Source of the DNA: Pseudofrankia sp. DC12
Lineage (GTDB): Bacteria; Actinomycetota; Actinomycetes; Frankiales; Frankiaceae
NCBI RefSeq assembly: GCF_000966285.1
Contig: NZ_KQ031391.1
Coordinates: forward strand, 2,380,640-2,444,639
DNA: 64,000 nucleotides
Direction of reading: 5' to 3'
Shown here: in pieces, positions 1 to 64,000 of the stretch
Position numbering within the stretch: the stretch's first letter is position 1
Layout of the letters: every line of letters starts with the position of its first letter
Translations under genes and position numbers: made by a program
The notes under the pieces: generated by a model
Told to the model about the DNA's origin: nothing
Seen by the model: only the letters and a program-made list of their open reading frames with translations
Database searches by the model: none

Positions 1-45
1 GAGGACGTCGGCGGCATGGGAAACATGCCTGGAATGGGTGAATAG
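1..45 (+). CDS. 3' end of a truncated CDS with a Gly/Met-rich tail
   Basis: Reading frame 1 is open from the window edge and ends at TAG 43-45, giving 14 residues: E-D-V-G-G-M-G-N-M-P-G-M-G-E. The Gly/Met-rich tail could be the end of a GroEL-type chaperonin, whose tails are often GGM-rich, or of a Met-rich secreted or copper-handling protein; the DUF305 protein at 18.4 kb has a similar M-P-G-M motif. Too little is present to choose between them. Confidence 0.4.
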   Translation, partial: EDVGGMGNMPGMGE

Positions 46-167
46 CGCGCCCAGGCTGCCTCTCCCCCATGCGCCCTCGTTCAGGGCGCCGGGACTTCTG
101 GGGTTCGGGCAACCGGGTGGTCGCGGCTGGCCGCACCGCGCCGGGACGGGGACCACGACGGTGGCGG

Positions 168-1208
168 TCAGCCGGCCGAGGCCGCTGTCCGGGGCGCGGC
201 GAGCTTGGCCAGGCGTTCCTTGGTGGGGCGGCGGACGTCGCGGATGACCCTGGTCAGCTCGAGCGCCTTGATGATGTAGAAGCTCGTGTCGATCTGCCAC
301 GGGCGCACCCCGTGCCGCGCGGATGTCGGCTCGGCGTGGTGCAGGTTGTGCCAGGACTCGCCCATCGACGGCAGGCACATCCACCACACGTTGCCGGAAC
401 GGTCGCGCGAGCGGTACGGCCTCCTGCCCACTACGTGACAGATGCTGTTGACCGACCAGGTGGTGTGGTGAAGCAGCGCCACCCGCACCAGGCCGCCCCA
501 GAAGAAGGCACGGACCGCTGCCTCGAAGGAGCCTTCCCACAGCCCGCCGATGAGGGCCGGCAGCGCGAGGCTCACGAACGCGCAGCCGGCGAACGTCCGG
601 CTCACCAACACGATGTCCTTGTCGTCCAGCAGGTCCGGCGCGTACTTGCGCTGGTCGGTCTGCTCAACGTCGAACAACCAGCCGATGTGCGCGTGCCACA
701 GGCCCTTCGTCAGCGCCCGCGCGCCGGGGCCGAACCGCCACGGGGAGTGCGGGTCGCCCTCCTGGTCGCTGTACGCGTGATGGCGGCGGTGGTCGGCGAC
801 CCACCGGATGACCGGGCCCTCGATCGCCATGTTGCCGAACACCGCGAGCAGGATTCGGACGGGCCGCGACGTCTTGAAGCCGCGGTGCGTGAAGTACCGG
901 TGGAAGCCCACCGTGACGCCGTGGCCGGTGATGCCATACATGAACACCGCGATCACCAGGTCGTGCCAGGTGATCCAGTGATCCCACAGCAGCGGGACGG
1001 CGGCGATCAGCGCCGCGATCGGAACGAAGATGATGCTGGCCAGCACCATCTGCTCGGTCCGAGCTTTGATCATCCAGCGAGGCGCGCTGGTGTGCTCGCT
1101 GCGGGTCGCGCGCGGGGCCCCCGCCGCGGGAACTGAGCCCACACCCACCCCGCCTCGCCCATCCGGCGGACTGGAATCCGTAGGCTGCACCGTCTCGGTC
1201 GCGGTCAT
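168..1208 (-). CDS. acyl-CoA desaturase (membrane fatty acid desaturase)
   Basis: 346 residues from the ATG at 1208; an upstream in-frame GTG would add 31 residues unlike the family. It is an integral-membrane di-iron desaturase of the stearoyl-CoA delta-9 type, inserting a cis double bond into a saturated acyl chain and so tuning membrane fluidity. All three histidine boxes are visible: HRYFTH at about 103-108, HRRHH at 140-144 and HNLHH at 287-291, with hydrophobic stretches near 55-75 and 85-100 and between boxes two and three. The N-terminal 40 residues are low-complexity. It is transcribed away from glmU, and no redox partner gene is adjacent. Confidence 0.9.
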   Translation of the reverse strand: MTATETVQPTDSSPPDGRGGVGVGSVPAAGAPRATRSEHTSAPRWMIKARTEQMVLASIIFVPIAALIAAVPLLWDHWITWHDLVIAVFMYGITGHGVTVGFHRYFTHRGFKTSRPVRILLAVFGNMAIEGPVIRWVADHRRHHAYSDQEGDPHSPWRFGPGARALTKGLWHAHIGWLFDVEQTDQRKYAPDLLDDKDIVLVSRTFAGCAFVSLALPALIGGLWEGSFEAAVRAFFWGGLVRVALLHHTTWSVNSICHVVGRRPYRSRDRSGNVWWMCLPSMGESWHNLHHAEPTSARHGVRPWQIDTSFYIIKALELTRVIRDVRRPTKERLAKLAAPRTAASAG

Positions 1209-1899
1209 CGCGGCATCCTGTCTGTCGCGGCAGGTCCACACATTGGCCCTGTTGGGCTCACGGTAACGGCCCCCGGGGTGCGTCTGTGCGCGTGCCGGCA
1301 ACCGCGACGCAAACTCTTTCGGTCTTGTCGTGGGCTCTTACTACCCGTCCCCGGCACAGTTACGGCCCGCCCGGAGATACCTCCCGCTAGTGACGTTCTG
1401 TACCCAGGTGAGCCTGCGTGCCCGCGACCGTCTACCGCGAAGGTCGCGCCCCGGCCAGCGAGTCATGGGAGAGCGCCAAACCCGACAGTCAACCTGCGCC
1501 ACAGACCGGCGGCTGGGCGAGCCAGCCCGGACACCACGGGCCGGCCGTGGGGCGCCAGAGAGTGTCATCTACTGCCGGGTAGCTGCCGGCCTCGCCCGCC
1601 GGCCGCGCGCGGTCCCGGCAGCGGCAGATTCGGTCCGAGCACGGATCATGGATCATGGATCATCGCCCATGATTTGACGCCGCCGCAGCGCGGCGCGAAA
1701 GACGCCGAAGCCGCGCCCCGGGGAAAACCGGCCGAAGAGCCGAGAACGGAGGCGACAAACTTTCGCGGCGCGCGGGACCGACTTTCAGGGTCAAGAAAAC
1801 GAGGCAGCCGCGCCAATCGTGACGCACTTCCGCCAACGGGGAGAACAGGGGGAACGCGGCGATGCCGTCGACCATGGGCCGGCCGGCGGCAACGGCCAG
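1209..1899. other. intergenic stretch with a 7-bp triplet repeat
   Basis: No convincing gene is seen on either strand. At 1643-1663 GGATCAT occurs three times head to tail, followed by a CATGAT half-palindrome. The side next to 1208 must hold the desaturase promoter. Confidence 0.5.
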
Positions 1900-1971
1900 C
1901 TCCGCCGCCACGACTCGAACGTGGACTAAGAGAACCAAAATCTCCTGTGCTGCCGATTACACTACAGCGGA
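1900..1971 (-). tRNA. tRNA-Gln (anticodon TTG)
   Basis: On the minus strand a complete cloverleaf folds. The seven-base acceptor (TCCGCTG with CGGCGGA, one G-T) closes fully. The D arm has G-T-G with C-A-C. The five-base anticodon stem GGAGA/TCTCT carries loop TTTTGGT with anticodon TTG. The variable loop has four bases, and the T stem CCACG/CGTGG carries loop TTCGAGT. The discriminator is G, as is typical for tRNA-Gln, and CCA is not encoded. It reads CAA codons and lies upstream of glmU in the opposite orientation. Confidence 0.93.
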
Positions 1972-2459
1972 CCGTGAAATCAGAAGAAGTCTACCATCGC
2001 CGGGTCGCGCGTACTGAATTTCGACAGCCGCTCGCGCCGCCGGCCGGCCGGCGGTGGATTCCCAGGCGCCGGGCCCGCCCAGGCCCCGACCGACCGGGGC
2101 CCGGGCAGATCCGGCCGTATGCCCGGCGCCCCCGCGCGAGCCCGCGGCCGGCCCGCCACGCGCACCGTCTCCCCAACCGCCACGCCTGCCGGTGCGCCGC
2201 CACGGCGTTGCCGGATTTCCATGGGCTCGCGAAGTTTCACGGGAGATCTCCGTGCGTGTCCCGGCGAAATGGCGACGGTGGTGGACCGCCGAGGAGCGGC
2301 GCGCTAGTAGGGTGATGGCGTCGGCCGGCCGCGCGGGCCAGGGTGCCGGGAGCCGGCCGCGGCCCCCCTGGCCGCGGACGCATCGGCCGCTCAGTCCTTG
2401 GTTGACCTGTCGCGGTGCCGGGGCCTCGCTCCCCGGCGCGGATCTCTACGGGAGCGCTC
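1972..2459. other. intergenic region between tRNA-Gln and glmU
   Basis: A comparatively AT-rich stretch at about 1972-2020 lies upstream of the tRNA and probably carries its promoter. The rest is GC-rich, with no ORF that looks coding. A glmU promoter is expected here, but I could not pick one hexamer pair with confidence. Confidence 0.4.
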
Positions 2460-3992
2460 GTGACGCAGGCACGTCTGGCGGCCACCATCGTCCTGGCGGC
2501 GGGCGCCGGTGCGCGAATGCGGTCGTCCAAGCCGAAGGTGCTGCACAGCGTCGGCGGGCGGACCCTGCTCGACCACGTGCTGGCCGCCGCGGCACCGCTG
2601 GGAGCGCCGGACACGGTCGTGGTCGTCGGGCACGGCCGCGAGACGGTGGCGGAGTCGCTGGAAGGGCGCCACGGGCTGCGCCTGGTCGTGCAGGACCGGC
2701 AGGGCGGCACCGGGCACGCGGTCCGCGCGGCGATGGACGTCCTGGACGGCCTGCGCTCGGCGGACGCCGTCGCGGTGCTTCCAGGCGACACCCCGCTGCT
2801 CACGCGGGCGACGCTGGCCAAGCTGGTACGCCTGCACACCGGCTGCGCGGCCGCGGCGAGCGTGCTGACCGCGGTCGTCGATGACCCGACGGGCTACGGC
2901 CGCATCGTCCGCGACAGCTCCTCGATCCCCAGACCGGCGACCGGTGCGGACACCCCGGCAGGCGCGGCGCCGGGCGGCTCAGTCCTGGCGATCGTCGAGC
3001 AGCGGGACGCCGACCCGGCCACCGCCGCGATCCGCGAGATCAACGCGGGCGTCTACGTCTTCACCGTCGGCGCGCTGCGCTCGGCACTGAGCCGGCTGAC
3101 GACGGACAACGCGCAGGGCGAGGAGTACCTCACCGACGTGATCGGCCTGCTGGTCGCCGGCGGCGAGTCAGTGTCGGCCCACGTCACGCCGGACGCCACG
3201 GAGATCGCCGGGGTGAACGACCGGGTGCAGCTGGCCGCGGCCGGCGCGGCGCTGCGAGACCGGCTGGCCGCCGCGGCGATGCTCGCGGGCACCACGATCG
3301 TCGACCCGGCGACGACCTGGATCGACGCCGACGTGACCTTCGAGCCCGACAGCACGGTGCTGCCGAACACCCATCTGCGCGGCGCGACCCATCTGGCGGC
3401 GGGCAGCGTCGTCGGGCCGGACACCACGTTGACCGACACGACCGTCGGGGCGGAGGCCTGCGTGGAACGCAGCACGGTCACCCAGTCGTGGATCGGGCCG
3501 GGCGCCAGCGTCGGGCCCTACGCCCATCTGCGGCCGGGCACCCGGCTGGGCGCGAACGGCCGGATCGGCGCCTACGTGGAGACGAAGGCCGCCGAGATCG
3601 GCGCCGAGACGAAGGTGCCGCACCTGGCCTACGTCGGTGACGCCATCATTGGCGAGCGGTCGAACATCGGGTGCAGCACCGTGTTCGCGAACTATGACGG
3701 GGTGCACAAGCATAAGACCGTGATCGGCTCGGATGTCAGGATCGGCAGCGACACCGTACTGGTGGCGCCGGTCGTCGTCGGCGACGGCGCCTACACCGGT
3801 GCCGGGGCGATCGTCAAGCAGGACGTCGCTCCAGGTGCGCTCGCCATCACCGAGGGGCGGCAGCGCACCATCGAAGGCTGGGTCGAGCGTTCCCGGCCCG
3901 GGACGGCGGCCGCCCTGGCCGCCCGCCGGGCACAGGAGACGTCGGCGACAAAAGAGGCACTCGCGGCCGCGGAGCCGCTAACCATGAACTAG
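2460..3992 (+). CDS. glmU: bifunctional UDP-GlcNAc pyrophosphorylase / glucosamine-1-phosphate N-acetyltransferase
   Basis: 510 residues from the GTG at 2460, preceded by GGGAG. An upstream in-frame ATG at 2415 would add a non-conserved leader. GlmU acetylates glucosamine-1-phosphate and then couples it to UTP, giving UDP-GlcNAc for peptidoglycan. The N-terminal uridylyltransferase shows the L-A-A-G-x-G-x-R-M loop with downstream S-K-P-K, then G-G-T-G-H-A and N-A-G-V-Y. From about residue 270 the left-handed beta-helix acyltransferase follows, with the conserved P-H-L-x-Y-V-G-D and N-x-G-C-x-T-x-x-A-N-Y-D-G-x-x-K motifs. Length is slightly above the usual 450-490, with low-complexity residues near 155-180 and at the C-terminus. 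It lies 113 bp upstream of prs, probably co-transcribed. Confidence 0.96.
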
Positions 3993-4105
3993 GCCACATC
4001 ACCCCGCTACGATCCCGGATCGCTGGCTTTACCGCCCCGGTCCACGGAACCTAGCTGGCTGGTCGGGGCCTGCATGGGCCGGAGGACACGTCAAGGAGTA
4101 ACGCG

Positions 4106-5080
4106 GTGGGCTACCAGACGGAGAACCGGCGCAACCTCATGCTCTTCACGGGCCGAGCCCACCCCGAGCTCGCCGCCGAGGTGGCGTCGACCCTGGGCGT
4201 ACGCACGGTACCGACCAGCGCCTACGACTTCGCCAACGGAGAGATCTTCGTTCGGTTCCAGGAGTCGGTGCGCGGCTGCGACGCGTTCGTGCTGCAGGCG
4301 CACTCAGCCCCGGTGAACACCTGGCTGATGGAACAGCTGATCATGGTTGACGCGCTGAAGCGCGCGTCGGCCAAGCGGATCACCGTCGTGGCGCCGTTCT
4401 ACCCGTACGCGCGGCAGGACAAGAAGCACCGCGGCCGGGAGCCGATCTCCGCCCGGCTGATCGCCGACCTGTTCAAGACCGCCGGAGCGGACCGGCTGAT
4501 GTCCGTCGACCTGCACACCGCGCAGATCCAGGGCTTCTTCGACGGCCCGGTCGACCACCTGTTCGCGCTGCCGCTGCTCGCCGACTACATCGAGCGCAGG
4601 GTGGACGCGGCCGAGGTCACCATCGTCGCGCCCGACTCGGGCCGGGTCCGGGTCGCTGAGCGCTGGACCGACCGGCTGAGCTGCCCGCTGGCGATCATCC
4701 ACAAGCGCCGCGACAAGGACGTCCCGAACCAGGTCAAGATGTTCGAGGTCGTCGGCCAGGTCGCCGGACGGACCTGCGTCATCGTCGACGACATGATCGA
4801 CACCGCCGGCACCATCACCAAGGCGGCCGAGGCGCTGAAGGCCAACGGCGCGGCGACCGTGATCGCCGCGGCCACCCACGGCGTGCTGTCCGGCCCGGCC
4901 ATCGACCGGCTGAAGAACTCGCCGATCAGCGAGGTCGTGCTGACCAACACGCTGCCGCTGCCGGCCGACGCCCAGATCGACAAGATCACCGAGCTGTCGA
5001 TCGCCCCGCTGCTGGCAGCCGCGATCCGCGAGGTCTTCGAGGACGGCTCCGTAACCAGCCTCTTCGGCGGCGACGCCTAA
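4106..5080 (+). CDS. prs: ribose-phosphate pyrophosphokinase (PRPP synthase)
   Basis: 324 residues from the GTG at 4106 behind AAGGAG (4093-4098). It transfers pyrophosphate from ATP to ribose-5-phosphate, giving PRPP for purine, pyrimidine, histidine and tryptophan synthesis. Visible class I motifs are the ATP-site stretch with Y-A-R-Q-D-K-K-H, the flexible loop R-E-P-I-S-A-R-L, the metal-binding D-L-H-T-A-Q-I-Q-G-F-F, and the PRPP loop V-I-V-D-D-M-I-D-T-A-G-T. Length is normal for the family, and the glmU-prs order is common in actinobacteria. A structured region follows directly after the stop. Confidence 0.97.
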   Translation: MGYQTENRRNLMLFTGRAHPELAAEVASTLGVRTVPTSAYDFANGEIFVRFQESVRGCDAFVLQAHSAPVNTWLMEQLIMVDALKRASAKRITVVAPFYPYARQDKKHRGREPISARLIADLFKTAGADRLMSVDLHTAQIQGFFDGPVDHLFALPLLADYIERRVDAAEVTIVAPDSGRVRVAERWTDRLSCPLAIIHKRRDKDVPNQVKMFEVVGQVAGRTCVIVDDMIDTAGTITKAAEALKANGAATVIAAATHGVLSGPAIDRLKNSPISEVVLTNTLPLPADAQIDKITELSIAPLLAAAIREVFEDGSVTSLFGGDA

Positions 5081-5166
5081 GGCGGGTCGGCCGGAACGGG
5101 CGCGGAGCGCCCCAGACCTCCCAGATCGGCTCCGCCGATCCGGCAGGAACCCCGGGCCGACCCGCC
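5081..5166 (+). terminator. structured 3' region after prs
   Basis: The 12-bp arms 5081-5092 (GGCGGGTCGGCC) and 5155-5166 are perfect inverted repeats starting at the base after the prs stop. Between them lies a hairpin with arms GATCGG (5124-5129) and CCGATC (5135-5140). No T-run follows, as is usual in this GC range, so its role as a terminator is inferred. Confidence 0.5.
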
Positions 5167-5239
5167 GGCTCGGGCGCCGAGCGCCCTCGCCAACCCTGAA
5201 TCGAGGTGGATCCGGAGACCGGGGGCGAGCGCGGCCCAG

Positions 5240-5311
5240 GGTCGGGATCTTGGCTGGGTTCCGCGCGCGTGGTCGGGATCTCGATTCAGTTTCGCGAGTT
5301 GGTCGGGATCT
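5240..5311 (+). repeat. three direct copies of GGTCGGGATCT, spaced 30-31 bp
   Basis: Copies lie at 5240-5250, 5271-5281 and 5301-5311. The intervening bases are only loosely related, so this is a short degenerate tandem array. It sits in the convergent space between prs and the mannosyltransferase gene. Confidence 0.7.
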
Positions 5312-5342
5312 TGGTTCGGTGGTGTCGGTCAGGCCGGTCGAG

Positions 5343-7028
5343 CTAAACCCAGCCGGGGAACCACATGCGGGCGCGCCAGCCGGACAGGGGGATCATCTGG
5401 TCGGAGAGGATCGGGTAGAAGTAGGCGAACAGCAGGACAGTGGCGATCAGGTAGATGCCGACGGCCAGGGCTCCCACGAGCCGCCTGCCGTCGCCGGCCT
5501 CTCGTGGGCCGAGCGCGAGGCCGGCCGTCGCGGTGATACCGAGGACGAGGAACGGCAACAGCGGCAGCGCGTAGAAGAAGAACATGGTCCGGCTCGGGAA
5601 CAGCTCCCACGGCAGGAACGACGTGCCGAAGCCGACCACGACCAGCGCCGCCCGCCAGTCCCGCCGCCAGGCCCACAGCACGATCATCCCGACCAGGCAG
5701 GCGGACCCGACCCACCAGACGGCCGGGTTGCCGATCGCCAGGATCTCCTGTGAGCAGCCGTCGGCAGCACGGCAGACCATTCCGCCGATCTGGGACCTCT
5801 GCCCGGTCGGCGTCCCGACGTAGTCATACGGCACCGGACGGCCCAGGATCAGCCAGCTGAACGGCGCCGACTTGGCGGGATGTGGCGCGTCCAGATGCTC
5901 GTGGAACTGCAGGATCAAGTGCTGGTACGCCCACCAGCCACGCCACATCGCGGTGAAACCATTGCCATACAGATGACGGTCATAACCGCCATCCGTCACG
6001 AACCAGCCCGTCCACGTCACCAGAAACGTCCCGGCCGGCAACGGCACATAGCAGCCGAACCACGCTGGCAGATCCCGCCGCAGGGCGCCGCGGACCGGGG
6101 CCTTCGCCCCGGCCGTCCGCCGCGCGCCCACGTCCCACGCGATCGCCAGCATCGCAAACCCGACCAGCGTGTACAGGCCACTCCATTTCACACCCATCGA
6201 CGCGCCCAGGAAGAACCCGGCCAGCAGCCGCCACGGGCGGAACCCCAACCGTGGGCCGAACCGCAGGTCCCGCGTCAGCGCCCGGTCCACGGCCTTCCCC
6301 GAACCCTCCGCCGCCACCGAAGCCGCCACCAGGTCCGGGCCCAGCCCCAACGCCGCCACCCGGTCGGCCAGCCGCGCCCGGCCCTGATCCCGGTCCAGCA
6401 CCAGACACGCCAACGCCAACACGAGCAACGACATCAGGAAGATGTCCAGAATCCCGATCCTGCTCTGGACGAACTCCAGCCCGTCAAAACCGAACGCGAT
6501 ACCGGCAAAGCAACCCAGAACCGTCGACCGGAACATCCGCCGGGCCACCCGGATGAGCACCAGAACAGCCAGCGTCCCGAAAAAGGCAGAGGCGAACCGC
6601 CAACCCAGATACGGGTCACCATGGGCCCGGCCGGTGCAGTCGATATAACCGAACAGCTTCTCCGACGCCGCCATGAACCACTTGCCCAGCGGCGGATGCA
6701 CCACATACCCGGCCGAGACCGGGTCGCAGCCGTTCTTGGAGCCCCAGTCCCGGGTGTCGACCTCGTAGCCGTGGGTCAGCAGGCCCCAGGAGTCCCTGGT
6801 GTAGTAGACCTCGTCGAAATAGATCCGCTTGGGCACGGTGATCCGCCACAGCCGCAGCGCGCCGGCGACCAGTGTGATCGCCAGCGTGGCGAGCCAGCCG
6901 GCCACCCGGTCGGTCGGCATCGGCGGGCACAGCCGGTCGCGTAGCGCCGACCCGGCCGCGCCCGGATGGGTCCGCGTCGGCGATACGTCTTCGACCAGGG
7001 CCGGCTGGACCGTCGTCGCCATCGTCAC
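5343..7028 (-). CDS. pmt: dolichyl-phosphate-mannose-type protein mannosyltransferase (GT39)
   Basis: 561 residues; the start is 7028 or the second ATG at 7022. It is a polytopic enzyme that transfers mannose from polyprenyl-phosphate-mannose to Ser/Thr of exported proteins. The first luminal-type loop carries the conserved acidic pair in Y-F-D-E-V-Y-Y near residue 73, followed by the family H-P-P-L-G-K-W motif. About ten hydrophobic segments follow, and the C-terminal part resembles the four-TM PMT domain. A Gly/Ala-rich stretch near 205-260 is less conserved. A decayed partial duplicate lies just upstream on the same strand; this copy is the intact one. Confidence 0.93.
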   Translation of the reverse strand: MTMATTVQPALVEDVSPTRTHPGAAGSALRDRLCPPMPTDRVAGWLATLAITLVAGALRLWRITVPKRIYFDEVYYTRDSWGLLTHGYEVDTRDWGSKNGCDPVSAGYVVHPPLGKWFMAASEKLFGYIDCTGRAHGDPYLGWRFASAFFGTLAVLVLIRVARRMFRSTVLGCFAGIAFGFDGLEFVQSRIGILDIFLMSLLVLALACLVLDRDQGRARLADRVAALGLGPDLVAASVAAEGSGKAVDRALTRDLRFGPRLGFRPWRLLAGFFLGASMGVKWSGLYTLVGFAMLAIAWDVGARRTAGAKAPVRGALRRDLPAWFGCYVPLPAGTFLVTWTGWFVTDGGYDRHLYGNGFTAMWRGWWAYQHLILQFHEHLDAPHPAKSAPFSWLILGRPVPYDYVGTPTGQRSQIGGMVCRAADGCSQEILAIGNPAVWWVGSACLVGMIVLWAWRRDWRAALVVVGFGTSFLPWELFPSRTMFFFYALPLLPFLVLGITATAGLALGPREAGDGRRLVGALAVGIYLIATVLLFAYFYPILSDQMIPLSGWRARMWFPGWV

Positions 7029-7185
7029 GCCGACAGCCTAGGACCACCGGGGCGGCTCGCGGCGGGTCCCTCCCCCACCGCGCCCCGCCGACCCAGCCGA
7101 ACCTCCTGGCGCGGGCGGTTCCGCGGCCAAGGGCGGCCACCGCGGGAGGCTCCGGGCCTCGCCCGGCCGGCATCACGGACCAGCG

Positions 7186-8005
7186 TCAGCTGGAGACAAC
7201 CCAGCCCGGGAACCACATGCGGGCGCGCCAACCGGACAGCGAGATCATCTGGTCGGTCATGATCGGGTAGAAGTACGCGAACAGCAGCACGACGGCGATC
7301 AGGTAGACCCCGACCGTCAGTACGCCGACCAGGCGCCTGGTAGCGGAGGCGTTCCGGGGGCCCAGCGCCAGGCCGGCCGTCGCGGTGATGCCGAGGACGA
7401 GGAACGACAGCAGCGGCAGCGCGTAGAAGAGGAACATCGTCCGGCTCGGGAACAGCTCCCACGGCAGGAACGACGTGCCGAAGCCGACGACGGCCAGCGC
7501 CGCGCGCCAGTCCCGCCGGCACACCCAGAGCCCGATCATCACCAGCAGGCAGGCGCTGCCGACCCACCAGACGGCCGGGTTGCCAATCGCAAGGATCTCC
7601 TGCGAGCAGCTGTCCGCGGGCATGGCAGGCCTGCCCGCCGTACTGCGTCTTCTGGCCGTAGCCGGTCCCGATGTAGTCGTAGGGAACCGCCCGGCCGAGC
7701 ACGAGCCAGCTGAACGGCGCCGACTTCGCGGCATGCGGCGCGTCGAGATGCTCGTGATAGTTCAGGATCGCGCGCTGGTACGCTCACCAACCACGCCACA
7801 TCGCGGTGAAACCATTGCCATACAGATGACGGTCATAACCGCCATCCGTCACGAACCAGCCCGTCCACGTCACCAGAAACGTCCCGATCGGCAGCGGCAC
7901 ACAGCAGCCGAACCACGCCGGAGATCTCGCCGCAGGGCGCCGAGGATCGGGGCCTGCGCTCCCGCGGTCCGCCTGGCGCCGACATCCCAGGCCACGATCA
8001 GGCCA
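7186..8005 (-). pseudogene. truncated, frameshifted second copy of the mannosyltransferase gene
   Basis: Translations of this stretch match the C-terminal half of the intact pmt gene at 5343-7028. The match begins near 8005 at the A-W-D-V-G-A-R-R motif and shifts frame near 7920. It meets a TGA at about 7784-7786, where the intact gene has Trp in W-R-G-W-W-A-Y. It shifts frame again near 7610-7625 and then runs open to the TGA at 7186, ending ...W-F-P-G-W-V-V-S-S. The N-terminal half with the catalytic acidic pair is absent. One 96-bp block (7791-7886) is identical to 5938-6033 while its flanks differ. It is not functional. Confidence 0.9.
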
Positions 8006-8325
8006 TCGGCGACAGCCTTCCGCCGCAAGATCCGCGACAGCTCCAAACCGCACCGACCGTCGACGGCCCGGGCCGTGTGCCAAGCCCGACGCACGAGGTG
8101 TCACTCATACCTCGCGGTCGGCATCAGGCCCGAACCGCCGCCACCGGGTATGACGTGAGCGAGGGTGTGCGCTGCCCCGAGGTGACGCTCGTGGCTCCGG
8201 CGGCAGCGGGCGCGGGGGCGCTTGCCTAGGCTTGACCTTCCGCGGCCAGGACGCCTTGGGGCCGCGCAGAGGGCGCCGCCCCTGCGGAGGCGGCGCCGGG
8301 CGGACGTGGAGCGGGAGCGAGCGGG
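8006..8325. other. spacer between pmt pseudogene and rsmI
   Basis: No gene is recognisable. The pseudogene similarity stops at about 8005, and the remaining 320 bases show neither a conserved product nor a clear palindrome. The rsmI promoter should be within it. Confidence 0.4.
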
Positions 8326-9279
8326 ATGACCGGGGTGCTGATCGTGTGTGGGGCGCCGATCGGCGAGCCGCGGGACGCGAGCCCGCGGCTCGCCGAGGTA
8401 CTGGCCACCGCGGACGTCGTCGCCGCCGAGGACACCCGCCGGGTGCGCCGGCTCGCCCACGCCCTGGGAGTGACCATCGCCGGCCGGGTGACGTCCTGCT
8501 ACGACGCCGTCGAGGGCGCCCGGGCCGCGACGCTGACCGAATACCTGCTCGCCGGGCAGACGGTCGCGCTGATCACCGATGCGGGGATGCCGGCCGTCTC
8601 CGACCCCGGGTTCCGCGTGGTCGCCGCCGCGGCCGTGGCCGGGGTGCCCGTCACGGTCGTGCCCGGGCCGTCCGCGGTCACGGCGGCGCTGGCGGTCAGT
8701 GGTCTGCCCAGCGACCGGTTCACCTTCGAGGGCTTCCTGCCCCGGCGCGGTGGGGAGCGCCGGAGCCGGCTGCGCGAGCTCGCGGCCGAGCGGCGCACAA
8801 TGGTCTTCCTGGAGGCGCCGCACCGGCTGGCCTCCAGCCTGGCCGACCTGGCCGCCGTCTTCGGCGCCGACCGCGCCGCCGTCGCCTGCCGCGAGCTGAC
8901 CAAGAAATGGCAGGAGATCGTCCGCGGCGATCTCGGCCGGCTCGCGGGCTGGGCCACCGACGGCCGCGAGATCCGCGGCGAGTTCACCCTTGTCGTCGCG
9001 GGCGCCGCCGCCGGCCCGCGCCGGCTCGGGTTCGCCGACCTGGCTGAGATGTCAGCGAACCCGGGAAACTCGATCCCGCAGGACGCGGTCCTGGATGACC
9101 TCAGGCCTCCTGGCCCCCCGACCGCCGCCGAACTGGCCGCCGCGGTCGCCCACCAGGAGGCCGCTGGGCTCTCCCGGGCCGAGGCCCGCCGCGCCGTCAT
9201 GGACCATTTCGGCGTCAGCCGGGCGGCTGTCTACGAAGCTCTCGTCGCCAGCCGCGCGAGCGACGCGAAGGGCCGGTGA
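8326..9279 (+). CDS. rsmI: 16S rRNA (cytidine-1402 2'-O) methyltransferase
   Basis: 317 residues from the ATG at 8326 behind a GGGAG-rich leader. RsmI 2'-O-methylates C1402 in the decoding centre of 16S rRNA using SAM. Tetrapyrrole-methylase-fold motifs are visible: A-A-E-D-T-R-R near residue 34, S-C-Y-D, the T-D-A-G-M-P-x-x-S-D-P-G-F stretch near 85, V-P-G-P-S-A-V-x-A-A-L-x-x-S-G-L, and F-x-G-F-L-P-R. The N-terminal loop, usually T-P-I-G-N, reads A-P-I-G-E. A C-terminal tail contains an F-G-V-S-R-A-A-V-Y helix typical of the family. It converges on ksgA. Confidence 0.93.
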   Translation: MTGVLIVCGAPIGEPRDASPRLAEVLATADVVAAEDTRRVRRLAHALGVTIAGRVTSCYDAVEGARAATLTEYLLAGQTVALITDAGMPAVSDPGFRVVAAAAVAGVPVTVVPGPSAVTAALAVSGLPSDRFTFEGFLPRRGGERRSRLRELAAERRTMVFLEAPHRLASSLADLAAVFGADRAAVACRELTKKWQEIVRGDLGRLAGWATDGREIRGEFTLVVAGAAAGPRRLGFADLAEMSANPGNSIPQDAVLDDLRPPGPPTAAELAAAVAHQEAAGLSRAEARRAVMDHFGVSRAAVYEALVASRASDAKGR

Positions 9280-9337
9280 GCCCCCGCCCGATGACCGGTA
9301 CGCCGGCCCGGCCGAACCGGAGCGCAGACCGCCGCGA

Positions 9338-10456
9338 TCACGGCTGGAGCGTGCCCGGCGCGGCTGGGGTCTCGGCGCGGGCGGCCGCAAGCCTGCAGTA
9401 GGCGGCGACGTCGAGGGTCTCGCCCCGGGCGCCGGGGTCGACGCCGGCGGCACGGGCCAGCCGGTCGACGGCGGCCGGCGAGCCGGCCCAGCCGGCGAGC
9501 GCAGTCCGCAGCGTCTTGCGGCGCTGGGCGAAGGCCGCGTCGATCGCGGCGAAGACCTCCGGGCGCAGCGCCGCCGGCGCCGGGGCGGGCCGCCGGGCGA
9601 AGGCGACCAGGCCGGAGTCGACGTTCGGCACCGGCCAGAAGACCGACCTCGGCACCGGACCGGCCGGGCGCACCTCGGCGTACCACGCGAGCTTGACGCT
9701 CGGCACCCCGTAGACCCGGCCGCCGGGCGGGGAGGTCAGCCGATCGGCGACCTCCGCCTGGACCATCACCAGTCCGCGCTCCAGCGACGGAATCCGTTCC
9801 AACAGGCCGAGCAGCAGTGGAACGGCGATGTTGTACGGCAGGTTCGCCGCGAGGACCATGGGAGCCCCAGCCGCGCCGGCCGGGCCAGCAGAGCCAACCG
9901 GGCCAGCAGCGTTGGCCGGGCCCGCGGGTCCAACCAGGCCGGCAGCGTCGGCGGCCAGGCCAGCAGGGCTTGCGCGCTCGGCAGCGCCAACCGGGCCGCC
10001 CGAACTGGCGGGTCCAGCGGGGCTGGCGGAGCTGGTCGGCGAAGGCAGCTCGCCGGGCAGGTCGGCGGGGACGAGCCGCAGCGCGTCCTTGGTCAGCACG
10101 GTCAGGCGGGCCGCCGTCGCCGGCTCCAGCCGGGCCGCGGCCGTCGCCGGCAGGGCGGCGGCCAGAGCCGGGTCGACCTCGACGGCGAGCACGCGTCGCG
10201 CCACCCCGAGCAGGCCGAGGGTGAGCGAGCCGATCCCCGGGCCTACCTCGAGGACGACGTCATCCGGCCCGATCCCGGCCAGCCGCACCAGCCGGCGGAC
10301 CGTGTTCGGGTCGACCAGGAAGTTCTGCCCGCGCCGCTTCGTCGGCCGCAGATCCAGGGCAGCCGCGATCGCCCGGATGTCCGCCCCGGACAGCAGCCCG
10401 CCCCCGGGCACCGCCGTCGGGGCGCCGCCCCGCGGCCTGCCGCCAGCCTCCGCCAC
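9338..10456 (-). CDS. ksgA: 16S rRNA dimethyladenosine transferase with a 60-residue Ala/Gly/Pro insertion
   Basis: 372 residues (GTG start), against about 270-300 in the family. KsgA (RsmA) dimethylates A1518 and A1519 of 16S rRNA late in small-subunit assembly. The conserved R-R-G-Q-N-F-L-V-D, the SAM loop G-P-G-I-G-S (72-77), E-V-D and the catalytic N-L-P-Y-N-I (205-210) are present, as is the C-terminal F-W-P-V-P-N-V-D-S. Residues about 138-199 form a collagen-like run of Ala, Gly, Pro and Ser between the V-P-A-D-L strand and the catalytic loop; the DNA there is imperfect short repeats. It starts 10 bases after tatD ends, so the two are one operon. Confidence 0.94.
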
Positions 10457-10466
10457 GTCGGCCGGG

Positions 10467-11309
10467 CTACCAGGGCCCGAAGACGCGCTCAGCGGTCGCC
10501 GCGACGGTCGCGGCCAGCTCGTCGACCGCCTCGGCCCGGACCTCGGCGATCGCGCGCAGCGTCAGCGGCGCCAGGTAGGGGCCGTTCGGCCGGCCGCGGA
10601 ACGGCATCGGGGTCAGGAACGGCGCGTCGGTCTCGACCAGCAACAGCTCACGCGGGGCCACCGCCGCAGCGGCGCGAAGCTGCTCGGCGTTCTTGAAGGT
10701 GACGTTGCCGGCGAACGACATCACGTACCCGGCTGCCGCGCAGGCCTTCGCCATCTCGGCGTCGCCGGAGAACGCGTGGAAGACGACCGTGGCCGGCGCC
10801 CCCTCCTCGGCCAGGATGCGCAGCGTGTCGTCGTGCGCCTCCCGGTCATGGATCATCAGGGGCCGGCCGGTCTCCTTGGCGATCGAGATGTGCCGGCGAA
10901 AGCTCTCCTGCTGGGCCGCGTGCTGCTCCGGCGGGGTGCGGAAGTAGTCGAGCCCGGTCTCCCCGACCGCCCGGACCTGGGGCAGCCGGGCGAGGGTGGT
11001 GAGCTCGGCGAACGTGGCCTCGTCGACACCGCGGGCCGCCTCGTTGGGATGGATCGCGACCGCGGCGTAGACGTCCGGGAACTCGGCGGCGACCGCGGCC
11101 TGCCAACGGCTCGTCGCCAGGTCCACGCCCACGGTGACCATCCGGCGGATGCCGACCGCCCGGGCCGCGGCGACGGCCTCGGCCGGAATCGCGTCCATCA
11201 GGTCCAGATGGCAGTGGCTGTCGATGATCTCGATGTCCAGCGGCTCCGGCGGTGGCGGCGGATCCCCCTTGCGGCCGGTATCCTTGGCCCGCGCGTTCGC
11301 GCCACTCAC
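10467..11309 (-). CDS. tatD: TatD-family metal-dependent hydrolase
   Basis: 280 residues from the GTG at 11309. TatD-type enzymes are TIM-barrel metallohydrolases with 3'-5' exonuclease activity on DNA or RNA. Metal-ligand motifs are all present: D-S-H-C-H-L-D near residue 30, G-I-H-P equivalent [12 protein letters not shown], the H in M-I-H-D-R, the H in F-H-A-F-S-G, and the final E-T-D-A-P-F-L. The gene lies directly upstream of ksgA, a frequent actinobacterial arrangement; the metG that often precedes it is absent here. Confidence 0.94.
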
Positions 11310-11433
11310 GTCGTCACCTCTGCCACCTCGTCACCACGTCCAAGGCCAGAGCACCTGCCTTCACAGGCCTGCGGAGGCCCGGGATACCCTTCGGACGGAC
11401 GGCTGTTCGCGCGCCTCGTAGATCCTATGGGTC

Positions 11434-12639
11434 GTGAGTGGCGGTCCTCGCGTGGCCAGATCCTCGAAATCTGGCCACCCTGCCACCATCGGGGATGCCA
11501 CTTTCCATGGGTCGCTTGCTACACGGATGCCGATGACCGCTCTGACCGTCGCGCTTGTCACGCCTCTCACCGGTCCCGACGCGGCGCAGGGCCTGGCCAG
11601 CCTGCGCGGCCTGACACTGTGGGCCCGGGACGAGCACGTTCCCCTGCCCTGGACTGAGATCAGCGTGACGGCCTACGACGCGTACCCGGATCCGGCCGCG
11701 GCCATGCGCACCGCCGCGGCCGCGCGGCCGGCGGCGATCCTGGGCCCGTTCGGCCGGCGCGCGGCCCTGGCCGCCGTCGCCGCGACCGACCGGGTCGTGT
11801 TCAACGTCGGCGCGCCGATCACCCGGTTCATGCGGCAGACCTATCCCAAGGTCATCAACGTGGCCGCGCCGTCGTCGACGTGGCCGCGCCAGGTGCTCGC
11901 GCTGGTCCGGTCGGCCGACCGGACCGCGCGCAAGGCGGCCGTGCTGCTCGCCGCCGGCGACTTCGCGATCGAGACCACGGCGAGCATCAAGGCCGCCGGG
12001 CGCTCGCTCGGCTTCGACGTCACCACCAGCACGTTCGGCCCGGGCCAGGCGGCTCTCGCGGCCAGCCGGCTGCCGGCGGCCGACGTGCTGATCGTGCACG
12101 CCGACCCGGACGACGAGCTGACCGCTGCCGGCGCCCTGCTGCGCCGGTCCTGGCGGGCCGCGGCGTTCTCGACCGCCGTCAGCACCCAGGTCGCGGCGAG
12201 CTTCGGCGACGCCAGCGACGGCCTGCTCGCCCCCGGCAGCTGGCTGCCGGACAGCAAGGCCGAGACCGCCACCGGGCCGACGGCCTGGCAGTTCACCGGC
12301 GAGTTCCACGCGCTGCACGGCACCCCGCCGACGGCGACCGCCGCCTGGACGTACGTGTCCGGGCTGATCCTGGGCGCCTGCATCCGCCGGTCCGGAAGCA
12401 TCGACGACCAGGCGGTGCTCACCGCCGCCCGGGGCATGGACACGACCACGCTGCTCGGCCGGTTCCGGCTCGACGAGACGACGGGCCTGCAGGTCGGCCA
12501 CCAGATCCCCATCGTGCAGTGGCAGTCCGGCGCATCCTGGACGGTCTGGCCGCGCGAGGGCGCCCGCGCCCGGTTCGCCCACCCACGCTGGCAGGCCCGG
12601 ACCGCGAACCCCGGCTTCACCCCGCGCACGTTCCACTGA
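11434..12639 (+). CDS. periplasmic-binding-protein-like (receptor family ligand-binding) protein without signal peptide
   Basis: Up to 401 residues from the GTG at 11434; starts at 11527 or 11533 give about 370 residues and begin directly at the first beta strand, so they are likelier. The sequence follows the type I periplasmic binding fold of branched-chain amino acid receptors: an initial A-L-V-T-P-L-T-G-P strand, I-L-G-P-F-G-R in the first lobe, and a second Rossmann-like lobe near 170-330. No signal peptide or lipobox is seen with any start, unlike transporter receptors. It may be a cytoplasmic sensor-like protein. No transporter gene is nearby, and tatD is divergent from it. Confidence 0.6.
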   Translation: MSGGPRVARSSKSGHPATIGDATFHGSLATRMPMTALTVALVTPLTGPDAAQGLASLRGLTLWARDEHVPLPWTEISVTAYDAYPDPAAAMRTAAAARPAAILGPFGRRAALAAVAATDRVVFNVGAPITRFMRQTYPKVINVAAPSSTWPRQVLALVRSADRTARKAAVLLAAGDFAIETTASIKAAGRSLGFDVTTSTFGPGQAALAASRLPAADVLIVHADPDDELTAAGALLRRSWRAAAFSTAVSTQVAASFGDASDGLLAPGSWLPDSKAETATGPTAWQFTGEFHALHGTPPTATAAWTYVSGLILGACIRRSGSIDDQAVLTAARGMDTTTLLGRFRLDETTGLQVGHQIPIVQWQSGASWTVWPREGARARFAHPRWQARTANPGFTPRTFH

Positions 12640-12882
12640 TCTGTTCGCCGCCGCCCGGACCACGGCGACACCGCCGGGGCTCGCCGGGACGGCGCGACAC
12701 CGGGCGACCATGAGGCCAAGCGGTTGTACTGGTGCCCGTGGACCGGTGGCCCCGGTCCCGGCCGCGCCTGGCCTCCGTCGGCGCGGGCCGGGGTGGCGGT
12801 GGGGATCACGCCGGGCCATCGCGACACGCGCCGAACGCGGCGGCCAAGACCTGAGAGGTCGAGGGGAAGCTGGGAGGTGCCG

Positions 12883-13530
12883 ATGTCGTCTGGACCGACC
12901 GCGGCGCTGCCTGGAGTCCCGGACGCACCGGCCGGGCTGGAGCGGGTCGGCGCTGGCACGCCGACGGGAGCGGCCAACCCCGGCCCGGCGCCGAGCACGC
13001 CGCGTGGACTGCGGCGGCGGCGGTTGCTGCGCGGCGCGGCCGGGCTGCTCATCGTCGGCTTCCTGCTGACGACGGCGAAGCTGTACGTGTTCCCGAAGCG
13101 GGACGCCCCGGTGCCCGTCGACGCGATCGTGATGTTCGCCGGCAGCACCGGGCGGCTGGAGCTGGCGGTGACCCTGGCTCGGGACGGCTACGCCCCGGTC
13201 CTGGCCGTCTCCCAGCCGACCCCGGCCGACCCCTGCCCACCCGACACCATCGCCGGAGTCGAGGTCATCTGCTTCCACCCGAAGCCGCTGACCACGCAGG
13301 GCGAGGCCCGCTGGACAGGCGCGACGGCCCGGGCCCGCGGCTGGCGGTCCATCCTCGTGATCACCTCGACGCCCCAGGACACCCGCGCCCGGCTACGGCT
13401 GAGCCGCTGCTACGACGGCCACGTCCGGGTCATGAGCGTCGACGCACCGAACCGCCCAACCTGGGCCTACATGGTCGCCTACGAATGGGCCGCGACGGTG
13501 AAGGCCCTGACGCTCCAGCGCTCCTGCTGA
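12883..13530 (+). CDS. YdcF-like (DUF218) membrane-anchored protein
   Basis: 215 residues from the ATG at 12883 behind GGGAGG; a longer reading frame starting at 12724 lacks a ribosome site. An N-terminal cytoplasmic tail of about 45 residues, ending in an R-R-R-R cluster, precedes one transmembrane segment near 48-66. The extracytoplasmic part resembles the DUF218/SanA/YdcF fold: V-D-A-I-V-M-F-A-G near the start, an E-A-R-W-T motif, and I-L-V-I-T-S before a helix with T-R-A-R-L. Family members affect envelope integrity or bind SAM; the role here is not known. Confidence 0.72.
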   Translation: MSSGPTAALPGVPDAPAGLERVGAGTPTGAANPGPAPSTPRGLRRRRLLRGAAGLLIVGFLLTTAKLYVFPKRDAPVPVDAIVMFAGSTGRLELAVTLARDGYAPVLAVSQPTPADPCPPDTIAGVEVICFHPKPLTTQGEARWTGATARARGWRSILVITSTPQDTRARLRLSRCYDGHVRVMSVDAPNRPTWAYMVAYEWAATVKALTLQRSC

Positions 13531-13573
13531 CCGGCCGGCACCGCCACGCGCCCGGCGGTGCCGGGCGGGAGAC

Positions 13574-13855
13574 AAGGCCGCGCCTGACGAACGCCACCCG
13601 GATCTCGGCCCTGGACAGACGTCCACCCCGTAAATCTCGCCAACCCCGAACCAGGTTGGGGAGGGCGCCCAGCGCCCGACCCGGCGAGTCAGGCGAAGGC
13701 GCGCAAGCGCCGAGAAGGCCGCGCCTGACGAACGCCACCCGGATCTCGGCCCTGGACAGACGTCCACCCCGTAAATCTCGCCAACCCCGAACCAGGTTGG
13801 GGAGGGCGCCCAGCGCCCGACCCGGCGAGTCGGGCGAAGGCGCGCAAGCGCCGGT
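13574..13855 (+). repeat. 141-bp tandem duplication, two copies
   Basis: Units 13574-13714 and 13715-13855 are almost identical; I see a G/A difference in the GAGTCRGGCG segment and at the unit edge. Each unit holds the palindrome-like AACC...GGTT motif and GCGCCC inverted motifs. It fills the convergent gap between the YdcF-like gene and trpS. The GGTTGG-GAGGGCGC part recurs, inverted and diverged, at about 5150-5195. Confidence 0.9.
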
Positions 13856-13869
13856 TCCGCCCGACCGCC

Positions 13870-14919
13870 TTACAGCGTGTCGATGCCGACCGCCTGGCGG
13901 ACGCCGGCGAGCACCGGGCGGGCACGATCGCGGGCCTGCTCGGCGCCGTCGGCGAGGATGCGGTCGAGCTCGCTGCCAGGAACCATCAGTTCCTCGTAGC
14001 GCTCCCGCAGGGGCGTGAGCCGGGTGTTGATCGCCTCGAACAGGGCGTTCTTCAGGTCGCCCCAGCCGGTGCCGCCGGCTTCGAGCCGCCGCCGCATCTC
14101 GGCGATGTCGCCGGGCGTGGCGAAGTTCTCGTAGAGCTGGAAGGCGGCCGAGGTGTCCGGGTCCTTCGGCTCCTCCACCGGGGTGCTGTCGCTCTTGATC
14201 GAGCGGACCAGCTTGCGCAGCCGCGCCTCCGGGGCGAACAGCGGGATCGTGTTGCCGTAGGACTTGCTCATCTTGCGGCCGTCCAGGCCAGGCAGCACGC
14301 GTCCGGTGTCGCCCGGCGGGGTGACGGCCTCCGGGATCCGCAGCGTGAAGACGTCGCCGAACAGGTGGTTGAAGGAGCCGGCGATGTCGGCCGCGATCTC
14401 CACGTGCTGGACCTGGTCCTGCCCGACCGGCACCACGTCGGTGTTCATGATGAGGATGTCGACCGCCATCAGCACGGGGTAACTGAACAGGCCCATGTTG
14501 ATGCCGGCGTCCAGGTCGGTGACCCCCGCCCCGGCATTGCGGTCCCGGGCCGCCTTGTAGGCGTGGGCCCGGTTCATCAGGCCCTTGCCGGTGACGCAGG
14601 ACAGCACCCAGGTCAGCTCGAAGATCTCCGGCACGTCCGACTGCCGGTAGAAGATCGTCTGCTTCGGGTCCAGGCCGAGGGCGACCCAGGTGGCACCCAC
14701 CGAACGGGTCCAGCCCGCCAGCGACGCCCGGTCCCGGACCGAGGTCAGCGCGTGGTAGTCAGCGATGAAGTAGATCGACTCGTAGGACGAGGCCATCTCC
14801 AGCGCCGGGCGGATCGCCCCGATGTAGTTGCCCAGATGCGGCTCACCGGTCGGCTTTATCCCGGTGAGCGAGACCTTCTGACCCCGGCGCGAGCCGTCGT
14901 GCGAGTCCTCATGTGCCAC
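13870..14919 (-). CDS. trpS: tryptophanyl-tRNA synthetase
   Basis: 349 residues from the GTG at 14919; the frame stays open further upstream but there overlaps the glycosyltransferase gene in another frame and is not conserved. It is a class Ic synthetase charging tRNA-Trp. The HIGH-like motif P-T-G-E-P-H-L-G-N is at 23-31 and K-M-S-K-S at 216-220. D-I-L-I-M and G-Q-D-Q-x-Q-H-V-E for tryptophan and ATP binding are also present. Length is typical. It begins 10 bases after the stop of the upstream glycosyltransferase, suggesting co-transcription. Confidence 0.95.
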   Translation of the reverse strand: MAHEDSHDGSRRGQKVSLTGIKPTGEPHLGNYIGAIRPALEMASSYESIYFIADYHALTSVRDRASLAGWTRSVGATWVALGLDPKQTIFYRQSDVPEIFELTWVLSCVTGKGLMNRAHAYKAARDRNAGAGVTDLDAGINMGLFSYPVLMAVDILIMNTDVVPVGQDQVQHVEIAADIAGSFNHLFGDVFTLRIPEAVTPPGDTGRVLPGLDGRKMSKSYGNTIPLFAPEARLRKLVRSIKSDSTPVEEPKDPDTSAAFQLYENFATPGDIAEMRRRLEAGGTGWGDLKNALFEAINTRLTPLRERYEELMVPGSELDRILADGAEQARDRARPVLAGVRQAVGIDTL

Positions 14920-14929
14920 GCGGCTCAGT

Positions 14930-15871
14930 TTACGGACGCGGGTCCACCCCGTTTCCCGGCGTGCAGGCGGGCGGCTTCCCTGCGCGCAGGCGGGCGGCAT
15001 AGCCGAGCATGAAGCGGACATGGCGGGCGGCGTCGCGCAGCGAGTGCAGCTTCGAGGTACCCGTCCGCGGGTGGTAGGTAATCGGTACCTCCCGGACCCG
15101 CAGCCCGCTGGCCGCCGCGGCGACCACCAGCTCGGAGGCCAGCTCCATCCCGCCCTGGCGCGGCGCCATCCGCTCGTAGGCGGCGCGGGTGAACGCCCGC
15201 ATACCCGAGTGCGCGTCGGTGGTGCGCAGCCCGAACAGCCGGTTGAGCATTCGGGTGAGCACCGGGTTCCCGATCCGCCGGTGCGTCCAGGGCATCGCGC
15301 CGGGCCGGATATCGCCGGCGAACCGGGAGCCGAGCACATAGTCGGCCCGGCCGCCGCGCAGCGGGTCCAGCAGCCGGGGCAGCTCGCCGAAGTCATAGGA
15401 GCAGTCCGAGTCGCCCATCACCAGGTAGTGGCCGCGGGCGGCGGCGAACCCGGCCAGGTAGGCGTTGCCGTAGCCGCGACGAGGCTCGCGCACGACCCAG
15501 GCGCCGGCCTGCGCCGCGACCCGCCGCGAGCCGTCGGTGGAGCCGTTGTCGGCGACGACCACCTCCCCCGGCACCCCGGCCGCGGCGAGCCCCGCACGGG
15601 CCGCGCGGACGCACCGCCCGACCGAGTCACGCTCGTTCAGGCACGGCATCACCACGGACACCAGCGGCTGGTCCCGTTCCACGGGCGCGGCCGGCCTGGG
15701 TCCGGCGGAGCGCGGCACCGTGGCGCGCGGCCGCCAGACCTCCGGCCCGGTCTGACGGCGTCGCGCGCGGACGGCGTCGGCCGGGCCGCCGCGGACCGTG
15801 GAGCCGCTGGCGGCGTTCGAACTGGGGTGCGTGGCCGGGTATCGCTCCGGCTTGACGGTGTGCTCGGTCAC
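14930..15871 (-). CDS. family 2 glycosyltransferase (polyprenyl-phosphate sugar synthase type)
   Basis: 313 residues from the GTG at 15871, with GGAGGGGG upstream. After about 70 variable residues a GT-A domain begins at V-S-V-V-M-P-C-L-N-E-R. It shows A-D-N-G-S-T-D-G-S, the metal-binding region M-G-D-S-D-C-S-Y-D, and a G-S-R-F stretch, followed by H-S-G-M-R-A-F and E-V-P-I-T-Y-H-P-R. This pattern matches DPM1/GtrB-like transferases that load a sugar onto a polyprenyl phosphate. No C-terminal transmembrane pair is obvious. A link to the mannosyltransferase at 5.3-7.0 kb is possible but not shown. Confidence 0.85.
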   Translation of the reverse strand: MTEHTVKPERYPATHPSSNAASGSTVRGGPADAVRARRRQTGPEVWRPRATVPRSAGPRPAAPVERDQPLVSVVMPCLNERDSVGRCVRAARAGLAAAGVPGEVVVADNGSTDGSRRVAAQAGAWVVREPRRGYGNAYLAGFAAARGHYLVMGDSDCSYDFGELPRLLDPLRGGRADYVLGSRFAGDIRPGAMPWTHRRIGNPVLTRMLNRLFGLRTTDAHSGMRAFTRAAYERMAPRQGGMELASELVVAAAASGLRVREVPITYHPRTGTSKLHSLRDAARHVRFMLGYAARLRAGKPPACTPGNGVDPRP

Positions 15872-16214
15872 GCAGTCTCGTCTACCCCCTCCAAAGCGGT
15901 GAACGCACAGTGTCCAGCAGGCATGAAATAACAACGGGCAGAGACCCGGTCGACCGCACTCGAAACCCAGAGCGACTCATCAACAACCATCGGTTCCGAC
16001 AGCGCGATCTCTAGCCGCCGAGCCGGGCCGGTTAACCGGGGGGCGACTGGACCCTCGCGAAGACCGTCGGGGATGGTGGAACGGTCACCACGTCCCGCGG
16101 CTGGTCCCGCCGCCGGGCGGGGCCTGCGGCCGTAGTGCGCGCCCGGAGGCATATCGGGGGGATCCAGGGCGTTGCCTGCCCCGACATCGGGGACGGCGAT
16201 CGAGAGGAATCAAG
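15872..16214. other. divergent intergenic region
   Basis: It separates the glycosyltransferase (minus) from the small plus-strand gene at 16215. Bases about 15890-16000 are less GC-rich than the surroundings and are the likely promoter zone. No other structure was recognised. Confidence 0.4.
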
Positions 16215-16445
16215 ATGGCGGATGTATCGGTGCGTTTCGCGATGACCGATGACAGCGAGATCGTGCTCAACCTCTCGCTCACCCAGGCAATCCGACTGAC
16301 CGAGGCGATCGCGTCCAAGGTGAGCCAGGCAATGACGGAGCAGCCTCGGATGAACAACTCGATGACGGGCTCGATGCCAGCCGGCATGAACGGCACCGGT
16401 GGCTACCCGCCGGCCGGCCGCCCCGGTCCGTACGGCACCGGCTGA
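16215..16445 (+). CDS. small hypothetical protein, 76 aa
   Basis: The ATG at 16215 follows GAGAGGA at a good distance. Residues 1-40 look like a compact strand-helix fold (V-S-V-R-F, then E-I-V-L-N-L-S-L-T-Q-A and an amphipathic helix). Residues 45-76 are a Met/Asn/Gly/Pro-rich flexible tail. I do not recognise the family. The ribosome site and balanced amino acid use argue that it is real, although its codon bias is weaker than that of its neighbours. Confidence 0.55.
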   Translation: MADVSVRFAMTDDSEIVLNLSLTQAIRLTEAIASKVSQAMTEQPRMNNSMTGSMPAGMNGTGGYPPAGRPGPYGTG

Positions 16446-16874
16446 CGGTCCCTCAGCGCCCCAGGCCCCGCTCGTCACCCGCCGGCTCCTTCGCCCTGAG
16501 CCGCCACGACCCGGGCCGGGGCCTGCCAGAAGAGATCCGCTTGGCGGCGGCGCCGCTGGACGGGCCGCGGCGTCCCGGGTGCGCTGGCGTGCAGCCGACA
16601 GCCCCCGGCCGGGCGGCCGACGGTGGAAGATACGGAAAACCGCTCGTCGGACCGATAACCTGATCCCTGAAGATCGCACGCGCTGCCCGTAACGGCAGTC
16701 GCCAGCTCGGCGGCTCCAGCGGGGTATCCGCGTGACGTAACTGGCGATACGAGGGAACGGACCGCCGGCGCGGCGGGCAGCACACGGATCGAGCACGCAA
16801 CGACAGCCAGGGCCGTCCCAAGGCCCGGGCGGCAGGGCCGGCCACCGTCGGTCCGACGGGCGCGGAGGGAAACG
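16446..16874. other. intergenic region upstream of FHA gene
   Basis: No gene is supported. The AT-richer segment at about 16620-16700 may be promoter sequence for the FHA-domain gene. No clear terminator hairpin was seen after the small gene. Confidence 0.35.
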
Positions 16875-18332
16875 ATGGTGGGACTGGACCGTTTCCGGGT
16901 GGTCGTGGAGGCGGGCCGCGGCCAGGAGACCGGGGTGGTGGTCCGGCTGCCCGGTGTCCTCATCGTCGCGAGGGTGGGCCGGCCGCGGACGGCCGAGACA
17001 GCCCGCCGGCTGCTGGACCTGTGCGCCGAGGTCGCCGCCGAGCCGGGTGACTCGGCCAGCACCGGCCGTCGCCTGGTCCGCCGGGTCGCGGGGCTGCTGG
17101 CCGCCGCAGACCCGGAGGACGTGCCCGACTTCGCGCTGCTGACCGCCATCGGCGAGCGGATCGCCGCGCTGGTGCACGGCGCGATGGACGTCGCCGCGGC
17201 CGGCTCCAGCCCCGTCAACCTGTCCGGGATCGAGTCGGCCACCTGGGTGGACCGCCTGTTGCCTGACGGAATCACCCATCTGCATATCGCCCCGAGCGAC
17301 CGGCCCGACGGCTCCGGGCTGCCGGGCGAAGGCTCCGAGGTGACCGGCACCGGCCTCGGGTTCCCGCTGGACCTCCGGGTCGGCGCGGTTCCGGGCATCG
17401 GCGCGAGCCTGCTGCCCGCCCGGGAGGCGCCGCTGCCGACCCCCCGTTCCGCGGCCGGCGACCTGCTGTCCAACTACGGCTCGCCGCGGGAGCCGGCGAC
17501 CGCCGCGGAGCGCATCCCGCTGCCGGTCGACCGCATCCCGGAGCAGCAGTCGATGGCCCCGCCGCCGCTGACACCGCTGCTCACCAAGGAGGAGCAGGCA
17601 CACCGGGCCCAGTCGGGGTCGGAGCCGACTCAGGCGGCCGACTTCGACGAGCTGGAGTTCGACGAGTTCGACGAGGACCCGCCCACCGAGCTCGCCCGTC
17701 CGGTGCCCGGCCCGGGCGGCCACCACGACGCCCGCGCGCACGGCGAGCTCACCGAGGACGACGACAGCGAGGCGCTGACCCAGCTGCCGGGCCAGACGTT
17801 CACGGTCTCCGACCTGATCGAGGACGATGACGCGCCGACGATGCTGCCGGACAACGGCCAGGCGCAGGTCGAGGGCGTGCTGTGCCCGAACGGGCATTTC
17901 AACCATCCGCAGGCCCCGTACTGCGCGGACTGCGGCGCCTCGCTGTCCGCCCAGGAGAGCCAGTCCGTGTGGCGGCCGCGGCCGTCGATCGGTGTGCTCG
18001 TCTTCGACGACGGCCAGACCATCCCGCTCGACATCGATCTGGTCATCGGCCGCCAGCCCGACCGGGACGACGCCGTGCGGGCCGGGAAGGCCCGGCCGCT
18101 GGCCGTCGAGGACGGCGAGAGCGCGGTCTCCCGGGTGCACGCCGTCATCACCCTGAACGGGTGGGACGCGGTGATCACCGACCGCGGCTCCGCCAACGGC
18201 ACCTACATCGCCCCGCCCGAGGCGACCGTGTGGACCCCGCTGGAGCCGAACCAGCCGGCGCCGCTGGTGTCCGGCACCCGCGTGCAGGTGGGCAAGCGCA
18301 CCTTCGTCTTCAACGGCCAGGTCAACGTCTGA
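16875..18332 (+). CDS. FHA-domain protein with central zinc ribbon
   Basis: 485 residues from the ATG at 16875 behind GGAGGGAAACG. The N-terminal 130 residues form a compact alpha/beta region of unknown type. Residues about 150-330 are acidic and low-complexity (including an E-L-E-F-D-E-F-D-E-D run). A zinc-ribbon-like C-P-N-G-H...C-A-D-C motif lies near 336-355. The C-terminal FHA domain shows I-G-R near 395, S-R-V-H-A near 420 and N-G-T-Y-I near 442, the phosphothreonine-binding core. Such proteins read Ser/Thr-kinase phosphorylation; no kinase or phosphatase gene is in this window. Confidence 0.85.
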   Translation: MVGLDRFRVVVEAGRGQETGVVVRLPGVLIVARVGRPRTAETARRLLDLCAEVAAEPGDSASTGRRLVRRVAGLLAAADPEDVPDFALLTAIGERIAALVHGAMDVAAAGSSPVNLSGIESATWVDRLLPDGITHLHIAPSDRPDGSGLPGEGSEVTGTGLGFPLDLRVGAVPGIGASLLPAREAPLPTPRSAAGDLLSNYGSPREPATAAERIPLPVDRIPEQQSMAPPPLTPLLTKEEQAHRAQSGSEPTQAADFDELEFDEFDEDPPTELARPVPGPGGHHDARAHGELTEDDDSEALTQLPGQTFTVSDLIEDDDAPTMLPDNGQAQVEGVLCPNGHFNHPQAPYCADCGASLSAQESQSVWRPRPSIGVLVFDDGQTIPLDIDLVIGRQPDRDDAVRAGKARPLAVEDGESAVSRVHAVITLNGWDAVITDRGSANGTYIAPPEATVWTPLEPNQPAPLVSGTRVQVGKRTFVFNGQVNV

Positions 18333-18394
18333 GCAGGCGCCGCCACGACCGCGCCGAGGGCGGCCGCGCCGCCGACAAGGCTAGCCTGGTCGCC

Positions 18395-19195
18395 GTGGCA
18401 GACAACGGGATCGTTTCCGCGCAGCACACCGAGGCGCCGACCGACGGCGTGCCGGCACCCAGCGTGCCAGCAGACGACCTGCCAGCGCGGGCCGTGCCGG
18501 CGGACGACGCGGCGCCGGCCCAGGGACGCCGCTCCCGGCTGCTCTGGGCCCCGCTCGTCCTGGTGCTGTCGGCAGCCCTCGTCGCAGCCGGGTTCGGGCT
18601 GCGCGGGCTGACGAACGGCGCGCCGGGCAACGGCTCGGTGGACGCCGGCTTCCTGCGCGACATGTCCGAGCACCACGGCCAGGCCGTGCAGATGGGGATG
18701 CTGGAGTTCAGCCACGGCGCGGACCCGCCGTCGGTCGCGATGGGCCAGGACATCGCGCTCACCCAGCAACGCGAGGTCGGCGTCATGGGCTCGTGGCTGG
18801 CCGACTGGGGCCTCACACAGTCGACCGTGGGCGCACCGATGACCTGGATGGGTGGCACCGGCCCGGCCAGCGAGGACATGGCCCACATGCCCGGGATGGC
18901 GGGTGGGGGCTCGCTGGGCACTCCGGTCGGGACGGATGGGGTGCGGATGCCGGGGATGGCCGGTGACTCGGAGCTGGCGGCGCTGGCGGCCTCCCGCGGC
19001 AGGGACTCCGACGTGCGGTTCCTCACGCTCATGATCCACCACCATCGCGGCGGGGTCCTGATGGCGCAGTACGCGGCCCAGCACGCCGGCCAGGACAAGG
19101 TGCGCGCGCTGGCGAGGGCGATGGTCGTCGTCCAGTCCGCCGAGATCCAGCAGATGGAGTTCGACCTCCAGCGGCTCGGCGCGCCGCAGGCGTAG
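18395..19195 (+). CDS. DUF305 family membrane-anchored protein
   Basis: 266 residues from the GTG at 18395; the open frame upstream overlaps the FHA gene and is not meaningful. A Pro/Ala-rich cytoplasmic part is followed by one transmembrane segment near 50-70. The outer part matches DUF305: D-M-S-E-H-H-G-Q-A-V-Q-M near 90 and M-I-H-H-H-R-G-G-V-L-M-A near 210, each rich in His and Met. A Met/Gly/His-rich loop (M-A-H-M-P-G-M-A-G, repeated as M-P-G-M-A-G) separates the two helical repeats. Family members are often linked to copper handling; that role is inference here. Confidence 0.82.
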   Translation: MADNGIVSAQHTEAPTDGVPAPSVPADDLPARAVPADDAAPAQGRRSRLLWAPLVLVLSAALVAAGFGLRGLTNGAPGNGSVDAGFLRDMSEHHGQAVQMGMLEFSHGADPPSVAMGQDIALTQQREVGVMGSWLADWGLTQSTVGAPMTWMGGTGPASEDMAHMPGMAGGGSLGTPVGTDGVRMPGMAGDSELAALAASRGRDSDVRFLTLMIHHHRGGVLMAQYAAQHAGQDKVRALARAMVVVQSAEIQQMEFDLQRLGAPQA

Positions 19196-19465
19196 TGCCG
19201 GCCCGGTGCCGGTCAGACCAGCGGCGCGGGGCGCCGAGGCAGATCGGCGCAGACCACTCCGGATGATCATCGGTGATGCATTAGATACGCTTCTGGTCGT
19301 TTCGGCGGGTGGCCTGCCCGGCGCTGTGACGAGGGGCGCCCGCCCCACGCCCTGGCCGGAGCCAGTCCTCCAGCCCGCCGACCGGTCCGCTCAGCACCGC
19401 CGGGCGCCGTGAGCGTCCGCCCGGGATGCCCTGTACCGGTGTCGCCGCTCGCGTGAGGTTCGCAG
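19196..19465. other. intergenic region upstream of sulP
   Basis: 270 bases with an AT-richer island at about 19255-19305, a plausible promoter area. No coding or RNA feature is recognised. Confidence 0.35.
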
Positions 19466-21028
19466 ATGTCCGCACTGCCCGGCTCCGCCCCGGTGCCGTC
19501 GACCCCGGCCCGGCAGCCGCCTCGCGGCGGCTCGCTGGCCACGCTGCCCCTGCTGCGTGGCGCGCTCCCTGCGCTGCGCCGGGCGGTGCCGGGGCCGCGG
19601 GTCGCGGGCGTCGAGCTGGTCGCCGGACTCGTCACCGCGCTGGCCCTGATCCCGGAGACGATCTCGTTCTCGGTGGTCGCGGGGGTGGACCCGGCCGTCG
19701 GGCTGTTCACGTCCTTCATCATCTCGACGGTGATCGCCTTCACCGGCGGCCGGCCGGCGATGATCTCCGCCGCGGCCGGCTCGATGGCGCTCGTCGCGGC
19801 CCCGCTGGTCCGGCAGCACGGCTTCCAGTACCTGCTGGCGACGACGATCAGCGTCGGCGCGCTGATGTTCGTGCTGGGCCTGGTCGGAGTAGCGCGGCTC
19901 ATCCGGTTCGTGCCCCGCAACGTCATGATCGGGTTCGTCAACGCGCTCGCGATTCTGATCTTCACCGCGCAGATGCCACACGTGTTCGGGCACGGCTGGC
20001 GGGTGTACCCGCTCGTCGCCGCCGGGCTGTTCGTGCTGGTCACCCTGCCGCGGCTGACGAAGGCGGTGCCGGCGCCACTGGTCGCCGTGGCCCTGCTCAC
20101 GCTCGCGACGACCACCTTCCACCTCGGGGTGCCTACCGTCGGCGACGAGGGCCAGCTGCCCACCGGCCTGCCGAGGCCCACCCTGCCGCACGTCCCGATG
20201 GACTGGGAGACCGTGCGGATCATCCTGCCGTACGTGCTGGCACTGACCGCCGTCGGCCTGCTCGAGACCCTGCTGACAGCTCAGATCATCGACAAGCTGA
20301 CCGACTCCACCCACAACCCGCACCGGGAGGCCTGGGGCCTGGGCATCGCCAACGTGGTCAGCGGCTTCTTCGGCGGCATGGGCGGCTGCGCGATGATCGG
20401 CCAGGCGATTCTCAACGTGTCGACCGGCGGCCGGCGCCGGCTGTCGACCTTCGCGGCCGGCGGCTTCCTGCTGCTGCTGGTCCTGCCGCTGCGCTCCGTC
20501 GTCGGGCTGATCCCGATGTCGGCCCTGGCCGCCGTCATGGTCATCGTGGCGATGATGACGTTCGACTGGAGCAGCGTGCGGCCGGCGACGCTACGCCGGG
20601 TGCCGATCACCGAGACCCTCGTGATGGTGACGACCGTCGCGGTCGTGGTGCCGACCCACGACCTCGCCTACGGGGTGGTCGTCGGCGTCGCGCTGGAAGC
20701 CCTCCTGTTCACCCGCAAGGTCGCACACCTCGCGAACGTGACAAGCGTGCTGGACCCGGACGGCGGTGAGCGGATCTACGCCGTCCAGGGGCCGCTGTTC
20801 TTCGCGTCCACGAACGACCTGGCGACGGCGTTCGACTACGGCCGCGACCCGGCACGGGTGGTGATAGACCTCTCCGACGCCGACGTGCTCGACTCCGCGG
20901 CGGCCGCCGCGCTCGACGACGTGCTGCACCGTTACGAGGAACGCGGCAGCGTGGCCGAGCTGACCGGGGTCAACCGCGGCAGCGCCGCGATGCTGCGCTC
21001 GCTGCGCCCGAGCGACACCGGCACCTAG
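19466..21028 (+). CDS. SulP family anion transporter with C-terminal STAS domain
   Basis: 520 residues. It is a polytopic SLC26/SulP permease for sulfate, bicarbonate or related anions. Residues about 48-430 hold 11-12 hydrophobic helices. They include the family's first-helix pattern (G-L-V-T-A-L-A-L-I-P-E-T-I-S-F-S), G-G-R-P-A-M-I-S-A-A-A-G-S near 95 and E-T-L-L-T-A-Q near 275. The STAS domain follows at about 430-510 with V-I-D-L-S-D-A-D-V-L-D-S. The helix-1 variant and G-G-M-G-G-C-A-M-I-G-Q resemble the B. subtilis YbaR type. No carbonic anhydrase or sulfur-assimilation gene is adjacent, so the substrate is open. Confidence 0.9.
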   Translation: MSALPGSAPVPSTPARQPPRGGSLATLPLLRGALPALRRAVPGPRVAGVELVAGLVTALALIPETISFSVVAGVDPAVGLFTSFIISTVIAFTGGRPAMISAAAGSMALVAAPLVRQHGFQYLLATTISVGALMFVLGLVGVARLIRFVPRNVMIGFVNALAILIFTAQMPHVFGHGWRVYPLVAAGLFVLVTLPRLTKAVPAPLVAVALLTLATTTFHLGVPTVGDEGQLPTGLPRPTLPHVPMDWETVRIILPYVLALTAVGLLETLLTAQIIDKLTDSTHNPHREAWGLGIANVVSGFFGGMGGCAMIGQAILNVSTGGRRRLSTFAAGGFLLLLVLPLRSVVGLIPMSALAAVMVIVAMMTFDWSSVRPATLRRVPITETLVMVTTVAVVVPTHDLAYGVVVGVALEALLFTRKVAHLANVTSVLDPDGGERIYAVQGPLFFASTNDLATAFDYGRDPARVVIDLSDADVLDSAAAAALDDVLHRYEERGSVAELTGVNRGSAAMLRSLRPSDTGT

Positions 21029-21181
21029 CACCCGGCTCCGGCCCGACGACCCGCCCACCCACCCGGCGCGTCGTCCACCGCCTCGAACTTCACTGTCTGC
21101 GTCTGGCCCGGCCACTCAGAGCACAAAGCTCGGCGGGATCATTCAAAACACAACCATTGGGCCATGAACGGTGGAGGAGCG

Positions 21182-22051
21182 CTACCGGCGCCTGCCGACT
21201 CCGCCGTAGAGCCAGCGGGTCGCCGCGGGCGCGGGGTCGGCGCCGTCCGGACGCCAGGCGTCCACCGTCACGAGACCTGGCTCGATCAAGGTGTACCCGT
21301 TGAAGAATCGGCTGACCTCGGCGTGGGTACGGAAGTATATCGGCGTCGGCGTCGTGCTGTAGACCCTCTCTACTCCCGTCACGGCTGTATCCGAGTGACC
21401 GTCGCCCGTGACATGGGTGAGTGCCAGCAGGCTGCCCGGGGACAGGCTGTCGCGCAGGGTGCCCATGATTGGCTCCCGTTCCTCGGCGGTGAGGAAGTGG
21501 GTCATGGCGATCAGCAGGACACCAACCGGCTGGTTGAAGTCGATCAGGGAGCGTACGGCCCCGCTGTCGATGAGATCGGCCGGCTGGCGCATGTCAGCCT
21601 GCAACACGGTCGTGTTGCCGTTCTCCGCCAGTAGGGCCTGCCCGTGCGCGAGGACGATCGGGTCGTTGTCGACGTACACGATGCGTGAATCTGGAGCGGC
21701 CTTCTGGGCGATCTCGTGGGTGTTGCCCGCCGTGGGGAGGCCGGCGCCGATGTCGATGAACTGCCGGATGCCTTCCGCGACCATATGTCGCACGGCCCGG
21801 CGCAGGAACGCCCGGTTTTCCCTGGCGAGCTGCCTGACCTCCGGCATGGCCTTCTCGACTCCCGCGACCGCCGCCCGGTCGGCGGCGAAGTTGTCCTTGC
21901 CGTCGAGGTAGTAGTCGTACATCCGCGCGACGTGTGGAACGTCGATGCGCAGGTCTGTGAGCGGGGCTTCGCGAGGGATCACGGAGCCGTCCAGGGAGCC
22001 CACCACGGAGACTTCGATGGGTTCGCCTGCTGTCTCGTCCGGCTGGGTCAT
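21182..22051 (-). CDS. SAM-dependent methyltransferase, SAV2177/DUF574 type
   Basis: 289 residues from the ATG at 22051 behind AAGGAG. The family hallmarks are clear: V-A-R-M-Y-D-Y-Y-L-D-G-K-D-N-F, the SAM loop F-I-D-I-G-A-G-L-P-T near 105, and Y-V-D-N-D-P-I-V near 135, followed by a core up to A-M-T-H-F-L. These proteins are abundant in actinobacteria, have many paralogs per genome and mostly unknown substrates. Codon use is less GC-biased than in neighbouring genes. Confidence 0.9.
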   Translation of the reverse strand: MTQPDETAGEPIEVSVVGSLDGSVIPREAPLTDLRIDVPHVARMYDYYLDGKDNFAADRAAVAGVEKAMPEVRQLARENRAFLRRAVRHMVAEGIRQFIDIGAGLPTAGNTHEIAQKAAPDSRIVYVDNDPIVLAHGQALLAENGNTTVLQADMRQPADLIDSGAVRSLIDFNQPVGVLLIAMTHFLTAEEREPIMGTLRDSLSPGSLLALTHVTGDGHSDTAVTGVERVYSTTPTPIYFRTHAEVSRFFNGYTLIEPGLVTVDAWRPDGADPAPAATRWLYGGVGRRR

Positions 22052-22439
22052 GACGCCGCATCTCCTTACCAAGCGGTCTGTTCCGCCTGTCACCCGAAAG
22101 TCCTGCTATCCCCTAGGTTGTACCAGCCAGAGCGGCAGGGAGGATCGGCTGGCCAGCCGCATCGGGCCGTCGCTGTACCTGCCGAGAGACACGTCCAGAC
22201 AGGTCACACGGCGTGTTCTAGTCGGAAATGACGCCGACGAGGCGGTCGCGCCGAGGTTCTCGATCGGGGCTGGCCTGCTGCTGGGGGCCGGGACGCTGCT
22301 CGGGCATGGACCGTCTCGGTCAGCTGCCTTGTCCGGACGTCGATGCGAAGACCTCGATCCGGCCTGCCCGCGAGAAGGCCAGTGTGATCAGAATCGTGCT
22401 CGTAGGCAGGAAAGTCGCCCCACGCAGGAGTAGCTGTGG

Positions 22440-22551
22440 CCCGGCGGGCTGCGGTTGTCGCCGGGCGCTGGGAGCCCAGCAGCCGCGGGAACCGCTTGTG
22501 CGCCCCCTGCCGGGTGATCCCCAGCGCGCGGCCGACATCGCCGGAGCTCCT
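22440..22551 (-). pseudogene. helix-turn-helix gene remnant
   Basis: One minus-strand frame encodes S-S-G-D-V-G-R-A-L-G-I-T-R-Q-G-A-H-K-R-F. This is a typical actinobacterial HTH of the kind that ends short DNA-binding proteins; downstream residues are not conserved-looking. There is no N-terminal domain and no start. The sequence is entered directly from the MFS remnant in another frame, so it is a fragment. Confidence 0.5.
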
Positions 22552-22696
22552 CCACCATGACCATGAACTGGGCCAGGCAGCAGACGACGAGCACCGCCCA
22601 CCCGGGCCCGCGGGCCCGGGTGGGCGGGCCCGGGTGGGCGCGGGCGCCAGGTCCGGGACCGGGTTCCGGCTGCGCCGCCGTGTCGGCCACCGCCAT
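22551..22696 (-). pseudogene. N-terminal fragment of a DHA2-type MFS transporter
   Basis: From a possible ATG at 22696 a Pro/Gly/Arg-rich leader is followed by W-A-V-L-V-V-C-C-L-A-Q-F-M-V-M-V-E. This closely resembles helix 1 of EmrB/QacA-type drug exporters (usually ...L-A-Q-F-M-V-V-L-D). The match stops right after this helix, where the HTH remnant begins in another frame. All other transmembrane helices are missing. Confidence 0.55.
22596..22625. repeat. 30-bp perfect palindrome
   Basis: GCCCACCCGGGCCCG is followed at once by its exact reverse complement, with no spacer. A further half copy (GGGCCCGGGTGGGC) follows at 22626-22639. It lies inside the leader of the MFS fragment. Confidence 0.9.
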
Positions 22697-22970
22697 CCTG
22701 AGCCGCTCCTCGCCACCCGCTCGCCGCCGGCCTGCGTCGCGGCGCCCGGCCCCGCCCCGCGCGCCGACGGCCGGCTGACCTGCGGGAACGCCGGCCGCTG
22801 CCCACCGTACGGGGCAAAGGGAGCACGACGCGCGGGCGCGGCGAGGCGGCCGGCTTTCGCCGGTGCCGAATTCGTCGCCTCAGACTGGTTGCGCCGGCGG
22901 GTTTACGGCCTCTATCATTTTGCTGCGACGTGCCTACACCAAAGGCGCGGCTATCGGTGGGAGGGCTCCA

Positions 22971-23087
22971 GTGAACCCTTGTCAGCACTCCAACGATGAC
23001 GATCTCGTGGTCTCCGTCGAAATTCTCGACGATGTACGGGACCGCTACGACGCCGAGCGGGCGGACCCCGACGGCAGCGACGGCTGA
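22971..23087 (+). CDS. 38-residue acidic peptide upstream of JmjC oxygenase
   Basis: The GTG at 22971 follows GGGAGGG with six-base spacing, and the frame closes with TGA at 23085-23087. The peptide starts M-N-P-C-Q-H-S-N and then has a hydrophobic/acidic core (D-D-D-L-V-V-S-V-E-I-L-D-D-V) and an Asp/Gly-rich end. It has one Cys, one Tyr, several Arg and Asp, and no membrane segment. The oxygenase gene begins 43 bases later on the same strand. I infer a possible peptide substrate or RiPP-like precursor; the V-S-V-E-I-L-D core only loosely recalls leader peptides. The frame is open upstream of the GTG, but without a ribosome site. Confidence 0.55.
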   Translation: MNPCQHSNDDDLVVSVEILDDVRDRYDAERADPDGSDG

Positions 23088-23130
23088 GTTCGCGAGAAAT
23101 AAGCCGTCAGCGGTCAGCCACTAACCAGCG

Positions 23131-24378
23131 TTGACGAATGTGAATCACGGGTCGCACGCGCTGGACCACCTGCTCGTCCGAGAAATCGAGGGCGCGCTTG
23201 GTTGGCCAGACGCGGCTCCGCTAGGCCGGGAGTTCTCGACCGGGCGGTTCGCCGGCCAGTCATTGGCCGAACGAATAGTGACTCCGTCCAGAATATTGGA
23301 TATCGTCACGCGCCGATTTGTGGAGCCGCCCCGGCTGCGCCTTTTCCAGGACAGCCGGGAGCTTCATCCAGCCGAATACCTCCGGGTTCAGGAAAACCGG
23401 CGGCGGCCGTCGGCCCGTGCCCTGGACCCAACCGCCGTGACAGCCCTGCTTGATACGGGTGTGACGCTCGTACTGGACGGGCTGGAGATGTTCGACCCGA
23501 TCGTCGAGGTCGCAACCCGCGCGCTGCGCTGGTGGTCGGGCGAGCTCGTGCAGACGAACGCCTACCTGACGACCAGGTCGGCCGACGGCTTCCCGCTGCA
23601 CTGGGACGATCATGACGTCCTCATCGTGCAGCTGGCGGGTGAGAAGAACTGGGACGTCCGCGGCAGCACCCGGCCGGCGCCGATGTACCGCGACGCCGTG
23701 CCGAACGAGGAGGCCAGCTCCCAGTCGGTCTGGCAGGGGGTGCTGCGGGCCGGCGAAGTCCTGCACATCCCCCGCGGCTACTGGCACCAGGCGACCCGGG
23801 CCGAGCATGAGGACCCGGTCAGCCTGCACCTCACCTTCGGCTTCACCCGGCGCACCGGGGTGGACTGGCTGACCTGGATCGCCGACCAGGCACGTGAGCA
23901 GGAGCTCTTCCGGACGGACCTCACCCGCTCACCCAGCGAGCGGGAAGCCGAACGCGCCCGGCTGCAGGAGGCGGCGATCGAGCTGGTGCGCTCGCTGCCG
24001 CCGGCGGCGTTCCTGACCGCACGAGAGCGCACCCGGCCGCCGGCCCGGCACGCACCGCTGCTGCCGTCGGCGCACGAGCCCGAGGTCGTCGTCTGTGTGA
24101 CCGAGTTCGCCCCGCACGTCGAACGGTCCACGGGCCAGCTGGTGGTCTACGCGGGCGGCCGGAAGATCACCGTTCGGGACCGGGCCGAGGCCGCCATCGA
24201 CCTGCTGCTCAGCGGCTGCCCCGTGGATCTGGCTGCGGCCGAGGCCCAGGTCGGTTTCGACGTCCGTCCGCTGGCTCGCGTCCTGGTCCGCGAAGGCATC
24301 TGCGTCGGGCTGACCCCGGAGCTGGCCGTCGGGTACGCCGGCCTGGTCACCGGCGGGACGCCCTGGAAGCTGGGCTGA
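23131..24378 (+). CDS. JmjC/cupin-type Fe(II)/2-oxoglutarate oxygenase with winged-helix tail
   Basis: 415 residues from TTG 23131, or 412 from GTG 23140; neither has a strong ribosome site, which fits coupling to the upstream peptide gene. The jelly-roll carries H-W-D-D-H at 157-161 and P-R-G-Y-W-H-Q at 214-220, so the iron triad is H157, D159 and H219, with L-A-G-E-K-N-W downstream of the first strand. Residues about 250-415 are helical with a winged-helix-like end, as in ribosomal oxygenases of the YcfD/RoxA class. Such enzymes hydroxylate Arg or His side chains. The first 250 bases are clearly less GC-rich than the rest. The substrate is unknown. Confidence 0.85.
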   Translation: MTNVNHGSHALDHLLVREIEGALGWPDAAPLGREFSTGRFAGQSLAERIVTPSRILDIVTRRFVEPPRLRLFQDSRELHPAEYLRVQENRRRPSARALDPTAVTALLDTGVTLVLDGLEMFDPIVEVATRALRWWSGELVQTNAYLTTRSADGFPLHWDDHDVLIVQLAGEKNWDVRGSTRPAPMYRDAVPNEEASSQSVWQGVLRAGEVLHIPRGYWHQATRAEHEDPVSLHLTFGFTRRTGVDWLTWIADQAREQELFRTDLTRSPSEREAERARLQEAAIELVRSLPPAAFLTARERTRPPARHAPLLPSAHEPEVVVCVTEFAPHVERSTGQLVVYAGGRKITVRDRAEAAIDLLLSGCPVDLAAAEAQVGFDVRPLARVLVREGICVGLTPELAVGYAGLVTGGTPWKLG

Positions 24379-24396
24379 GCCGACCGGCCCGCAGAC

Positions 24397-25251
24397 TCAG
24401 GCCGCCCCGGCCCCCTCCAGCACGCGGACCTCCCAGCCGTAGACGGGACGGCGCAGTGGGGCCGCGCAGGTGTAGTGGATCTGGTCTTCGCCGCGCAGCT
24501 CGCGCGAGACCTCGAGCCGCCAGCTGCCTTCGTGCGCCTCTACCAGCACCTGCGCACCGGTCGGCTCGTCGGCCGCGCGCAGGACCTTGGCCGTGGGCGG
24601 CGTGGTCGGGTCCCGGTGCCCGAACAGCTCCCGGTACCAGATCTCCGCCACGGACTCGGCCTGGCTGGACCCGAGGCGCCCGCGCACGTGCCCGAGCGGG
24701 AGAAGGCCCTGCACGACCAGGTCACGCAGCTGGTCGTCGTCCAGCTCGTCGAGGCGACCGAGCAGGTACCCGCCGGGCAACAGGATCGCGGTCGCGGAGA
24801 AGCGGTCCCCACCGAGATGGCTCACGCCGTACACGGGCGCGTCCGGAGCGAGGCTCTTGACCCGGCGCAGGAAACCGCCCCCGCGCAGGCCGCAGCAGGT
24901 GTCGTGCCGGCCGTGCACACAGACGCCGAGGAACCGCTCGGCGGGCCCGGCCGCCGCCCAGCCGCCCCGCGACGCGCGGTAGATCCGGCGCCGGACCGTG
25001 TCCCAGAAGAAGGCCGGCTCGGTCGTCGGCTGGCCCGGGTACGGCCGGTAGTACTGCGTCCTGGCGCCGGGCAGCTCGGGGAACAGGCCTGGGTCGGCCG
25101 GCGGGATCTGGTGCGGCCAGTGCCCCGCGGCGGGCAGGAAGCAGTACGCCCCGACCTCCGGCACGGAGCCCCGGATGTCCTCGGCGGCGGACCGCGACTG
25201 GGCGCCGCAGCGCGTGGAGCGATGCGGGGCGGCCCCGTTAGGCTGGGTCAT
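24397..25251 (-). CDS. Suc_Fer-like (sucrase/ferredoxin-like) protein
   Basis: 284 residues from the ATG at 25251. It shows the thioredoxin-like ferredoxin pattern of this family: an N-terminal R-C-G-A-Q-S-R with downstream G-S-V-P, then C-V-H-G-R-H-D-T-C-C-G-L-R-G near 130 with the probable 2Fe-2S cysteines, and H-L-G-G-D-R-F near 160. Length is typical of actinobacterial members. Its function is not established. It converges on the JmjC gene with 18 bases between the stops. Confidence 0.82.
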   Translation of the reverse strand: MTQPNGAAPHRSTRCGAQSRSAAEDIRGSVPEVGAYCFLPAAGHWPHQIPPADPGLFPELPGARTQYYRPYPGQPTTEPAFFWDTVRRRIYRASRGGWAAAGPAERFLGVCVHGRHDTCCGLRGGGFLRRVKSLAPDAPVYGVSHLGGDRFSATAILLPGGYLLGRLDELDDDQLRDLVVQGLLPLGHVRGRLGSSQAESVAEIWYRELFGHRDPTTPPTAKVLRAADEPTGAQVLVEAHEGSWRLEVSRELRGEDQIHYTCAAPLRRPVYGWEVRVLEGAGAA

Positions 25252-25730
25252 CGGCCAGCCCGTCCGACCCCAGGCGCGCCCAGGCACCCGATCGAGGCGG
25301 TCGGGGTGCCGGGGCTATCCGTGGACACAGCGCCGAACACATGCAGGCGTCGAGGCTCAGGGACAGCGGCCACTGCGACACCTCCGCACGAAGCAGGCCA
25401 GGGTGGGCACGTCAGGTCAGGCTCATCAGGTTAGGTTCACTTAAAGCTATCGCGGATGGGCCGCAGACGCCGCGTGACGCTGGTCGCCAGGCCGACACCG
25501 CCCGGGAAACCGGCGAAACCAGGCCGGAGCGAAGAGCCCCACCCGGGACCAGCCGCCCGTTTACCGGATGTCCTCGCGCGCCCTGGGGTACCTGGTTCGC
25601 GAGCGCCGCACCACGCGCCGCGGCCCAACCCCTGCTCTCGGGGCCGCCAGGCCCGGCCGCCGGCGCGACCCGGCCGGCGGGCGACTCCGGCTGCCAGGGC
25701 CGGGCACCCCACTCCGGCAGGAGGAGGACC
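25252..25730. other. divergent intergenic region, about 480 bp
   Basis: It separates the Suc_Fer gene from the LppP/LprE-like gene. An AT-richer segment at about 25420-25450 includes GTTAGGTTCACTTAAAGC, a plausible promoter zone. No coding feature is recognised. Confidence 0.35.
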
Positions 25731-26300
25731 ATGGCCAAACCCGTGATTCGAGACCTGGCCCGACGAGGCCGCCGTACCGGAGAGGAGGCCGCTGGAGGTC
25801 GGTCCCGCGGCTGGCAGCTGGTCTGCGGGCTGGCGGTGTGCGGACTCGCCTGGTTCGCCAGTCCCGGCGCCGCGATCGCGGCTGCCAGCCCGCCAGCCTC
25901 CAGCCACACGCCGGCCGCCGGGCTGAACCTCGCCGTCGGGGCGGTCAAGGCGGCCGGCTACACACCCGCCGACACATCCGGCTACGACGCCAGCCGAAGC
26001 CTTAGTGTGATCATCGGCATCCTGACCGGATCGGCCGACGGGCATCCCCAGCAGGCCTTCCTCTTCCACGACGGCCGCTACGTGGGCGTCGACGCCGGCG
26101 TGCCGAGCGCGTCCACGTCCTGGGTGTGGTCGACCAACGACACCGTCGCCCTGCAGTACCAGCTCTACCGGCCCGACGACCCGATGTGCTGCCCGACGGC
26201 GGGCGCCACCACGGTGCGGTTCGTCTGGAACGGCACGACGGTCAAGCCCGTCGATCCCCTCCCGCCCGCCGGCTGGGATGCCCCCACCAGCCGCCGATGA
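25731..26300 (+). CDS. secreted LppP/LprE family protein
   Basis: 189 residues from the ATG at 25731 behind AGGAGGAGG. An R-R-G-R-R-rich start precedes a hydrophobic segment (about 28-50) ending S-P-G-A-A-I-A-A-A-S, a signal-peptidase-I-like site; there is no lipobox Cys despite the family's lipoprotein origin. The mature part has the family pattern: a V-x-A-A-G-Y-T-P helix, an F-H-D-G-R-Y-V-G-V-D strand, Y-R-P-D-D-P-M-C-C-P and V-R-F-V-W-N-G. LppP/LprE proteins are cell-envelope proteins of unclear role. Confidence 0.7.
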   Translation: MAKPVIRDLARRGRRTGEEAAGGRSRGWQLVCGLAVCGLAWFASPGAAIAAASPPASSHTPAAGLNLAVGAVKAAGYTPADTSGYDASRSLSVIIGILTGSADGHPQQAFLFHDGRYVGVDAGVPSASTSWVWSTNDTVALQYQLYRPDDPMCCPTAGATTVRFVWNGTTVKPVDPLPPAGWDAPTSRR

Positions 26301-26406
26301 TCATCGTTGGGACCGCGAGTCGCGTCGCCGGCAGCGCCTACCGAGCCTGAGCGACGGCAGCGCCCGGCTCCGCTCCGACGACATCCCCGCATCCGTCACG
26401 ACCGTT

Positions 26407-26454
26407 CCGAGATCAGTCAGGTGGCGCTACGCCGCGACACCTGACTGATCTCGG
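26407..26454. terminator. 17-bp perfect inverted repeat
   Basis: Arms 26407-26423 (CCGAGATCAGTCAGGTG) and 26438-26454 are exact reverse complements around a 14-base loop. The position, about 100 bases past the LppP/LprE-like stop and 190 before the aminotransferase start, fits a terminator. The long non-GC-only stem could equally be an operator or a mobile palindromic unit. Confidence 0.6.
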
Positions 26455-26647
26455 CTCTGGCGGTGCCCGCGGCCGGGTGAGGATTCGCTGGATCGGCAGG
26501 CACGGTCGCGGCCGGGTCCGCAGAGCGGCCGGGGGCTGAAATCCGCTGGCCTCGGTCTCGGCCGCCTGGTTGGCTGTCGCGCGGAACGTGCCGTCGTGAT
26601 GACGGCGTGGTCAGGGCTCACACTGGCGTCGATGTTGGGGTGGATGG

Positions 26648-27937
26648 GTGGACCAGAACCAGCGGGCGGAGAGCACGGGGCCGACGGATCGCTGGTGGGG
26701 CTCCTACGCCGCTCGCGCGTCCGGGATGATCGCGTCCGAGGTACGAGCGCTCTTCGCGGTCGCGAGTCGTCCGGAGATCGTCTCGCTCGCGGGCGGGATG
26801 CCCGCCGTGGACGCGCTGCCGCTGGACGCCGTCGCGTCGACGGTGGCGGACCTCGTGACGAGCCGTGGTCCGGTGGCGCTGCAGTACGGCTCCGCGCAGG
26901 GGGATCCGGAGCTGCGGGCGCGGATCTGCGACGTGATGGCGATGGAGGGCATCACGGACGCGCGTCCGGACGACGTGGTGGTGACGGTTGGTTCGCAGCA
27001 GGCGCTCGACCTGCTCACCAGGGTGTTCATCGATCCGGGCGATGTGGTGTTGACCGAGGGTCCCACCTATGTCACCGCGATCAACACGTTCGCCGCCTAC
27101 CAGGCGCGGGTCGTGCATGTCTCGATGGACGGGGACGGCCTGGTGCCCGACGCGCTGCGCGAGACCCTGGCCCGGCTGGCGGCAGAGGGCGCGCGGGTCA
27201 AGGTGCTTTACACGGTTCCGACGTTCCAGAACCCGGCGGGGATCACGCTCACGGCCGCACGGCGGCTGGAGGTCCTGGAGATCTGCCGGCGGGCCGGGGT
27301 GCTCGTGGTGGAGGACAACCCCTATGGCCTGTTGTCGTTCACGGGTGCGCCGGTGCGGGCGATGCGGGCGGATGCTCCGGAGGACGTGGTCTACCTCGGT
27401 TCGTTCTCCAAGACGCTGGCGCCGGGCATGCGGGTGGGCTGGGCGCTCGCGCCCCCGCCGGTCGCCGCGCGGCTCGTGCTGGCGGCGGAGTCCGCGATCC
27501 TGTCCCATTCGATGTTCACCCAGCTCGCTGTGGAGCGGTACCTGGCGACCCAGCCCTGGCCCGAACAGATCAAGGCCTTCCGGGAGATGTACCGGGAGCG
27601 CCGCGACGCCATGGTGGAGACCCTGGCCGAGACGATGCCGGCTGGCACCACGTGGACGAGGCCAGAAGGCGGCTTCTTCGTCTGGCTCACGCTGCCACCT
27701 GGTGTGGACGCGAAGGCAATGCTCCCGCGGGCGATCGCGGCCAGGGTCGCCTATGTCCCCGGCACCGGCTTCTACGCCGACGGGTCGGGCCGCAACGCGA
27801 TGCGGCTGTCCTACTGCTACCCGCCGCCCGACCGCATTCAGGAGGGCGTGAAACGGCTATCCGATGTGCTGCGGGCGGAGATCAGCCTGCGGCGCGCGTT
27901 CGCGCACGATCCCGCCACCGACCGCCCCAGCAAGTGA
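26648..27937 (+). CDS. PLP-dependent class I/II aminotransferase (MocR/LysN-like)
   Basis: 429 residues from the GTG at 26648. Fold type I motifs: S-L-A-G-G-M-P near 48, Y-G-S-A-Q-G near 80, G-S-Q-Q-A-L-D-L near 115, P-T-F-Q-N-P-A-G near 190, D-N-P-Y-G near 222, and the PLP lysine in G-S-F-S-K-T-L-A-P-G-M-R-V-G-W near 255. The pattern matches 2-aminoadipate-type and other broad-range aminotransferases without a GntR domain. It is followed after 11 bases by a Ddl-like gene, so the pair is probably one transcript supplying an amino acid to the ligase. Confidence 0.88.
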   Translation: MDQNQRAESTGPTDRWWGSYAARASGMIASEVRALFAVASRPEIVSLAGGMPAVDALPLDAVASTVADLVTSRGPVALQYGSAQGDPELRARICDVMAMEGITDARPDDVVVTVGSQQALDLLTRVFIDPGDVVLTEGPTYVTAINTFAAYQARVVHVSMDGDGLVPDALRETLARLAAEGARVKVLYTVPTFQNPAGITLTAARRLEVLEICRRAGVLVVEDNPYGLLSFTGAPVRAMRADAPEDVVYLGSFSKTLAPGMRVGWALAPPPVAARLVLAAESAILSHSMFTQLAVERYLATQPWPEQIKAFREMYRERRDAMVETLAETMPAGTTWTRPEGGFFVWLTLPPGVDAKAMLPRAIAARVAYVPGTGFYADGSGRNAMRLSYCYPPPDRIQEGVKRLSDVLRAEISLRRAFAHDPATDRPSK

Positions 27938-27948
27938 AGGACGTGACC

Positions 27949-28905
27949 GTGACCGACCTGGGCCTTGTGCTTGTCCTCGCCGGGGGCCTCTCGCCCGAGC
28001 GGGAGGTGTCCCTGCGCTCCGGGCGTAGGCTGCGCGACGCACTGGAACGCATCGACGTCGAGACCGAGCTGCGCGACGTCGACAGCTCGATGCTTCCCAC
28101 GCTTGCCACGGATCCGCCCGCCGTCGTCATCCCCGTCCTGCACGGCACCTCGGGCGAGGACGGCACGATCCGCGAGGTACTCGACCTGTACGGCCTGCCC
28201 TATGTCGGGGCGGCACCGGCGGCCTGCCGGGCGGCGTTCGACAAGGCGACCGCGAAGGCGACCGTCGCCGCGGCCGGCGTCGCGACACCGCGCGCGGTTA
28301 CCCTGCCCCGGGAGGCGTTCCACGACCTCGGCGCCGCGGCCCTGATCGACCGGGTCGTCGCTCGGCTCGGCCTGCCGCTGGTCGTGAAGCCCCGTGCGGG
28401 CGGATCGGCGTTCGGCGTCAGCCGCGTCGAGGAGACCGGTCAGCTCGCGGAAGCGCTGATGGCGTGTTTCGGATACCACGACTGGGCCCTGATCGAACGT
28501 GTGGTGGCCGGCGTCGAGATCGCCGTAGGTGTCCTCGACACCGGTGACGGCCCGGTGGCCCTGCCGGCTGTCGAGATCCAGCCGGTTGCTGGCGTCTACG
28601 ACTACGCCGCCCGCTACACCCCAGGAGCGACCACCTTCCACATACCGGCGCGCCTCGACGAGAACGTGCTGCGTGCCGCCGCGGCAAGCGCTGTCGCGGC
28701 CCATCGCGTCCTGGGCCTCCGTGACCTGTCCCGCACCGACCTGATCGTCGACGCCGACGGCATCGCCCACTTCCTGGAGGTCAACGTCGCCCCCGGCCTG
28801 ACCGACACCAGCACCTGGCCCATGGCCCTACAGGCCGCCGGCCTCGACCTGGCCACCGTCTGCCGCGACCTCGCCGCGACAGCATTCCGCCGTGCTACCG
28901 GCTGA
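27949..28905 (+). CDS. D-alanine--D-alanine ligase family ATP-grasp enzyme
   Basis: 318 residues from the GTG at 27949 (AAGG eight bases upstream); GTG 27943 is the alternative. Ddl motifs are present: A-G-G-L-S-P-E-R-E-V-S-L-R-S at the N-terminus, H-G-T-S-G-E-D-G near 64, K-P-R-A-G-G-S-A-F-G-V-S near 147, V-Y-D-Y-A-A-R-Y near 220 and E-V-N-V-A-P-G-L-T-D-T-S near 280. The usual N-T-x-P-G-M-T reads N-V-A-P-G-L-T. It joins two amino acids with ATP, classically D-Ala-D-Ala for peptidoglycan. It is not with mur genes, so it may be a second, specialised ligase. Confidence 0.85.
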   Translation: MTDLGLVLVLAGGLSPEREVSLRSGRRLRDALERIDVETELRDVDSSMLPTLATDPPAVVIPVLHGTSGEDGTIREVLDLYGLPYVGAAPAACRAAFDKATAKATVAAAGVATPRAVTLPREAFHDLGAAALIDRVVARLGLPLVVKPRAGGSAFGVSRVEETGQLAEALMACFGYHDWALIERVVAGVEIAVGVLDTGDGPVALPAVEIQPVAGVYDYAARYTPGATTFHIPARLDENVLRAAAASAVAAHRVLGLRDLSRTDLIVDADGIAHFLEVNVAPGLTDTSTWPMALQAAGLDLATVCRDLAATAFRRATG

Positions 28906-28987
28906 GCGGATGCCGCGCCTGCAGTCCGCTGCCTGGAATGCACCCGCGAGTCGGCGATAGCCCTCAAGGGGAACGCCGAAAAGATGA

Positions 28988-29335
28988 TCATCCTCCGCGG
29001 GCGCCGGGCGGGGCGCTCAGGCCTAGGTAATAGGTGACGGCGTGTTCGACCTCGGCCAGTTCGTCGCGTTCGAGGTAGTGGACGGGATCGCCCACGACGT
29101 AGTCGGTGTCGATGCTCCGGATCTGGTCGACGAGAAACCGCGTCTCCTGGCCGTTGATCTCAAGAGACGGCCGGAAGACCGAACGCTGAGCACTGGTCGA
29201 CGTCGGGACGATCGTCGCAACGCTCCACGCCATCGAGGTCGGACTGAGGACGAGGCCGAGGCGACGGCCACGCTGTTCGTGGCCGCGCTTCGCTTCACCG
29301 AGGTCGACGCGGTAGACCGCTCCTCGGATCACCAT
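28988..29335 (-). CDS. MazF/PemK-type endoribonuclease toxin
   Basis: 115 residues from the ATG at 29335. The PemK/MazF barrel begins [10 protein letters not shown], with [15 protein letters not shown] in the second strand, and [11 protein letters not shown]. These correspond to the R-P-x-x-V-x-S, T and D-Q-x-R-x-x-D motifs of mRNA interferases. The start overlaps the antitoxin stop by seven bases (ATGGTGA), typical translational coupling. Confidence 0.88.
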
Positions 29336-29529
29336 GCGTCAGTCTCGGCGCCAAGGTCTTCGTCCGCGAGCCGTTCCGCATCTGCGCGGGCCTTGGAGAG
29401 CCACACCTCACGGTCGAGGAGTCGGAGCGCACGGCGAATCACGTCGCTAGTGCCCTCATCGGGACGCATCGCCGCTTTGATGATCCGCTCGTCCTCCTCC
29501 GTGGGCCTGAAGCCGATGCTTGCCGCCAT
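29329..29529 (-). CDS. ribbon-helix-helix-like antitoxin of the MazF pair
   Basis: 66 residues from the ATG at 29529. [14 protein letters not shown] is a typical RHH strand-helix start, followed by [11 protein letters not shown]; the C-terminal half is acidic and helical, as expected for toxin binding. It directly precedes and overlaps mazF. Family members autorepress their promoter; the AT-richer leader at about 29530-29570 is the likely operator site. Confidence 0.78.
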
Positions 29530-29696
29530 GAGTCGATCATAACCGTCCGTCGAACACTTGTCATGCAGATGTTTGACAGCCCGGTCGCCACCGACCGCCA
29601 CAGGCGGCGGCTGTGATCTGGGCCCGCCGGAGCGTTGGGTGGATCTTCGCGTTCCGCAGAACGCACATCGCGCCGGGACCGTCGCGGACCGCGCCG

Positions 29697-31046
29697 TCAG
29701 CGACCGTGCGTGGACAGTTCCGGGGCCGCGTGCGTTCCGGCCGCCGGCAGCGGAACCGCGGGCACAGGCGCCGGGTCGAGGATCTCGCCGGCCGCGAGGG
29801 CACGGGTGAGGTCGGCGGCGAGGGTCCCGCGCGGCGCCACCTCGACCGGACCGAGACCGAGCCACCGGGACATGCCGGTGAGCTCCGTGGCCAAGGCCGC
29901 GGCGACGGCACCGGGCCCGGGAAGGGTCCTGGCCGCCGCGCTGGTCAGGGCGTCCGGCTGGTGCTCCGCCGGTTCCAGCCAGGCGGCCTGGACCCGTAGT
30001 ACCCCGGCTGCCCGGTCCGCCTTGAGGTCGACGCGAGCCACCAGCCGGTCGCCGAGCAGGAACGGGAGCACGTAGTAGCCGTAGCGCCGGTCCTGGGCCG
30101 GTGTGTAGACCTCGAGCTTGACCTCCATGCCGAACAGCCGGCGGGTCCGGGCCCGCTCCCAGATCAGCGAGTCGAACGGTGAGAGCAGCGCCGCCGCGTC
30201 CACCCGGCGCGGGACGGTCAGCCCCGGCCGCAGGTACGCGGGTGCCGGCCAGCCGTCGACCGTCACGGCGACCAGTTCGCCGGCCTCGACCAGCTCGGCC
30301 AGCCGAGGCCGCACGACGGCGGCCGGCAGCCGGAAGTAGTCGCGCAGGTCGGCGGCGAGGGCGACGCCGAGCCGGTCGGCGGCGTGCAGCAGCAGCGCCC
30401 GGTGCGCGTCCGCCGGATCCGGGGTCGGCGTGGCCCGCACGACGGCCGGCAGCACCCGCTCGGGCAGGTCATAGGTGCGCTCGAACGTCGTCCGGCGTCC
30501 GGCGGCGCAGACCTGGCCGGTCCACAGCAGGAACTCCAGCGCCCGCTTCCCGTCAGCCCAGCCCCACCACGACCCTCGGCCGGTCCCGGGCTCGGAGAGC
30601 TGGGAGGCGGTCACCGGACCACCGGCCTCGACCTCGGCGAGCACCTTGGCCACGTAGTCCGACCGCTCCCGGCCGAAGTGGGCGAGCCCCTTCCACATCC
30701 CGTCACCGGCGAGCGCGCCCGCGGCCCGCCAGCGCAGCAGCGGCTCCCAGCCGATCGGCACGAACGACGCCTCGTGCGCCCAGTACTCGTAGGCGTGCCG
30801 ATGGCGGTGGACGTAGTCGTCGAGCGCCGGCCGCGAGTAGCCGCCGAGCCGCGACCAGCCCGGCAGGTAGTGCGACCGGCTCAGGACATTGACCGAATCG
30901 ATCTGGAGGACGCCCACCCGGTCGAACAGCCACCGCAGCTGCCGGCGGTCGGTCGGCTTCGCCGCCGCCGGTCTGGCCCGCGCGAATCCCTGAGTCGCCA
31001 GCGCCAGCCGCCGCGCCTGTCCCGCCGTCAGCCGCTCGACCCTCAT
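29697..31046 (-). CDS. AlkZ/YcaQ-type winged-helix DNA glycosylase
   Basis: 449 residues. This HTH_42 family removes alkylated or cross-linked bases. The N-terminal tandem winged helices contain [17 protein letters not shown], with Q48-I-D50 being the Q-hydrophobic-D catalytic signature of the YcaQ subgroup rather than the Q-x-Q of Alk[10 protein letters not shown] and P-F-D-S-L-I-W-E-R, conserved in the family, follow near 88 and 290. Its start overlaps the stop of the FUSC gene (ATGA), so the two are translationally coupled. Confidence 0.88.
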
Positions 31047-32290
31047 GGCCGCAGACTACGGCGGAGCCAGGACAGTTCCGCCGGCCGCGCGTCCGAGTAC
31101 GGGTCGCCGGCCGGCACGTCCGGGACGGGCGGCGCGGAGCGCGGGACGGGCGGCGCGGAGCGCGGGACGGGCGGCGCGGATGTGCCGGCGTCAGGCGGTT
31201 CGACCGGAGCCGGCGCACTGGCCGCGGCCTTGTCGGCTGGCATCGGCGTGCTGGCCGCGGGCCGCTCGGTCGGGATCGGCGTGCTGGCCGCGGGCCGTTC
31301 GGTCGGGGCGGGCGCCGACGCGCCGGGCCGCTCGGCCGGAGCCGGTTGCCCGGGCGGCGACGCCGGGCGCGGCGGAAAGACCGCCTGGAGGATGGCAACC
31401 GCGTCCGCCAGCTCGTCGAGCGCGGCGGCGACCATGTCCTGGGCCGGCGATCCGGCGGGCCGGCCGGGGGCGCCCTGGCGGGGAACCTCGGCCGCGGGCT
31501 CCGGGCGGCCGGCGATCGCGCGGCGGACGCCACCGAGCTGGCGGGCCAGCGCGCCGGCTCGGCGCCGGTTCGCGCCGTTCGCCAGCGCTCCGGGCGCCTC
31601 GTCTAGCGCCCTGACCAGGGTGTCCACAGGCTCCTGGCACCGTCGGACCGCGGTGACGGCGTCGGCCAGATGCGGCCCCGGCCGGCGTAGCGCCTTCCAG
31701 ACCAGCCGGCGCACGGTGAGCGTCTCGGCGATCAGGCCCAGCTCGTCGACCGCGGTACGGAACGCGTCCCTCCGGTCGGCCAGCGTCGCGGCCTCGTCCC
31801 GGGCGACCGCGAGCAGTGCGTCGGTCAGGGCCGCGGCCGCCCTGGCGACCCGGGACCGAGTGACGTCCCTGGTCCGGATGGGCAGCACCAGCCAGCTCGC
31901 CGCGACCGCCAGCGCCGACCCGACGGCGATCGCCTCCAGCCGCTCGTCCAGCACGTGCGTGCTGGTCAGGCCGAAGTAGCCGTACAGCAGCGCGAGCATC
32001 GAGGTCACGCCCGCCGCCCAGAACGCGTAGTGCAGGTTGCGCAGCGCGAGCGCCACGGCGAGCACCACGAAGATCGCGACAACCGTCCAGGGACTGTGGG
32101 CGGAGGCCGCGCTGACGGCGACCGTCGCCGCCACCGTTCCGACCGCGCCGCCGGCGAGCCGGGCGCTGCCGAAGCTCGCGAGCACCGCGGCCATGACGAC
32201 CGCCGTCGTGACGGCACTGGTGCGCAGGGCGGCCGCGAGCGCGGTCACCCGGGACCTGGGGATGACGAACCCGGACACGCAACCCAGCAT
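31043..32290 (-). CDS. FUSC/aromatic-acid-exporter-like membrane protein
   Basis: 415 residues from the ATG at 32290; a GTG at 32335 would add 15. Six hydrophobic helices at about 15-150 form one FUSC-type membrane bundle. Next comes a helical cytoplasmic domain with an L-I-A-E-T-L-T-V motif. The last 110 residues are a Pro/Ala-rich tail with short repeats ([10 protein letters not shown] twice, S-A-P-P-V-P-R three times). Such proteins are linked to export of aromatic acids or other toxic compounds. It is upstream of, and overlaps, the YcaQ-type gene. Confidence 0.78.
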
Positions 32291-32820
32291 CGCATCGCCG
32301 CCCGACAACCCGAGCCCGCCGCCGGAACGTCGCACGCCATGATCAAGGCGACAGCCCAGCCATCACCCCGCGCTCAAGGCATCACGCAAGGCGGTGGTCA
32401 GGCGAAGCCGCGCTTGAACCGGTGACAGAAAGTCAGGCCTACGGCAGGCTGAGATGCCTGTCACGGCCGCCGGGCCCCGCCTACAGACACAGATCACCCC
32501 TTGACTGCGTACCGTCAGTAAGCGACGAGGTGCATCGGCAGGACCGGCATCGTCGCCAGCAGGGTCGCGACACCGTCCCGGACGTCAAGACACCGGGATC
32601 AGCGGACCCGCATCCGATGGCTGCCTCGCGACCAGCGCTTCTCCGAGCCAGGAGGGCGACCGGTCCGGCCCGGGACAGGAGTCCCGCGCCCTGGCGGTCT
32701 CGACCAGACCTCACCCTGACATCCGACCGTCCGCGCCGCCGCGCGCGCTTTCGGATGCCGACCGCCGTACATGGCCGTCTGACCGACGGTTCGACGAGGT
32801 CATTCACGAAGGGGGACGTG
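32291..32820. other. divergent intergenic region before the sugar-nucleotide operon
   Basis: About 530 bases without a supported gene; the frame of the decarboxylase is open upstream of 32821 but its translation there is not family-like. It must hold the operon promoter. I could not identify a riboswitch or convincing hexamers. Confidence 0.4.
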
Positions 32821-33780
32821 ATGTCGCGCGTCGCAATCACCGGTGGAGCAGGCTTCCTGGGCAGCCACCTCTGCGAGCGGCTGCTGGCCGACGGCGCAGA
32901 GGTGATCTGCGTCGACAACTTCGTCACCGGCCGGCCCGAGAACGTCGAGCACCTGCTCACCGACCGCAGGTTCCGGCTCATCGACCGGGATGTCACCGAG
33001 TTCCTGCACGTGCCCGGGCCACTGGACGCGGTGCTGCACTTCGCGTCGCCCGCGTCGCCCGTCGACTACTACCGGCTGCCGATCGAGACGTTGATGGTCG
33101 GTTCCGCCGGCACCCGTAACGCCCTCGGCCTGGCACGGGCGAAGGGCGCCCGGTTCCTGCTCGCCTCCACGTCCGAGGCCTACGGCGACCCGAAGGTCCA
33201 CCCGCAGCCCGAGTCCTACTGGGGCAACGTCAACCCGGTCGGCCCGCGCAGCATGTACGACGAGGCGAAGCGGTTCGCCGAGGCGCTGACCATGGCCTAC
33301 CGCAAGGCCAGGGGCGTGGACACCGGCATCGTCCGGATCTTCAACACGTACGGCCCGCGGATGCGCGCCGACGACGGCCGGGCCATCCCGACGTTCATCT
33401 CCCAGGCGCTGCGCGGCGAGGGGATCACCGTGGCCGGCGACGGCTCACAGACCCGGTCCTGCTGCTACGTCGACGACCTGGTCGAGGGCATCCTGCGGCT
33501 GCTGTGGTCGGACCTGCCCGGCCCGGTCAACATCGGCAACCCGCACGAGTTGTCGATCCTCGACACCGCCCGACTGGTCCGCGACCTGTGCGGCTCGCCC
33601 GCGCCGATCACGTTCATCCCGCGCCCGGTCGACGACCCGACCGTCCGCCAGCCGGACATCACGATCGCTCGCGGCAAGCTCGGCTGGGAGCCGAAGGTCG
33701 CCGTCGGCGACGGCCTCGCGCGCACCATCGAGTGGTTCGAGCGCGAGCTCGTCGGGGCGAGCCACGCGCGAGCCGCCTGA
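32821..33780 (+). CDS. UDP-glucuronate decarboxylase (UDP-xylose synthase)
   Basis: 319 residues from the ATG at 32821, with GGGGG upstream. It is an extended SDR that converts UDP-glucuronate to UDP-xylose. The NAD loop [10 protein letters not shown] is at 7-16 and D-N-F-V-T-G near 38. S-T-S-E-A-Y-G-D-P is near 120, and the catalytic Y-D-E-A-K-R near 150 is followed by [10 protein letters not shown]. These last features are characteristic of UXS enzymes. It is the first gene of a four-gene operon; its stop overlaps the next start (TGATG), and the dehydrogenase making its substrate is the last gene. Confidence 0.9.
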
Positions 33781-35558
33781 TGCGGCACCGGGCCGGCCCC
33801 TTCGGCCAGTCCCAGAACACGCAGCAGGCGGCCGCCCACGCGACGTTCGTGCCGATGTTCGGCCGGGCCGACCGGGCGGTGCGGGGCCTGTTCGTCCTCG
33901 CCTGGGTGGCCGCGCTGGCGCTGTTCTGGGGATGGTGGTTCGAGCCGGCGCACCTGGTCACGGTTGCGGGCTTCGTCCTGAACACGGCGCTGCTCGGCTA
34001 CCTGTGCTACCTGCCGGTCTACTTCGTGTTGACATCGCTGCGGCTGCGCCGGGTCAACCCGAAGCTGGCGCTGCGCGGCCAGCGGGTCGCATTCGTCGTG
34101 ACGAAGGCGCCCTCGGAGCCGTGGGAGGTCGTGCGCGCGACGCTCGCCGGCATGCTCGCGCAGGACTACCCGCACCCGTATGACGTGTGGATCTGTGACG
34201 AGGACCCAGACGGCACGACCTACGACTGGTGCGGCCAGCACGGCGTCCGGGTCTCCACCCGGCGCGGGGCCGCCGACTACCACCGCGACACCTGGCCCCG
34301 CCGGACGAAGTGCAAGGAAGGCAACCTCGCCTTCTTCTACGACCACTGGGGCTACGACCGCTACGACGTCGTCGCCCAGCTGGACGCAGACCATGTCCCG
34401 GCGCCGGACTACCTGGCCCACATGGTCCGCCCGTTCGCCGACCAGAAGATCGGCTATGTCGCCGCGCCAAGCGTGTGTGACGCGAACGCCGCCGACTCGT
34501 GGGCGGCCCGCGGCCGGCTCTTCCGCGAGGCCAACCTGCACGGCCCGGTCCAGGTCGGGTCGAACGGCTGGCTCGCGCCGGTCTGCTTCGGCTCGCACTA
34601 CGCGGTGCGGACCGCGGCGCTGCGCGAGATCGGCGGCATCGGCCCGGAGCTGGCCGAGGATTTCTCGACCAGCTACCTGCTGAACGCCGCCGGCTGGGAG
34701 GGCGCCTTCGCGCTCGACGCCGAGGCGCACGGGGACGGCCCGGCGACGTTCGCCGCCGCCCTCACCCAGGAGTTCCAGTGGTCGCGCAGCCTGATGGTGC
34801 TGTTCATGGACACCTTCTGGCGGCACGCCCGCCAGTTGCCGAAGCTCCTGCGGGCCAGATTCCTGTTCTCACTGAGCTACTACCCGCTGCTGGCGGTGAC
34901 GACGGCGGCGGGCCTCTTCCTGGCGCCGGTCGCCTGTCTGACCGGGCTGCGGTGGGTGAACGTCAGCTACCTGCACTTCCTGGCGCTGTGGCTGCTCGCC
35001 TCGGCGGTGATGCTCGGGCTGAACGGCTACCTGCGCCGCCAGGGGCTGTTCCGGCCGGCGCGGGCGAAGCTCACCGGCTGGGAGAGCTGGCTGTTCGCGA
35101 TGGTCCGCTGGCCGTACGTCGGCTGGGGCTGCGTCGCCGGGCTGCTGCAGAAGGTGCGGCCCAAGCCGGTCACCTTCAAGGTCACGCCGAAGGGTGACCG
35201 CGCCGTCGAGAAGCTGCCGACCAGGCTGCTGGCCCCGTACATCGCGGTCTGTCTGGTCGCCTTCGGCGCGGCGCTGTACGGCTCGCGAGTACACCACGCG
35301 CTCGGCTACGTCGTCCTCAGCCTGCTGGGTGGCCTCGCCTACCTGGCGGTGATCGGCTCGGTGGCCGCGATGCACGCGGTGGAGACCCGTCGGGCCACCG
35401 GCGCGGGCGCGGGGGCGCTGACCGGAACGATCGCCGTCCCGCTGCTGGTCGCCGCCGTGCTGGCCGCGCTGTGCGCCGCCGCCGCGACGAGCACCTGGCT
35501 GGCCTTCGACGCCACCCACACGAACCCACTCGACCTGCTGGAAGGGGTTTCGGGATGA
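33780..35558 (+). CDS. cellulose-synthase-like family 2 glycosyltransferase, membrane
   Basis: 592 residues. Two transmembrane segments lie at about 35-80. The GT-A domain follows, with P-S-E-P-W-E-V-V near 105, W-I-C-D-E-D-P near 135, the metal-binding D-A-D at 202-204, an A-E-D-F-S-T-S acceptor-site motif near 298, and Q-F-Q-W-S-R-S (Q-x-x-R-W-like) near 331. Four or more transmembrane helices make up the C-terminal third. This is the layout of processive polysaccharide synthases and related transferases. Flanking genes provide UDP-glucuronate, UDP-xylose and UDP-galactose, one of which is probably the donor. It overlaps both neighbours by one to four bases. Confidence 0.88.
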   Translation: MRHRAGPFGQSQNTQQAAAHATFVPMFGRADRAVRGLFVLAWVAALALFWGWWFEPAHLVTVAGFVLNTALLGYLCYLPVYFVLTSLRLRRVNPKLALRGQRVAFVVTKAPSEPWEVVRATLAGMLAQDYPHPYDVWICDEDPDGTTYDWCGQHGVRVSTRRGAADYHRDTWPRRTKCKEGNLAFFYDHWGYDRYDVVAQLDADHVPAPDYLAHMVRPFADQKIGYVAAPSVCDANAADSWAARGRLFREANLHGPVQVGSNGWLAPVCFGSHYAVRTAALREIGGIGPELAEDFSTSYLLNAAGWEGAFALDAEAHGDGPATFAAALTQEFQWSRSLMVLFMDTFWRHARQLPKLLRARFLFSLSYYPLLAVTTAAGLFLAPVACLTGLRWVNVSYLHFLALWLLASAVMLGLNGYLRRQGLFRPARAKLTGWESWLFAMVRWPYVGWGCVAGLLQKVRPKPVTFKVTPKGDRAVEKLPTRLLAPYIAVCLVAFGAALYGSRVHHALGYVVLSLLGGLAYLAVIGSVAAMHAVETRRATGAGAGALTGTIAVPLLVAAVLAALCAAAATSTWLAFDATHTNPLDLLEGVSG

Positions 35559-36697
35559 GCACGGTCCTTGTGACGGGAGCCGCCGGCTTCATCGGCTCGC
35601 ACACGACCGTCGACCTGATGACGGCGGGCTACGACGTCCTCGGCGTCGACAACTTCGCGAACAGCTCGCCCGGCGCCGTCGAACGGATCCACAAGCTGGC
35701 CGAGGGCACCGGGCCTCGGCCGGAGGATGCGCGAAAATGCTCCACCTTCGCGCATCCGGAGGCCGCAAGGGGACGCTGTGAGTTCGTCGAGCTGGACCTG
35801 CGGAACCGGGCCGGGCTCACCGAGCTGCTGGGCCGTCGGCCGGTCGACGCGGTCATCCACTTCGCCGCCCGCAAGGCCGTCGGCGAGTCGGTCGAGTTCC
35901 CGTTCGACTACTACGACACCAACGTGGGTGCCACGCTCAGCCTGGTCGCCGCGATGCTCGACCGGGGCGTCAACCGGCTGGTCCTCTCGTCCAGCTGCTC
36001 GATCTACGGCGACGCCACGACCGTGCCGATCCGCGAGGACGCGCCGGCCCGGCCGACCAACCCGTACGCGCGCAGCAAGTGGATGTGCGAGCAGATCCTC
36101 GCCGACGTCTGCCGGCGTCATTCGGACTGGCACGTGACGTCGCTGCGGTACTTCAACCCGGCCGGCGCGCACCCGTCGGGCCTGCTGGGCGAGGACCCCC
36201 GCGGCATCCCGAACAACGTGCTGCCGTATATCGCCCAGGTCGCGGTCGGGCGCCGAACCGAGCTGTCGATCTTCGGGGACGACTACCCGACGCCCGACGG
36301 CACCGGCGTCCGCGACTACCTGCACGTCGTGGACCTGGCCGAGGGCCACCGGCTGGCGTTGGCCGCGCTCGACGCCGCCGCCGGCCATCGGGTGATCAAC
36401 CTGGGCACCGGCCGGGGCACGTCGGTGCGCGAGCTGCTCGACGCCTTCTCGACCGCCTGCGGGCGGGCGCTGCCCAGCCGGGTGGTCGCGCGGCGCGCCG
36501 GCGACGTCGCCGAGCTGGTGGCCGACCCGTCGCTCGCGGTCGAGCTGCTGGGCTGGACCGCCTCGCGCGACGTCGCCGCGATGTGCCGCGACGCCTGGGA
36601 GTTCCAGCGCCTCAACCCGAACGGCTACGAACCCGGGCCGTTCGACGACCACAGCACCAGCCAGCACGCCACCAACGGGATCGGGGGATCCAGGTGA
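35555..36697 (+). CDS. galE: UDP-glucose 4-epimerase with palindromic insertion
   Basis: 380 residues, starting at an ATGA overlap with the preceding gene. It interconverts UDP-glucose and UDP-galactose. The T-G-A-A-G-F-I-G-S-H loop is at 7-16, D-N-F-A-N-S-S near 32, S-S-S-C-S-I-Y-G near 145 and the catalytic Y-A-R-S-K near 168. R-Y-F-N-P-A-G-A-H-P-S-G and G-V-R-D-Y-L-H-V-V-D-L-A, diagnostic of GalE, follow. Residues about 51-73 have no place in the usual fold; the DNA there is an inverted repeat. Its stop overlaps the next GTG (GTGA). Confidence 0.92.
   Translation: MSTVLVTGAAGFIGSHTTVDLMTAGYDVLGVDNFANSSPGAVERIHKLAEGTGPRPEDARKCSTFAHPEAARGRCEFVELDLRNRAGLTELLGRRPVDAVIHFAARKAVGESVEFPFDYYDTNVGATLSLVAAMLDRGVNRLVLSSSCSIYGDATTVPIREDAPARPTNPYARSKWMCEQILADVCRRHSDWHVTSLRYFNPAGAHPSGLLGEDPRGIPNNVLPYIAQVAVGRRTELSIFGDDYPTPDGTGVRDYLHVVDLAEGHRLALAALDAAAGHRVINLGTGRGTSVRELLDAFSTACGRALPSRVVARRAGDVAELVADPSLAVELLGWTASRDVAAMCRDAWEFQRLNPNGYEPGPFDDHSTSQHATNGIGGSR
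35725..35757 (+). repeat. 11-bp inverted repeat inside galE
   Basis: Arms 35725-35735 (GGATGCGCGAA) and 35747-35757 are exact reverse complements around an 11-base loop, with partial pairing beyond the arms. It is translated in frame as part of the extra residues 51-73 of GalE. Confidence 0.8.
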
Positions 36698-38172
36698 GGA
36701 CAAGCGCCAGCCAGCTCGCGTCGGACATCACCAGGGCGGCCACTCGGCCGCGGCTGACCGTGGTCGGCACCGGGTATCTCGGGGCCACCCACGCCGTCTG
36801 CATGGCGCAGCTGGGCTTCGACGTGCTCGCCGTCGACGTCGACACCGCGAAGATCGAGCGGCTCGCGGCCGGTGAGGTCCCGTTCTTCGAGCCCGGCCTC
36901 GACGAGCTGCTCCGGGCGAACCTCGCGACCGGCCGGCTCCGGTTCACCTCGTCGTTCGAGGACGTGGCGACCTTCGGTGACGTCCACTTCCTGTGCGTGG
37001 GCACCCCGCAGCTGCCCGGCCGCCAGAACGCCGACCTTTCGTATCTGCACGCGGCCGTGAGCGCGCTCGCTCCACACCTGCGCCGCGGCTCGCTGGTGGT
37101 CGGCAAGTCCACGGTCCCGGTCGGCACCGCGGCGGCGCTGGCCGACCGGCTGGCACTCGAGGCACCGGGCGTCGAGCTGGCCTGGAACCCGGAGTTCCTG
37201 CGCGAGGGCTTCGCGGTCGAGGACACCCTGCGGCCCGACCGGCTCGTCTTCGGTGTCGCCTCCGCGCCGGCCGAGGCGATCCTGCGGTCCGTGTACGCCC
37301 CGATCACCGACCGGTACGACACCCCGGTGATCGTGGCCGACTTCGCCACCGCCGAGCTGGTCAAGGTCGCCGCCAACTCCTTCCTGGCCACCAAGATCTC
37401 CTACATCAACGCGATGGCCGAGGTCTGCGAGGCCGTCGACGCGGACGTGACGACGCTGGCCCAGGCGCTGTCGCTCGACGAGCGGATCGGCGGGAAGTTC
37501 CTGCGGCCCGGGGTCGGCTTCGGCGGTGGTTGCCTGCCCAAGGACATCAGGGCGTTCCGAGCCCGGGCCGACGAGCTGGGCGTCGGGCACAGCCTGACGT
37601 TCCTGTCCGAGGTCGACGAGATCAACCTGCGCCGCCGGGACCGGATCGTCCAGCTCGCCCGCGGCGCGGTCGGCGGCTCGCTGGCCGGGCAGCCGGTCGC
37701 CGTACTCGGGGCGTCGTTCAAGCCGAACTCCGACGACGTCCGTGACTCGCCGGCCCTGGCGGTCGCCGCGCTGCTCGACGCGGCGGGGGCGATTGTCACG
37801 GTCTACGACCCGATGGCGCTCGACAACGCCCGACGGGCTCGGCCGGAGCTGACCTACGCGACGTCCGCCACCGAGGCCGTGACCGGGGCGAAGGCGACGG
37901 TCCTGCTCACCGAGTGGACCGAGTTCAGCGAACTCGACCCGGCCGAGCTCGCCGAGACCGCCGCCGGTCGCACGATCATCGACGCCCGGCACACGCTGGA
38001 CCCGGCCCGATGGCGCGCCGCGGGCTGGACGTACCTCTCGCCCGGCCGCCCGGCGATGCCGGCGACGGCGCCCGCCTCGGTTCCGGCCAGGGCGACGACC
38101 GTGCCGGCGACGGCGCGCTCGGTGCCCACGCCCCGCCAGGTCAGGGAGGCTCTCGCCGCTCGCGCGGCCTGA
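36694..38172 (+). CDS. ugd: UDP-glucose 6-dehydrogenase
   Basis: 492 residues from the GTG at 36694, overlapping the galE stop. It oxidises UDP-glucose twice to UDP-glucuronate using NAD. The Rossmann loop V-V-G-T-G-Y-L-G near 27 and D-V-D near 49 are visible. C-V-G-T-P-Q is near 105, G-K-S-T-V-P-V-G-T near 138 and N-P-E-F-L-R-E-G near 168. The catalytic Cys280 lies in G-F-G-G-G-C-L-P-K-D, and G-A-S-F-K-P-N-S-D-D-V-R-D-S-P follows. A Pro/Ala/Thr-rich tail of about 45 residues is extra. It is the last gene of the operon and supplies the decarboxylase encoded first. Confidence 0.94.
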   Translation: MRTSASQLASDITRAATRPRLTVVGTGYLGATHAVCMAQLGFDVLAVDVDTAKIERLAAGEVPFFEPGLDELLRANLATGRLRFTSSFEDVATFGDVHFLCVGTPQLPGRQNADLSYLHAAVSALAPHLRRGSLVVGKSTVPVGTAAALADRLALEAPGVELAWNPEFLREGFAVEDTLRPDRLVFGVASAPAEAILRSVYAPITDRYDTPVIVADFATAELVKVAANSFLATKISYINAMAEVCEAVDADVTTLAQALSLDERIGGKFLRPGVGFGGGCLPKDIRAFRARADELGVGHSLTFLSEVDEINLRRRDRIVQLARGAVGGSLAGQPVAVLGASFKPNSDDVRDSPALAVAALLDAAGAIVTVYDPMALDNARRARPELTYATSATEAVTGAKATVLLTEWTEFSELDPAELAETAAGRTIIDARHTLDPARWRAAGWTYLSPGRPAMPATAPASVPARATTVPATARSVPTPRQVREALAARAA

Positions 38173-38195
38173 CCGAAACCCGCGTCCTACGCCGT

Positions 38196-38234
38196 CTCCG
38201 GGCGGAGCCCGTTCTCCCACGGTTCCGCCCGGAG
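38196..38234. terminator. hairpin between convergent ugd and HD-domain gene
   Basis: Arms 38196-38206 (CTCCGGGCGGA) and 38224-38234 pair perfectly around a 17-base loop. It lies 24 bases after the ugd stop in a convergent gap, so it may act as a terminator in both directions. Confidence 0.6.
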
Positions 38235-38357
38235 CGCGCGGTCAGGTCACCGGTCTCAAGGGGCGAAGGCGGTGCTCGCCGCGGGTAGACGGTCTGCGCC
38301 CACTTCGTCGCCTAGCCAGGCGCTGGCGTGGTGGCCCGCGGCCGAGGCGGTCGCGGG

Positions 38358-38957
38358 CTACTCGGCGTGGGGAACGCGGACCAGGCCGGCAAGCAGCTCG
38401 TCGTAGGAGGCCAACGGCGGGACGACGGCGTCGGGGTCCTTGCCCGCGTCATCCCAGCGGCGGACGTTAGCCGCGTCCTGCGCGTACGGGCCGGCCTGGA
38501 AGGCGGCAAGCTCGGCGCCTTCCAGCGGCCCGCCCTGCATCGCGAGCGTCTTCTTCGATATCGGGGAAAGCGTGTCGTAGTAGCCGAGATCGACGGCGCA
38601 CAGGTAGCGCTTCGCGTAGACGTGCAGGCGGACCGGCTCGGTCACCTCGGGGCCGAACCAACGGGCGAGCCATGCCGACCCGGTGTCCTCGTGGCGGATG
38701 TCCTCGCCCCGACGCAGCGCGTCGGCCGAGTCGTGGTCGGCGACGTGGCCGACGTCGTGCAGCAGCGCGGCCGCGATGAGCGCCGGGGCGGCCCCAGCGG
38801 CCCGAGCGCACGCGGCGGTCTTCAGCTGGTGGTCGGCCACGGTCACCGACTCGCCGAGGTACTCCGACGCTCGGGCCGCGCCGAACGCGTCAAGGATCGC
38901 GGCGAGCGCCGCCGCGACCACCGCACCGGAGGAGCCGTCCGTCGGCTGGGCGCTCAT
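38358..38957 (-). CDS. PhnZ/TmpB-type HD-domain oxygenase
   Basis: 199 residues from the ATG at 38957. It belongs to the phosphonate-associated HD family: Y33-L-G-E36 (the Tyr and Glu of PhnZ that order the iron site), H43, H67-D68 and H71 for a mixed-valent di-iron centre, then H-V-Y-A-K-R-Y-L-C-A-V-D and the L-S-P-I-S-x-x-T-L-A-M-Q-G-G-P signature. PhnZ and TmpB cleave the C-P bond of 1-hydroxyphosphonates with O2, releasing phosphate. The upstream gene encodes a matching hydroxylase and overlaps by four bases. Substrate assignment is inference from the pair. Confidence 0.82.
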   Translation of the reverse strand: MSAQPTDGSSGAVVAAALAAILDAFGAARASEYLGESVTVADHQLKTAACARAAGAAPALIAAALLHDVGHVADHDSADALRRGEDIRHEDTGSAWLARWFGPEVTEPVRLHVYAKRYLCAVDLGYYDTLSPISKKTLAMQGGPLEGAELAAFQAGPYAQDAANVRRWDDAGKDPDAVVPPLASYDELLAGLVRVPHAE

Positions 38958-40321
38958 CGGGCGACCGCCACCGGCCGCCCCGACGCCCGCGTCGCGACGA
39001 TTCTCGGCACCGCCGTCCGTCCCGGCGAGCCAGGGTGGGTGGGCACGGACCGAGTGCCATCCCGGCGCAGCACCGCCAACGTGCTGCGAAGGCCGTCCAT
39101 GTCGACGTAGCAGCCCTGCAGGTGCCGCTCGCCCAGGTCACTCGGCGCCGGGCGCCGACCGCCGCCGCGAACCGTCCGCTGGCCGAGGTCACCGGCAGCC
39201 AAGTGCGGGCCGAGGTCACCGGCGGCCAAGTGCGGGCCGAGGTCACCGGCGGCCAAGTGCGGGCCGAGGTCACCGGCGGCCAAGTGCGGGCCGGTGGCCC
39301 GGTAGGCGGACCGGCCGTGCAGGACGCGGGTGTTGTCGAAGATCAGGCAGTCCCCCGGCGTCAGCCGCAGCGAGACCGCGAGCTCCGGGGCGTCGAGGAT
39401 GTCACCGAAGGCGGCCAGCGCCCGGTACACCGCACCGACCTTCTCGGCGGTGACGTCGGGCGGCTGCAGGCCGCGGTCGTTCCACCGGACCTGCGTCACG
39501 GCGCCCTCGTCGTCGACGGAGATCACCGGGGCGCGGCAGGCGAGGACCGAGGTCGGCCCGTCGTAGCTGAACGGCAGCCAGACCTGGGTCAGGGTGTCGA
39601 AGGCGTCCCGGTCGGTCTCGCGCAACCGGTCGGCCGCGGCGAACCCGTCGACGAGAGTCGTGTCGCCACCCTCCCCGGCGGCGCGCAGGCAGTGCAGCAG
39701 CTGCACGGTGGGAACCGGGTCGCGGTAGGGGTTGTCCGTGTGCGGGGCGAGCGCCAGGCCGGTGTAGGCGAGGTGCTCGGGGTCGGGCTCGACGCGGACG
39801 TCGAACAGCTCGCCGTAGTTCGTCACCCGGACGTGGCCGAAGCTGCGCCCGACCGCCAGGACCAGGCCGGCCCGGGCCGGCACCTCGGTGATCACCGCGG
39901 CACCCAGCTTCTCGACGGCGCCCAACGCCGTGGCCATGGCGACCGGCGAGCGCAGGTAGGCATCCCAGGCCACCCGCGGCGGGCCGGCGGGCAGGTCGGT
40001 GGCCGTCCAGGCGACCCGCGCCCGGGCGGACTGGTCTCCGGTCCGCGTGCCGCGGCCGGGAGCGTTGCGCTCAAGCCAGTCCAGCTCGAACCGCGACTCG
40101 TGGCCGTCCGGCGCGAAGACGACGGTCAGCCGGCCGTCGCGGACCGCGTACCGCTCGACCGCCAGGTCCGGGAGGAGCCGCGCGACCCGCGCCGACCCGA
40201 CCAGCCGCTGCCCGGTCCCCGGATCGCGGCACTCGGCGCAGCCGCACGCGTCCCGCAGCCAGACGGCGGGCAAGGCGAGATCACCCAGGTCAAGCATGGT
40301 CACGGGCCCCGCAGCGTTCAT
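38954..40321 (-). CDS. gamma-butyrobetaine-hydroxylase-like dioxygenase (TmpA-like) with 9-residue tandem repeat
   Basis: 455 residues from the ATG at 40321 behind GGAGG. The N-terminal zinc module has L-R-D-A-C-G-C-A-E-C, then the Fe(II)/2-oxoglutarate jelly-roll with H194 and D196 (A-P-H-T-D-N-P-Y-R-D) and H335 (R-V-L-H-G-R-S-A-Y). It belongs to the family of gamma-butyrobetaine and trimethyllysine hydroxylases and of TmpA, which hydroxylates 2-(trimethylamino)ethylphosphonate. The overlapping TmpB-like HD gene favours the TmpA role, giving glycine betaine and phosphate. Residues 344-380 are four copies of G-P-H-L-A-A-G-D-L inserted between the iron site and the conserved R-H-L-Q-G-C-Y-V-D. 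Confidence 0.82.
   Translation of the reverse strand: MNAAGPVTMLDLGDLALPAVWLRDACGCAECRDPGTGQRLVGSARVARLLPDLAVERYAVRDGRLTVVFAPDGHESRFELDWLERNAPGRGTRTGDQSARARVAWTATDLPAGPPRVAWDAYLRSPVAMATALGAVEKLGAAVITEVPARAGLVLAVGRSFGHVRVTNYGELFDVRVEPDPEHLAYTGLALAPHTDNPYRDPVPTVQLLHCLRAAGEGGDTTLVDGFAAADRLRETDRDAFDTLTQVWLPFSYDGPTSVLACRAPVISVDDEGAVTQVRWNDRGLQPPDVTAEKVGAVYRALAAFGDILDAPELAVSLRLTPGDCLIFDNTRVLHGRSAYRATGPHLAAGDLGPHLAAGDLGPHLAAGDLGPHLAAGDLGQRTVRGGGRRPAPSDLGERHLQGCYVDMDGLRSTLAVLRRDGTRSVPTHPGSPGRTAVPRIVATRASGRPVAVAR
39182..39289. repeat. 27-bp tandem repeat, four units, inside the dioxygenase gene
   Basis: Units at 39182-39208, 39209-39235, 39236-39262 and 39263-39289 are identical apart from one base in the first. 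Period 27 keeps the frame and encodes a nine-residue repeat in the minus-strand dioxygenase. Confidence 0.95.
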
Positions 40322-40409
40322 CCACACAGCCTCCGCCCCCGTGACGGCCAGCCGATGACATCCGGTTGAACCAGTACGGAACTTCCAGGCCGGCACGCCG
40401 CTTCCCCGG

Positions 40410-42260
40410 TCAGCGCAGCGGGATCGGAGCCGGGAGCGGCAGGTCGACGCTGCGGTCCAGCGGCGTGCCGGCGCCCACTCCGCCGCCCGGGTCCGGATCG
40501 GCGTCGTTTCCGGGACGGCGCTGCCAGTAGTTGGCCGCCAGCTCCCTGGACAGCGCGGCCAGGGCCAACGGGTCGACGTCGTCCCCTTCGACGGGCCCTG
40601 CAGCGCTCGCCTGGGCGTAACGGCGGAAATCGTCGTAGCCGGCGGCGACGGGGGCCGCGGTGTCCAGGACGGTGGCGACGAAGGCGAGCGTGCCGTCGCC
40701 GTTGTCGACCAGCTCGATCAGCCGTGACTGCTGCGGCCAGTCGATGTGCGACGCGGTCGTGATCTCCCAGAAGCCACCCGCGAACGGGCTGTCGGCCGGT
40801 CGGGCGTAGGGGGTGACGGTGTGCCGGTGGGTGTGGCCGTTCACCCAGCCGATCACGTTCGGGTAGCGCAGCAACAGGTCACGGACGCGGGACAGTAGCA
40901 CCCGCGGCGAGTCGTCCGGTGCCTGGTCGTTGACCAGGCAGTCCAGCGGGTGGTGGCTGAAGAGGATGAAGAGGATGTCCTGGCCGGCATCCGTGCCGAC
41001 GGACCCGTCCTCGGCGAGCCAACGGGTCGAGCCCCGTCGCAGCGTCGCCTCCAGCCAGGCGAGCTGCGCCTCGTCGAGTGAGCCCTGCCAGCCGCCGTAG
41101 GGGTTGACGGTATCGAGCACGACGCCGGTCACCGGCGGGACGCCGTCGCCGCCCGGTAGCGCGGTGAAGGTGTAGTAGGCCGTGCCGTCCGCCCTGTTGG
41201 CCTCGGTGTAGCCGTGGCCGACCGGGCGTCCACGAGTCTCGAAGTGCGCGGCTATGTGCTCGAGACGACGGACCGGGCGGCGGCGCTCGTCGGCCGGAAC
41301 GATGCGGATCGGACCGCCCAGGAGGGCCGCGAACGCCTCGAGATCACCGGTGTCGATCGCCCGCGCCACGGTGGACAGGTCGGCCCCGGGAGCCAGGTCG
41401 TAGATCTTCGCCTCGCCGACGGCCAGCGCCGGGATCGGCTCGTCGGGGACCGCGGTTCCCTGCGCGAGGTTGTCGTGGTTGCCGTGCACGGCGTACCAGG
41501 GCGTCGCCAGACCGGTGGCGGCGAAGGCACGGCGGGCCGCGTCGATGACTCCTGGCACCTCGGGGAAGCCGTACTCGGCCCTGGCCAGGTCGTCGGGCTG
41601 GCCCGGTGGGGTGCCGTCCGGATGCCAGTAACGGACGTCGTAGCAGTCGTCGTCGGCGACACCGTGGTAGCGGTCCGGGCTGCCCGAGTCGACCTGGACG
41701 GGGCCGCCACCGTCCAGCACGTCGCGGTACCAGGACAGCTCGTTGGCCTGGCAGTTGTCGGTGGCGTCGCCCGTGACGATCGTGAAGGCCAGCGGCGGGT
41801 CCTGGGCCAGTGCGTTCACCGTCCGGACCATCGCCTCGACGACGTGGGCGGCGAACGCCTCCTGGGGCCGGTAGGCGCCCAGTTCCTGGATCTTCTCCCG
41901 GAACGGCGAGTCCAGGTCCGAGATCCGTTCCAGGAACTCGGCGCGGGCCGGCGACTGATGGTCCATCACGTGCAGGTCGGACAGGTGCGCGAACGCCAGC
42001 AGCGTCCGCCGGTCGCGCGCGGGGGTGGCACCGGTGCCGTCGCCGAGCAGGTCGGTCCGCACCAGGACGGGCTCCCCCGGACCGGCGACAAGGGGGCGAT
42101 AGCCACCAGTCCGTGGGGCGCCACGGACCAGTCGACGGTGGGCCGTGGTCAGCGGGGTGCTGCTCTCGGGTCCGGCTGCCAGAGGGTCGGCGACTTCAAG
42201 AGGGTCGACCGGGCCCTTCATGCCTGGCTGGAATGACTCGTCCCACGGCTCGGTACTCAT
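40410..42260 (-). CDS. metallophosphoesterase, TIGR03767-like
   Basis: 616 residues from the ATG at 42260 with GGGGGA upstream. It is a calcineurin-fold phosphoesterase with all metal motifs: L-S-D-L-H-V-M-D near 95, V-T-G-D-A-T-D-N near 163, H-G-N-H-D-N near 262, S-H-H-P-L-D near 435 and N-G-H-T-H-R-H near 477. The long inserts and overall length match the actinobacterial family first noted in Propionibacterium. No twin-arginine or Sec signal is seen. Substrate is unknown; it stands alone between the dioxygenase and dksA-like genes. Confidence 0.88.
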
Positions 42261-42418
42261 CGTTCAGGTCCCCCGATTCGCGCGCCGCCGGTTTGCACGC
42301 GTCTGCCCCATGATGAACCCGCCGGTAACAAGTTGTTCGGCAGACCTCCGAACAGGCTGTTCCTCGCCGCACGAACCACGGACCAGGCACTCGTGGGTGG
42401 GGCTGGCGATGCGCCAGA

Positions 42419-42775
42419 TCAGTGCCGGCCGGGACGGGACGCGCAGCGGATGCAGACGCGGACCCAGGGGCGAGCGTCGAGGCGCCCCGCCTCGATCGCG
42501 CCGCCGCAGGCCGCGCAGACGCCGTAGTCGCCGGTCGCCAGACGCGCCGAAGCGGCCTCGATCTCGGCAAGGCGGGCGCTCGCCTCGCGCAGGGTCGCGC
42601 GGACCTGTTCGCGTTCGAACGGGATGGACGCGCCCTCGATGTCGTGCTCGTCGTCGGTGTTGACATAACTGTCATCGAGGAGCAGCGCGAACCGCTCCCG
42701 CAGCGCCTCCAGCGAGGCGGCGGCCGCGGCGCGTTCGGTCGCCAGCCGGGCCCGCACGGAACGTTCGGAGGTCAT
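42419..42775 (-). CDS. DksA/TraR C4-type zinc finger protein
   Basis: 118 residues from the ATG at 42775. A helical coiled-coil-like N-terminal half (about 5-80) with an acidic D-D-E-H-D-I-E tip is followed by the C4 zinc finger C-A-A-C...C-I-R-C near 88-111. DksA-type proteins reach into the RNA polymerase secondary channel; many actinobacterial paralogs have other or unknown roles. It lies 28 bases after the start region of the APC permease gene's 3' end on the same strand, so co-transcription is possible. Confidence 0.85.
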   Translation of the reverse strand: MTSERSVRARLATERAAAAASLEALRERFALLLDDSYVNTDDEHDIEGASIPFEREQVRATLREASARLAEIEAASARLATGDYGVCAACGGAIEAGRLDARPWVRVCIRCASRPGRH

Positions 42776-42803
42776 CGTTCGATCGAACCGCGCCGTCGGC
42801 CGG

Positions 42804-44516
42804 TCAGCGCGGGGAAAGCTCCGCCTCGATCAGGGCACGAGCCCGTGCGGCCGGCGGCGTCGACCGGACGGCCAGCTCGAAGATCACGAGACCGAAGGCA
42901 ACGACCACGCAGAGGTCCACCCAGAACGGGATGAGGCCGCGCCCGCCGCCGAACTGGCCCAGCCACGAGACCACAGTCAGACCGCCGAGCCACGGCACCA
43001 GCCAGAGCGCCGAGCGCCATTCGAGGGCCGGCCAGCGACCGGAAGGCTGTGTCGACCGGTAGCCGGCGAAACAGGCCAGCCCGGCGGCGATCGCCACCGC
43101 CAGCTTCTGGTCGTTCTCCCAGCCGGCCCAGTAGACGATCAGGTTCGAGGTGACGAACGCGGCCCGGGCGAGCACCGGCGCCACCGGCAGCCGGTAGGGC
43201 CGGGGCCGGTCCGGATCCACCCTCCGCAGCACGGTCAGCGCGATCGGCGCGAAGGCGTACGTCAGGAACGTGGCCGAGCTGATCAGCGTCACGAGCTGCT
43301 GCCAGCTCGGGAACGGCAGGAACATGACCAGGCCGATCGCGTACGCGAGCAGGATCGAGACCACGGGCGTGCCGCGCCGGTCGAGGCGGCGCATCGCCCC
43401 GGGCAGGTAGCCGGTCTGGCCCATCGAGTACGCCAGCCGGGCCGACGTGCCGACGTAGATCAGTGCCGTGCCGCCCGGAGAGACGACGGCGTCGATGTAG
43501 AGCAGCACCGCCAGCCAGCCCAGGCCCAGCCCGGTCGCGATGGTCGCGTACGGCCCGTAGTCGCCGCTGCCCACCGGGTGCTCCCAGCCGCCCGCGATCC
43601 CGGCGGGCGAGAGCGCGCCGAGGAAGGCGAGCGCGAGCAGCAGGTAGACGGCGGTCCCGAGCAGGGTCGCGATGATCACCGCGCGCGGCACGTCGCGGCC
43701 GGGGTCACGTGCCTCGGCACCCATCTGGACGGCCTGTTCGAAGCCCTGCAGCGCGAAGACGACGCCGGCCGGCAGCGCTGCGAAGATCCCGTGCGCGCCG
43801 AAGGGGGCGAACCCGCCGCCCGCGTGGAAGTTGCCGGGGTGGAAGGCGACGGCCAACAGCGTGATGACGGTCAGCACCGGCACCAGGAACTTCCAGATCA
43901 CCGCGACCGAGTTGGTCTCCGCGAGCCACCGCACGCCGAGCACGTTCACCGCCGTGCACACCCCGAGCGCGGCGGCGCCGAGCATGAGGCCCGTGCCTGT
44001 GAGGGTGCCCTGCGGGCTGATCAGGCCGGGCCAGATGTTGTCCAGGTAGGACAGCGCCGCCTCGGCCTCGATCGGGGCGAGCGCGACCGCCTGGATCCAG
44101 GCGAGCCAGCCGGCGACGAAGCCGGACAGCGGGCCGAGGGCGAGGTGGGTGTAGCGGGCGCTGCCGCCGGCGACCGGGTAGGTGGCGCCCAGCTCGGCGT
44201 AGACGAGTGCCAACCCGATGATCAGGACGCCGGCCAGCGCCCAGGCGACCAGCGAGGCCGGGCCGGCGACCCGGGCCGCGGTCAGCGCGCCGAGCAGCCA
44301 GCCGGAGCCGATGATCGAGCCGAGCGAGACGAAGGTCAGGCCCAGCAGTCCCAGTCGCGGCGCCATCCCCGTGTCGCCGCCCGGCGGCGGGGCGGGCGGT
44401 CCCGGCGGCGCCTGGCCAGGGTGGCCGGGTCCAGGCAAGCCTGCCCGCCGTCCAGGCGTCAGGGGCGACGGCACGGCGATGCCGCGGTGCCTCGCGGCCG
44501 GCTGACTTCCGTACAT
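42804..44516 (-). CDS. APC family amino acid permease
   Basis: 570 residues from the ATG at 44516, with AGAGG upstream; an earlier start would add 26 residues. A Pro/Gly-rich N-terminal tail of about 55 residues precedes 12-13 hydrophobic helices. The first carries G-S-I-I-G-S-G-W, the unwound-helix glycine motif of APC transporters, and E-A-R-D-P-G-R-D-V-P-R near 265 is the conserved loop. It probably imports amino acids or related amines; the substrate is not evident. The dksA-like gene follows on the same strand. Confidence 0.9.
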   Translation of the reverse strand: MYGSQPAARHRGIAVPSPLTPGRRAGLPGPGHPGQAPPGPPAPPPGGDTGMAPRLGLLGLTFVSLGSIIGSGWLLGALTAARVAGPASLVAWALAGVLIIGLALVYAELGATYPVAGGSARYTHLALGPLSGFVAGWLAWIQAVALAPIEAEAALSYLDNIWPGLISPQGTLTGTGLMLGAAALGVCTAVNVLGVRWLAETNSVAVIWKFLVPVLTVITLLAVAFHPGNFHAGGGFAPFGAHGIFAALPAGVVFALQGFEQAVQMGAEARDPGRDVPRAVIIATLLGTAVYLLLALAFLGALSPAGIAGGWEHPVGSGDYGPYATIATGLGLGWLAVLLYIDAVVSPGGTALIYVGTSARLAYSMGQTGYLPGAMRRLDRRGTPVVSILLAYAIGLVMFLPFPSWQQLVTLISSATFLTYAFAPIALTVLRRVDPDRPRPYRLPVAPVLARAAFVTSNLIVYWAGWENDQKLAVAIAAGLACFAGYRSTQPSGRWPALEWRSALWLVPWLGGLTVVSWLGQFGGGRGLIPFWVDLCVVVAFGLVIFELAVRSTPPAARARALIEAELSPR

Positions 44517-44837
44517 CACCGGCCGCCTCTCGATATACAGCTCTGTCGCGGTTAGCGGGGCGTGGTCGTTAGTTGCCCGACCATAGCGACACACTGCGCG
44601 TACTTACCGGCTTTCCTGGCCATTCGAAGAATCACCGGAAGCCCGCGTTGAATCTCGGCCGTCGGCGCTGTGGTCGCGAGGCTCAGTGTCCATCTGTCTG
44701 TCGCGAACCGCCCGTCGACGATCCTGTGACGTGAACTCTTCCCGCCCTATTGGCCGAGATTCAGGCCTGAATAGCGAATTACCAGTGAACCATCGCTACG
44801 GGCGTTCTAAGGACGTGCAAGAAAGCGGGAAAATGAG
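44517..44837. other. divergent intergenic region between permease and hen1
   Basis: It is less GC-rich than its flanks. It contains a 14-bp perfect palindrome ATTCAGGCCTGAAT at 44759-44772, about 100 bases upstream of hen1, a possible regulator site. No coding feature is seen. Confidence 0.5.
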
Positions 44838-44867
44838 GTGACAAAAACCATCGGGGTCGGGCAGAAT
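44838..44867 (+). promoter_or_regulatory. predicted leaderless promoter of hen1
   Basis: A -35-like GTGACA (44838-44843) and a -10-like CAGAAT (44862-44867) are separated by 18 bases. The hen1 ATG begins seven bases past the -10, and no Shine-Dalgarno sequence precedes it, so transcription would start at or next to the ATG. Confidence 0.55.
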
Positions 44868-44874
44868 ACCGGCC

Positions 44875-46530
44875 ATGCTGCTGACCCTGACCACGACCGC
44901 GCCCCTGGTCGTCGAGAACCAGCTCGTCAAGAGCCAGCTCGTCGAGAACCAGCTCGTCGAGAACCAGCTCGTCGAGAACTCGTCTGCCGGTCAGCCAGTG
45001 GCGGCGCACCCCGCGACCGACCTCGGTTTCCTGCTCCACAAGCATCCGGACCGGGCGCAACGGTTCGACACGGCCGCGGGCGGCGCCTACGTCTTCTACC
45101 CGGAGGCCGACGCGGCCCGCTGCACGGCAGCGCTCCTGCTCGACGTCGACCCGGTCGGCCTCGTCCGCGGCAAGGGCAACAGCCGAGGCTCCACGGCGGC
45201 GCAGTACGTCGACGACCGGCCCTACGCCGCGTCCAGCCTGCTCGCCGTCGCGATGGCCGCCGTGTTCTCGACGGCGATGGCCGGTATCTGCAAGGCCCGG
45301 CCGGACCTGGCGGCGACGCCGCTTCCCCTGGAGATCCGGGTCCCGGCGCTGCCCTGTCGGCGCGGCGGCGCGACGCTGGCCGAGCGGCTGTTCGCCCCGC
45401 TCGGCTGGCGGGTCGACGCCGTCGCGGCGCCGCTCGACCCGGCCTTTCCCGAATGGGGCGACGCACCGCACCACGACGTGACGTTCACCGGCACCGCCCG
45501 GCTCGCGGACGCGCTGACCCAGCTCTACGTCCTGCTGCCGGTGCTCGACGACGGGAAGCACTACTACGTCGGGCGCGACGAGATCGACAAGCTGGTCCGC
45601 GAGGGCGTGAGCTGGCTGCCCAGCCATCCCGAGCGCCACCTCATCGCCCGCCGGTATCTCGCGCACCGCGCCGGCCTCGCCTCGGCCGCGCTCGCCCAGC
45701 TCGGCACCGTCGAGGACGTCCCTACCGACGCGGTCTCCGCCGGCTTCGAGCCCGGGCTGGCCGCGGTCGACCAGGATCCGGAGGCGGACCTCGCGGTCGA
45801 CGGCCCCGGCCCGACGGCGGCCCTGGACGATGCGTCCGCGACGGCTCCCGCCCCGGACGCATCGGTCGACGCGGCCTCCTCCGTCGCGGACCGGGTGGAC
45901 CCGACGCAGGAGCAGCCACGCCCGCCGTCGCTGGCCGTCCAGCGACGGCGGGCGATCATGGATGTGCTGCGGGCGGCCGACGCCCGCAGGGTCGCCGACC
46001 TGGGCTGCGGCGACGGGAAGCTGGTCGGCGAGCTGCTCGCCGACGCGCGGTTCACCGAGGTCGTCGCGGTGGACGTCTCGCACCGCGCGCTGGAGACGGT
46101 CGCGCGCCGCCTGCGGATCGACCGGATGCCCGACCGGGCTCGGGCTCGGCTCCGGCTGGTCGCCAGCTCGTTGACCTACCGGGACGCACGGATCGCCGGC
46201 CTCGACGCCGCCGTGCTCAGCGAGGTGATCGAGCATGTCGACCCGCCACGGCTCCCGGCCCTCGCCGCGGCCGTGCTCGGCGAGGCACGACCCCGCCTGG
46301 TGGTGATCACCACGCCCAACGTCGAGTTCAACGTCCGCTACGAGGGACTCGCCACCGGCGATCTCCGCCACCGCGACCACCGGTTCGAGTGGACCAGGGC
46401 CGAGTTCGCCCGCTGGGTCGAGGATCTCCTGACCCGTTACCCCTACACCGCCCGGCTGGGCGCCATCGGCGCCGCCGACCCGGAGCTCGGCGCCCCCACC
46501 CAGCTCGCGGTCCTCGAACGGGTCGTGTGA
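44875..46530 (+). CDS. hen1: 3'-terminal RNA ribose 2'-O-methyltransferase Hen1, with N-terminal VENQL repeats
   Basis: 551 residues. Bacterial Hen1 methylates the 2'-OH at a ribotoxin cleavage end so that Pnkp-sealed RNA resists re-cutting. The N-terminal ligase-activating domain (about 47-270) has D-L-G-F-L-L-H-K-H-P and R-G-K-G-N-S, and an acidic Ala-rich linker follows. The C-terminal methyltransferase begins V-A-D-L-G-C-G-D-G-K near 375 and carries the metal-binding E-V-I-E-H-V-D with a later H-R-D-H-R-F-E-W. Residues 9-46 are inserted after the conserved M-L-L-T-L-T-T-T and contain V-E-N-Q-L repeats. The pnkp start is 7 bases downstream. Confidence 0.92.
   Translation: MLLTLTTTAPLVVENQLVKSQLVENQLVENQLVENSSAGQPVAAHPATDLGFLLHKHPDRAQRFDTAAGGAYVFYPEADAARCTAALLLDVDPVGLVRGKGNSRGSTAAQYVDDRPYAASSLLAVAMAAVFSTAMAGICKARPDLAATPLPLEIRVPALPCRRGGATLAERLFAPLGWRVDAVAAPLDPAFPEWGDAPHHDVTFTGTARLADALTQLYVLLPVLDDGKHYYVGRDEIDKLVREGVSWLPSHPERHLIARRYLAHRAGLASAALAQLGTVEDVPTDAVSAGFEPGLAAVDQDPEADLAVDGPGPTAALDDASATAPAPDASVDAASSVADRVDPTQEQPRPPSLAVQRRRAIMDVLRAADARRVADLGCGDGKLVGELLADARFTEVVAVDVSHRALETVARRLRIDRMPDRARARLRLVASSLTYRDARIAGLDAAVLSEVIEHVDPPRLPALAAAVLGEARPRLVVITTPNVEFNVRYEGLATGDLRHRDHRFEWTRAEFARWVEDLLTRYPYTARLGAIGAADPELGAPTQLAVLERVV
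44918..44977 (+). repeat. 15-bp tandem repeat at the 5' end of hen1
   Basis: GTCGAGAACCAGCTC and near copies (one with GTCAAGAGCCAGCTC) follow each other four to five times, encoding V-E-N-Q-L / V-K-S-Q-L. The period of 15 keeps the reading frame. Confidence 0.88.
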
Positions 46531-46537
46531 GGCCCCG

Positions 46538-49447
46538 ATGACCCTGGAAGAGACCGAGAAGATGACCGGCACACCCGAGACGGCCCCGCTGCCGGCACTC
46601 GACATCCCCGAGACCTGTCTGGTGGTGCTCGTCGGGGTCTCCGGATCGGGGAAGTCGACCTTCGCCCGGACCCACTTCACGCCGACCCAGGTCCTCTCGT
46701 CCGACTTCTGCCGCGGCCTGGTCGCGGACGACGAGAACGACCAGGCCGCCACCGGCGACGCCTTCGAGGTACTGCACTACATCGCCGGCAAGCGGCTCGC
46801 GGCCGGTCGGCTCACCGTCGTCGACGCGACCAACGTCCAGTCCCGCGCCCGCCAGCCCCTGGTCGAGCTGGCGCGGCGACACGACGTACTGCCGGTGGCG
46901 ATCGTGCTCGACCTGCCCGAGCAGGTGTGCCTCGCCCGCAACTCCGCCCGGCCGGACCGCGACTTCGGCCCGGCCGTGATCCGTCGCCAGCGCTCCGAGC
47001 TGCGCCGGTCGATCAGGGGACTCGCTCGGGAGGGCTTCCGGCGGGTCCACGTGCTTCGTTCCGAAGCCGAGGTCGCCGCCGCGACGATCGCCTTCACCCG
47101 GCTGTTCACCGACCTGCGGCACGAGACCGGCCCCTTCGACGTGATCGGCGACGTGCACGGCTGCCGCGTCGAGCTGGAGGGGCTGCTCACCAAGCTTGGC
47201 TACGAGCTGGGCGTCGACGACGCCGGGCGACCGGTCGGGGCGCGCCATCCCGAGGGCCGACGGGTGATCTATGTCGGCGACCTGGTCGACCGCGGGCCAG
47301 ACACCCCCGGTGTGCTGCGCCTGGCGATGGGCATGGTCGCCGCCGGGACCGCGTTCGCCGTCCGGGGCAACCACGAGGACAAGCTGGTCCGGGCCCTGGG
47401 CGGCAAGAAGGTGACGATCGGGCACGGCCTCGCCCAGTCGCTCGAGCAGCTTGAGGGCGAGAGTGCCGAGTTCCGTGCGGAGGTCACCGCCTTCTGCGAC
47501 GGGCTGATCGCGCACTACGTGCTGGACGCGGGCCGGCTGGTCGTCGCCCACGCCGGGTTGAAGGAGGCCTACCAGGGCCGGGCCTCCGTCCGGGTGCGCT
47601 CGTTCGCCCTGTACGGCGACACGACCGGCGAGACCGACGACTACGGCCTGCCGGTGCGGTACCCGTGGGCCAACGAGTACCGGGGCAGGGCGACCGTGCT
47701 CTACGGGCACACGCCGGTGCCCGAGCCGGAGTGGATCAACAACACCCTCTGTCTCGACACCGGCTGCGTCTTCGGCGGGGCGCTCACCGCCCTGCGCTAC
47801 CCCGAGCGTGAGCTGGTCTCCCTGCCGGCCGCCCGCGTCTACTTCGAGCCAGCCCGACCACTGGCCGAACAGCCGCGGCCCGCGGACTCCGTCGGCGTCC
47901 GCTCCGACGATGCCGAGGCCGAGGAGACTGCGTGCGGAGGGAATGGACGGGCGAACGAGCCCGGGCCGGCGGCGACCGCCGACCCGGCCTCGGCCGAGGC
48001 CCTGCTCGCCCCGCTCGGGCCACCGGCGCACGTCGGGCCGGCGGCGCCGCCGGCGGGCGTCGGCGTCGCGGCCTCCGAGTGGGCGACCAGCGTCGGCCCC
48101 GCGTTGCCCGCCGGATCGCCCCTGCCCGCCGGATCGCTGGGCCCGCCGCTTCCCGCCGCCACGTGGCCCTCCGGCCACCGCGCGGACGACCTGCTCGACA
48201 TCACCGACGTGCTCGGGCGCCGCGTCGTCGAGACCCGCCACGGCGGCCGGGTCCAGGTGCAGCCGGAGAACGCGCTGGCGGCCCTGGAGGTCATGAGCCG
48301 GTTCGCGGTGGACCCGCGCTGGCTTGTCTACCTCCCGCCGACGATGAGCCCGCCGCCGACGTCGTCGCTGCCCGGCTATCTGGAACACCCGGCCGAGGCC
48401 TTCGAGGCCTACCGCGCGGACGGCGTCGACGATCTTCTCTGCGAGGAGAAGCACATGGGCTCGCGGGCGGTGGTCGTCGTCTGCCGGGATCAGGCGGTCG
48501 CGACGGCCCGGTTCGGCGCGGGCGACGGCACCACGGGCGCGATAGTCACCCGGACCGGCCGGCCGTTCTTCTCCCCGGAACTCACCGAGCAGGTGCTGGC
48601 CCGGCTGCGCGCGGCGGCGGCGTCGGCCGGGCTCTGGACGCAGCTCGACGCCGGCTGGCTCGTGCTCGACGCGGAGATCATGCCGTGGTCTGCCAAGGCC
48701 ACCGAACTGATCTCCCGGCAGTACGCGGCGGCCGGGGCAGCCGCGCGCGGCGCGCTACCAGCGGCGATCTCGGCACTGGCGGCGACGGCCGACCGGGGCG
48801 TCGACGTCGCCGACCTGCTGGCCAAGACCCGCGACCGGCTCGACAACGCGGTCGCGTTCACGCATGCCTACCGGCGGTACTGCTGGCCGGTCGACGGCCT
48901 CGACGGCTTGAAGGTCGCCCCGTTCCAGCTACTGGCCGCCGGCCCGGCAAGCGGTCCCGGCGCCACCCAGGTTGACCGTCCACACAGTTGGCACCTGGCT
49001 GTCGCCGACCGGCTCGTGGCCGCCGACTCCGAGCTGGTCGTCACCACCCGCAGGTACGCGGTGCGCGCGACCGACCCGGCGGCCGTCGCCGCGGCCGTCA
49101 CCTGGTGGGACGAGCTGACCGACCCGCGGACCGGGGGCGAGGGCATGGTCGTCAAGCCGGCGGCCGGGCTGGCCCGAGGCTCACGCGGCCTGGCCCTGCC
49201 CGGCATCAAGGTGCGCGGCCGGGAGTACCTGCGGATCATCTACGGGCCCGACTACACCAGGCCCGAGAACCTGGACCGGCTGCGTGTCCGCGGGCTGGGC
49301 CGCAAGCGTTCGCTGGCCTTCCGCGAGTACGCCCTCGGGCTGGAGGCGCTTGAGCGGGCGGCCGCCGGCGAGCCGCTCTGGCGCGTGCACGAATGCGCCT
49401 TCGCCATCCTCGCTCTGGAGTCCGAGGCCGTCGACCCCCGCCTCTAG
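46538..49447 (+). CDS. pnkp: bacterial polynucleotide kinase-phosphatase-ligase Pnkp
   Basis: 969 residues, about 100 more than usual. It has three modules. The 5'-OH polynucleotide kinase has its P-loop G-V-S-G-S-G-K-S-T at 33-41. The metallophosphoesterase starts about 205 (D-V-I-G-D-V-H-G-C, G-D-L-V-D-R-G-P-D, R-G-N-H-E-D) and heals 2',3'-cyclic phosphate ends. The ligase/adenylyltransferase has nucleophile K638 in C-E-E-K-H-M-G-S-R-A. Between phosphatase and ligase, about residues 440-555 include a Pro/Ala/Gly-rich stretch that looks inserted. With Hen1 it forms the RNA repair complex; the ligase is active only when Hen1's N-domain is bound. A 17-bp tandem duplication covers its stop codon. 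Confidence 0.93.
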   Translation: MTLEETEKMTGTPETAPLPALDIPETCLVVLVGVSGSGKSTFARTHFTPTQVLSSDFCRGLVADDENDQAATGDAFEVLHYIAGKRLAAGRLTVVDATNVQSRARQPLVELARRHDVLPVAIVLDLPEQVCLARNSARPDRDFGPAVIRRQRSELRRSIRGLAREGFRRVHVLRSEAEVAAATIAFTRLFTDLRHETGPFDVIGDVHGCRVELEGLLTKLGYELGVDDAGRPVGARHPEGRRVIYVGDLVDRGPDTPGVLRLAMGMVAAGTAFAVRGNHEDKLVRALGGKKVTIGHGLAQSLEQLEGESAEFRAEVTAFCDGLIAHYVLDAGRLVVAHAGLKEAYQGRASVRVRSFALYGDTTGETDDYGLPVRYPWANEYRGRATVLYGHTPVPEPEWINNTLCLDTGCVFGGALTALRYPERELVSLPAARVYFEPARPLAEQPRPADSVGVRSDDAEAEETACGGNGRANEPGPAATADPASAEALLAPLGPPAHVGPAAPPAGVGVAASEWATSVGPALPAGSPLPAGSLGPPLPAATWPSGHRADDLLDITDVLGRRVVETRHGGRVQVQPENALAALEVMSRFAVDPRWLVYLPPTMSPPPTSSLPGYLEHPAEAFEAYRADGVDDLLCEEKHMGSRAVVVVCRDQAVATARFGAGDGTTGAIVTRTGRPFFSPELTEQVLARLRAAAASAGLWTQLDAGWLVLDAEIMPWSAKATELISRQYAAAGAAARGALPAAISALAATADRGVDVADLLAKTRDRLDNAVAFTHAYRRYCWPVDGLDGLKVAPFQLLAAGPASGPGATQVDRPHSWHLAVADRLVAADSELVVTTRRYAVRATDPAAVAAAVTWWDELTDPRTGGEGMVVKPAAGLARGSRGLALPGIKVRGREYLRIIYGPDYTRPENLDRLRVRGLGRKRSLAFREYALGLEALERAAAGEPLWRVHECAFAILALESEAVDPRL

Positions 49448-49471
49448 CGCCGACCCGCCTCTAGCGCCGAC
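49438..49471. repeat. 17-bp direct duplication at the pnkp stop
   Basis: CCGCCTCTAGCGCCGAC occurs twice without a gap, at 49438-49454 and 49455-49471. The first copy contains the TAG that ends pnkp (49445-49447). Confidence 0.9.
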
Positions 49472-49473
49472 AA

Positions 49474-49495
49474 GGCTTCTGGGCTTTCAGAAGCC
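49474..49495 (+). terminator. hairpin downstream of hen1-pnkp
   Basis: GGCTTCTG and CAGAAGCC form an eight-base stem with a six-base loop, 27 bases after the pnkp stop, in a convergent gap. No T-tract follows. It is a plausible terminator for the RNA repair operon. Confidence 0.55.
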
Positions 49496-49519
49496 CTGAA
49501 GCCGCGCGGGCGGCCGCCG

Positions 49520-50323
49520 TCAGCGCCGGCGGCCGCGCCGGAGTCGCACCGTGTCGTCGACCGAAGGCTGGGGAGGTAGCCGCATGGTCTCCTCCGCTCC
49601 TCCGGTCGGGATGAGCAGCATCGTTTCATCGACGCGCCCAGGCGGGGCCGGCGGCGGCGCCGGCCGGTCCGAGCCCGATCGACGTCGCGACCGGGGGCTC
49701 GACTCGGCCGGGGCCGGGGCCGGCCGATTGGCGCCGCGCCGGACCGGCTCGGCCGGGCTGGGCCCGGCCATCGCCGACCGGATCTCGGCGGGCATCGGGA
49801 TGACCATCGTCGACGCCCGCATGCCGGGCGGCCGTCGCAACCGCCGGTGGGAGCCGCTGGCGGCTGCTGCGGCGCCCTTGGTCTTCAGGAAACCAGGGGT
49901 GAAGTTCTTCAGTTTCAAGACGCGCTTCTCCAGGCCGAACCAGCTGAGGGCCGCGATCGCGAGGCCGCCAGACAGGCTGAGGACGGTGTAGACCGTGAGA
50001 CTGCCCTTGGCCAGTCCGTAGAGCACCAGCATCGTGAAGATATACAGACCGTAGGAGAAGTCGTTGCGCAGCACCTTGGGCATCGGCACCCGGGTGGCCA
50101 CCCACAGGCACACGTACGCCAGCGGCGGACCGGCCCAGATGTAGGCGTTGTCGAAGACGCGGTAGGCGACGACCACCTCCAGCAGCGCGACGGCCCCCAG
50201 CACGCCGGAGAACGGGATCTTGTCCTGGAACAGGCACATAAGGGTGCCCGACAGGAACAGCAGGGCGAACCGGGTCACGGTCTGCTGGTGCGCGAAGGCA
50301 CCACCCGCGACCGACGGCGCCAC
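49520..50323 (-). pseudogene. C-terminal fragment of an acyltransferase_3 (OafA-like) gene
   Basis: The open frame encodes about 268 residues. From roughly 50285 on, four or five transmembrane helices match the C-terminal end of membrane O-acyltransferases (L-F-L-S-G-T-L-M-C-L-F, N-D-F-S-Y-G-L-Y-I-F, and L-S-W-F-G-L-E-K-R-V-L). A disordered tail with E-E-T-M-R-L / D-D-T-V-R-L repeats follows. The N-terminal six or so helices, with the catalytic His-Arg region, are missing. Upstream sequence is a DyP peroxidase remnant. A start at 50323 exists by chance, so the fragment might be translated, but it cannot be a working acyltransferase. Confidence 0.78.
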
Positions 50324-50329
50324 GTCGTG

Positions 50330-50860
50330 GAGCGGACGCCTACGCCGAGGTCGCGGATCGCGTGCAGCGGGACGTCCGGGGCATCGGCGCAGATCTGCAC
50401 CACCAGGTCACCGTCGCACTGGGCGCGGTCGAGGCTGTCGTTCGGGAACGTCGGCATCGTGGTCAACCGGCGCGGCCGGGCGGAGCCGAGGCCGAACCGG
50501 TCGTCGAACAGCGATGCCCCGACGCCGACGGTGACAGTCAGGCCCGTGCCGGTGATGGCCGGGCCGAGCACGCCGGAGTCGGCTGGCGGCGCCGAGATCC
50601 CGTCGTTCGGCGGGACGCCGCCGGTGGCCAGGAAGCGGGTCCGGCCGGTCAGCGCGCGCACCAGGTCGGCGAGCTCGCCCTTGGAGCGGGCCCGTCACGT
50701 CGAAGGCCGCGGTGACCGAGTAGGCCTGTGCGGGCACCAGGATGCCGGCCTGGTGCTGGCCGTGGAACGCGACGAACCGGGCCGGCCGGACCAGCGCGCC
50801 GGCCGGGACGGCGTCGGTGGCTGGCGGCTGACGGGCGGTTCGAGCCGAGACGTCATCCGA
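50330..50860 (-). pseudogene. N-terminal part of a DyP-type peroxidase, frameshifted and truncated
   Basis: One frame encodes F-V-A-F-H-G-Q-H-Q-A-G-I-L-V-P-A-Q and A-A-F-D-V-T-G. Near 50690-50700 the reading moves to another frame with G-E-L-A-D-L-V-R-A-L-T-G-R-T, V-G-A-S-L-F-D-D-R-F-G-L, M-P-T-F-P-N-D and D-G-D-L-V-V-Q-I-C-A. These are the expected DyP/EfeB N-domain motifs in the right order. The haem-binding His and catalytic G-x-x-D-G half are absent; the sequence changes into the acyltransferase remnant near 50330. Confidence 0.85.
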
Positions 50861-50911
50861 AGTTCCCGTGACGTTCGCCCGGGCCTGGAGCGTCGAGAAA
50901 TCCGGGCTACA

Positions 50912-52018
50912 TCAGAGCCAGTCGCGGCGTTTGAAAGCCAGGTAGAGGAAGCTCGCGCACCCGAGGAGGACGCCGACGCTGACGGCGAAACCCCATTCCT
51001 TTCCGAAGCCGGGATAGGGCACGTTCTGACCATAGAACCCGGTGATCGCGGTCGGTACGGCGATAACGGCGGCCCACGCGCTCAGCCGCTTCATGATGAG
51101 GTTCATCCGGTTTCCCTGGATGGTCAGATTCGTCTCCAGGATGGTGGTGACCAGGTCCCGCAGGCTCTCGGTCCACTCCGTGGCGCGCAACACGTGATCA
51201 TAGACGTCCTGGTAATAGGGCGCGATCTCGGGGCTGACCAGATGCAGGTCCCGGCGCATGATCGTGTTGACGACCTCGCGCATGGGCAGCACCACCCGGC
51301 GCAGCAGTACCAGGCTCTTGCGCAGTTCGTAGCTGCGTCGCTGGACGGCACCGTCGTGCGGCGCGTCGTCGAACAGCAGGTCCTCCAGCGTCTCGATCTC
51401 GGTGTCGAGGCTCTGCACGGCGGCGAAATGCTGGTCGACGATGAAGTCAAGAAGCCCGTGCACGAGGTAGCTGACGCCGTACTGGCTGAGCTCCGCGCCG
51501 ACCTCGCCCCAGTGCGCGAGCAGGCCGTCGACGTCGAAGCCTTCGTCCTGGCGCACGGTCACCAGCGCCTTCTCCGTGATGAAAGCGGCGACCTCGTGCG
51601 TGGCCACCTCACCGCTGTCCTGGTCGAAGCTCACCGAATAGGCGTTCAGGAACAGGTGGCTGTCGTAGCGGTCCAGCTTGGGACGCTCGCGCGGGCTGAC
51701 GGCATCCTCGACCGCCAGCGAGGAGAGGTTCAGCTCCTCGCTGATGACGTGCAACTCGTCCGGGCGGGGAGCGCACAGGTCGAGCCACACGACGGTGTCG
51801 GGCTGTTCCAGATAGTCGCTGACCCGGGCGACCGCGAAGCCCTCGGCCTCCAGCTTGCCGGCCCGGTAGGCCCGAGTGCGGGGCGGTTCCCGGCCGACTC
51901 GGTTCGTCGGATCGGCCTCCGGGTCGACGCGACAGGCGAGGGTCGGATGCCCGGCCCAACCCGCCGCGCGGCCCGACAGGCCCGAATTCTCTAGCGTCGC
52001 GTCACCCACCGAATCCAC
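50912..52018 (-). CDS. CorA-like divalent cation transporter with GQN signature
   Basis: 368 residues from GTG 52018, or 365 from GTG 52009, which is better spaced from GAGGAGG. An N-terminal cytoplasmic alpha/beta domain (about 50-190) with V-V-W-L-D-L is followed by the long stalk helix. Two transmembrane helices near 308-328 and 338-358 end in K-R-R-D-W-L. The pore signature, G-M-N in CorA, reads Y-G-Q-N-V-P-Y-P-G here. It should form a pentameric Mg2+/Co2+-type channel, but the Met-to-Gln change at the selectivity loop may alter ion preference. Confidence 0.88.
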   Translation of the reverse strand: MDSVGDATLENSGLSGRAAGWAGHPTLACRVDPEADPTNRVGREPPRTRAYRAGKLEAEGFAVARVSDYLEQPDTVVWLDLCAPRPDELHVISEELNLSSLAVEDAVSPRERPKLDRYDSHLFLNAYSVSFDQDSGEVATHEVAAFITEKALVTVRQDEGFDVDGLLAHWGEVGAELSQYGVSYLVHGLLDFIVDQHFAAVQSLDTEIETLEDLLFDDAPHDGAVQRRSYELRKSLVLLRRVVLPMREVVNTIMRRDLHLVSPEIAPYYQDVYDHVLRATEWTESLRDLVTTILETNLTIQGNRMNLIMKRLSAWAAVIAVPTAITGFYGQNVPYPGFGKEWGFAVSVGVLLGCASFLYLAFKRRDWL

Positions 52019-52217
52019 CCTCCTCGCCCCTGGCCAAGCCGGCCATGACCCCTATCCGAGCATGACGAAGAATCCGACCCGCTCCAGGGTGAATCTCCAG
52101 ACAAGACCCGCCGCAACCGTCACCGGAGGAAGCCGCGCACTCACAGCCCGACCGGCGACGAGGAGCCGCCGGCGGCCGAGCCGAGAGCGGACAGCCCGGT
52201 CCGCTGCCGCGGGCCGC

Positions 52218-52835
52218 CTACATCGTCAGTGGGACGCGGGCGCCGCCGGCTGGTCGCGGGGTGTTGACGACCGTGTCGATGCCGGACGGGTCGTCGTCGC
52301 CGACCAGGCGGGCGGCGACGACCCGGGCGGTGGCCGGGACGTCGAACCAGAGGTCGATCTCGACGGCGTCCCGGGCGCCGATGGTGATCGAGTCCGGCTG
52401 CCGCTTCGCGCGCATGACGTCGAAGCTCGGCGCGTAGGCCGTTCCGGCCGCGTCCACCAGGCGCTGTCTCCCGGTGACGAGGTCATGAAAGGTCGAGTCG
52501 ACGTTCTCGACGACGACGCCGAGCCGGCAGTACTGGCCCCTGGCCTCCAGCTCGGCGTGCGTGCCGAAGGCCCACTGCAGGCCGCAGGTCAGCCCGGTCG
52601 GGCGGAACGTCAGGTTGCCGTACCGGACGGCCGCGGCGTGCTGGGCCTTCTCCTCGGGCCGGACCGCCCGGTCCGAGGAGCGTCCCGTCGGCGCGGACAG
52701 CCGACCGCCGACAAACCCGAGCCCACCGCCGACCGCCAGCAGCCCGACGGCCGCCCCCACCACCAGCACCAGCCGCTTGGCCCGCCGAGGCTCGCGGGCT
52801 CGGCGCGGGGCGGCACTCGCCGCGTCGTCGCTCAC
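52218..52835 (-). CDS. membrane-anchored DUF4352-like protein
   Basis: 205 residues from the ATG at 52835. Basic R-R-A-R-E-P-R-R-A-K-R residues precede one transmembrane segment near 21-43. The outer part (about 70-200) has the alternating strand pattern of DUF4352 Ig-like domains: F-R-P-T-G-L, C-R-L-G-V-V-V-E-N-V-D, an L-V-D-A-A-G-T-A-Y strand and V-E-I-D-L-W-F-D-V-P. Two cysteines near 84 and 103 could pair. Role unknown. Confidence 0.68.
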   Translation of the reverse strand: MSDDAASAAPRRAREPRRAKRLVLVVGAAVGLLAVGGGLGFVGGRLSAPTGRSSDRAVRPEEKAQHAAAVRYGNLTFRPTGLTCGLQWAFGTHAELEARGQYCRLGVVVENVDSTFHDLVTGRQRLVDAAGTAYAPSFDVMRAKRQPDSITIGARDAVEIDLWFDVPATARVVAARLVGDDDPSGIDTVVNTPRPAGGARVPLTM

Positions 52836-52947
52836 TGCGATTCTCCCCTGTTCGCCCGGGGCCGCCGTGTGGGCCGTTCTGTCCCGTCACGGTAGACCGG
52901 ACCACCGACAGGTCTGGTTCGCCCGACCGGTCGGGGCCGGCAGGCGA

Positions 52948-53340
52948 TCAGTTGGGGAGGGTGAGGCCGCCGGTCGGCCTGGCCGTCGTCGGCTTGGCGG
53001 CGGGAGTCGTGGTCTCGACGGGGAGCTTGATCGAACTAGTGCTGGCCGGGGCGGTCGGGGCGTGGTTCCCCGCCGTGCCCGACGGGCTCGCCTTCGCCGA
53101 GGCGGTCGCGGCGGTGCCGGCGGAGGCATTCGAGCCGGCCGGCCGGACTGTCTGCGGGTCCGGGGTCGCGACGGCCAGCGGAGCACCCACGTCGGCGGCG
53201 TCCGTGGGCTGACCAGCGCCGGCGTCGGTCAACGCGGGGTCGTCACCGCCGGCCGTCTGGGCCGACGGCGCCAGCGTGTCCTGAAATCCGGGAAAGCCCT
53301 CGTTCGGGTCGACCCGCCCGCAGCCGGCCACCAACGCCAT
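52948..53340 (-). pseudogene. lipoprotein gene missing its signal peptide start
   Basis: The frame reads M-A-L-V-A-G-C-G, a good lipobox (L-V-A-G-C), but only six residues precede the Cys, too few for a lipoprotein signal. The rest is a Thr/Ala/Pro-rich extended region of about 120 residues ending at TGA 52948. The missing N-terminus would lie past 53340, where a P450 remnant on the other strand begins. The ATG at 53340 is probably accidental. Confidence 0.6.
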
Positions 53341-53342
53341 CG

Positions 53343-53834
53343 CTGATCAGCGCCGGTACCGAGACGGTCGCGCGGCTGCTCGGGTGGACCGGCGCGCTGC
53401 TGGCCGCGCACCCCGAGGCCCGCGCCGAGCTGGCCGGCGACCCGTCGCTGATCAGGAACGCGCTGGAGGAGACGCTGCGCTACGAGGCGCCGTCACCGGT
53501 CCAGGGGCGGTTGACCAAGCGCGGCGTCGAGCTGCACGGCACCACCATCCCGGCCGGCTCCAAGGTCCTGCTGCTCACCGGGTCCGCCGGCCGGGACGAG
53601 CGCAAGTACGCCGACGCCGACCGGTACGACATCCACCGCGTCGTCGACAGCCACCTCTCGTTCGGCCACGGCATCCACTTCTGCCTGGGCGCCGGCCTCG
53701 CCCGGATGGAGAGCCGGGTGGCGGTGGAGGAGACCCTGCTCCGGTTCCCGAACTGGGACATCGACGAGGCCAACGTGGTGCGGGTACACACCAGCACCGT
53801 CCGCGGCTACGCGAAGCTGCCCATCACGTTCTGA
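53343..53834 (+). pseudogene. C-terminal fragment of a cytochrome P450
   Basis: From 53343 the frame encodes L-I-S-A-G-T-E-T-V-A-R (I-helix oxygen-binding motif), N-A-L-E-E-T-L-R (the E-x-x-R pair), R-D-E-R-K-Y-A-D-A-D-R-Y-D, and F-G-H-G-I-H-F-C-L-G-A-G-L-A-R with the haem Cys, running to TGA at 53834. The N-terminal half before the I-helix is missing and no usable start exists at the junction, which coincides with the lipoprotein remnant. Confidence 0.88.
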
Positions 53835-53841
53835 GCCGCGG

Positions 53842-53872
53842 CCCGGCCCCGGTGATCATCACCGGGGCCGGG
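53842..53872. terminator. 31-bp near-perfect palindrome
   Basis: 15-bp arms 53842-53856 (CCCGGCCCCGGTGAT) and 53858-53872 pair exactly around a single central base. It lies in the 56-base gap between the P450 fragment and the converging sulfotransferase gene, so it could act as a bidirectional terminator. Confidence 0.65.
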
Positions 53873-53890
53873 TGGGGCGCTGGGCGAGCC

Positions 53891-55075
53891 CTAGCCGCGC
53901 TCCTCCACGACGTCGAAGTACTTGGCGTACCGGGCGGTGCGGGCCCGGACGTCGGCGAGGTCCAGGCCGGTGTCGGCGAAGCTGTAGCTGTGGCCACTCG
54001 CCGCCCGCGGGTTGTCCCGCAGGAAACCGGCCATCCGGGCCCTGGCCGGGCCGGGCAGCTCGAAGCCGAACCGGTCGTAGATCGTCTGCACGGTCGCCAG
54101 CGGGTCGGCCATCAGCTCGGCGAACGAGATGTCGAAGACCTGGCCGGCCGGCACGGTGCCGTCGAGCCGGACATCGACCGTGCGCTCCGACCCTTCCAGC
54201 AGCAGCTCCGCGAACTCGGGGCCGATCTCGTCCCGGTCGGCCTCGTCGGAGTACAGCCGGCGCAGCGCGGCCACCATGCTCGTGTTCGAGGCCACCAGGG
54301 TCGCGACGTCGCGGTGGGTCTGCACGAGCAGGGCGTCCGGATACTCGCCCATCAGCTGCGGCAGCGTCCAGACGTGCGACGGCCACTTCAGCAGCCACCG
54401 GCTGCCCGGGTGCTCGCTCTGCAGCACCTCCAGGAAGCGCCGGTGCCAGGTGTAGGCGGCCGCGACGTGGCCGTCCCGGACGGCGTCGTGCAGCCACCAG
54501 TGCAGGTAGCTGGGCACCCGGTACTGGTTCGCGAAGATCGTGCTGGTGAACGCGCTGCCCAGGATCCGGCCGCACTCCTGGGCGAGCCGGCCGCCGAGCT
54601 GGTGGATCGCGCGGAACCCGGGGATGACGGTGTCCGTCACGCTGATCAGCGACTCAGCCTCGTCGATGCGCGGGTCCGAGTAGTAGGTCTGCGTGCGCGG
54701 CGGCGGTAGCGGGGCCTCGACCTCCCAGGTCAGCGGCGCCCGGTGGGCCGGGTCCTGGGCGAGGACGTCGAACAGCAGGGTGGTGCCGGTGCGCGCCTGC
54801 CCGACGATGACCACGGGCGGGACGATGTCGCGCTCCCGGATCTCCGGGTGCCCGCGGTGGTGGTCGACGACTCTCAACCGGTTCGCCAGGTAGGAGGCCA
54901 GCTCGAACCCGGCCGCCAGCTGGCCCAGCTCGCTGAACCTGGCCTCGTCCTCGATGCAGCGCAGCAGCAGGGCGAGCCCGTCCCGCCACCCATCCCCGCC
55001 GAAAAGCTCATCGTCACCGAAGTCATCGAGACCAGTGGTCTCCCGCGCGGACGCGAGAAGATCATCTGGGTTCAC
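53891..55075 (-). CDS. PAPS-dependent sulfotransferase family protein
   Basis: 394 residues from the GTG at 55075 with GGAGGTAG upstream; the open frame before it is not conserved. P-V-V-I-V-G-Q-A-R-T-G-T-T-L-L-F near 90 is the 5'-phosphosulfate-binding loop, and W-L-L-K-W-P-S-H near 230 with T-H-R-D-V near 258 forms the 3'-phosphate region. The length and the D-P-A-H-R-A-P-L-T-W-E motif fit the actinobacterial Sulfotransfer_3 proteins. These sulfate small lipids or metabolites, or may have lost that activity; the substrate is unknown. Confidence 0.85.
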   Translation of the reverse strand: MNPDDLLASARETTGLDDFGDDELFGGDGWRDGLALLLRCIEDEARFSELGQLAAGFELASYLANRLRVVDHHRGHPEIRERDIVPPVVIVGQARTGTTLLFDVLAQDPAHRAPLTWEVEAPLPPPRTQTYYSDPRIDEAESLISVTDTVIPGFRAIHQLGGRLAQECGRILGSAFTSTIFANQYRVPSYLHWWLHDAVRDGHVAAAYTWHRRFLEVLQSEHPGSRWLLKWPSHVWTLPQLMGEYPDALLVQTHRDVATLVASNTSMVAALRRLYSDEADRDEIGPEFAELLLEGSERTVDVRLDGTVPAGQVFDISFAELMADPLATVQTIYDRFGFELPGPARARMAGFLRDNPRAASGHSYSFADTGLDLADVRARTARYAKYFDVVEERG

Positions 55076-55348
55076 GCGGCTACCTCCACCAGTCACTGGA
55101 TCGGCGTTCACATCGAAAGTGGGGTGGGGCCGGAAGAACACAAAAGCCGCCCCAATGCGTGGGACGACCCAGTGGAGCCGCTCGCCCACGAGGACGGCAC
55201 GGGCCACGGCTCCCCAGCCCAGATGCTCCCCCACCCCCAGTCCAGACTTCGACCGGGGGGTCGATGACACCTCGCCGCGCAGGCCGCTGACCAGGGCCTG
55301 TCGGTCAGCGGACAGCCAGGCGGGCCCGGCTCACCCCGCCGGTGGCCG

Positions 55349-57811
<2,463 letters not shown>

Positions 57812-57937
57812 CGCGTCCTCATCTGTCGACCGGGGCCGCCGCCGCGGTCTGGGCCGGCGCCCCCTGGCTCGATCCAACCAGCTTCGGGCCGGAAGTCCCG
57901 CCCTGCGCCGCCGGCCCGGGTTCCGGCCCCGGGAATC

Positions 57938-58345
57938 TCAGGCGGCGGGCAGCTGGTCGATGCGCACCAGGTTGCCGGACGGGTCGCGCACGGCGCAGTC
58001 CTTGGTTCCCCAGAACTGCTCGGTCGGCTCCTGCACGATCTCGGCGCCCGAGGCACGCACCTTCTCGAAGGTGCCGTCCAAATCGTCGGTGTGGAAGTGG
58101 ACGCCGTTGAGGGCTCCCTTGGCGACCAGGGCGGCGATCGCCTCGGTGTCGGCCGGGCTGCCCTGGAGGAAGTTCGTGAGAACGATCTCGACGCCGGGCT
58201 GGGACGGGGCGCCGACCGTGATCCAGCGGAAGCCCTCGTTGGCGACGTCCTTGCGCACCTCGAGCCCGAGGGCGTCCCGGTAGAAGGCCAGGGCGAGGTC
58301 TGGGTCGTTGATCTGGACGAAGCAGCGGGCAAGTGTGAGGTCCAT
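57938..58345 (-). CDS. VOC (glyoxalase/bleomycin-resistance-like) protein
   Basis: 135 residues from the ATG at 58345. Two beta-alpha-beta-beta-beta modules: the first begins L-A-R-C-F-V-Q-I-N-D and has F-Y-R-D-A-L-G-L-E, the second begins G-V-H-F-H-T-D-D-L-D and ends D-P-S-G-N-L-V-R-I-D-Q. Family members bind metals and small ligands or sequester drugs. It starts 11 bases after the araC-type stop and precedes the UvrA-like gene by 126 bases, forming one likely operon. Confidence 0.88.
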   Translation of the reverse strand: MDLTLARCFVQINDPDLALAFYRDALGLEVRKDVANEGFRWITVGAPSQPGVEIVLTNFLQGSPADTEAIAALVAKGALNGVHFHTDDLDGTFEKVRASGAEIVQEPTEQFWGTKDCAVRDPSGNLVRIDQLPAA

Positions 58346-58355
58346 GACCGCAACG

Positions 58356-58808
58356 CTAAGGAACCGTGGGCCCGGGCGCTTCTCCGATCCTGCTCGGTCC
58401 ACCGCGCGGTCTGCGGCTGGGGCGGGTGAGGTCCTTGGCGACGCAGCCCGGCACGCCGGCGAGCCCGCCGTGGTCACGGGCCCGGTAGGCCGTCGGCGTC
58501 TCCCCCACCAGCTCGGTGAAGCGGGCGCTGAACGAGCCGAGCGACGTACAGCCGACCGCCATGCAGACGTCGGTGACCGACAGGCCGCCCCGGCGCAGCA
58601 GCGCCTTCGCCCGCTCGATACGCCGGGTCATCAGGTACGCGTAGGGCGTCTCCCCGTACGCGGCGCGGAACTGCCGGGAGAAGTGCGCGGTCGACATCAG
58701 CGCGGCCCGGGCGAGCGCGGCCACGTCCAGCGGGCGGGCGTACTCACGGTCCATCAGGTCGCGGGCGCGACGCAGGTGCGCGAGGTTGGCGAGATCCTCC
58801 GGCGTCAC
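58356..58808 (-). CDS. AraC-family transcriptional regulator (DNA-binding domain only)
   Basis: 150 residues from the GTG at 58808. The two-HTH AraC domain fills residues 5-110: R-P-L-D-V-A-A-L-A-R-A-A-L-M-S-T-A-H-F-S-R-Q-F and V-T-D-V-C-M-A-V-G with S-F-S-A-R-F-T-E-L-V-G-E-T-P. There is no ligand-binding domain, and a Pro/Arg-rich tail follows. It probably controls the VOC and UvrA-like genes downstream. Confidence 0.9.
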   Translation of the reverse strand: MTPEDLANLAHLRRARDLMDREYARPLDVAALARAALMSTAHFSRQFRAAYGETPYAYLMTRRIERAKALLRRGGLSVTDVCMAVGCTSLGSFSARFTELVGETPTAYRARDHGGLAGVPGCVAKDLTRPSRRPRGGPSRIGEAPGPTVP

Positions 58809-58893
58809 CCTGCCAGGGTATGGGCCCGCACCCGCCCGGCCGGCGGCCCGGCGGCGCGACGCCGTTGCGCACCGCGCCGCCGGGCCGGGCGGA

Positions 58894-59130
58894 TCAGGAG
58901 TTCTTGACCTTGCTGGCGGCGAACGCGGCGCCCCGGGTGGTCATCCCGTTGGAGCCGTAGGTCAGGTGGGCCACGCCGTTGGCTCCGTTGACGCAGACCG
59001 GGTTGCCCGACGCGCAGAACTCCTGGGACCTGGGGCCGCACAGCGCGCTGGCCGTCGGGATGTGCTGTCCGTAGAGGGCCAGCGGGTTGCCGAGGACGAC
59101 GACCGCCGCGGCCCTCGGGGCGAGGCCCCG
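58894..59130 (-). pseudogene. C-terminal fragment of a cutinase-like esterase
   Basis: The frame ending at TGA 58894-58896 reads A-V-V-V-L-G-N-P-L-A-L-Y-G-Q-H-I-P-T and C-G-P-R-S-Q-E-F-C-A-S-G-N-P-V-C, then H-L-T-Y-G-S-N-G-M-T-T and A-A-F-A-A. These are the catalytic-Asp (D/N-P-V-C) and His (H-L-x-Y) regions of actinobacterial cutinases. The nucleophile half is absent; beyond about 59130 the sequence becomes a PKD-domain remnant on the opposite strand. Confidence 0.72.
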
Positions 59131-59390
59131 CCGCCTGCGTCGACACGGCCGTCGGTGACCCCACCGTGTCCGTCGTCCCCACGCAGGTCGAGCTGGAGGT
59201 CACCGCGGACGCGTCGGGGTCCAGCGGCTCCGGGACTCTGCGGTACACGTTCGACTTCGGCGACGGCGCGGCCACCTTCGGCCCGCAGACCGGCGGCACG
59301 GCCAAGCACAGCTACACCGCGACCGGCACCCGTAGGGACTCGCCGCCGCGCGCGCACCGGCCGGCGGGTCCTCGTCCGAGTAACCGATGA
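59130..59390 (+). pseudogene. PKD-domain gene fragment
   Basis: The frame from about 59133 reads V-G-D-P-T-V-S-V-V-P-T-Q-V-E-L-E-V-T-A-D-A-S-G-S, then Y-T-F-D-F-G-D-G and H-S-Y-T-A-T-G-T. This is a PKD beta-sandwich found in secreted enzymes. After T-G-T-R the expected A-T-V-T-V-T-D strand is replaced by Arg/Pro-rich sequence ending at TAA 59381-59383 in another frame or TGA at 59388. There is neither signal peptide nor start. Confidence 0.7.
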
Positions 59391-59504
59391 CGTCGCCGAT
59401 GCGGTTGACGCACGCGACGGCCGATCGTCATGCCTTACCGTTCCGATCAGAAGACGTCCCGACCCATGACCGATCCGGACGTCCGGCCGCTAAGGAGCCC
59501 TCGC

Positions 59505-60302
59505 ATGACAACCTCGACCCCGGTGATCTTCATCCACGGGCTGTGGCTGCACGCCTCGTCCTGGGGACCCTGGCTGGACCTGTTCCGAAGCGCCGGCTAC
59601 GAGCCCGCCGCCCCTGGCTGGCCGGGCGACCCGGACACGGTGGAGGAGGCCAGGTCCAACTCGGACGCCATGGCCGGCCACGGCATCGACGACGTCGTCG
59701 CCCACTACGCGGAGATCATCTCGCACCTCCCGGCCAAGCCGGTCCTGGTCGGGCACTCGTTCGGCGGGATGATCGCTCAGCGCCTTCTCGGCCAGGACCT
59801 CGCCGGCGCCGCCGTCGCGATCGACGCCGCCCAGATCAAGGGCGTGCTGCCGCTGCCGCTCTCGGCGCTGCGCGCCACGCTGCCGGTGTTCAAGAACCCG
59901 AGCAACAAGAACAAGACCGTCCCGCTGACGGCGGAGCAGTTCCGGTACGCCTTCGGGAACGCCATTCCCGAGGACGAGTCCCAGCAGCTGTTCGACACCT
60001 GGGTCATGCCCGCCCCCGGCAAGCCACTGTTCGAGGCCGCGGCCGCCAACTTCGACCCGCATTCACCCGCCGCGGTCAACACCAAGAACGAGGGCCGCGG
60101 CCCGCTCCTGCTGATCGCCGGCGGGAAGGACCACACGGTTCCGGAGGTCGTGACCCGGGCGACGCTGAAGCAGTACCGCCACTCCTCGGCGGTCACCGAC
60201 ATCCTCGGCTTCCCCGACCGCGGGCACTCGCTGACGATCGACCACGGCTGGCGCGAGGTCGCGGACGCCTCGCTCGCCTGGCTGCACAAGCAGGGGCTGT
60301 AA
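59505..60302 (+). CDS. alpha/beta hydrolase
   Basis: 265 residues from the ATG at 59505 behind AAGGAG; longer starts lack ribosome sites. Typical fold: P-V-I-F-I-H-G-L-W oxyanion strand near 8, nucleophile elbow V-G-H-S-F-G-G-M near 86, acid D in G-G-K-D-H near 208 and catalytic His in D-R-G-H-S-L near 240. Size and pattern resemble small esterases or haloalkane-dehalogenase-like hydrolases of actinobacteria. No neighbour suggests a substrate. Confidence 0.9.
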   Translation: MTTSTPVIFIHGLWLHASSWGPWLDLFRSAGYEPAAPGWPGDPDTVEEARSNSDAMAGHGIDDVVAHYAEIISHLPAKPVLVGHSFGGMIAQRLLGQDLAGAAVAIDAAQIKGVLPLPLSALRATLPVFKNPSNKNKTVPLTAEQFRYAFGNAIPEDESQQLFDTWVMPAPGKPLFEAAAANFDPHSPAAVNTKNEGRGPLLLIAGGKDHTVPEVVTRATLKQYRHSSAVTDILGFPDRGHSLTIDHGWREVADASLAWLHKQGL

Positions 60303-60445
60303 CACCCGCGGCCAGCTGGGCGCGCGCCCGCGCGAAGGGCCGGCCGACCACTCGCGTACGCCCACATCGACCGGGCCCGCAGCGCGCGGCTGCCCGTACT
60401 GACGGCCGTGCTACCAGCCTGACCTCGTGTTCGCCGGGGCTCTCT

Positions 60446-61567
60446 TCATTGGGCGATCGAGGCAATACAGGACACGACGCCCCCTCTGGCGGCGTTGACG
60501 TTCGCGCCGAGGCGGTAGTTCCGTTCGGTGCGGGCGACGGACACCTGGCGCTGGTCGTAGAAGTCCGTGTAGATCTTGCCGATGTCTTCGCCTTCGTTGA
60601 CGAATCCGATGTAGGTGCCGTTGTCGTCGAAGTAGGGGACGGCGAACAGGTGGGCGACCCTGATCGAAGGCGAGCTGAAGATCATGATTCCGGTGGTGCC
60701 GCGTAGTCCGATGTTGCGGTTGGCGACGTAGATGCCAGCGAACACAATGGTGTCCGGCTCGTCGGGCCCATAGCTGACGCGTGCGCCGACCTGGACTCGT
60801 GGTGAGAGCAGCCCGCGTTCGTTGTCCTGCATGAAGGCGGCCATGTGGCCGGAGTGCATGTACAGGTCGCCGGCCTTCGTCCCGTCGACGCCTTCCTTCC
60901 AGTCCTTGACGACGAGATGCTCATCGGTGTCGTTGAGGACAAGTCCGAGGATCTTCTTCGGGTTCTCGAGGGACATGTACCGCAGGAGCCCGGTGAGGAC
61001 CGCGACGGCCGCTGCGATCGCGGTCTTGAGGCCGATGGTGGTGATCGCGTTCCGGATGGCGGCGGTGAGCACCTGCCCGGCCCGTAGCTCTCTGAGCACC
61101 TCGGCCGTCATCGGTGCGCCGACGCCGGCGAGCCCACTGGAGATCAGTTCGATGGTGAACTGGCCGGGGGTCTTGGCGGTCTGCATGTTCTCGAACCGCT
61201 TCACGAGCATCGTCAGGTACTCGCGCACGCCGTCGCCGCGCAGGCTCATGAGGTAGTTCGCGTCGCCGCGGGCCAGCGCGAGGTTCGGCTCGACGTCAAC
61301 CTCGGTGTCGAGCATCCGTGCGAGCGCGGTCTCCTCGTCGAAGTCGGCGGCGTCGAGATCGACGGCCCCGGAGCCGGGCTGGCTCGCCTCGTCCAGCAGT
61401 GCTTCCAGGAGTCGGACGCGGGCCAGCCGGGCCTTCTTACGCTCGCTGAGCGCGTCGTTCGAGAAGATGGCCTGTAGGTCGACACCGTGCCGTTCCCTGA
61501 TCGAGTCCATGATCTGTTCGGCGAACTGCCGGTCGCTCAGGTGGGTCTGTGTCGGCGAGAGTTCCAC
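60446..61567 (-). CDS. unrecognised 373-aa protein, paralog A (helical N-domain, hydrophobic segment, beta-rich C-domain)
   Basis: GTG start at 61567 with GGAGGT six bases upstream. Residues 10-60 are amphipathic helices (R-Q-F-A-E-Q-I-M-D-S-I, S-E-R-K-K-A-R-L-A-R-V-R-L-L-E-A-L-L), and 65-100 are acidic. Residues 105-165 are helical, with R-G-D-G-V-R-E-Y-L-T-M and an amphipathic run. Residues 168-198 form one hydrophobic segment. From about 205 a beta-rich domain begins: L-N-D-T-D-E-H-L-V-V, F-A-G-I-Y-V-A-N-R-N, I-M-I-F-S-S-P, H-L-F-A-V-P-Y-F, ending N-Y-R-L-G-A-N-V-N-A and V-V-S-C-I-A-S-I. There is no signal peptide. Its paralog of equal length lies upstream. I do not recognise the family; a membrane-active or pore-forming role is only a guess. 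Confidence 0.85.
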   Translation of the reverse strand: MELSPTQTHLSDRQFAEQIMDSIRERHGVDLQAIFSNDALSERKKARLARVRLLEALLDEASQPGSGAVDLDAADFDEETALARMLDTEVDVEPNLALARGDANYLMSLRGDGVREYLTMLVKRFENMQTAKTPGQFTIELISSGLAGVGAPMTAEVLRELRAGQVLTAAIRNAITTIGLKTAIAAAVAVLTGLLRYMSLENPKKILGLVLNDTDEHLVVKDWKEGVDGTKAGDLYMHSGHMAAFMQDNERGLLSPRVQVGARVSYGPDEPDTIVFAGIYVANRNIGLRGTTGIMIFSSPSIRVAHLFAVPYFDDNGTYIGFVNEGEDIGKIYTDFYDQRQVSVARTERNYRLGANVNAARGGVVSCIASIAQ

Positions 61568-61872
61568 CAGATACCTCCGAATGATCGCGCCAGTGAACGT
61601 GGCGGTGCGCGCACACCGCCACGGCGGGGCGTCCCGCGCGGCTCATGGGCGTCCGGGTGAAGGCGATCGCCCGGGACGCGTCACGCGGGGCAGGGCGAGG
61701 ACCGGTCCGGCCGCCGGCGACAGGCGGACGGCGTGTTCCGGTCCTCGCCGGTTCTCACGGTCGTGGGTTGTGATGTCCAGTGGCCTGACGTTTCCGTCAG
61801 CGTCGGCTACCTCGTGTTCGTCAGGCTTCCCGGCGGCCCCGACCACGGCCGCCGGGAATCGTTCCTGGGCCC
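61568..61872. other. spacer between the two 373-aa paralogs
   Basis: 305 bases without a supported gene. A small hairpin, CTGACG (61785-61790) with CGTCAG (61795-61800), lies 70 bases after the stop of paralog B. The region is long enough for paralog A to have its own promoter. Confidence 0.4.
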
Positions 61873-62994
61873 CTACTGGACGATGGAGGCGATACAGGAG
61901 ACGACGCCGCCTCTGGGGGCGTTGACGTTGGCGCCGAGCCGGTAGTTGCGTTCGGTGCGGGACATGGAGACCTGGCGGCGAGCGTAGAAGTCCTTGTAGA
62001 TCTTCTCGATGTCCTCGCCCTCGTTGACGAACCCCATCCAGGTGCCGTTGTCCTCGAAGTAGGGGACGGCGAACAGGTGGGCGATCCTGACCTTGGGCGA
62101 ACTGAAGATCATGACGCCTTCGGCGCCGCGTATTCCGACGTTGCGGTCGGCGAAGTAGATGCCGGCGAACACGAGGTTGTCGGGCTCGTTCGGGCCGAAG
62201 TTCACCCGGGCCCTGATCTGAACCTTCGGTGAGACGAGTCCGCTCTCGTTGTCCTGCATGAAGTTCGCCATGTGGCCGAAGGCCATGTAGAGGTCTCCGT
62301 CCTTCTTTCCGTCGACGCCCTTCTCCCAGTTCTTGACGACGAGGTGCTCGTCGGTGTCGTTGATGACCATCCCGAGGATCTTCTTGGGGTTGTCGAGGAA
62401 CATGTAGAGCAAGAACCCGACGAGGACCACGACGATCGCGCCGATCGCGGTCTTCATACCGATGTTCGAGATGCCGGTCCGGATGGCGGCCATGACCGCC
62501 TGCCCGGCCCGCAGCGCCTTGATGACCTCCCAGGCCATCGGGACGCCGACGCTGATCAGGCCGCTGGCGGTCAGTTCGATCGCGAGCTGGCCGGGGGTCT
62601 TGGCGGTCTGCATGTTCTCGAAGCGCTTCGTGAGCATCGTGAGGTACTCGCGGACGCCGTCACCGCGCAGGCTCATCACGTAGTTCGCGTCGCTGCGGGT
62701 CAGCGAGAGGTTCGGCTCGATGTCGATCTCGGTGTCCAGCATCTGCGCGAGAGCGGTGTCCTGGTCGAAGTCGGCGGCATCGAGGTCGACGGCACCGGAA
62801 TTCGGCTCGTTCGCCTCGGTCAGCAGCGCTTCCAGGAGCCGGACGCGGGCCAGCCGCGCCTTCTTGCGCTCGCTGAGCGCGTCGTTCGAGAAGATCGCGT
62901 GCAGGTCTACGCCGTGCCGTTCCTTGATCGAGTCCATGATCTGTTCCGCGAACTGGCGGTTGGTCAGGTGGTTCTGGTTCGACAGCAGCTCCAT
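61873..62994 (-). CDS. unrecognised 373-aa protein, paralog B
   Basis: ATG start at 62994 with GGAGGT six bases upstream; an open leader of 29 codons lacks a ribosome site. It matches paralog A along its full length without needing gaps. The most conserved blocks are the N-terminal helices (I-F-S-N-D-A-L-S-E-R-K-K), the R-G-D-G-V-R-E-Y-L-T-M / K-R-F-E-N-M-Q-T-A-K-T-P-G-Q stretch, N-P-K-K-I-L-G, and the C-terminal Y-R-L-G-A-N-V-N-A and S-C-I-A-S-I ends. The hydrophobic segment (about 170-200) is conserved in character more than in sequence. Each copy has its own ribosome site; no other gene is shared between them. Confidence 0.85.
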   Translation of the reverse strand: MELLSNQNHLTNRQFAEQIMDSIKERHGVDLHAIFSNDALSERKKARLARVRLLEALLTEANEPNSGAVDLDAADFDQDTALAQMLDTEIDIEPNLSLTRSDANYVMSLRGDGVREYLTMLTKRFENMQTAKTPGQLAIELTASGLISVGVPMAWEVIKALRAGQAVMAAIRTGISNIGMKTAIGAIVVVLVGFLLYMFLDNPKKILGMVINDTDEHLVVKNWEKGVDGKKDGDLYMAFGHMANFMQDNESGLVSPKVQIRARVNFGPNEPDNLVFAGIYFADRNVGIRGAEGVMIFSSPKVRIAHLFAVPYFEDNGTWMGFVNEGEDIEKIYKDFYARRQVSMSRTERNYRLGANVNAPRGGVVSCIASIVQ

Positions 62995-63401
62995 CGGGCA
63001 CCTCCGGATGATTCCGACAAGGAATCGTGCAGGCATGACAGGACCACCGCCGCGTTCCCTGAAAGGGGAAGGCGGCGGCACTGTTCGTCATCGAATTGGC
63101 CACAACTGGTAGGCATCAGGGAATCCACCCGTTGCGAGTGGTTCCCGTCGTTCCGAATCGACGTGTCGCAGAAGCCGTCGTTGTCAACCTGGGGCCCATA
63201 CGTCGACCGGCACGCAGAGCCTAGCGGGGGTGCGAACAGCGCGTCCAACCAGAACACATCGCGGTGAATTCTCCGCACAAAACGTCCATCGAATGACCGA
63301 CGCATAGAACCGGGGTTCACGTTGTTCGCAGCGAGTGTCTGGAGGTGGGCCGTCAGGCGGTGCAGGACCTTGGGGATCTCGGCGGCGATGCGCCGTGCCG
63401 C
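62995..63401. other. intergenic region upstream of paralog B
   Basis: About 400 bases, with an AT-richer part at about 63080-63330 that should carry the promoter for the paralog genes. No coding or RNA feature is recognised. Confidence 0.4.
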
Positions 63402-63707
63402 CTACCGCGGTGCCGTTCCCGTGGGGCGCCGAGGGCCGCAGGAGGCGGGCAGGCCTAGGTCAACCGGTCCGGGAACGGTCCGGCAGGCCGCATGGCGGCG
63501 ACGGCCGACCACGACGGCCCCGGCAAAGGCGGCCACCGCTACCCCGGCCAGCACGGGAACCCACACGGCGGCGACAGTCGCCGCGGCAGCGACCACGCCG
63601 AGGACCGCGAGCAGCGGCCCGGCACAGCACACGGCGCACGCCGCGACCGCCACCGCGGCGGCGCCGATCGTCGACCACGGACCAGACCTGCCCATCGAGG
63701 GCGTCAT
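63402..63707 (-). CDS. small Cys-Cys membrane protein, possible metal (mercury-type) transporter
   Basis: 101 residues from the ATG at 63707, which overlaps the MerR-frame stop (ATGA). Two hydrophobic segments at about 13-38 and 42-66 enclose A-V-C-C-A-G-P-L-L-A, a Cys-Cys-x-Gly-Pro motif as in MerT-type mercuric transporters. The last 30 residues are Arg/Pro-rich. Coupling to a MerR-type gene supports a metal-linked role, but MerT normally has three helices, so the name is tentative. Confidence 0.6.
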   Translation of the reverse strand: MTPSMGRSGPWSTIGAAAVAVAACAVCCAGPLLAVLGVVAAAATVAAVWVPVLAGVAVAAFAGAVVVGRRRHAACRTVPGPVDLGLPASCGPRRPTGTAPR

Positions 63708-63936
63708 GCCGTCGCTCCCAACAGGTCAGCCAGCAGGCCGGCAGCGGTCTGGGGCTCCCGGACGAGATGAACGCCAACCGTTCCACCGCGTCGTCGCCGT
63801 ACATCCGGTAACCGGACGGGGTGCGCTCCGCGGACAACAGCCCGGCCGACTCGTAGAACCGCAGCGTCGTCGCCGGCACACCGACACGATCCGCCAGCTG
63901 CGAGACCCGACAGGAAGCCACAACCGGGACCGTCAA
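63704..63936 (-). pseudogene. MerR-family regulator, frameshifted and internally deleted
   Basis: From a TTG at 63936 the HTH reads V-S-Q-L-A-D-R-V-G-V-P-A-T-T-L-R-F-Y-E and G-L-L-S-A-E-R-T-P-S-G-Y-R-M-Y, then E-R-L-A-F-I-S. The dimerisation helix and metal-site cysteines are missing. The expected ATGA overlap with the next gene is preserved only in a different frame (A-A-G-L-L-A-D-L-L-G-A-T-A-stop). An internal deletion with frameshift explains both; a sequencing error could contribute. Confidence 0.72.
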
Positions 63937-63960
63937 CCTTCAACCCGACTAGAAAGTCAA
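63933..63960 (-). promoter_or_regulatory. MerR-type operator/promoter
   Basis: On the minus strand TTGACTTTC...GAAGGTTGA has the ACYTTC/GAAGGT dyad found between widely spaced -35 and -10 elements of MerR/CueR-controlled promoters. TTGACT is the -35 (63955-63960). It lies directly upstream of, and overlaps, the TTG start of the merR-like gene, suggesting autoregulation and possibly a leaderless message. Confidence 0.55.
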
Positions 63961-64000
63961 GGCCACCGAGGAGGCCGCGTTAAGCGGAAATCCACCCCGT

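Follow-up and report, generated by a model that had tools for sequence, protein, structure and literature searches.

A conserved short peptide encoded beside a JmjC oxygenase in Pseudofrankia and other actinobacteria: a probable RiPP-like peptide-modification system

A 64,000-nucleotide stretch of DNA (the window), representing 2.38-2.44 Mb of a 6.88-Mb Pseudofrankia-group genome, was analysed. It carries an ORF of 38 amino acids directly upstream of a JmjC oxygenase gene, which quite probably encodes a precursor peptide with the oxygenase as its dedicated maturase, the two forming a minimal RiPP-like system. A minimal peptide-modification system had already been suggested in a preliminary description of this DNA. 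As far as can be judged from sequence comparison, this is the best reading of the locus, supported by the linkage of the two genes, by selection at the protein level and by a leader/core layout of the peptide. The features of the locus are listed in Table 1.

Table 1. Features of the peptide-oxygenase locus (positions in the window)
Feature	Position	Strand	Details and evidence
Peptide-gene ribosome-binding site GGAGGG	22960..22965	+	Sequence; 5 nt ahead of GTG 22971
Precursor-like peptide gene	22971..23087	+	GTG start, TGA stop; 38 aa: MNPCQHSNDDDLVVSVEILDDVRDRYDAERADPDGSDG; homologues, pN/pS
Leader-like conserved half DDDLVVSVEILDDVRDRYD, residues 9-27	22995..23051	+	Alignments; L12, V16, L19 and R25 invariant in alignment A1
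Core-like variable tail ADPDGSDG, residues 31-38	23061..23084	+	Alignments
Asp32, conserved Asp of the (S/A)D site	codon 23064-23066	+	Alignments
JmjC Fe(II)/2OG oxygenase, ROX fold	23131..24378	+	415 aa from TTG; Pfam, Foldseek, phmmer
Catalytic residues H157 (23599), D159 (23605), K172 (23644), H219 (23785)	23599..23787	+	Alignment A2
C-terminal winged-helix domain of the oxygenase, residues 329-393	24115..24309	+	AlphaFold; candidate leader-binding (RRE-like) domain
Sucrase/ferredoxin-like gene (PF06999)	24397-25287	-	Adjoins the cassette

Several details of the preliminary description were borne out by the sequence, namely the 38-codon frame with its good ribosome site, the 43 nt between the peptide stop and the first in-frame oxygenase start (TTG 23131), and the missing ribosome site of the oxygenase, as no Shine-Dalgarno-like sequence was seen ahead of TTG 23131 on inspection. 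A longer in-frame ORF of 74 amino acids from GTG 22863 was rejected as the true gene, since close relatives differ by indels that disrupt the frame upstream of 22971. In the alignment, the region 22971-23087 is kept among these relatives, unlike the stretch upstream of it, and the peptide ORF of one related locus (L005) is identical to that of the window. A search of the window's genome for a second copy of the peptide gave noise-level matches only. The peptide was earlier characterized as Asp-rich with one Cys. This composition is correct, but no importance can be attached to the Cys, which is peculiar to the window's clade and missing from nearly all relatives; constant across relatives are the leader Leu, Val, Leu and Arg and one Asp.

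Searching genome contigs with the oxygenase as query revealed 77 loci with 45-91% identity to the oxygenase, mostly in Streptomyces and also in Frankia, Pseudofrankia, Kitasatospora, Streptacidiphilus and Actinokineospora. In 76 of the 77, the oxygenase is preceded by a homologous short ORF in the same orientation, and 75 of these 76 have a ribosome site in front of the peptide, which is among the most constant elements of the locus. The conservation upstream of orthologous oxygenases, on which the earlier proposal had been made to depend, was therefore found. For the 68 Streptomyces-type loci, the pN/pS of the peptide was 0.15 in its own frame, whereas shifting the frame gave 2.4 and 3.7. Because of this linkage and the low in-frame pN/pS, the peptide is regarded as conserved and the substitution pattern indicates that it evolves as a translated protein under purifying selection at the protein level; the occurrence of the ORF is likewise far beyond chance. 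The same two results place a short, precursor-like peptide beside a modifying enzyme, as is expected for RiPPs. No family could be assigned to the peptides using Pfam and NCBIfam. The sole exception is L081 in Streptomyces philanthi: a peptide was not detected there, the oxygenase match lacks its N-terminal part and the reductase remains, an apparent case of cassette decay.

A comparison of three species (the window, L011 and G002) showed differences at 2 of the 117 nt of the peptide ORF, none of them synonymous, while the oxygenase gene varies at 25% of its third positions. The longest identical run between the window and L011 measures 103 nt in the peptide region versus at most 53 nt in the oxygenase gene. 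These values suggest a constraint on 22971-23087 above that expected from protein selection alone.

The peptide alignment comprised 101 peptides (80 unique), with the more divergent types aligned separately. The conserved half follows the pattern LxxxVxxLxxVxDRxD, succeeded by the (S/A)D dipeptide and a variable tail rich in Asp, Gly, Ser and Asn, whose length and sequence differ group by group. In addition to the tail of the window, SDSDGSDG was found in Pseudofrankia, SDSDGSDGLNYPEGQ in Frankia and SDNxGSSGDAPWPGGDGNL in Streptomyces; further tails include SDxTGTSxGDDGENRDGLNxPE, SDGAxGDSGENRDG, SDPPPDGGGDDPWPEGDxLN and others. The leader pattern persists down to about 32% oxygenase identity, the tail again varying in length and sequence. 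The alignment presents the conserved leader and variable core of a RiPP-like layout.

The oxygenase matched PF08007 (JmjC_2) in Pfam with an E-value of 5e-21, and it is the only PF08007 gene in the window's genome. Foldseek against the PDB retrieved NO66 (E 4e-21) and YcfD (9e-15), as well as MINA and YxbC, and phmmer also linked the protein to NO66 (6e-17). The AlphaFold model was confident, with a mean pLDDT of 83 and a pTM of 0.83. H157, D159, K172 and H219 are invariant among the 33 sequences aligned; H157, D159 and H219 make up the HxD...H iron site expected of a JmjC fold of the PF08007/ROX type, and K172 is the likely 2OG anchor. Assignment to the RoxA/YcfD class, as made previously, holds for the ROX fold shared with YcfD, NO66 and MINA; the protein falls in a separate actinobacterial clade and need not be an orthologue of RoxA.

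In AlphaFold models of both the full-length protein and the domain alone, the C-terminal domain consists of three strands and then three helices (residues 329-387), and relatives gave weak winged-helix Pfam matches. A survey of RiPP recognition elements (RREs) gives the same order, three strands then three helices, as the strict RRE definition, and describes PF08007 JmjC proteins with such domains and bacterial homologues in RiPP-like contexts (PMC12710340). Because the modelled domain order fits this definition and JmjC homologues occur in such contexts, binding of the leader by the winged-helix domain would be the natural inference.

The earlier proposal concerned a two-gene pair, but relatives usually carry more genes. 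An aldo/keto reductase with a conserved D/Y/K/H tetrad lies downstream of the oxygenase in 74 of the 77 loci and overlaps its gene: the reductase match starts about 45 nt ahead of the end of the oxygenase match. Further downstream, 48 loci encode a kinase-like protein with the APH-type motif HADLNWAN...DWEDWG, mostly in convergent orientation, for which no Pfam match was obtained. In the window, L011 and G002, no reductase follows the oxygenase and a sucrase/ferredoxin-like gene is located there instead; the APH-like kinase is also absent from this clade. When the rest of the window's genome was queried with the Streptomyces proteins, neither such a reductase nor such a kinase was detected. 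The lineage of the window thus seems to carry a reduced cassette, from which reductase and kinase are gone and in which peptide and oxygenase are kept. Relatives of the sucrase/ferredoxin-like gene also occur beside the cassette in six loci, all inspected ones belonging to Frankiaceae. Two Pseudofrankia genomes possess a second locus (L119, L122) with a related peptide, an aldo/keto reductase and an APH-like kinase without JmjC gene, and a peptide of this second family stands alone in another Pseudofrankia locus (L125). In one of those two genomes (G006), the first locus consists of peptide and JmjC gene without reductase, so that each locus might supply what the other lacks. Among the neighbours of the cassette, no protease or transporter was constant. 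Likewise, no MNIO, B12 radical SAM enzyme or TldD-like protease was recognised among the window neighbours tested, and none recurred in relatives.

The peptide profile was searched against 394 genomes of the class and 201 genomes of another family, with one genome per species. The profile detects short, divergent members poorly, and a missing match does not equal absence; with it the peptide was found only sporadically within genera and families. All confident matches precede a JmjC gene, except those of the L119/L122/L125 peptide family and one match at a contig end. Twenty PF08007 genes were sampled where the profile had no match. Eight of them have a reductase and a divergent peptide that shares the leader/tail plan (e.g. 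MQEQQFDGDLMVAVEEITTERSRGDQPSDGGGTGRSDTNDGIR). In eight others (L152, L154, L155, L157, L161, L162, L163 and L167), the JmjC gene is immediately preceded by a multi-repeat peptide of a very different kind (EGPADGGA..PGxHDGGADG), and a reductase is missing. Other peptide types, the Cys-containing MAETKTLKMDEIQVETAPAADPQFLICDPDPSDDCWIVCNPNYCY and MDPNQFEVEVEELPEVTSRDVTAGGDSDGSDGSSDFI, precede the JmjC gene in L158 (about 928-1065) and L164, and no peptide was recognised ahead of it in L160 and L165. The repeat peptides are composed of 2-5 units of about EGPADGGA(x)1-3PGxHDGGADG(G/S)A and gave no NCBIfam match. From its sequence such a peptide looks like a multi-core precursor, and an enzyme resembling NO66 or MINA would by analogy be well suited to act on the conserved His-Asp of the repeats. 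A tree built from 50 JmjC proteins has a 100/100 branch between the leader-type clade and the repeat-type clade, and the group labels required 5 changes versus a mean of 22 in shuffles. Since the sampled PF08007 loci mostly have peptides, in separate clades, the pairing of a JmjC protein with a small precursor-like peptide is common in the sample and no peculiarity of the window.

Starting from what was observed, namely a conserved peptide under selection at the protein level, an operon arrangement, intact catalytic residues and the order of elements in the C-terminal domain, a mechanism can be proposed. Translation of the peptide would start at its own ribosome site, with that of the oxygenase probably coupled to it. 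The C-terminal winged-helix domain would hold residues 9-27 of the peptide, and the Fe(II)/2OG site would hydroxylate a side chain within or beside the acidic tail, which might then be released. The side chains modified by ROX-fold JmjC hydroxylases are those of Arg or His; for the related FIH they are those of Asn, Asp or His. Asp32 is tentatively put forward as the most likely single target; the invariant Arg25 and the Asp and Asn residues of the tail are alternatives. In most relatives, the reductase of the same operon would oxidise or reduce the hydroxylated product; it may reduce an aldehyde or ketone resulting from over-oxidation, or oxidise a beta-hydroxyl. The APH-like kinase, often present, could act on the product or confer self-protection, and the lineage of the window would retain just the peptide and oxygenase steps.

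Two other explanations were weighed against the precursor reading. The short ORF could be a regulatory leader of the oxygenase (an uORF, attenuator or translational coupler) with a functionless peptide, the oxygenase acting on a ribosomal protein. Coupling is plausible for an oxygenase start without clear ribosome site and an ORF ending 43 nt ahead of it, and no synonymous change separates the peptide ORFs of the three species in the window's clade. However, selection acts on the amino acids across genera, the C-terminal tail is conserved within groups beyond any stalling stretch, Pseudofrankia copies of the peptide precede a reductase without oxygenase, and the loci are sporadic rather than housekeeping, which makes a mere leader unlikely. 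The oxygenase might also be an ordinary ribosomal oxygenase of the YcfD/RoxA/NO66 type with the peptide as an unmodified partner that could serve as inhibitor, as adaptor or as a small subunit. NO66, MINA and YcfD are indeed its best structural matches, and winged-helix domains are standard in ROX enzymes, including those hydroxylating ribosomal proteins, a point which also counts against the precursor reading itself. The constant aldo/keto reductase and frequent APH-like kinase, on the other hand, have no evident place in ribosome hydroxylation, the half-conserved, half-variable peptide with its Gly/Asp/Ser tail is precursor-like rather than subunit-like, and occurrence within genera and families is sporadic. 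Gene distribution and context hence argue against ribosomal-protein hydroxylation by this oxygenase, and the unmodified-partner explanation is considered very unlikely.

The precursor reading faces a further objection, as the lack of a constant protease or transporter leaves core release unexplained. The pair of the window could moreover be vestigial, its tail being only eight residues long and its clade having lost the reductase, yet three species have almost the same peptide. A broader interpretation of the precursor reading is a reasonable possibility, somewhat short of even: a new RiPP class, widespread in actinobacteria, of stand-alone JmjC enzyme and aldo/keto reductase, in which the Asp of the (S/A)D site is hydroxylated and the reductase and the kinase act. 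The reductase product could be, for example, a beta-keto residue able to lose its carboxylate, the kinase would modify or detoxify the product, and the window would represent a stripped-down, hydroxylation-only form.

JmjC oxygenases are known mainly as modifiers of ribosomes and histones. The results indicate that in actinobacteria entire clades of JmjC proteins go together with small peptides resembling precursors, each having only one to three enzymes. No paper combining JmjC protein, precursor peptide and aldo/keto reductase was found in the open literature, an earlier subscription-only description being possible, and the main text of the decRiPPter paper does not mention such oxygenases; the cassette is very probably an undescribed RiPP-like peptide-modification system. 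With two short frames, an expected mass shift of +16 Da as read-out, and close relatives differing by one further enzyme, the two-gene form of the window is about the smallest test system imaginable. Among known systems, YcfD/RoxA, NO66 and MINA (PF08007) share the fold, the HxD...H iron site, the candidate 2OG Lys and the C-terminal winged helix with the oxygenase, at about 16-22% identity in structural alignments, but these ribosomal oxygenases stand alone, whereas the present enzyme is sporadic and paired with a short peptide and an aldo/keto reductase. The RRE-bearing JmjC proteins resemble it as PF08007 members with a domain of three strands and three helices in RiPP-like contexts; the accessible text on them names no precursor family, reductase partner, product or cassette of this kind (PMC12710340). 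The only worked-out JmjC RiPP case found is BipG, the ornithine hydroxylase of biphenomycin biosynthesis, which hydroxylates Orn in a RiPP precursor (PMC12707348). Both systems combine a JmjC-domain Fe(II)/2OG hydroxylase with a ribosomally made precursor, action on the peptide being a proposal in the present case. The BipG cluster also contains an MNIO, a B12 radical SAM enzyme, an HExxH hydroxylase and TldD-like enzymes, and its substrate is Arg-derived Orn (PMC12707348), whereas the cassette described here comprises a stand-alone JmjC enzyme, joined by a reductase in relatives, and an Asp/Gly-rich precursor of another family.
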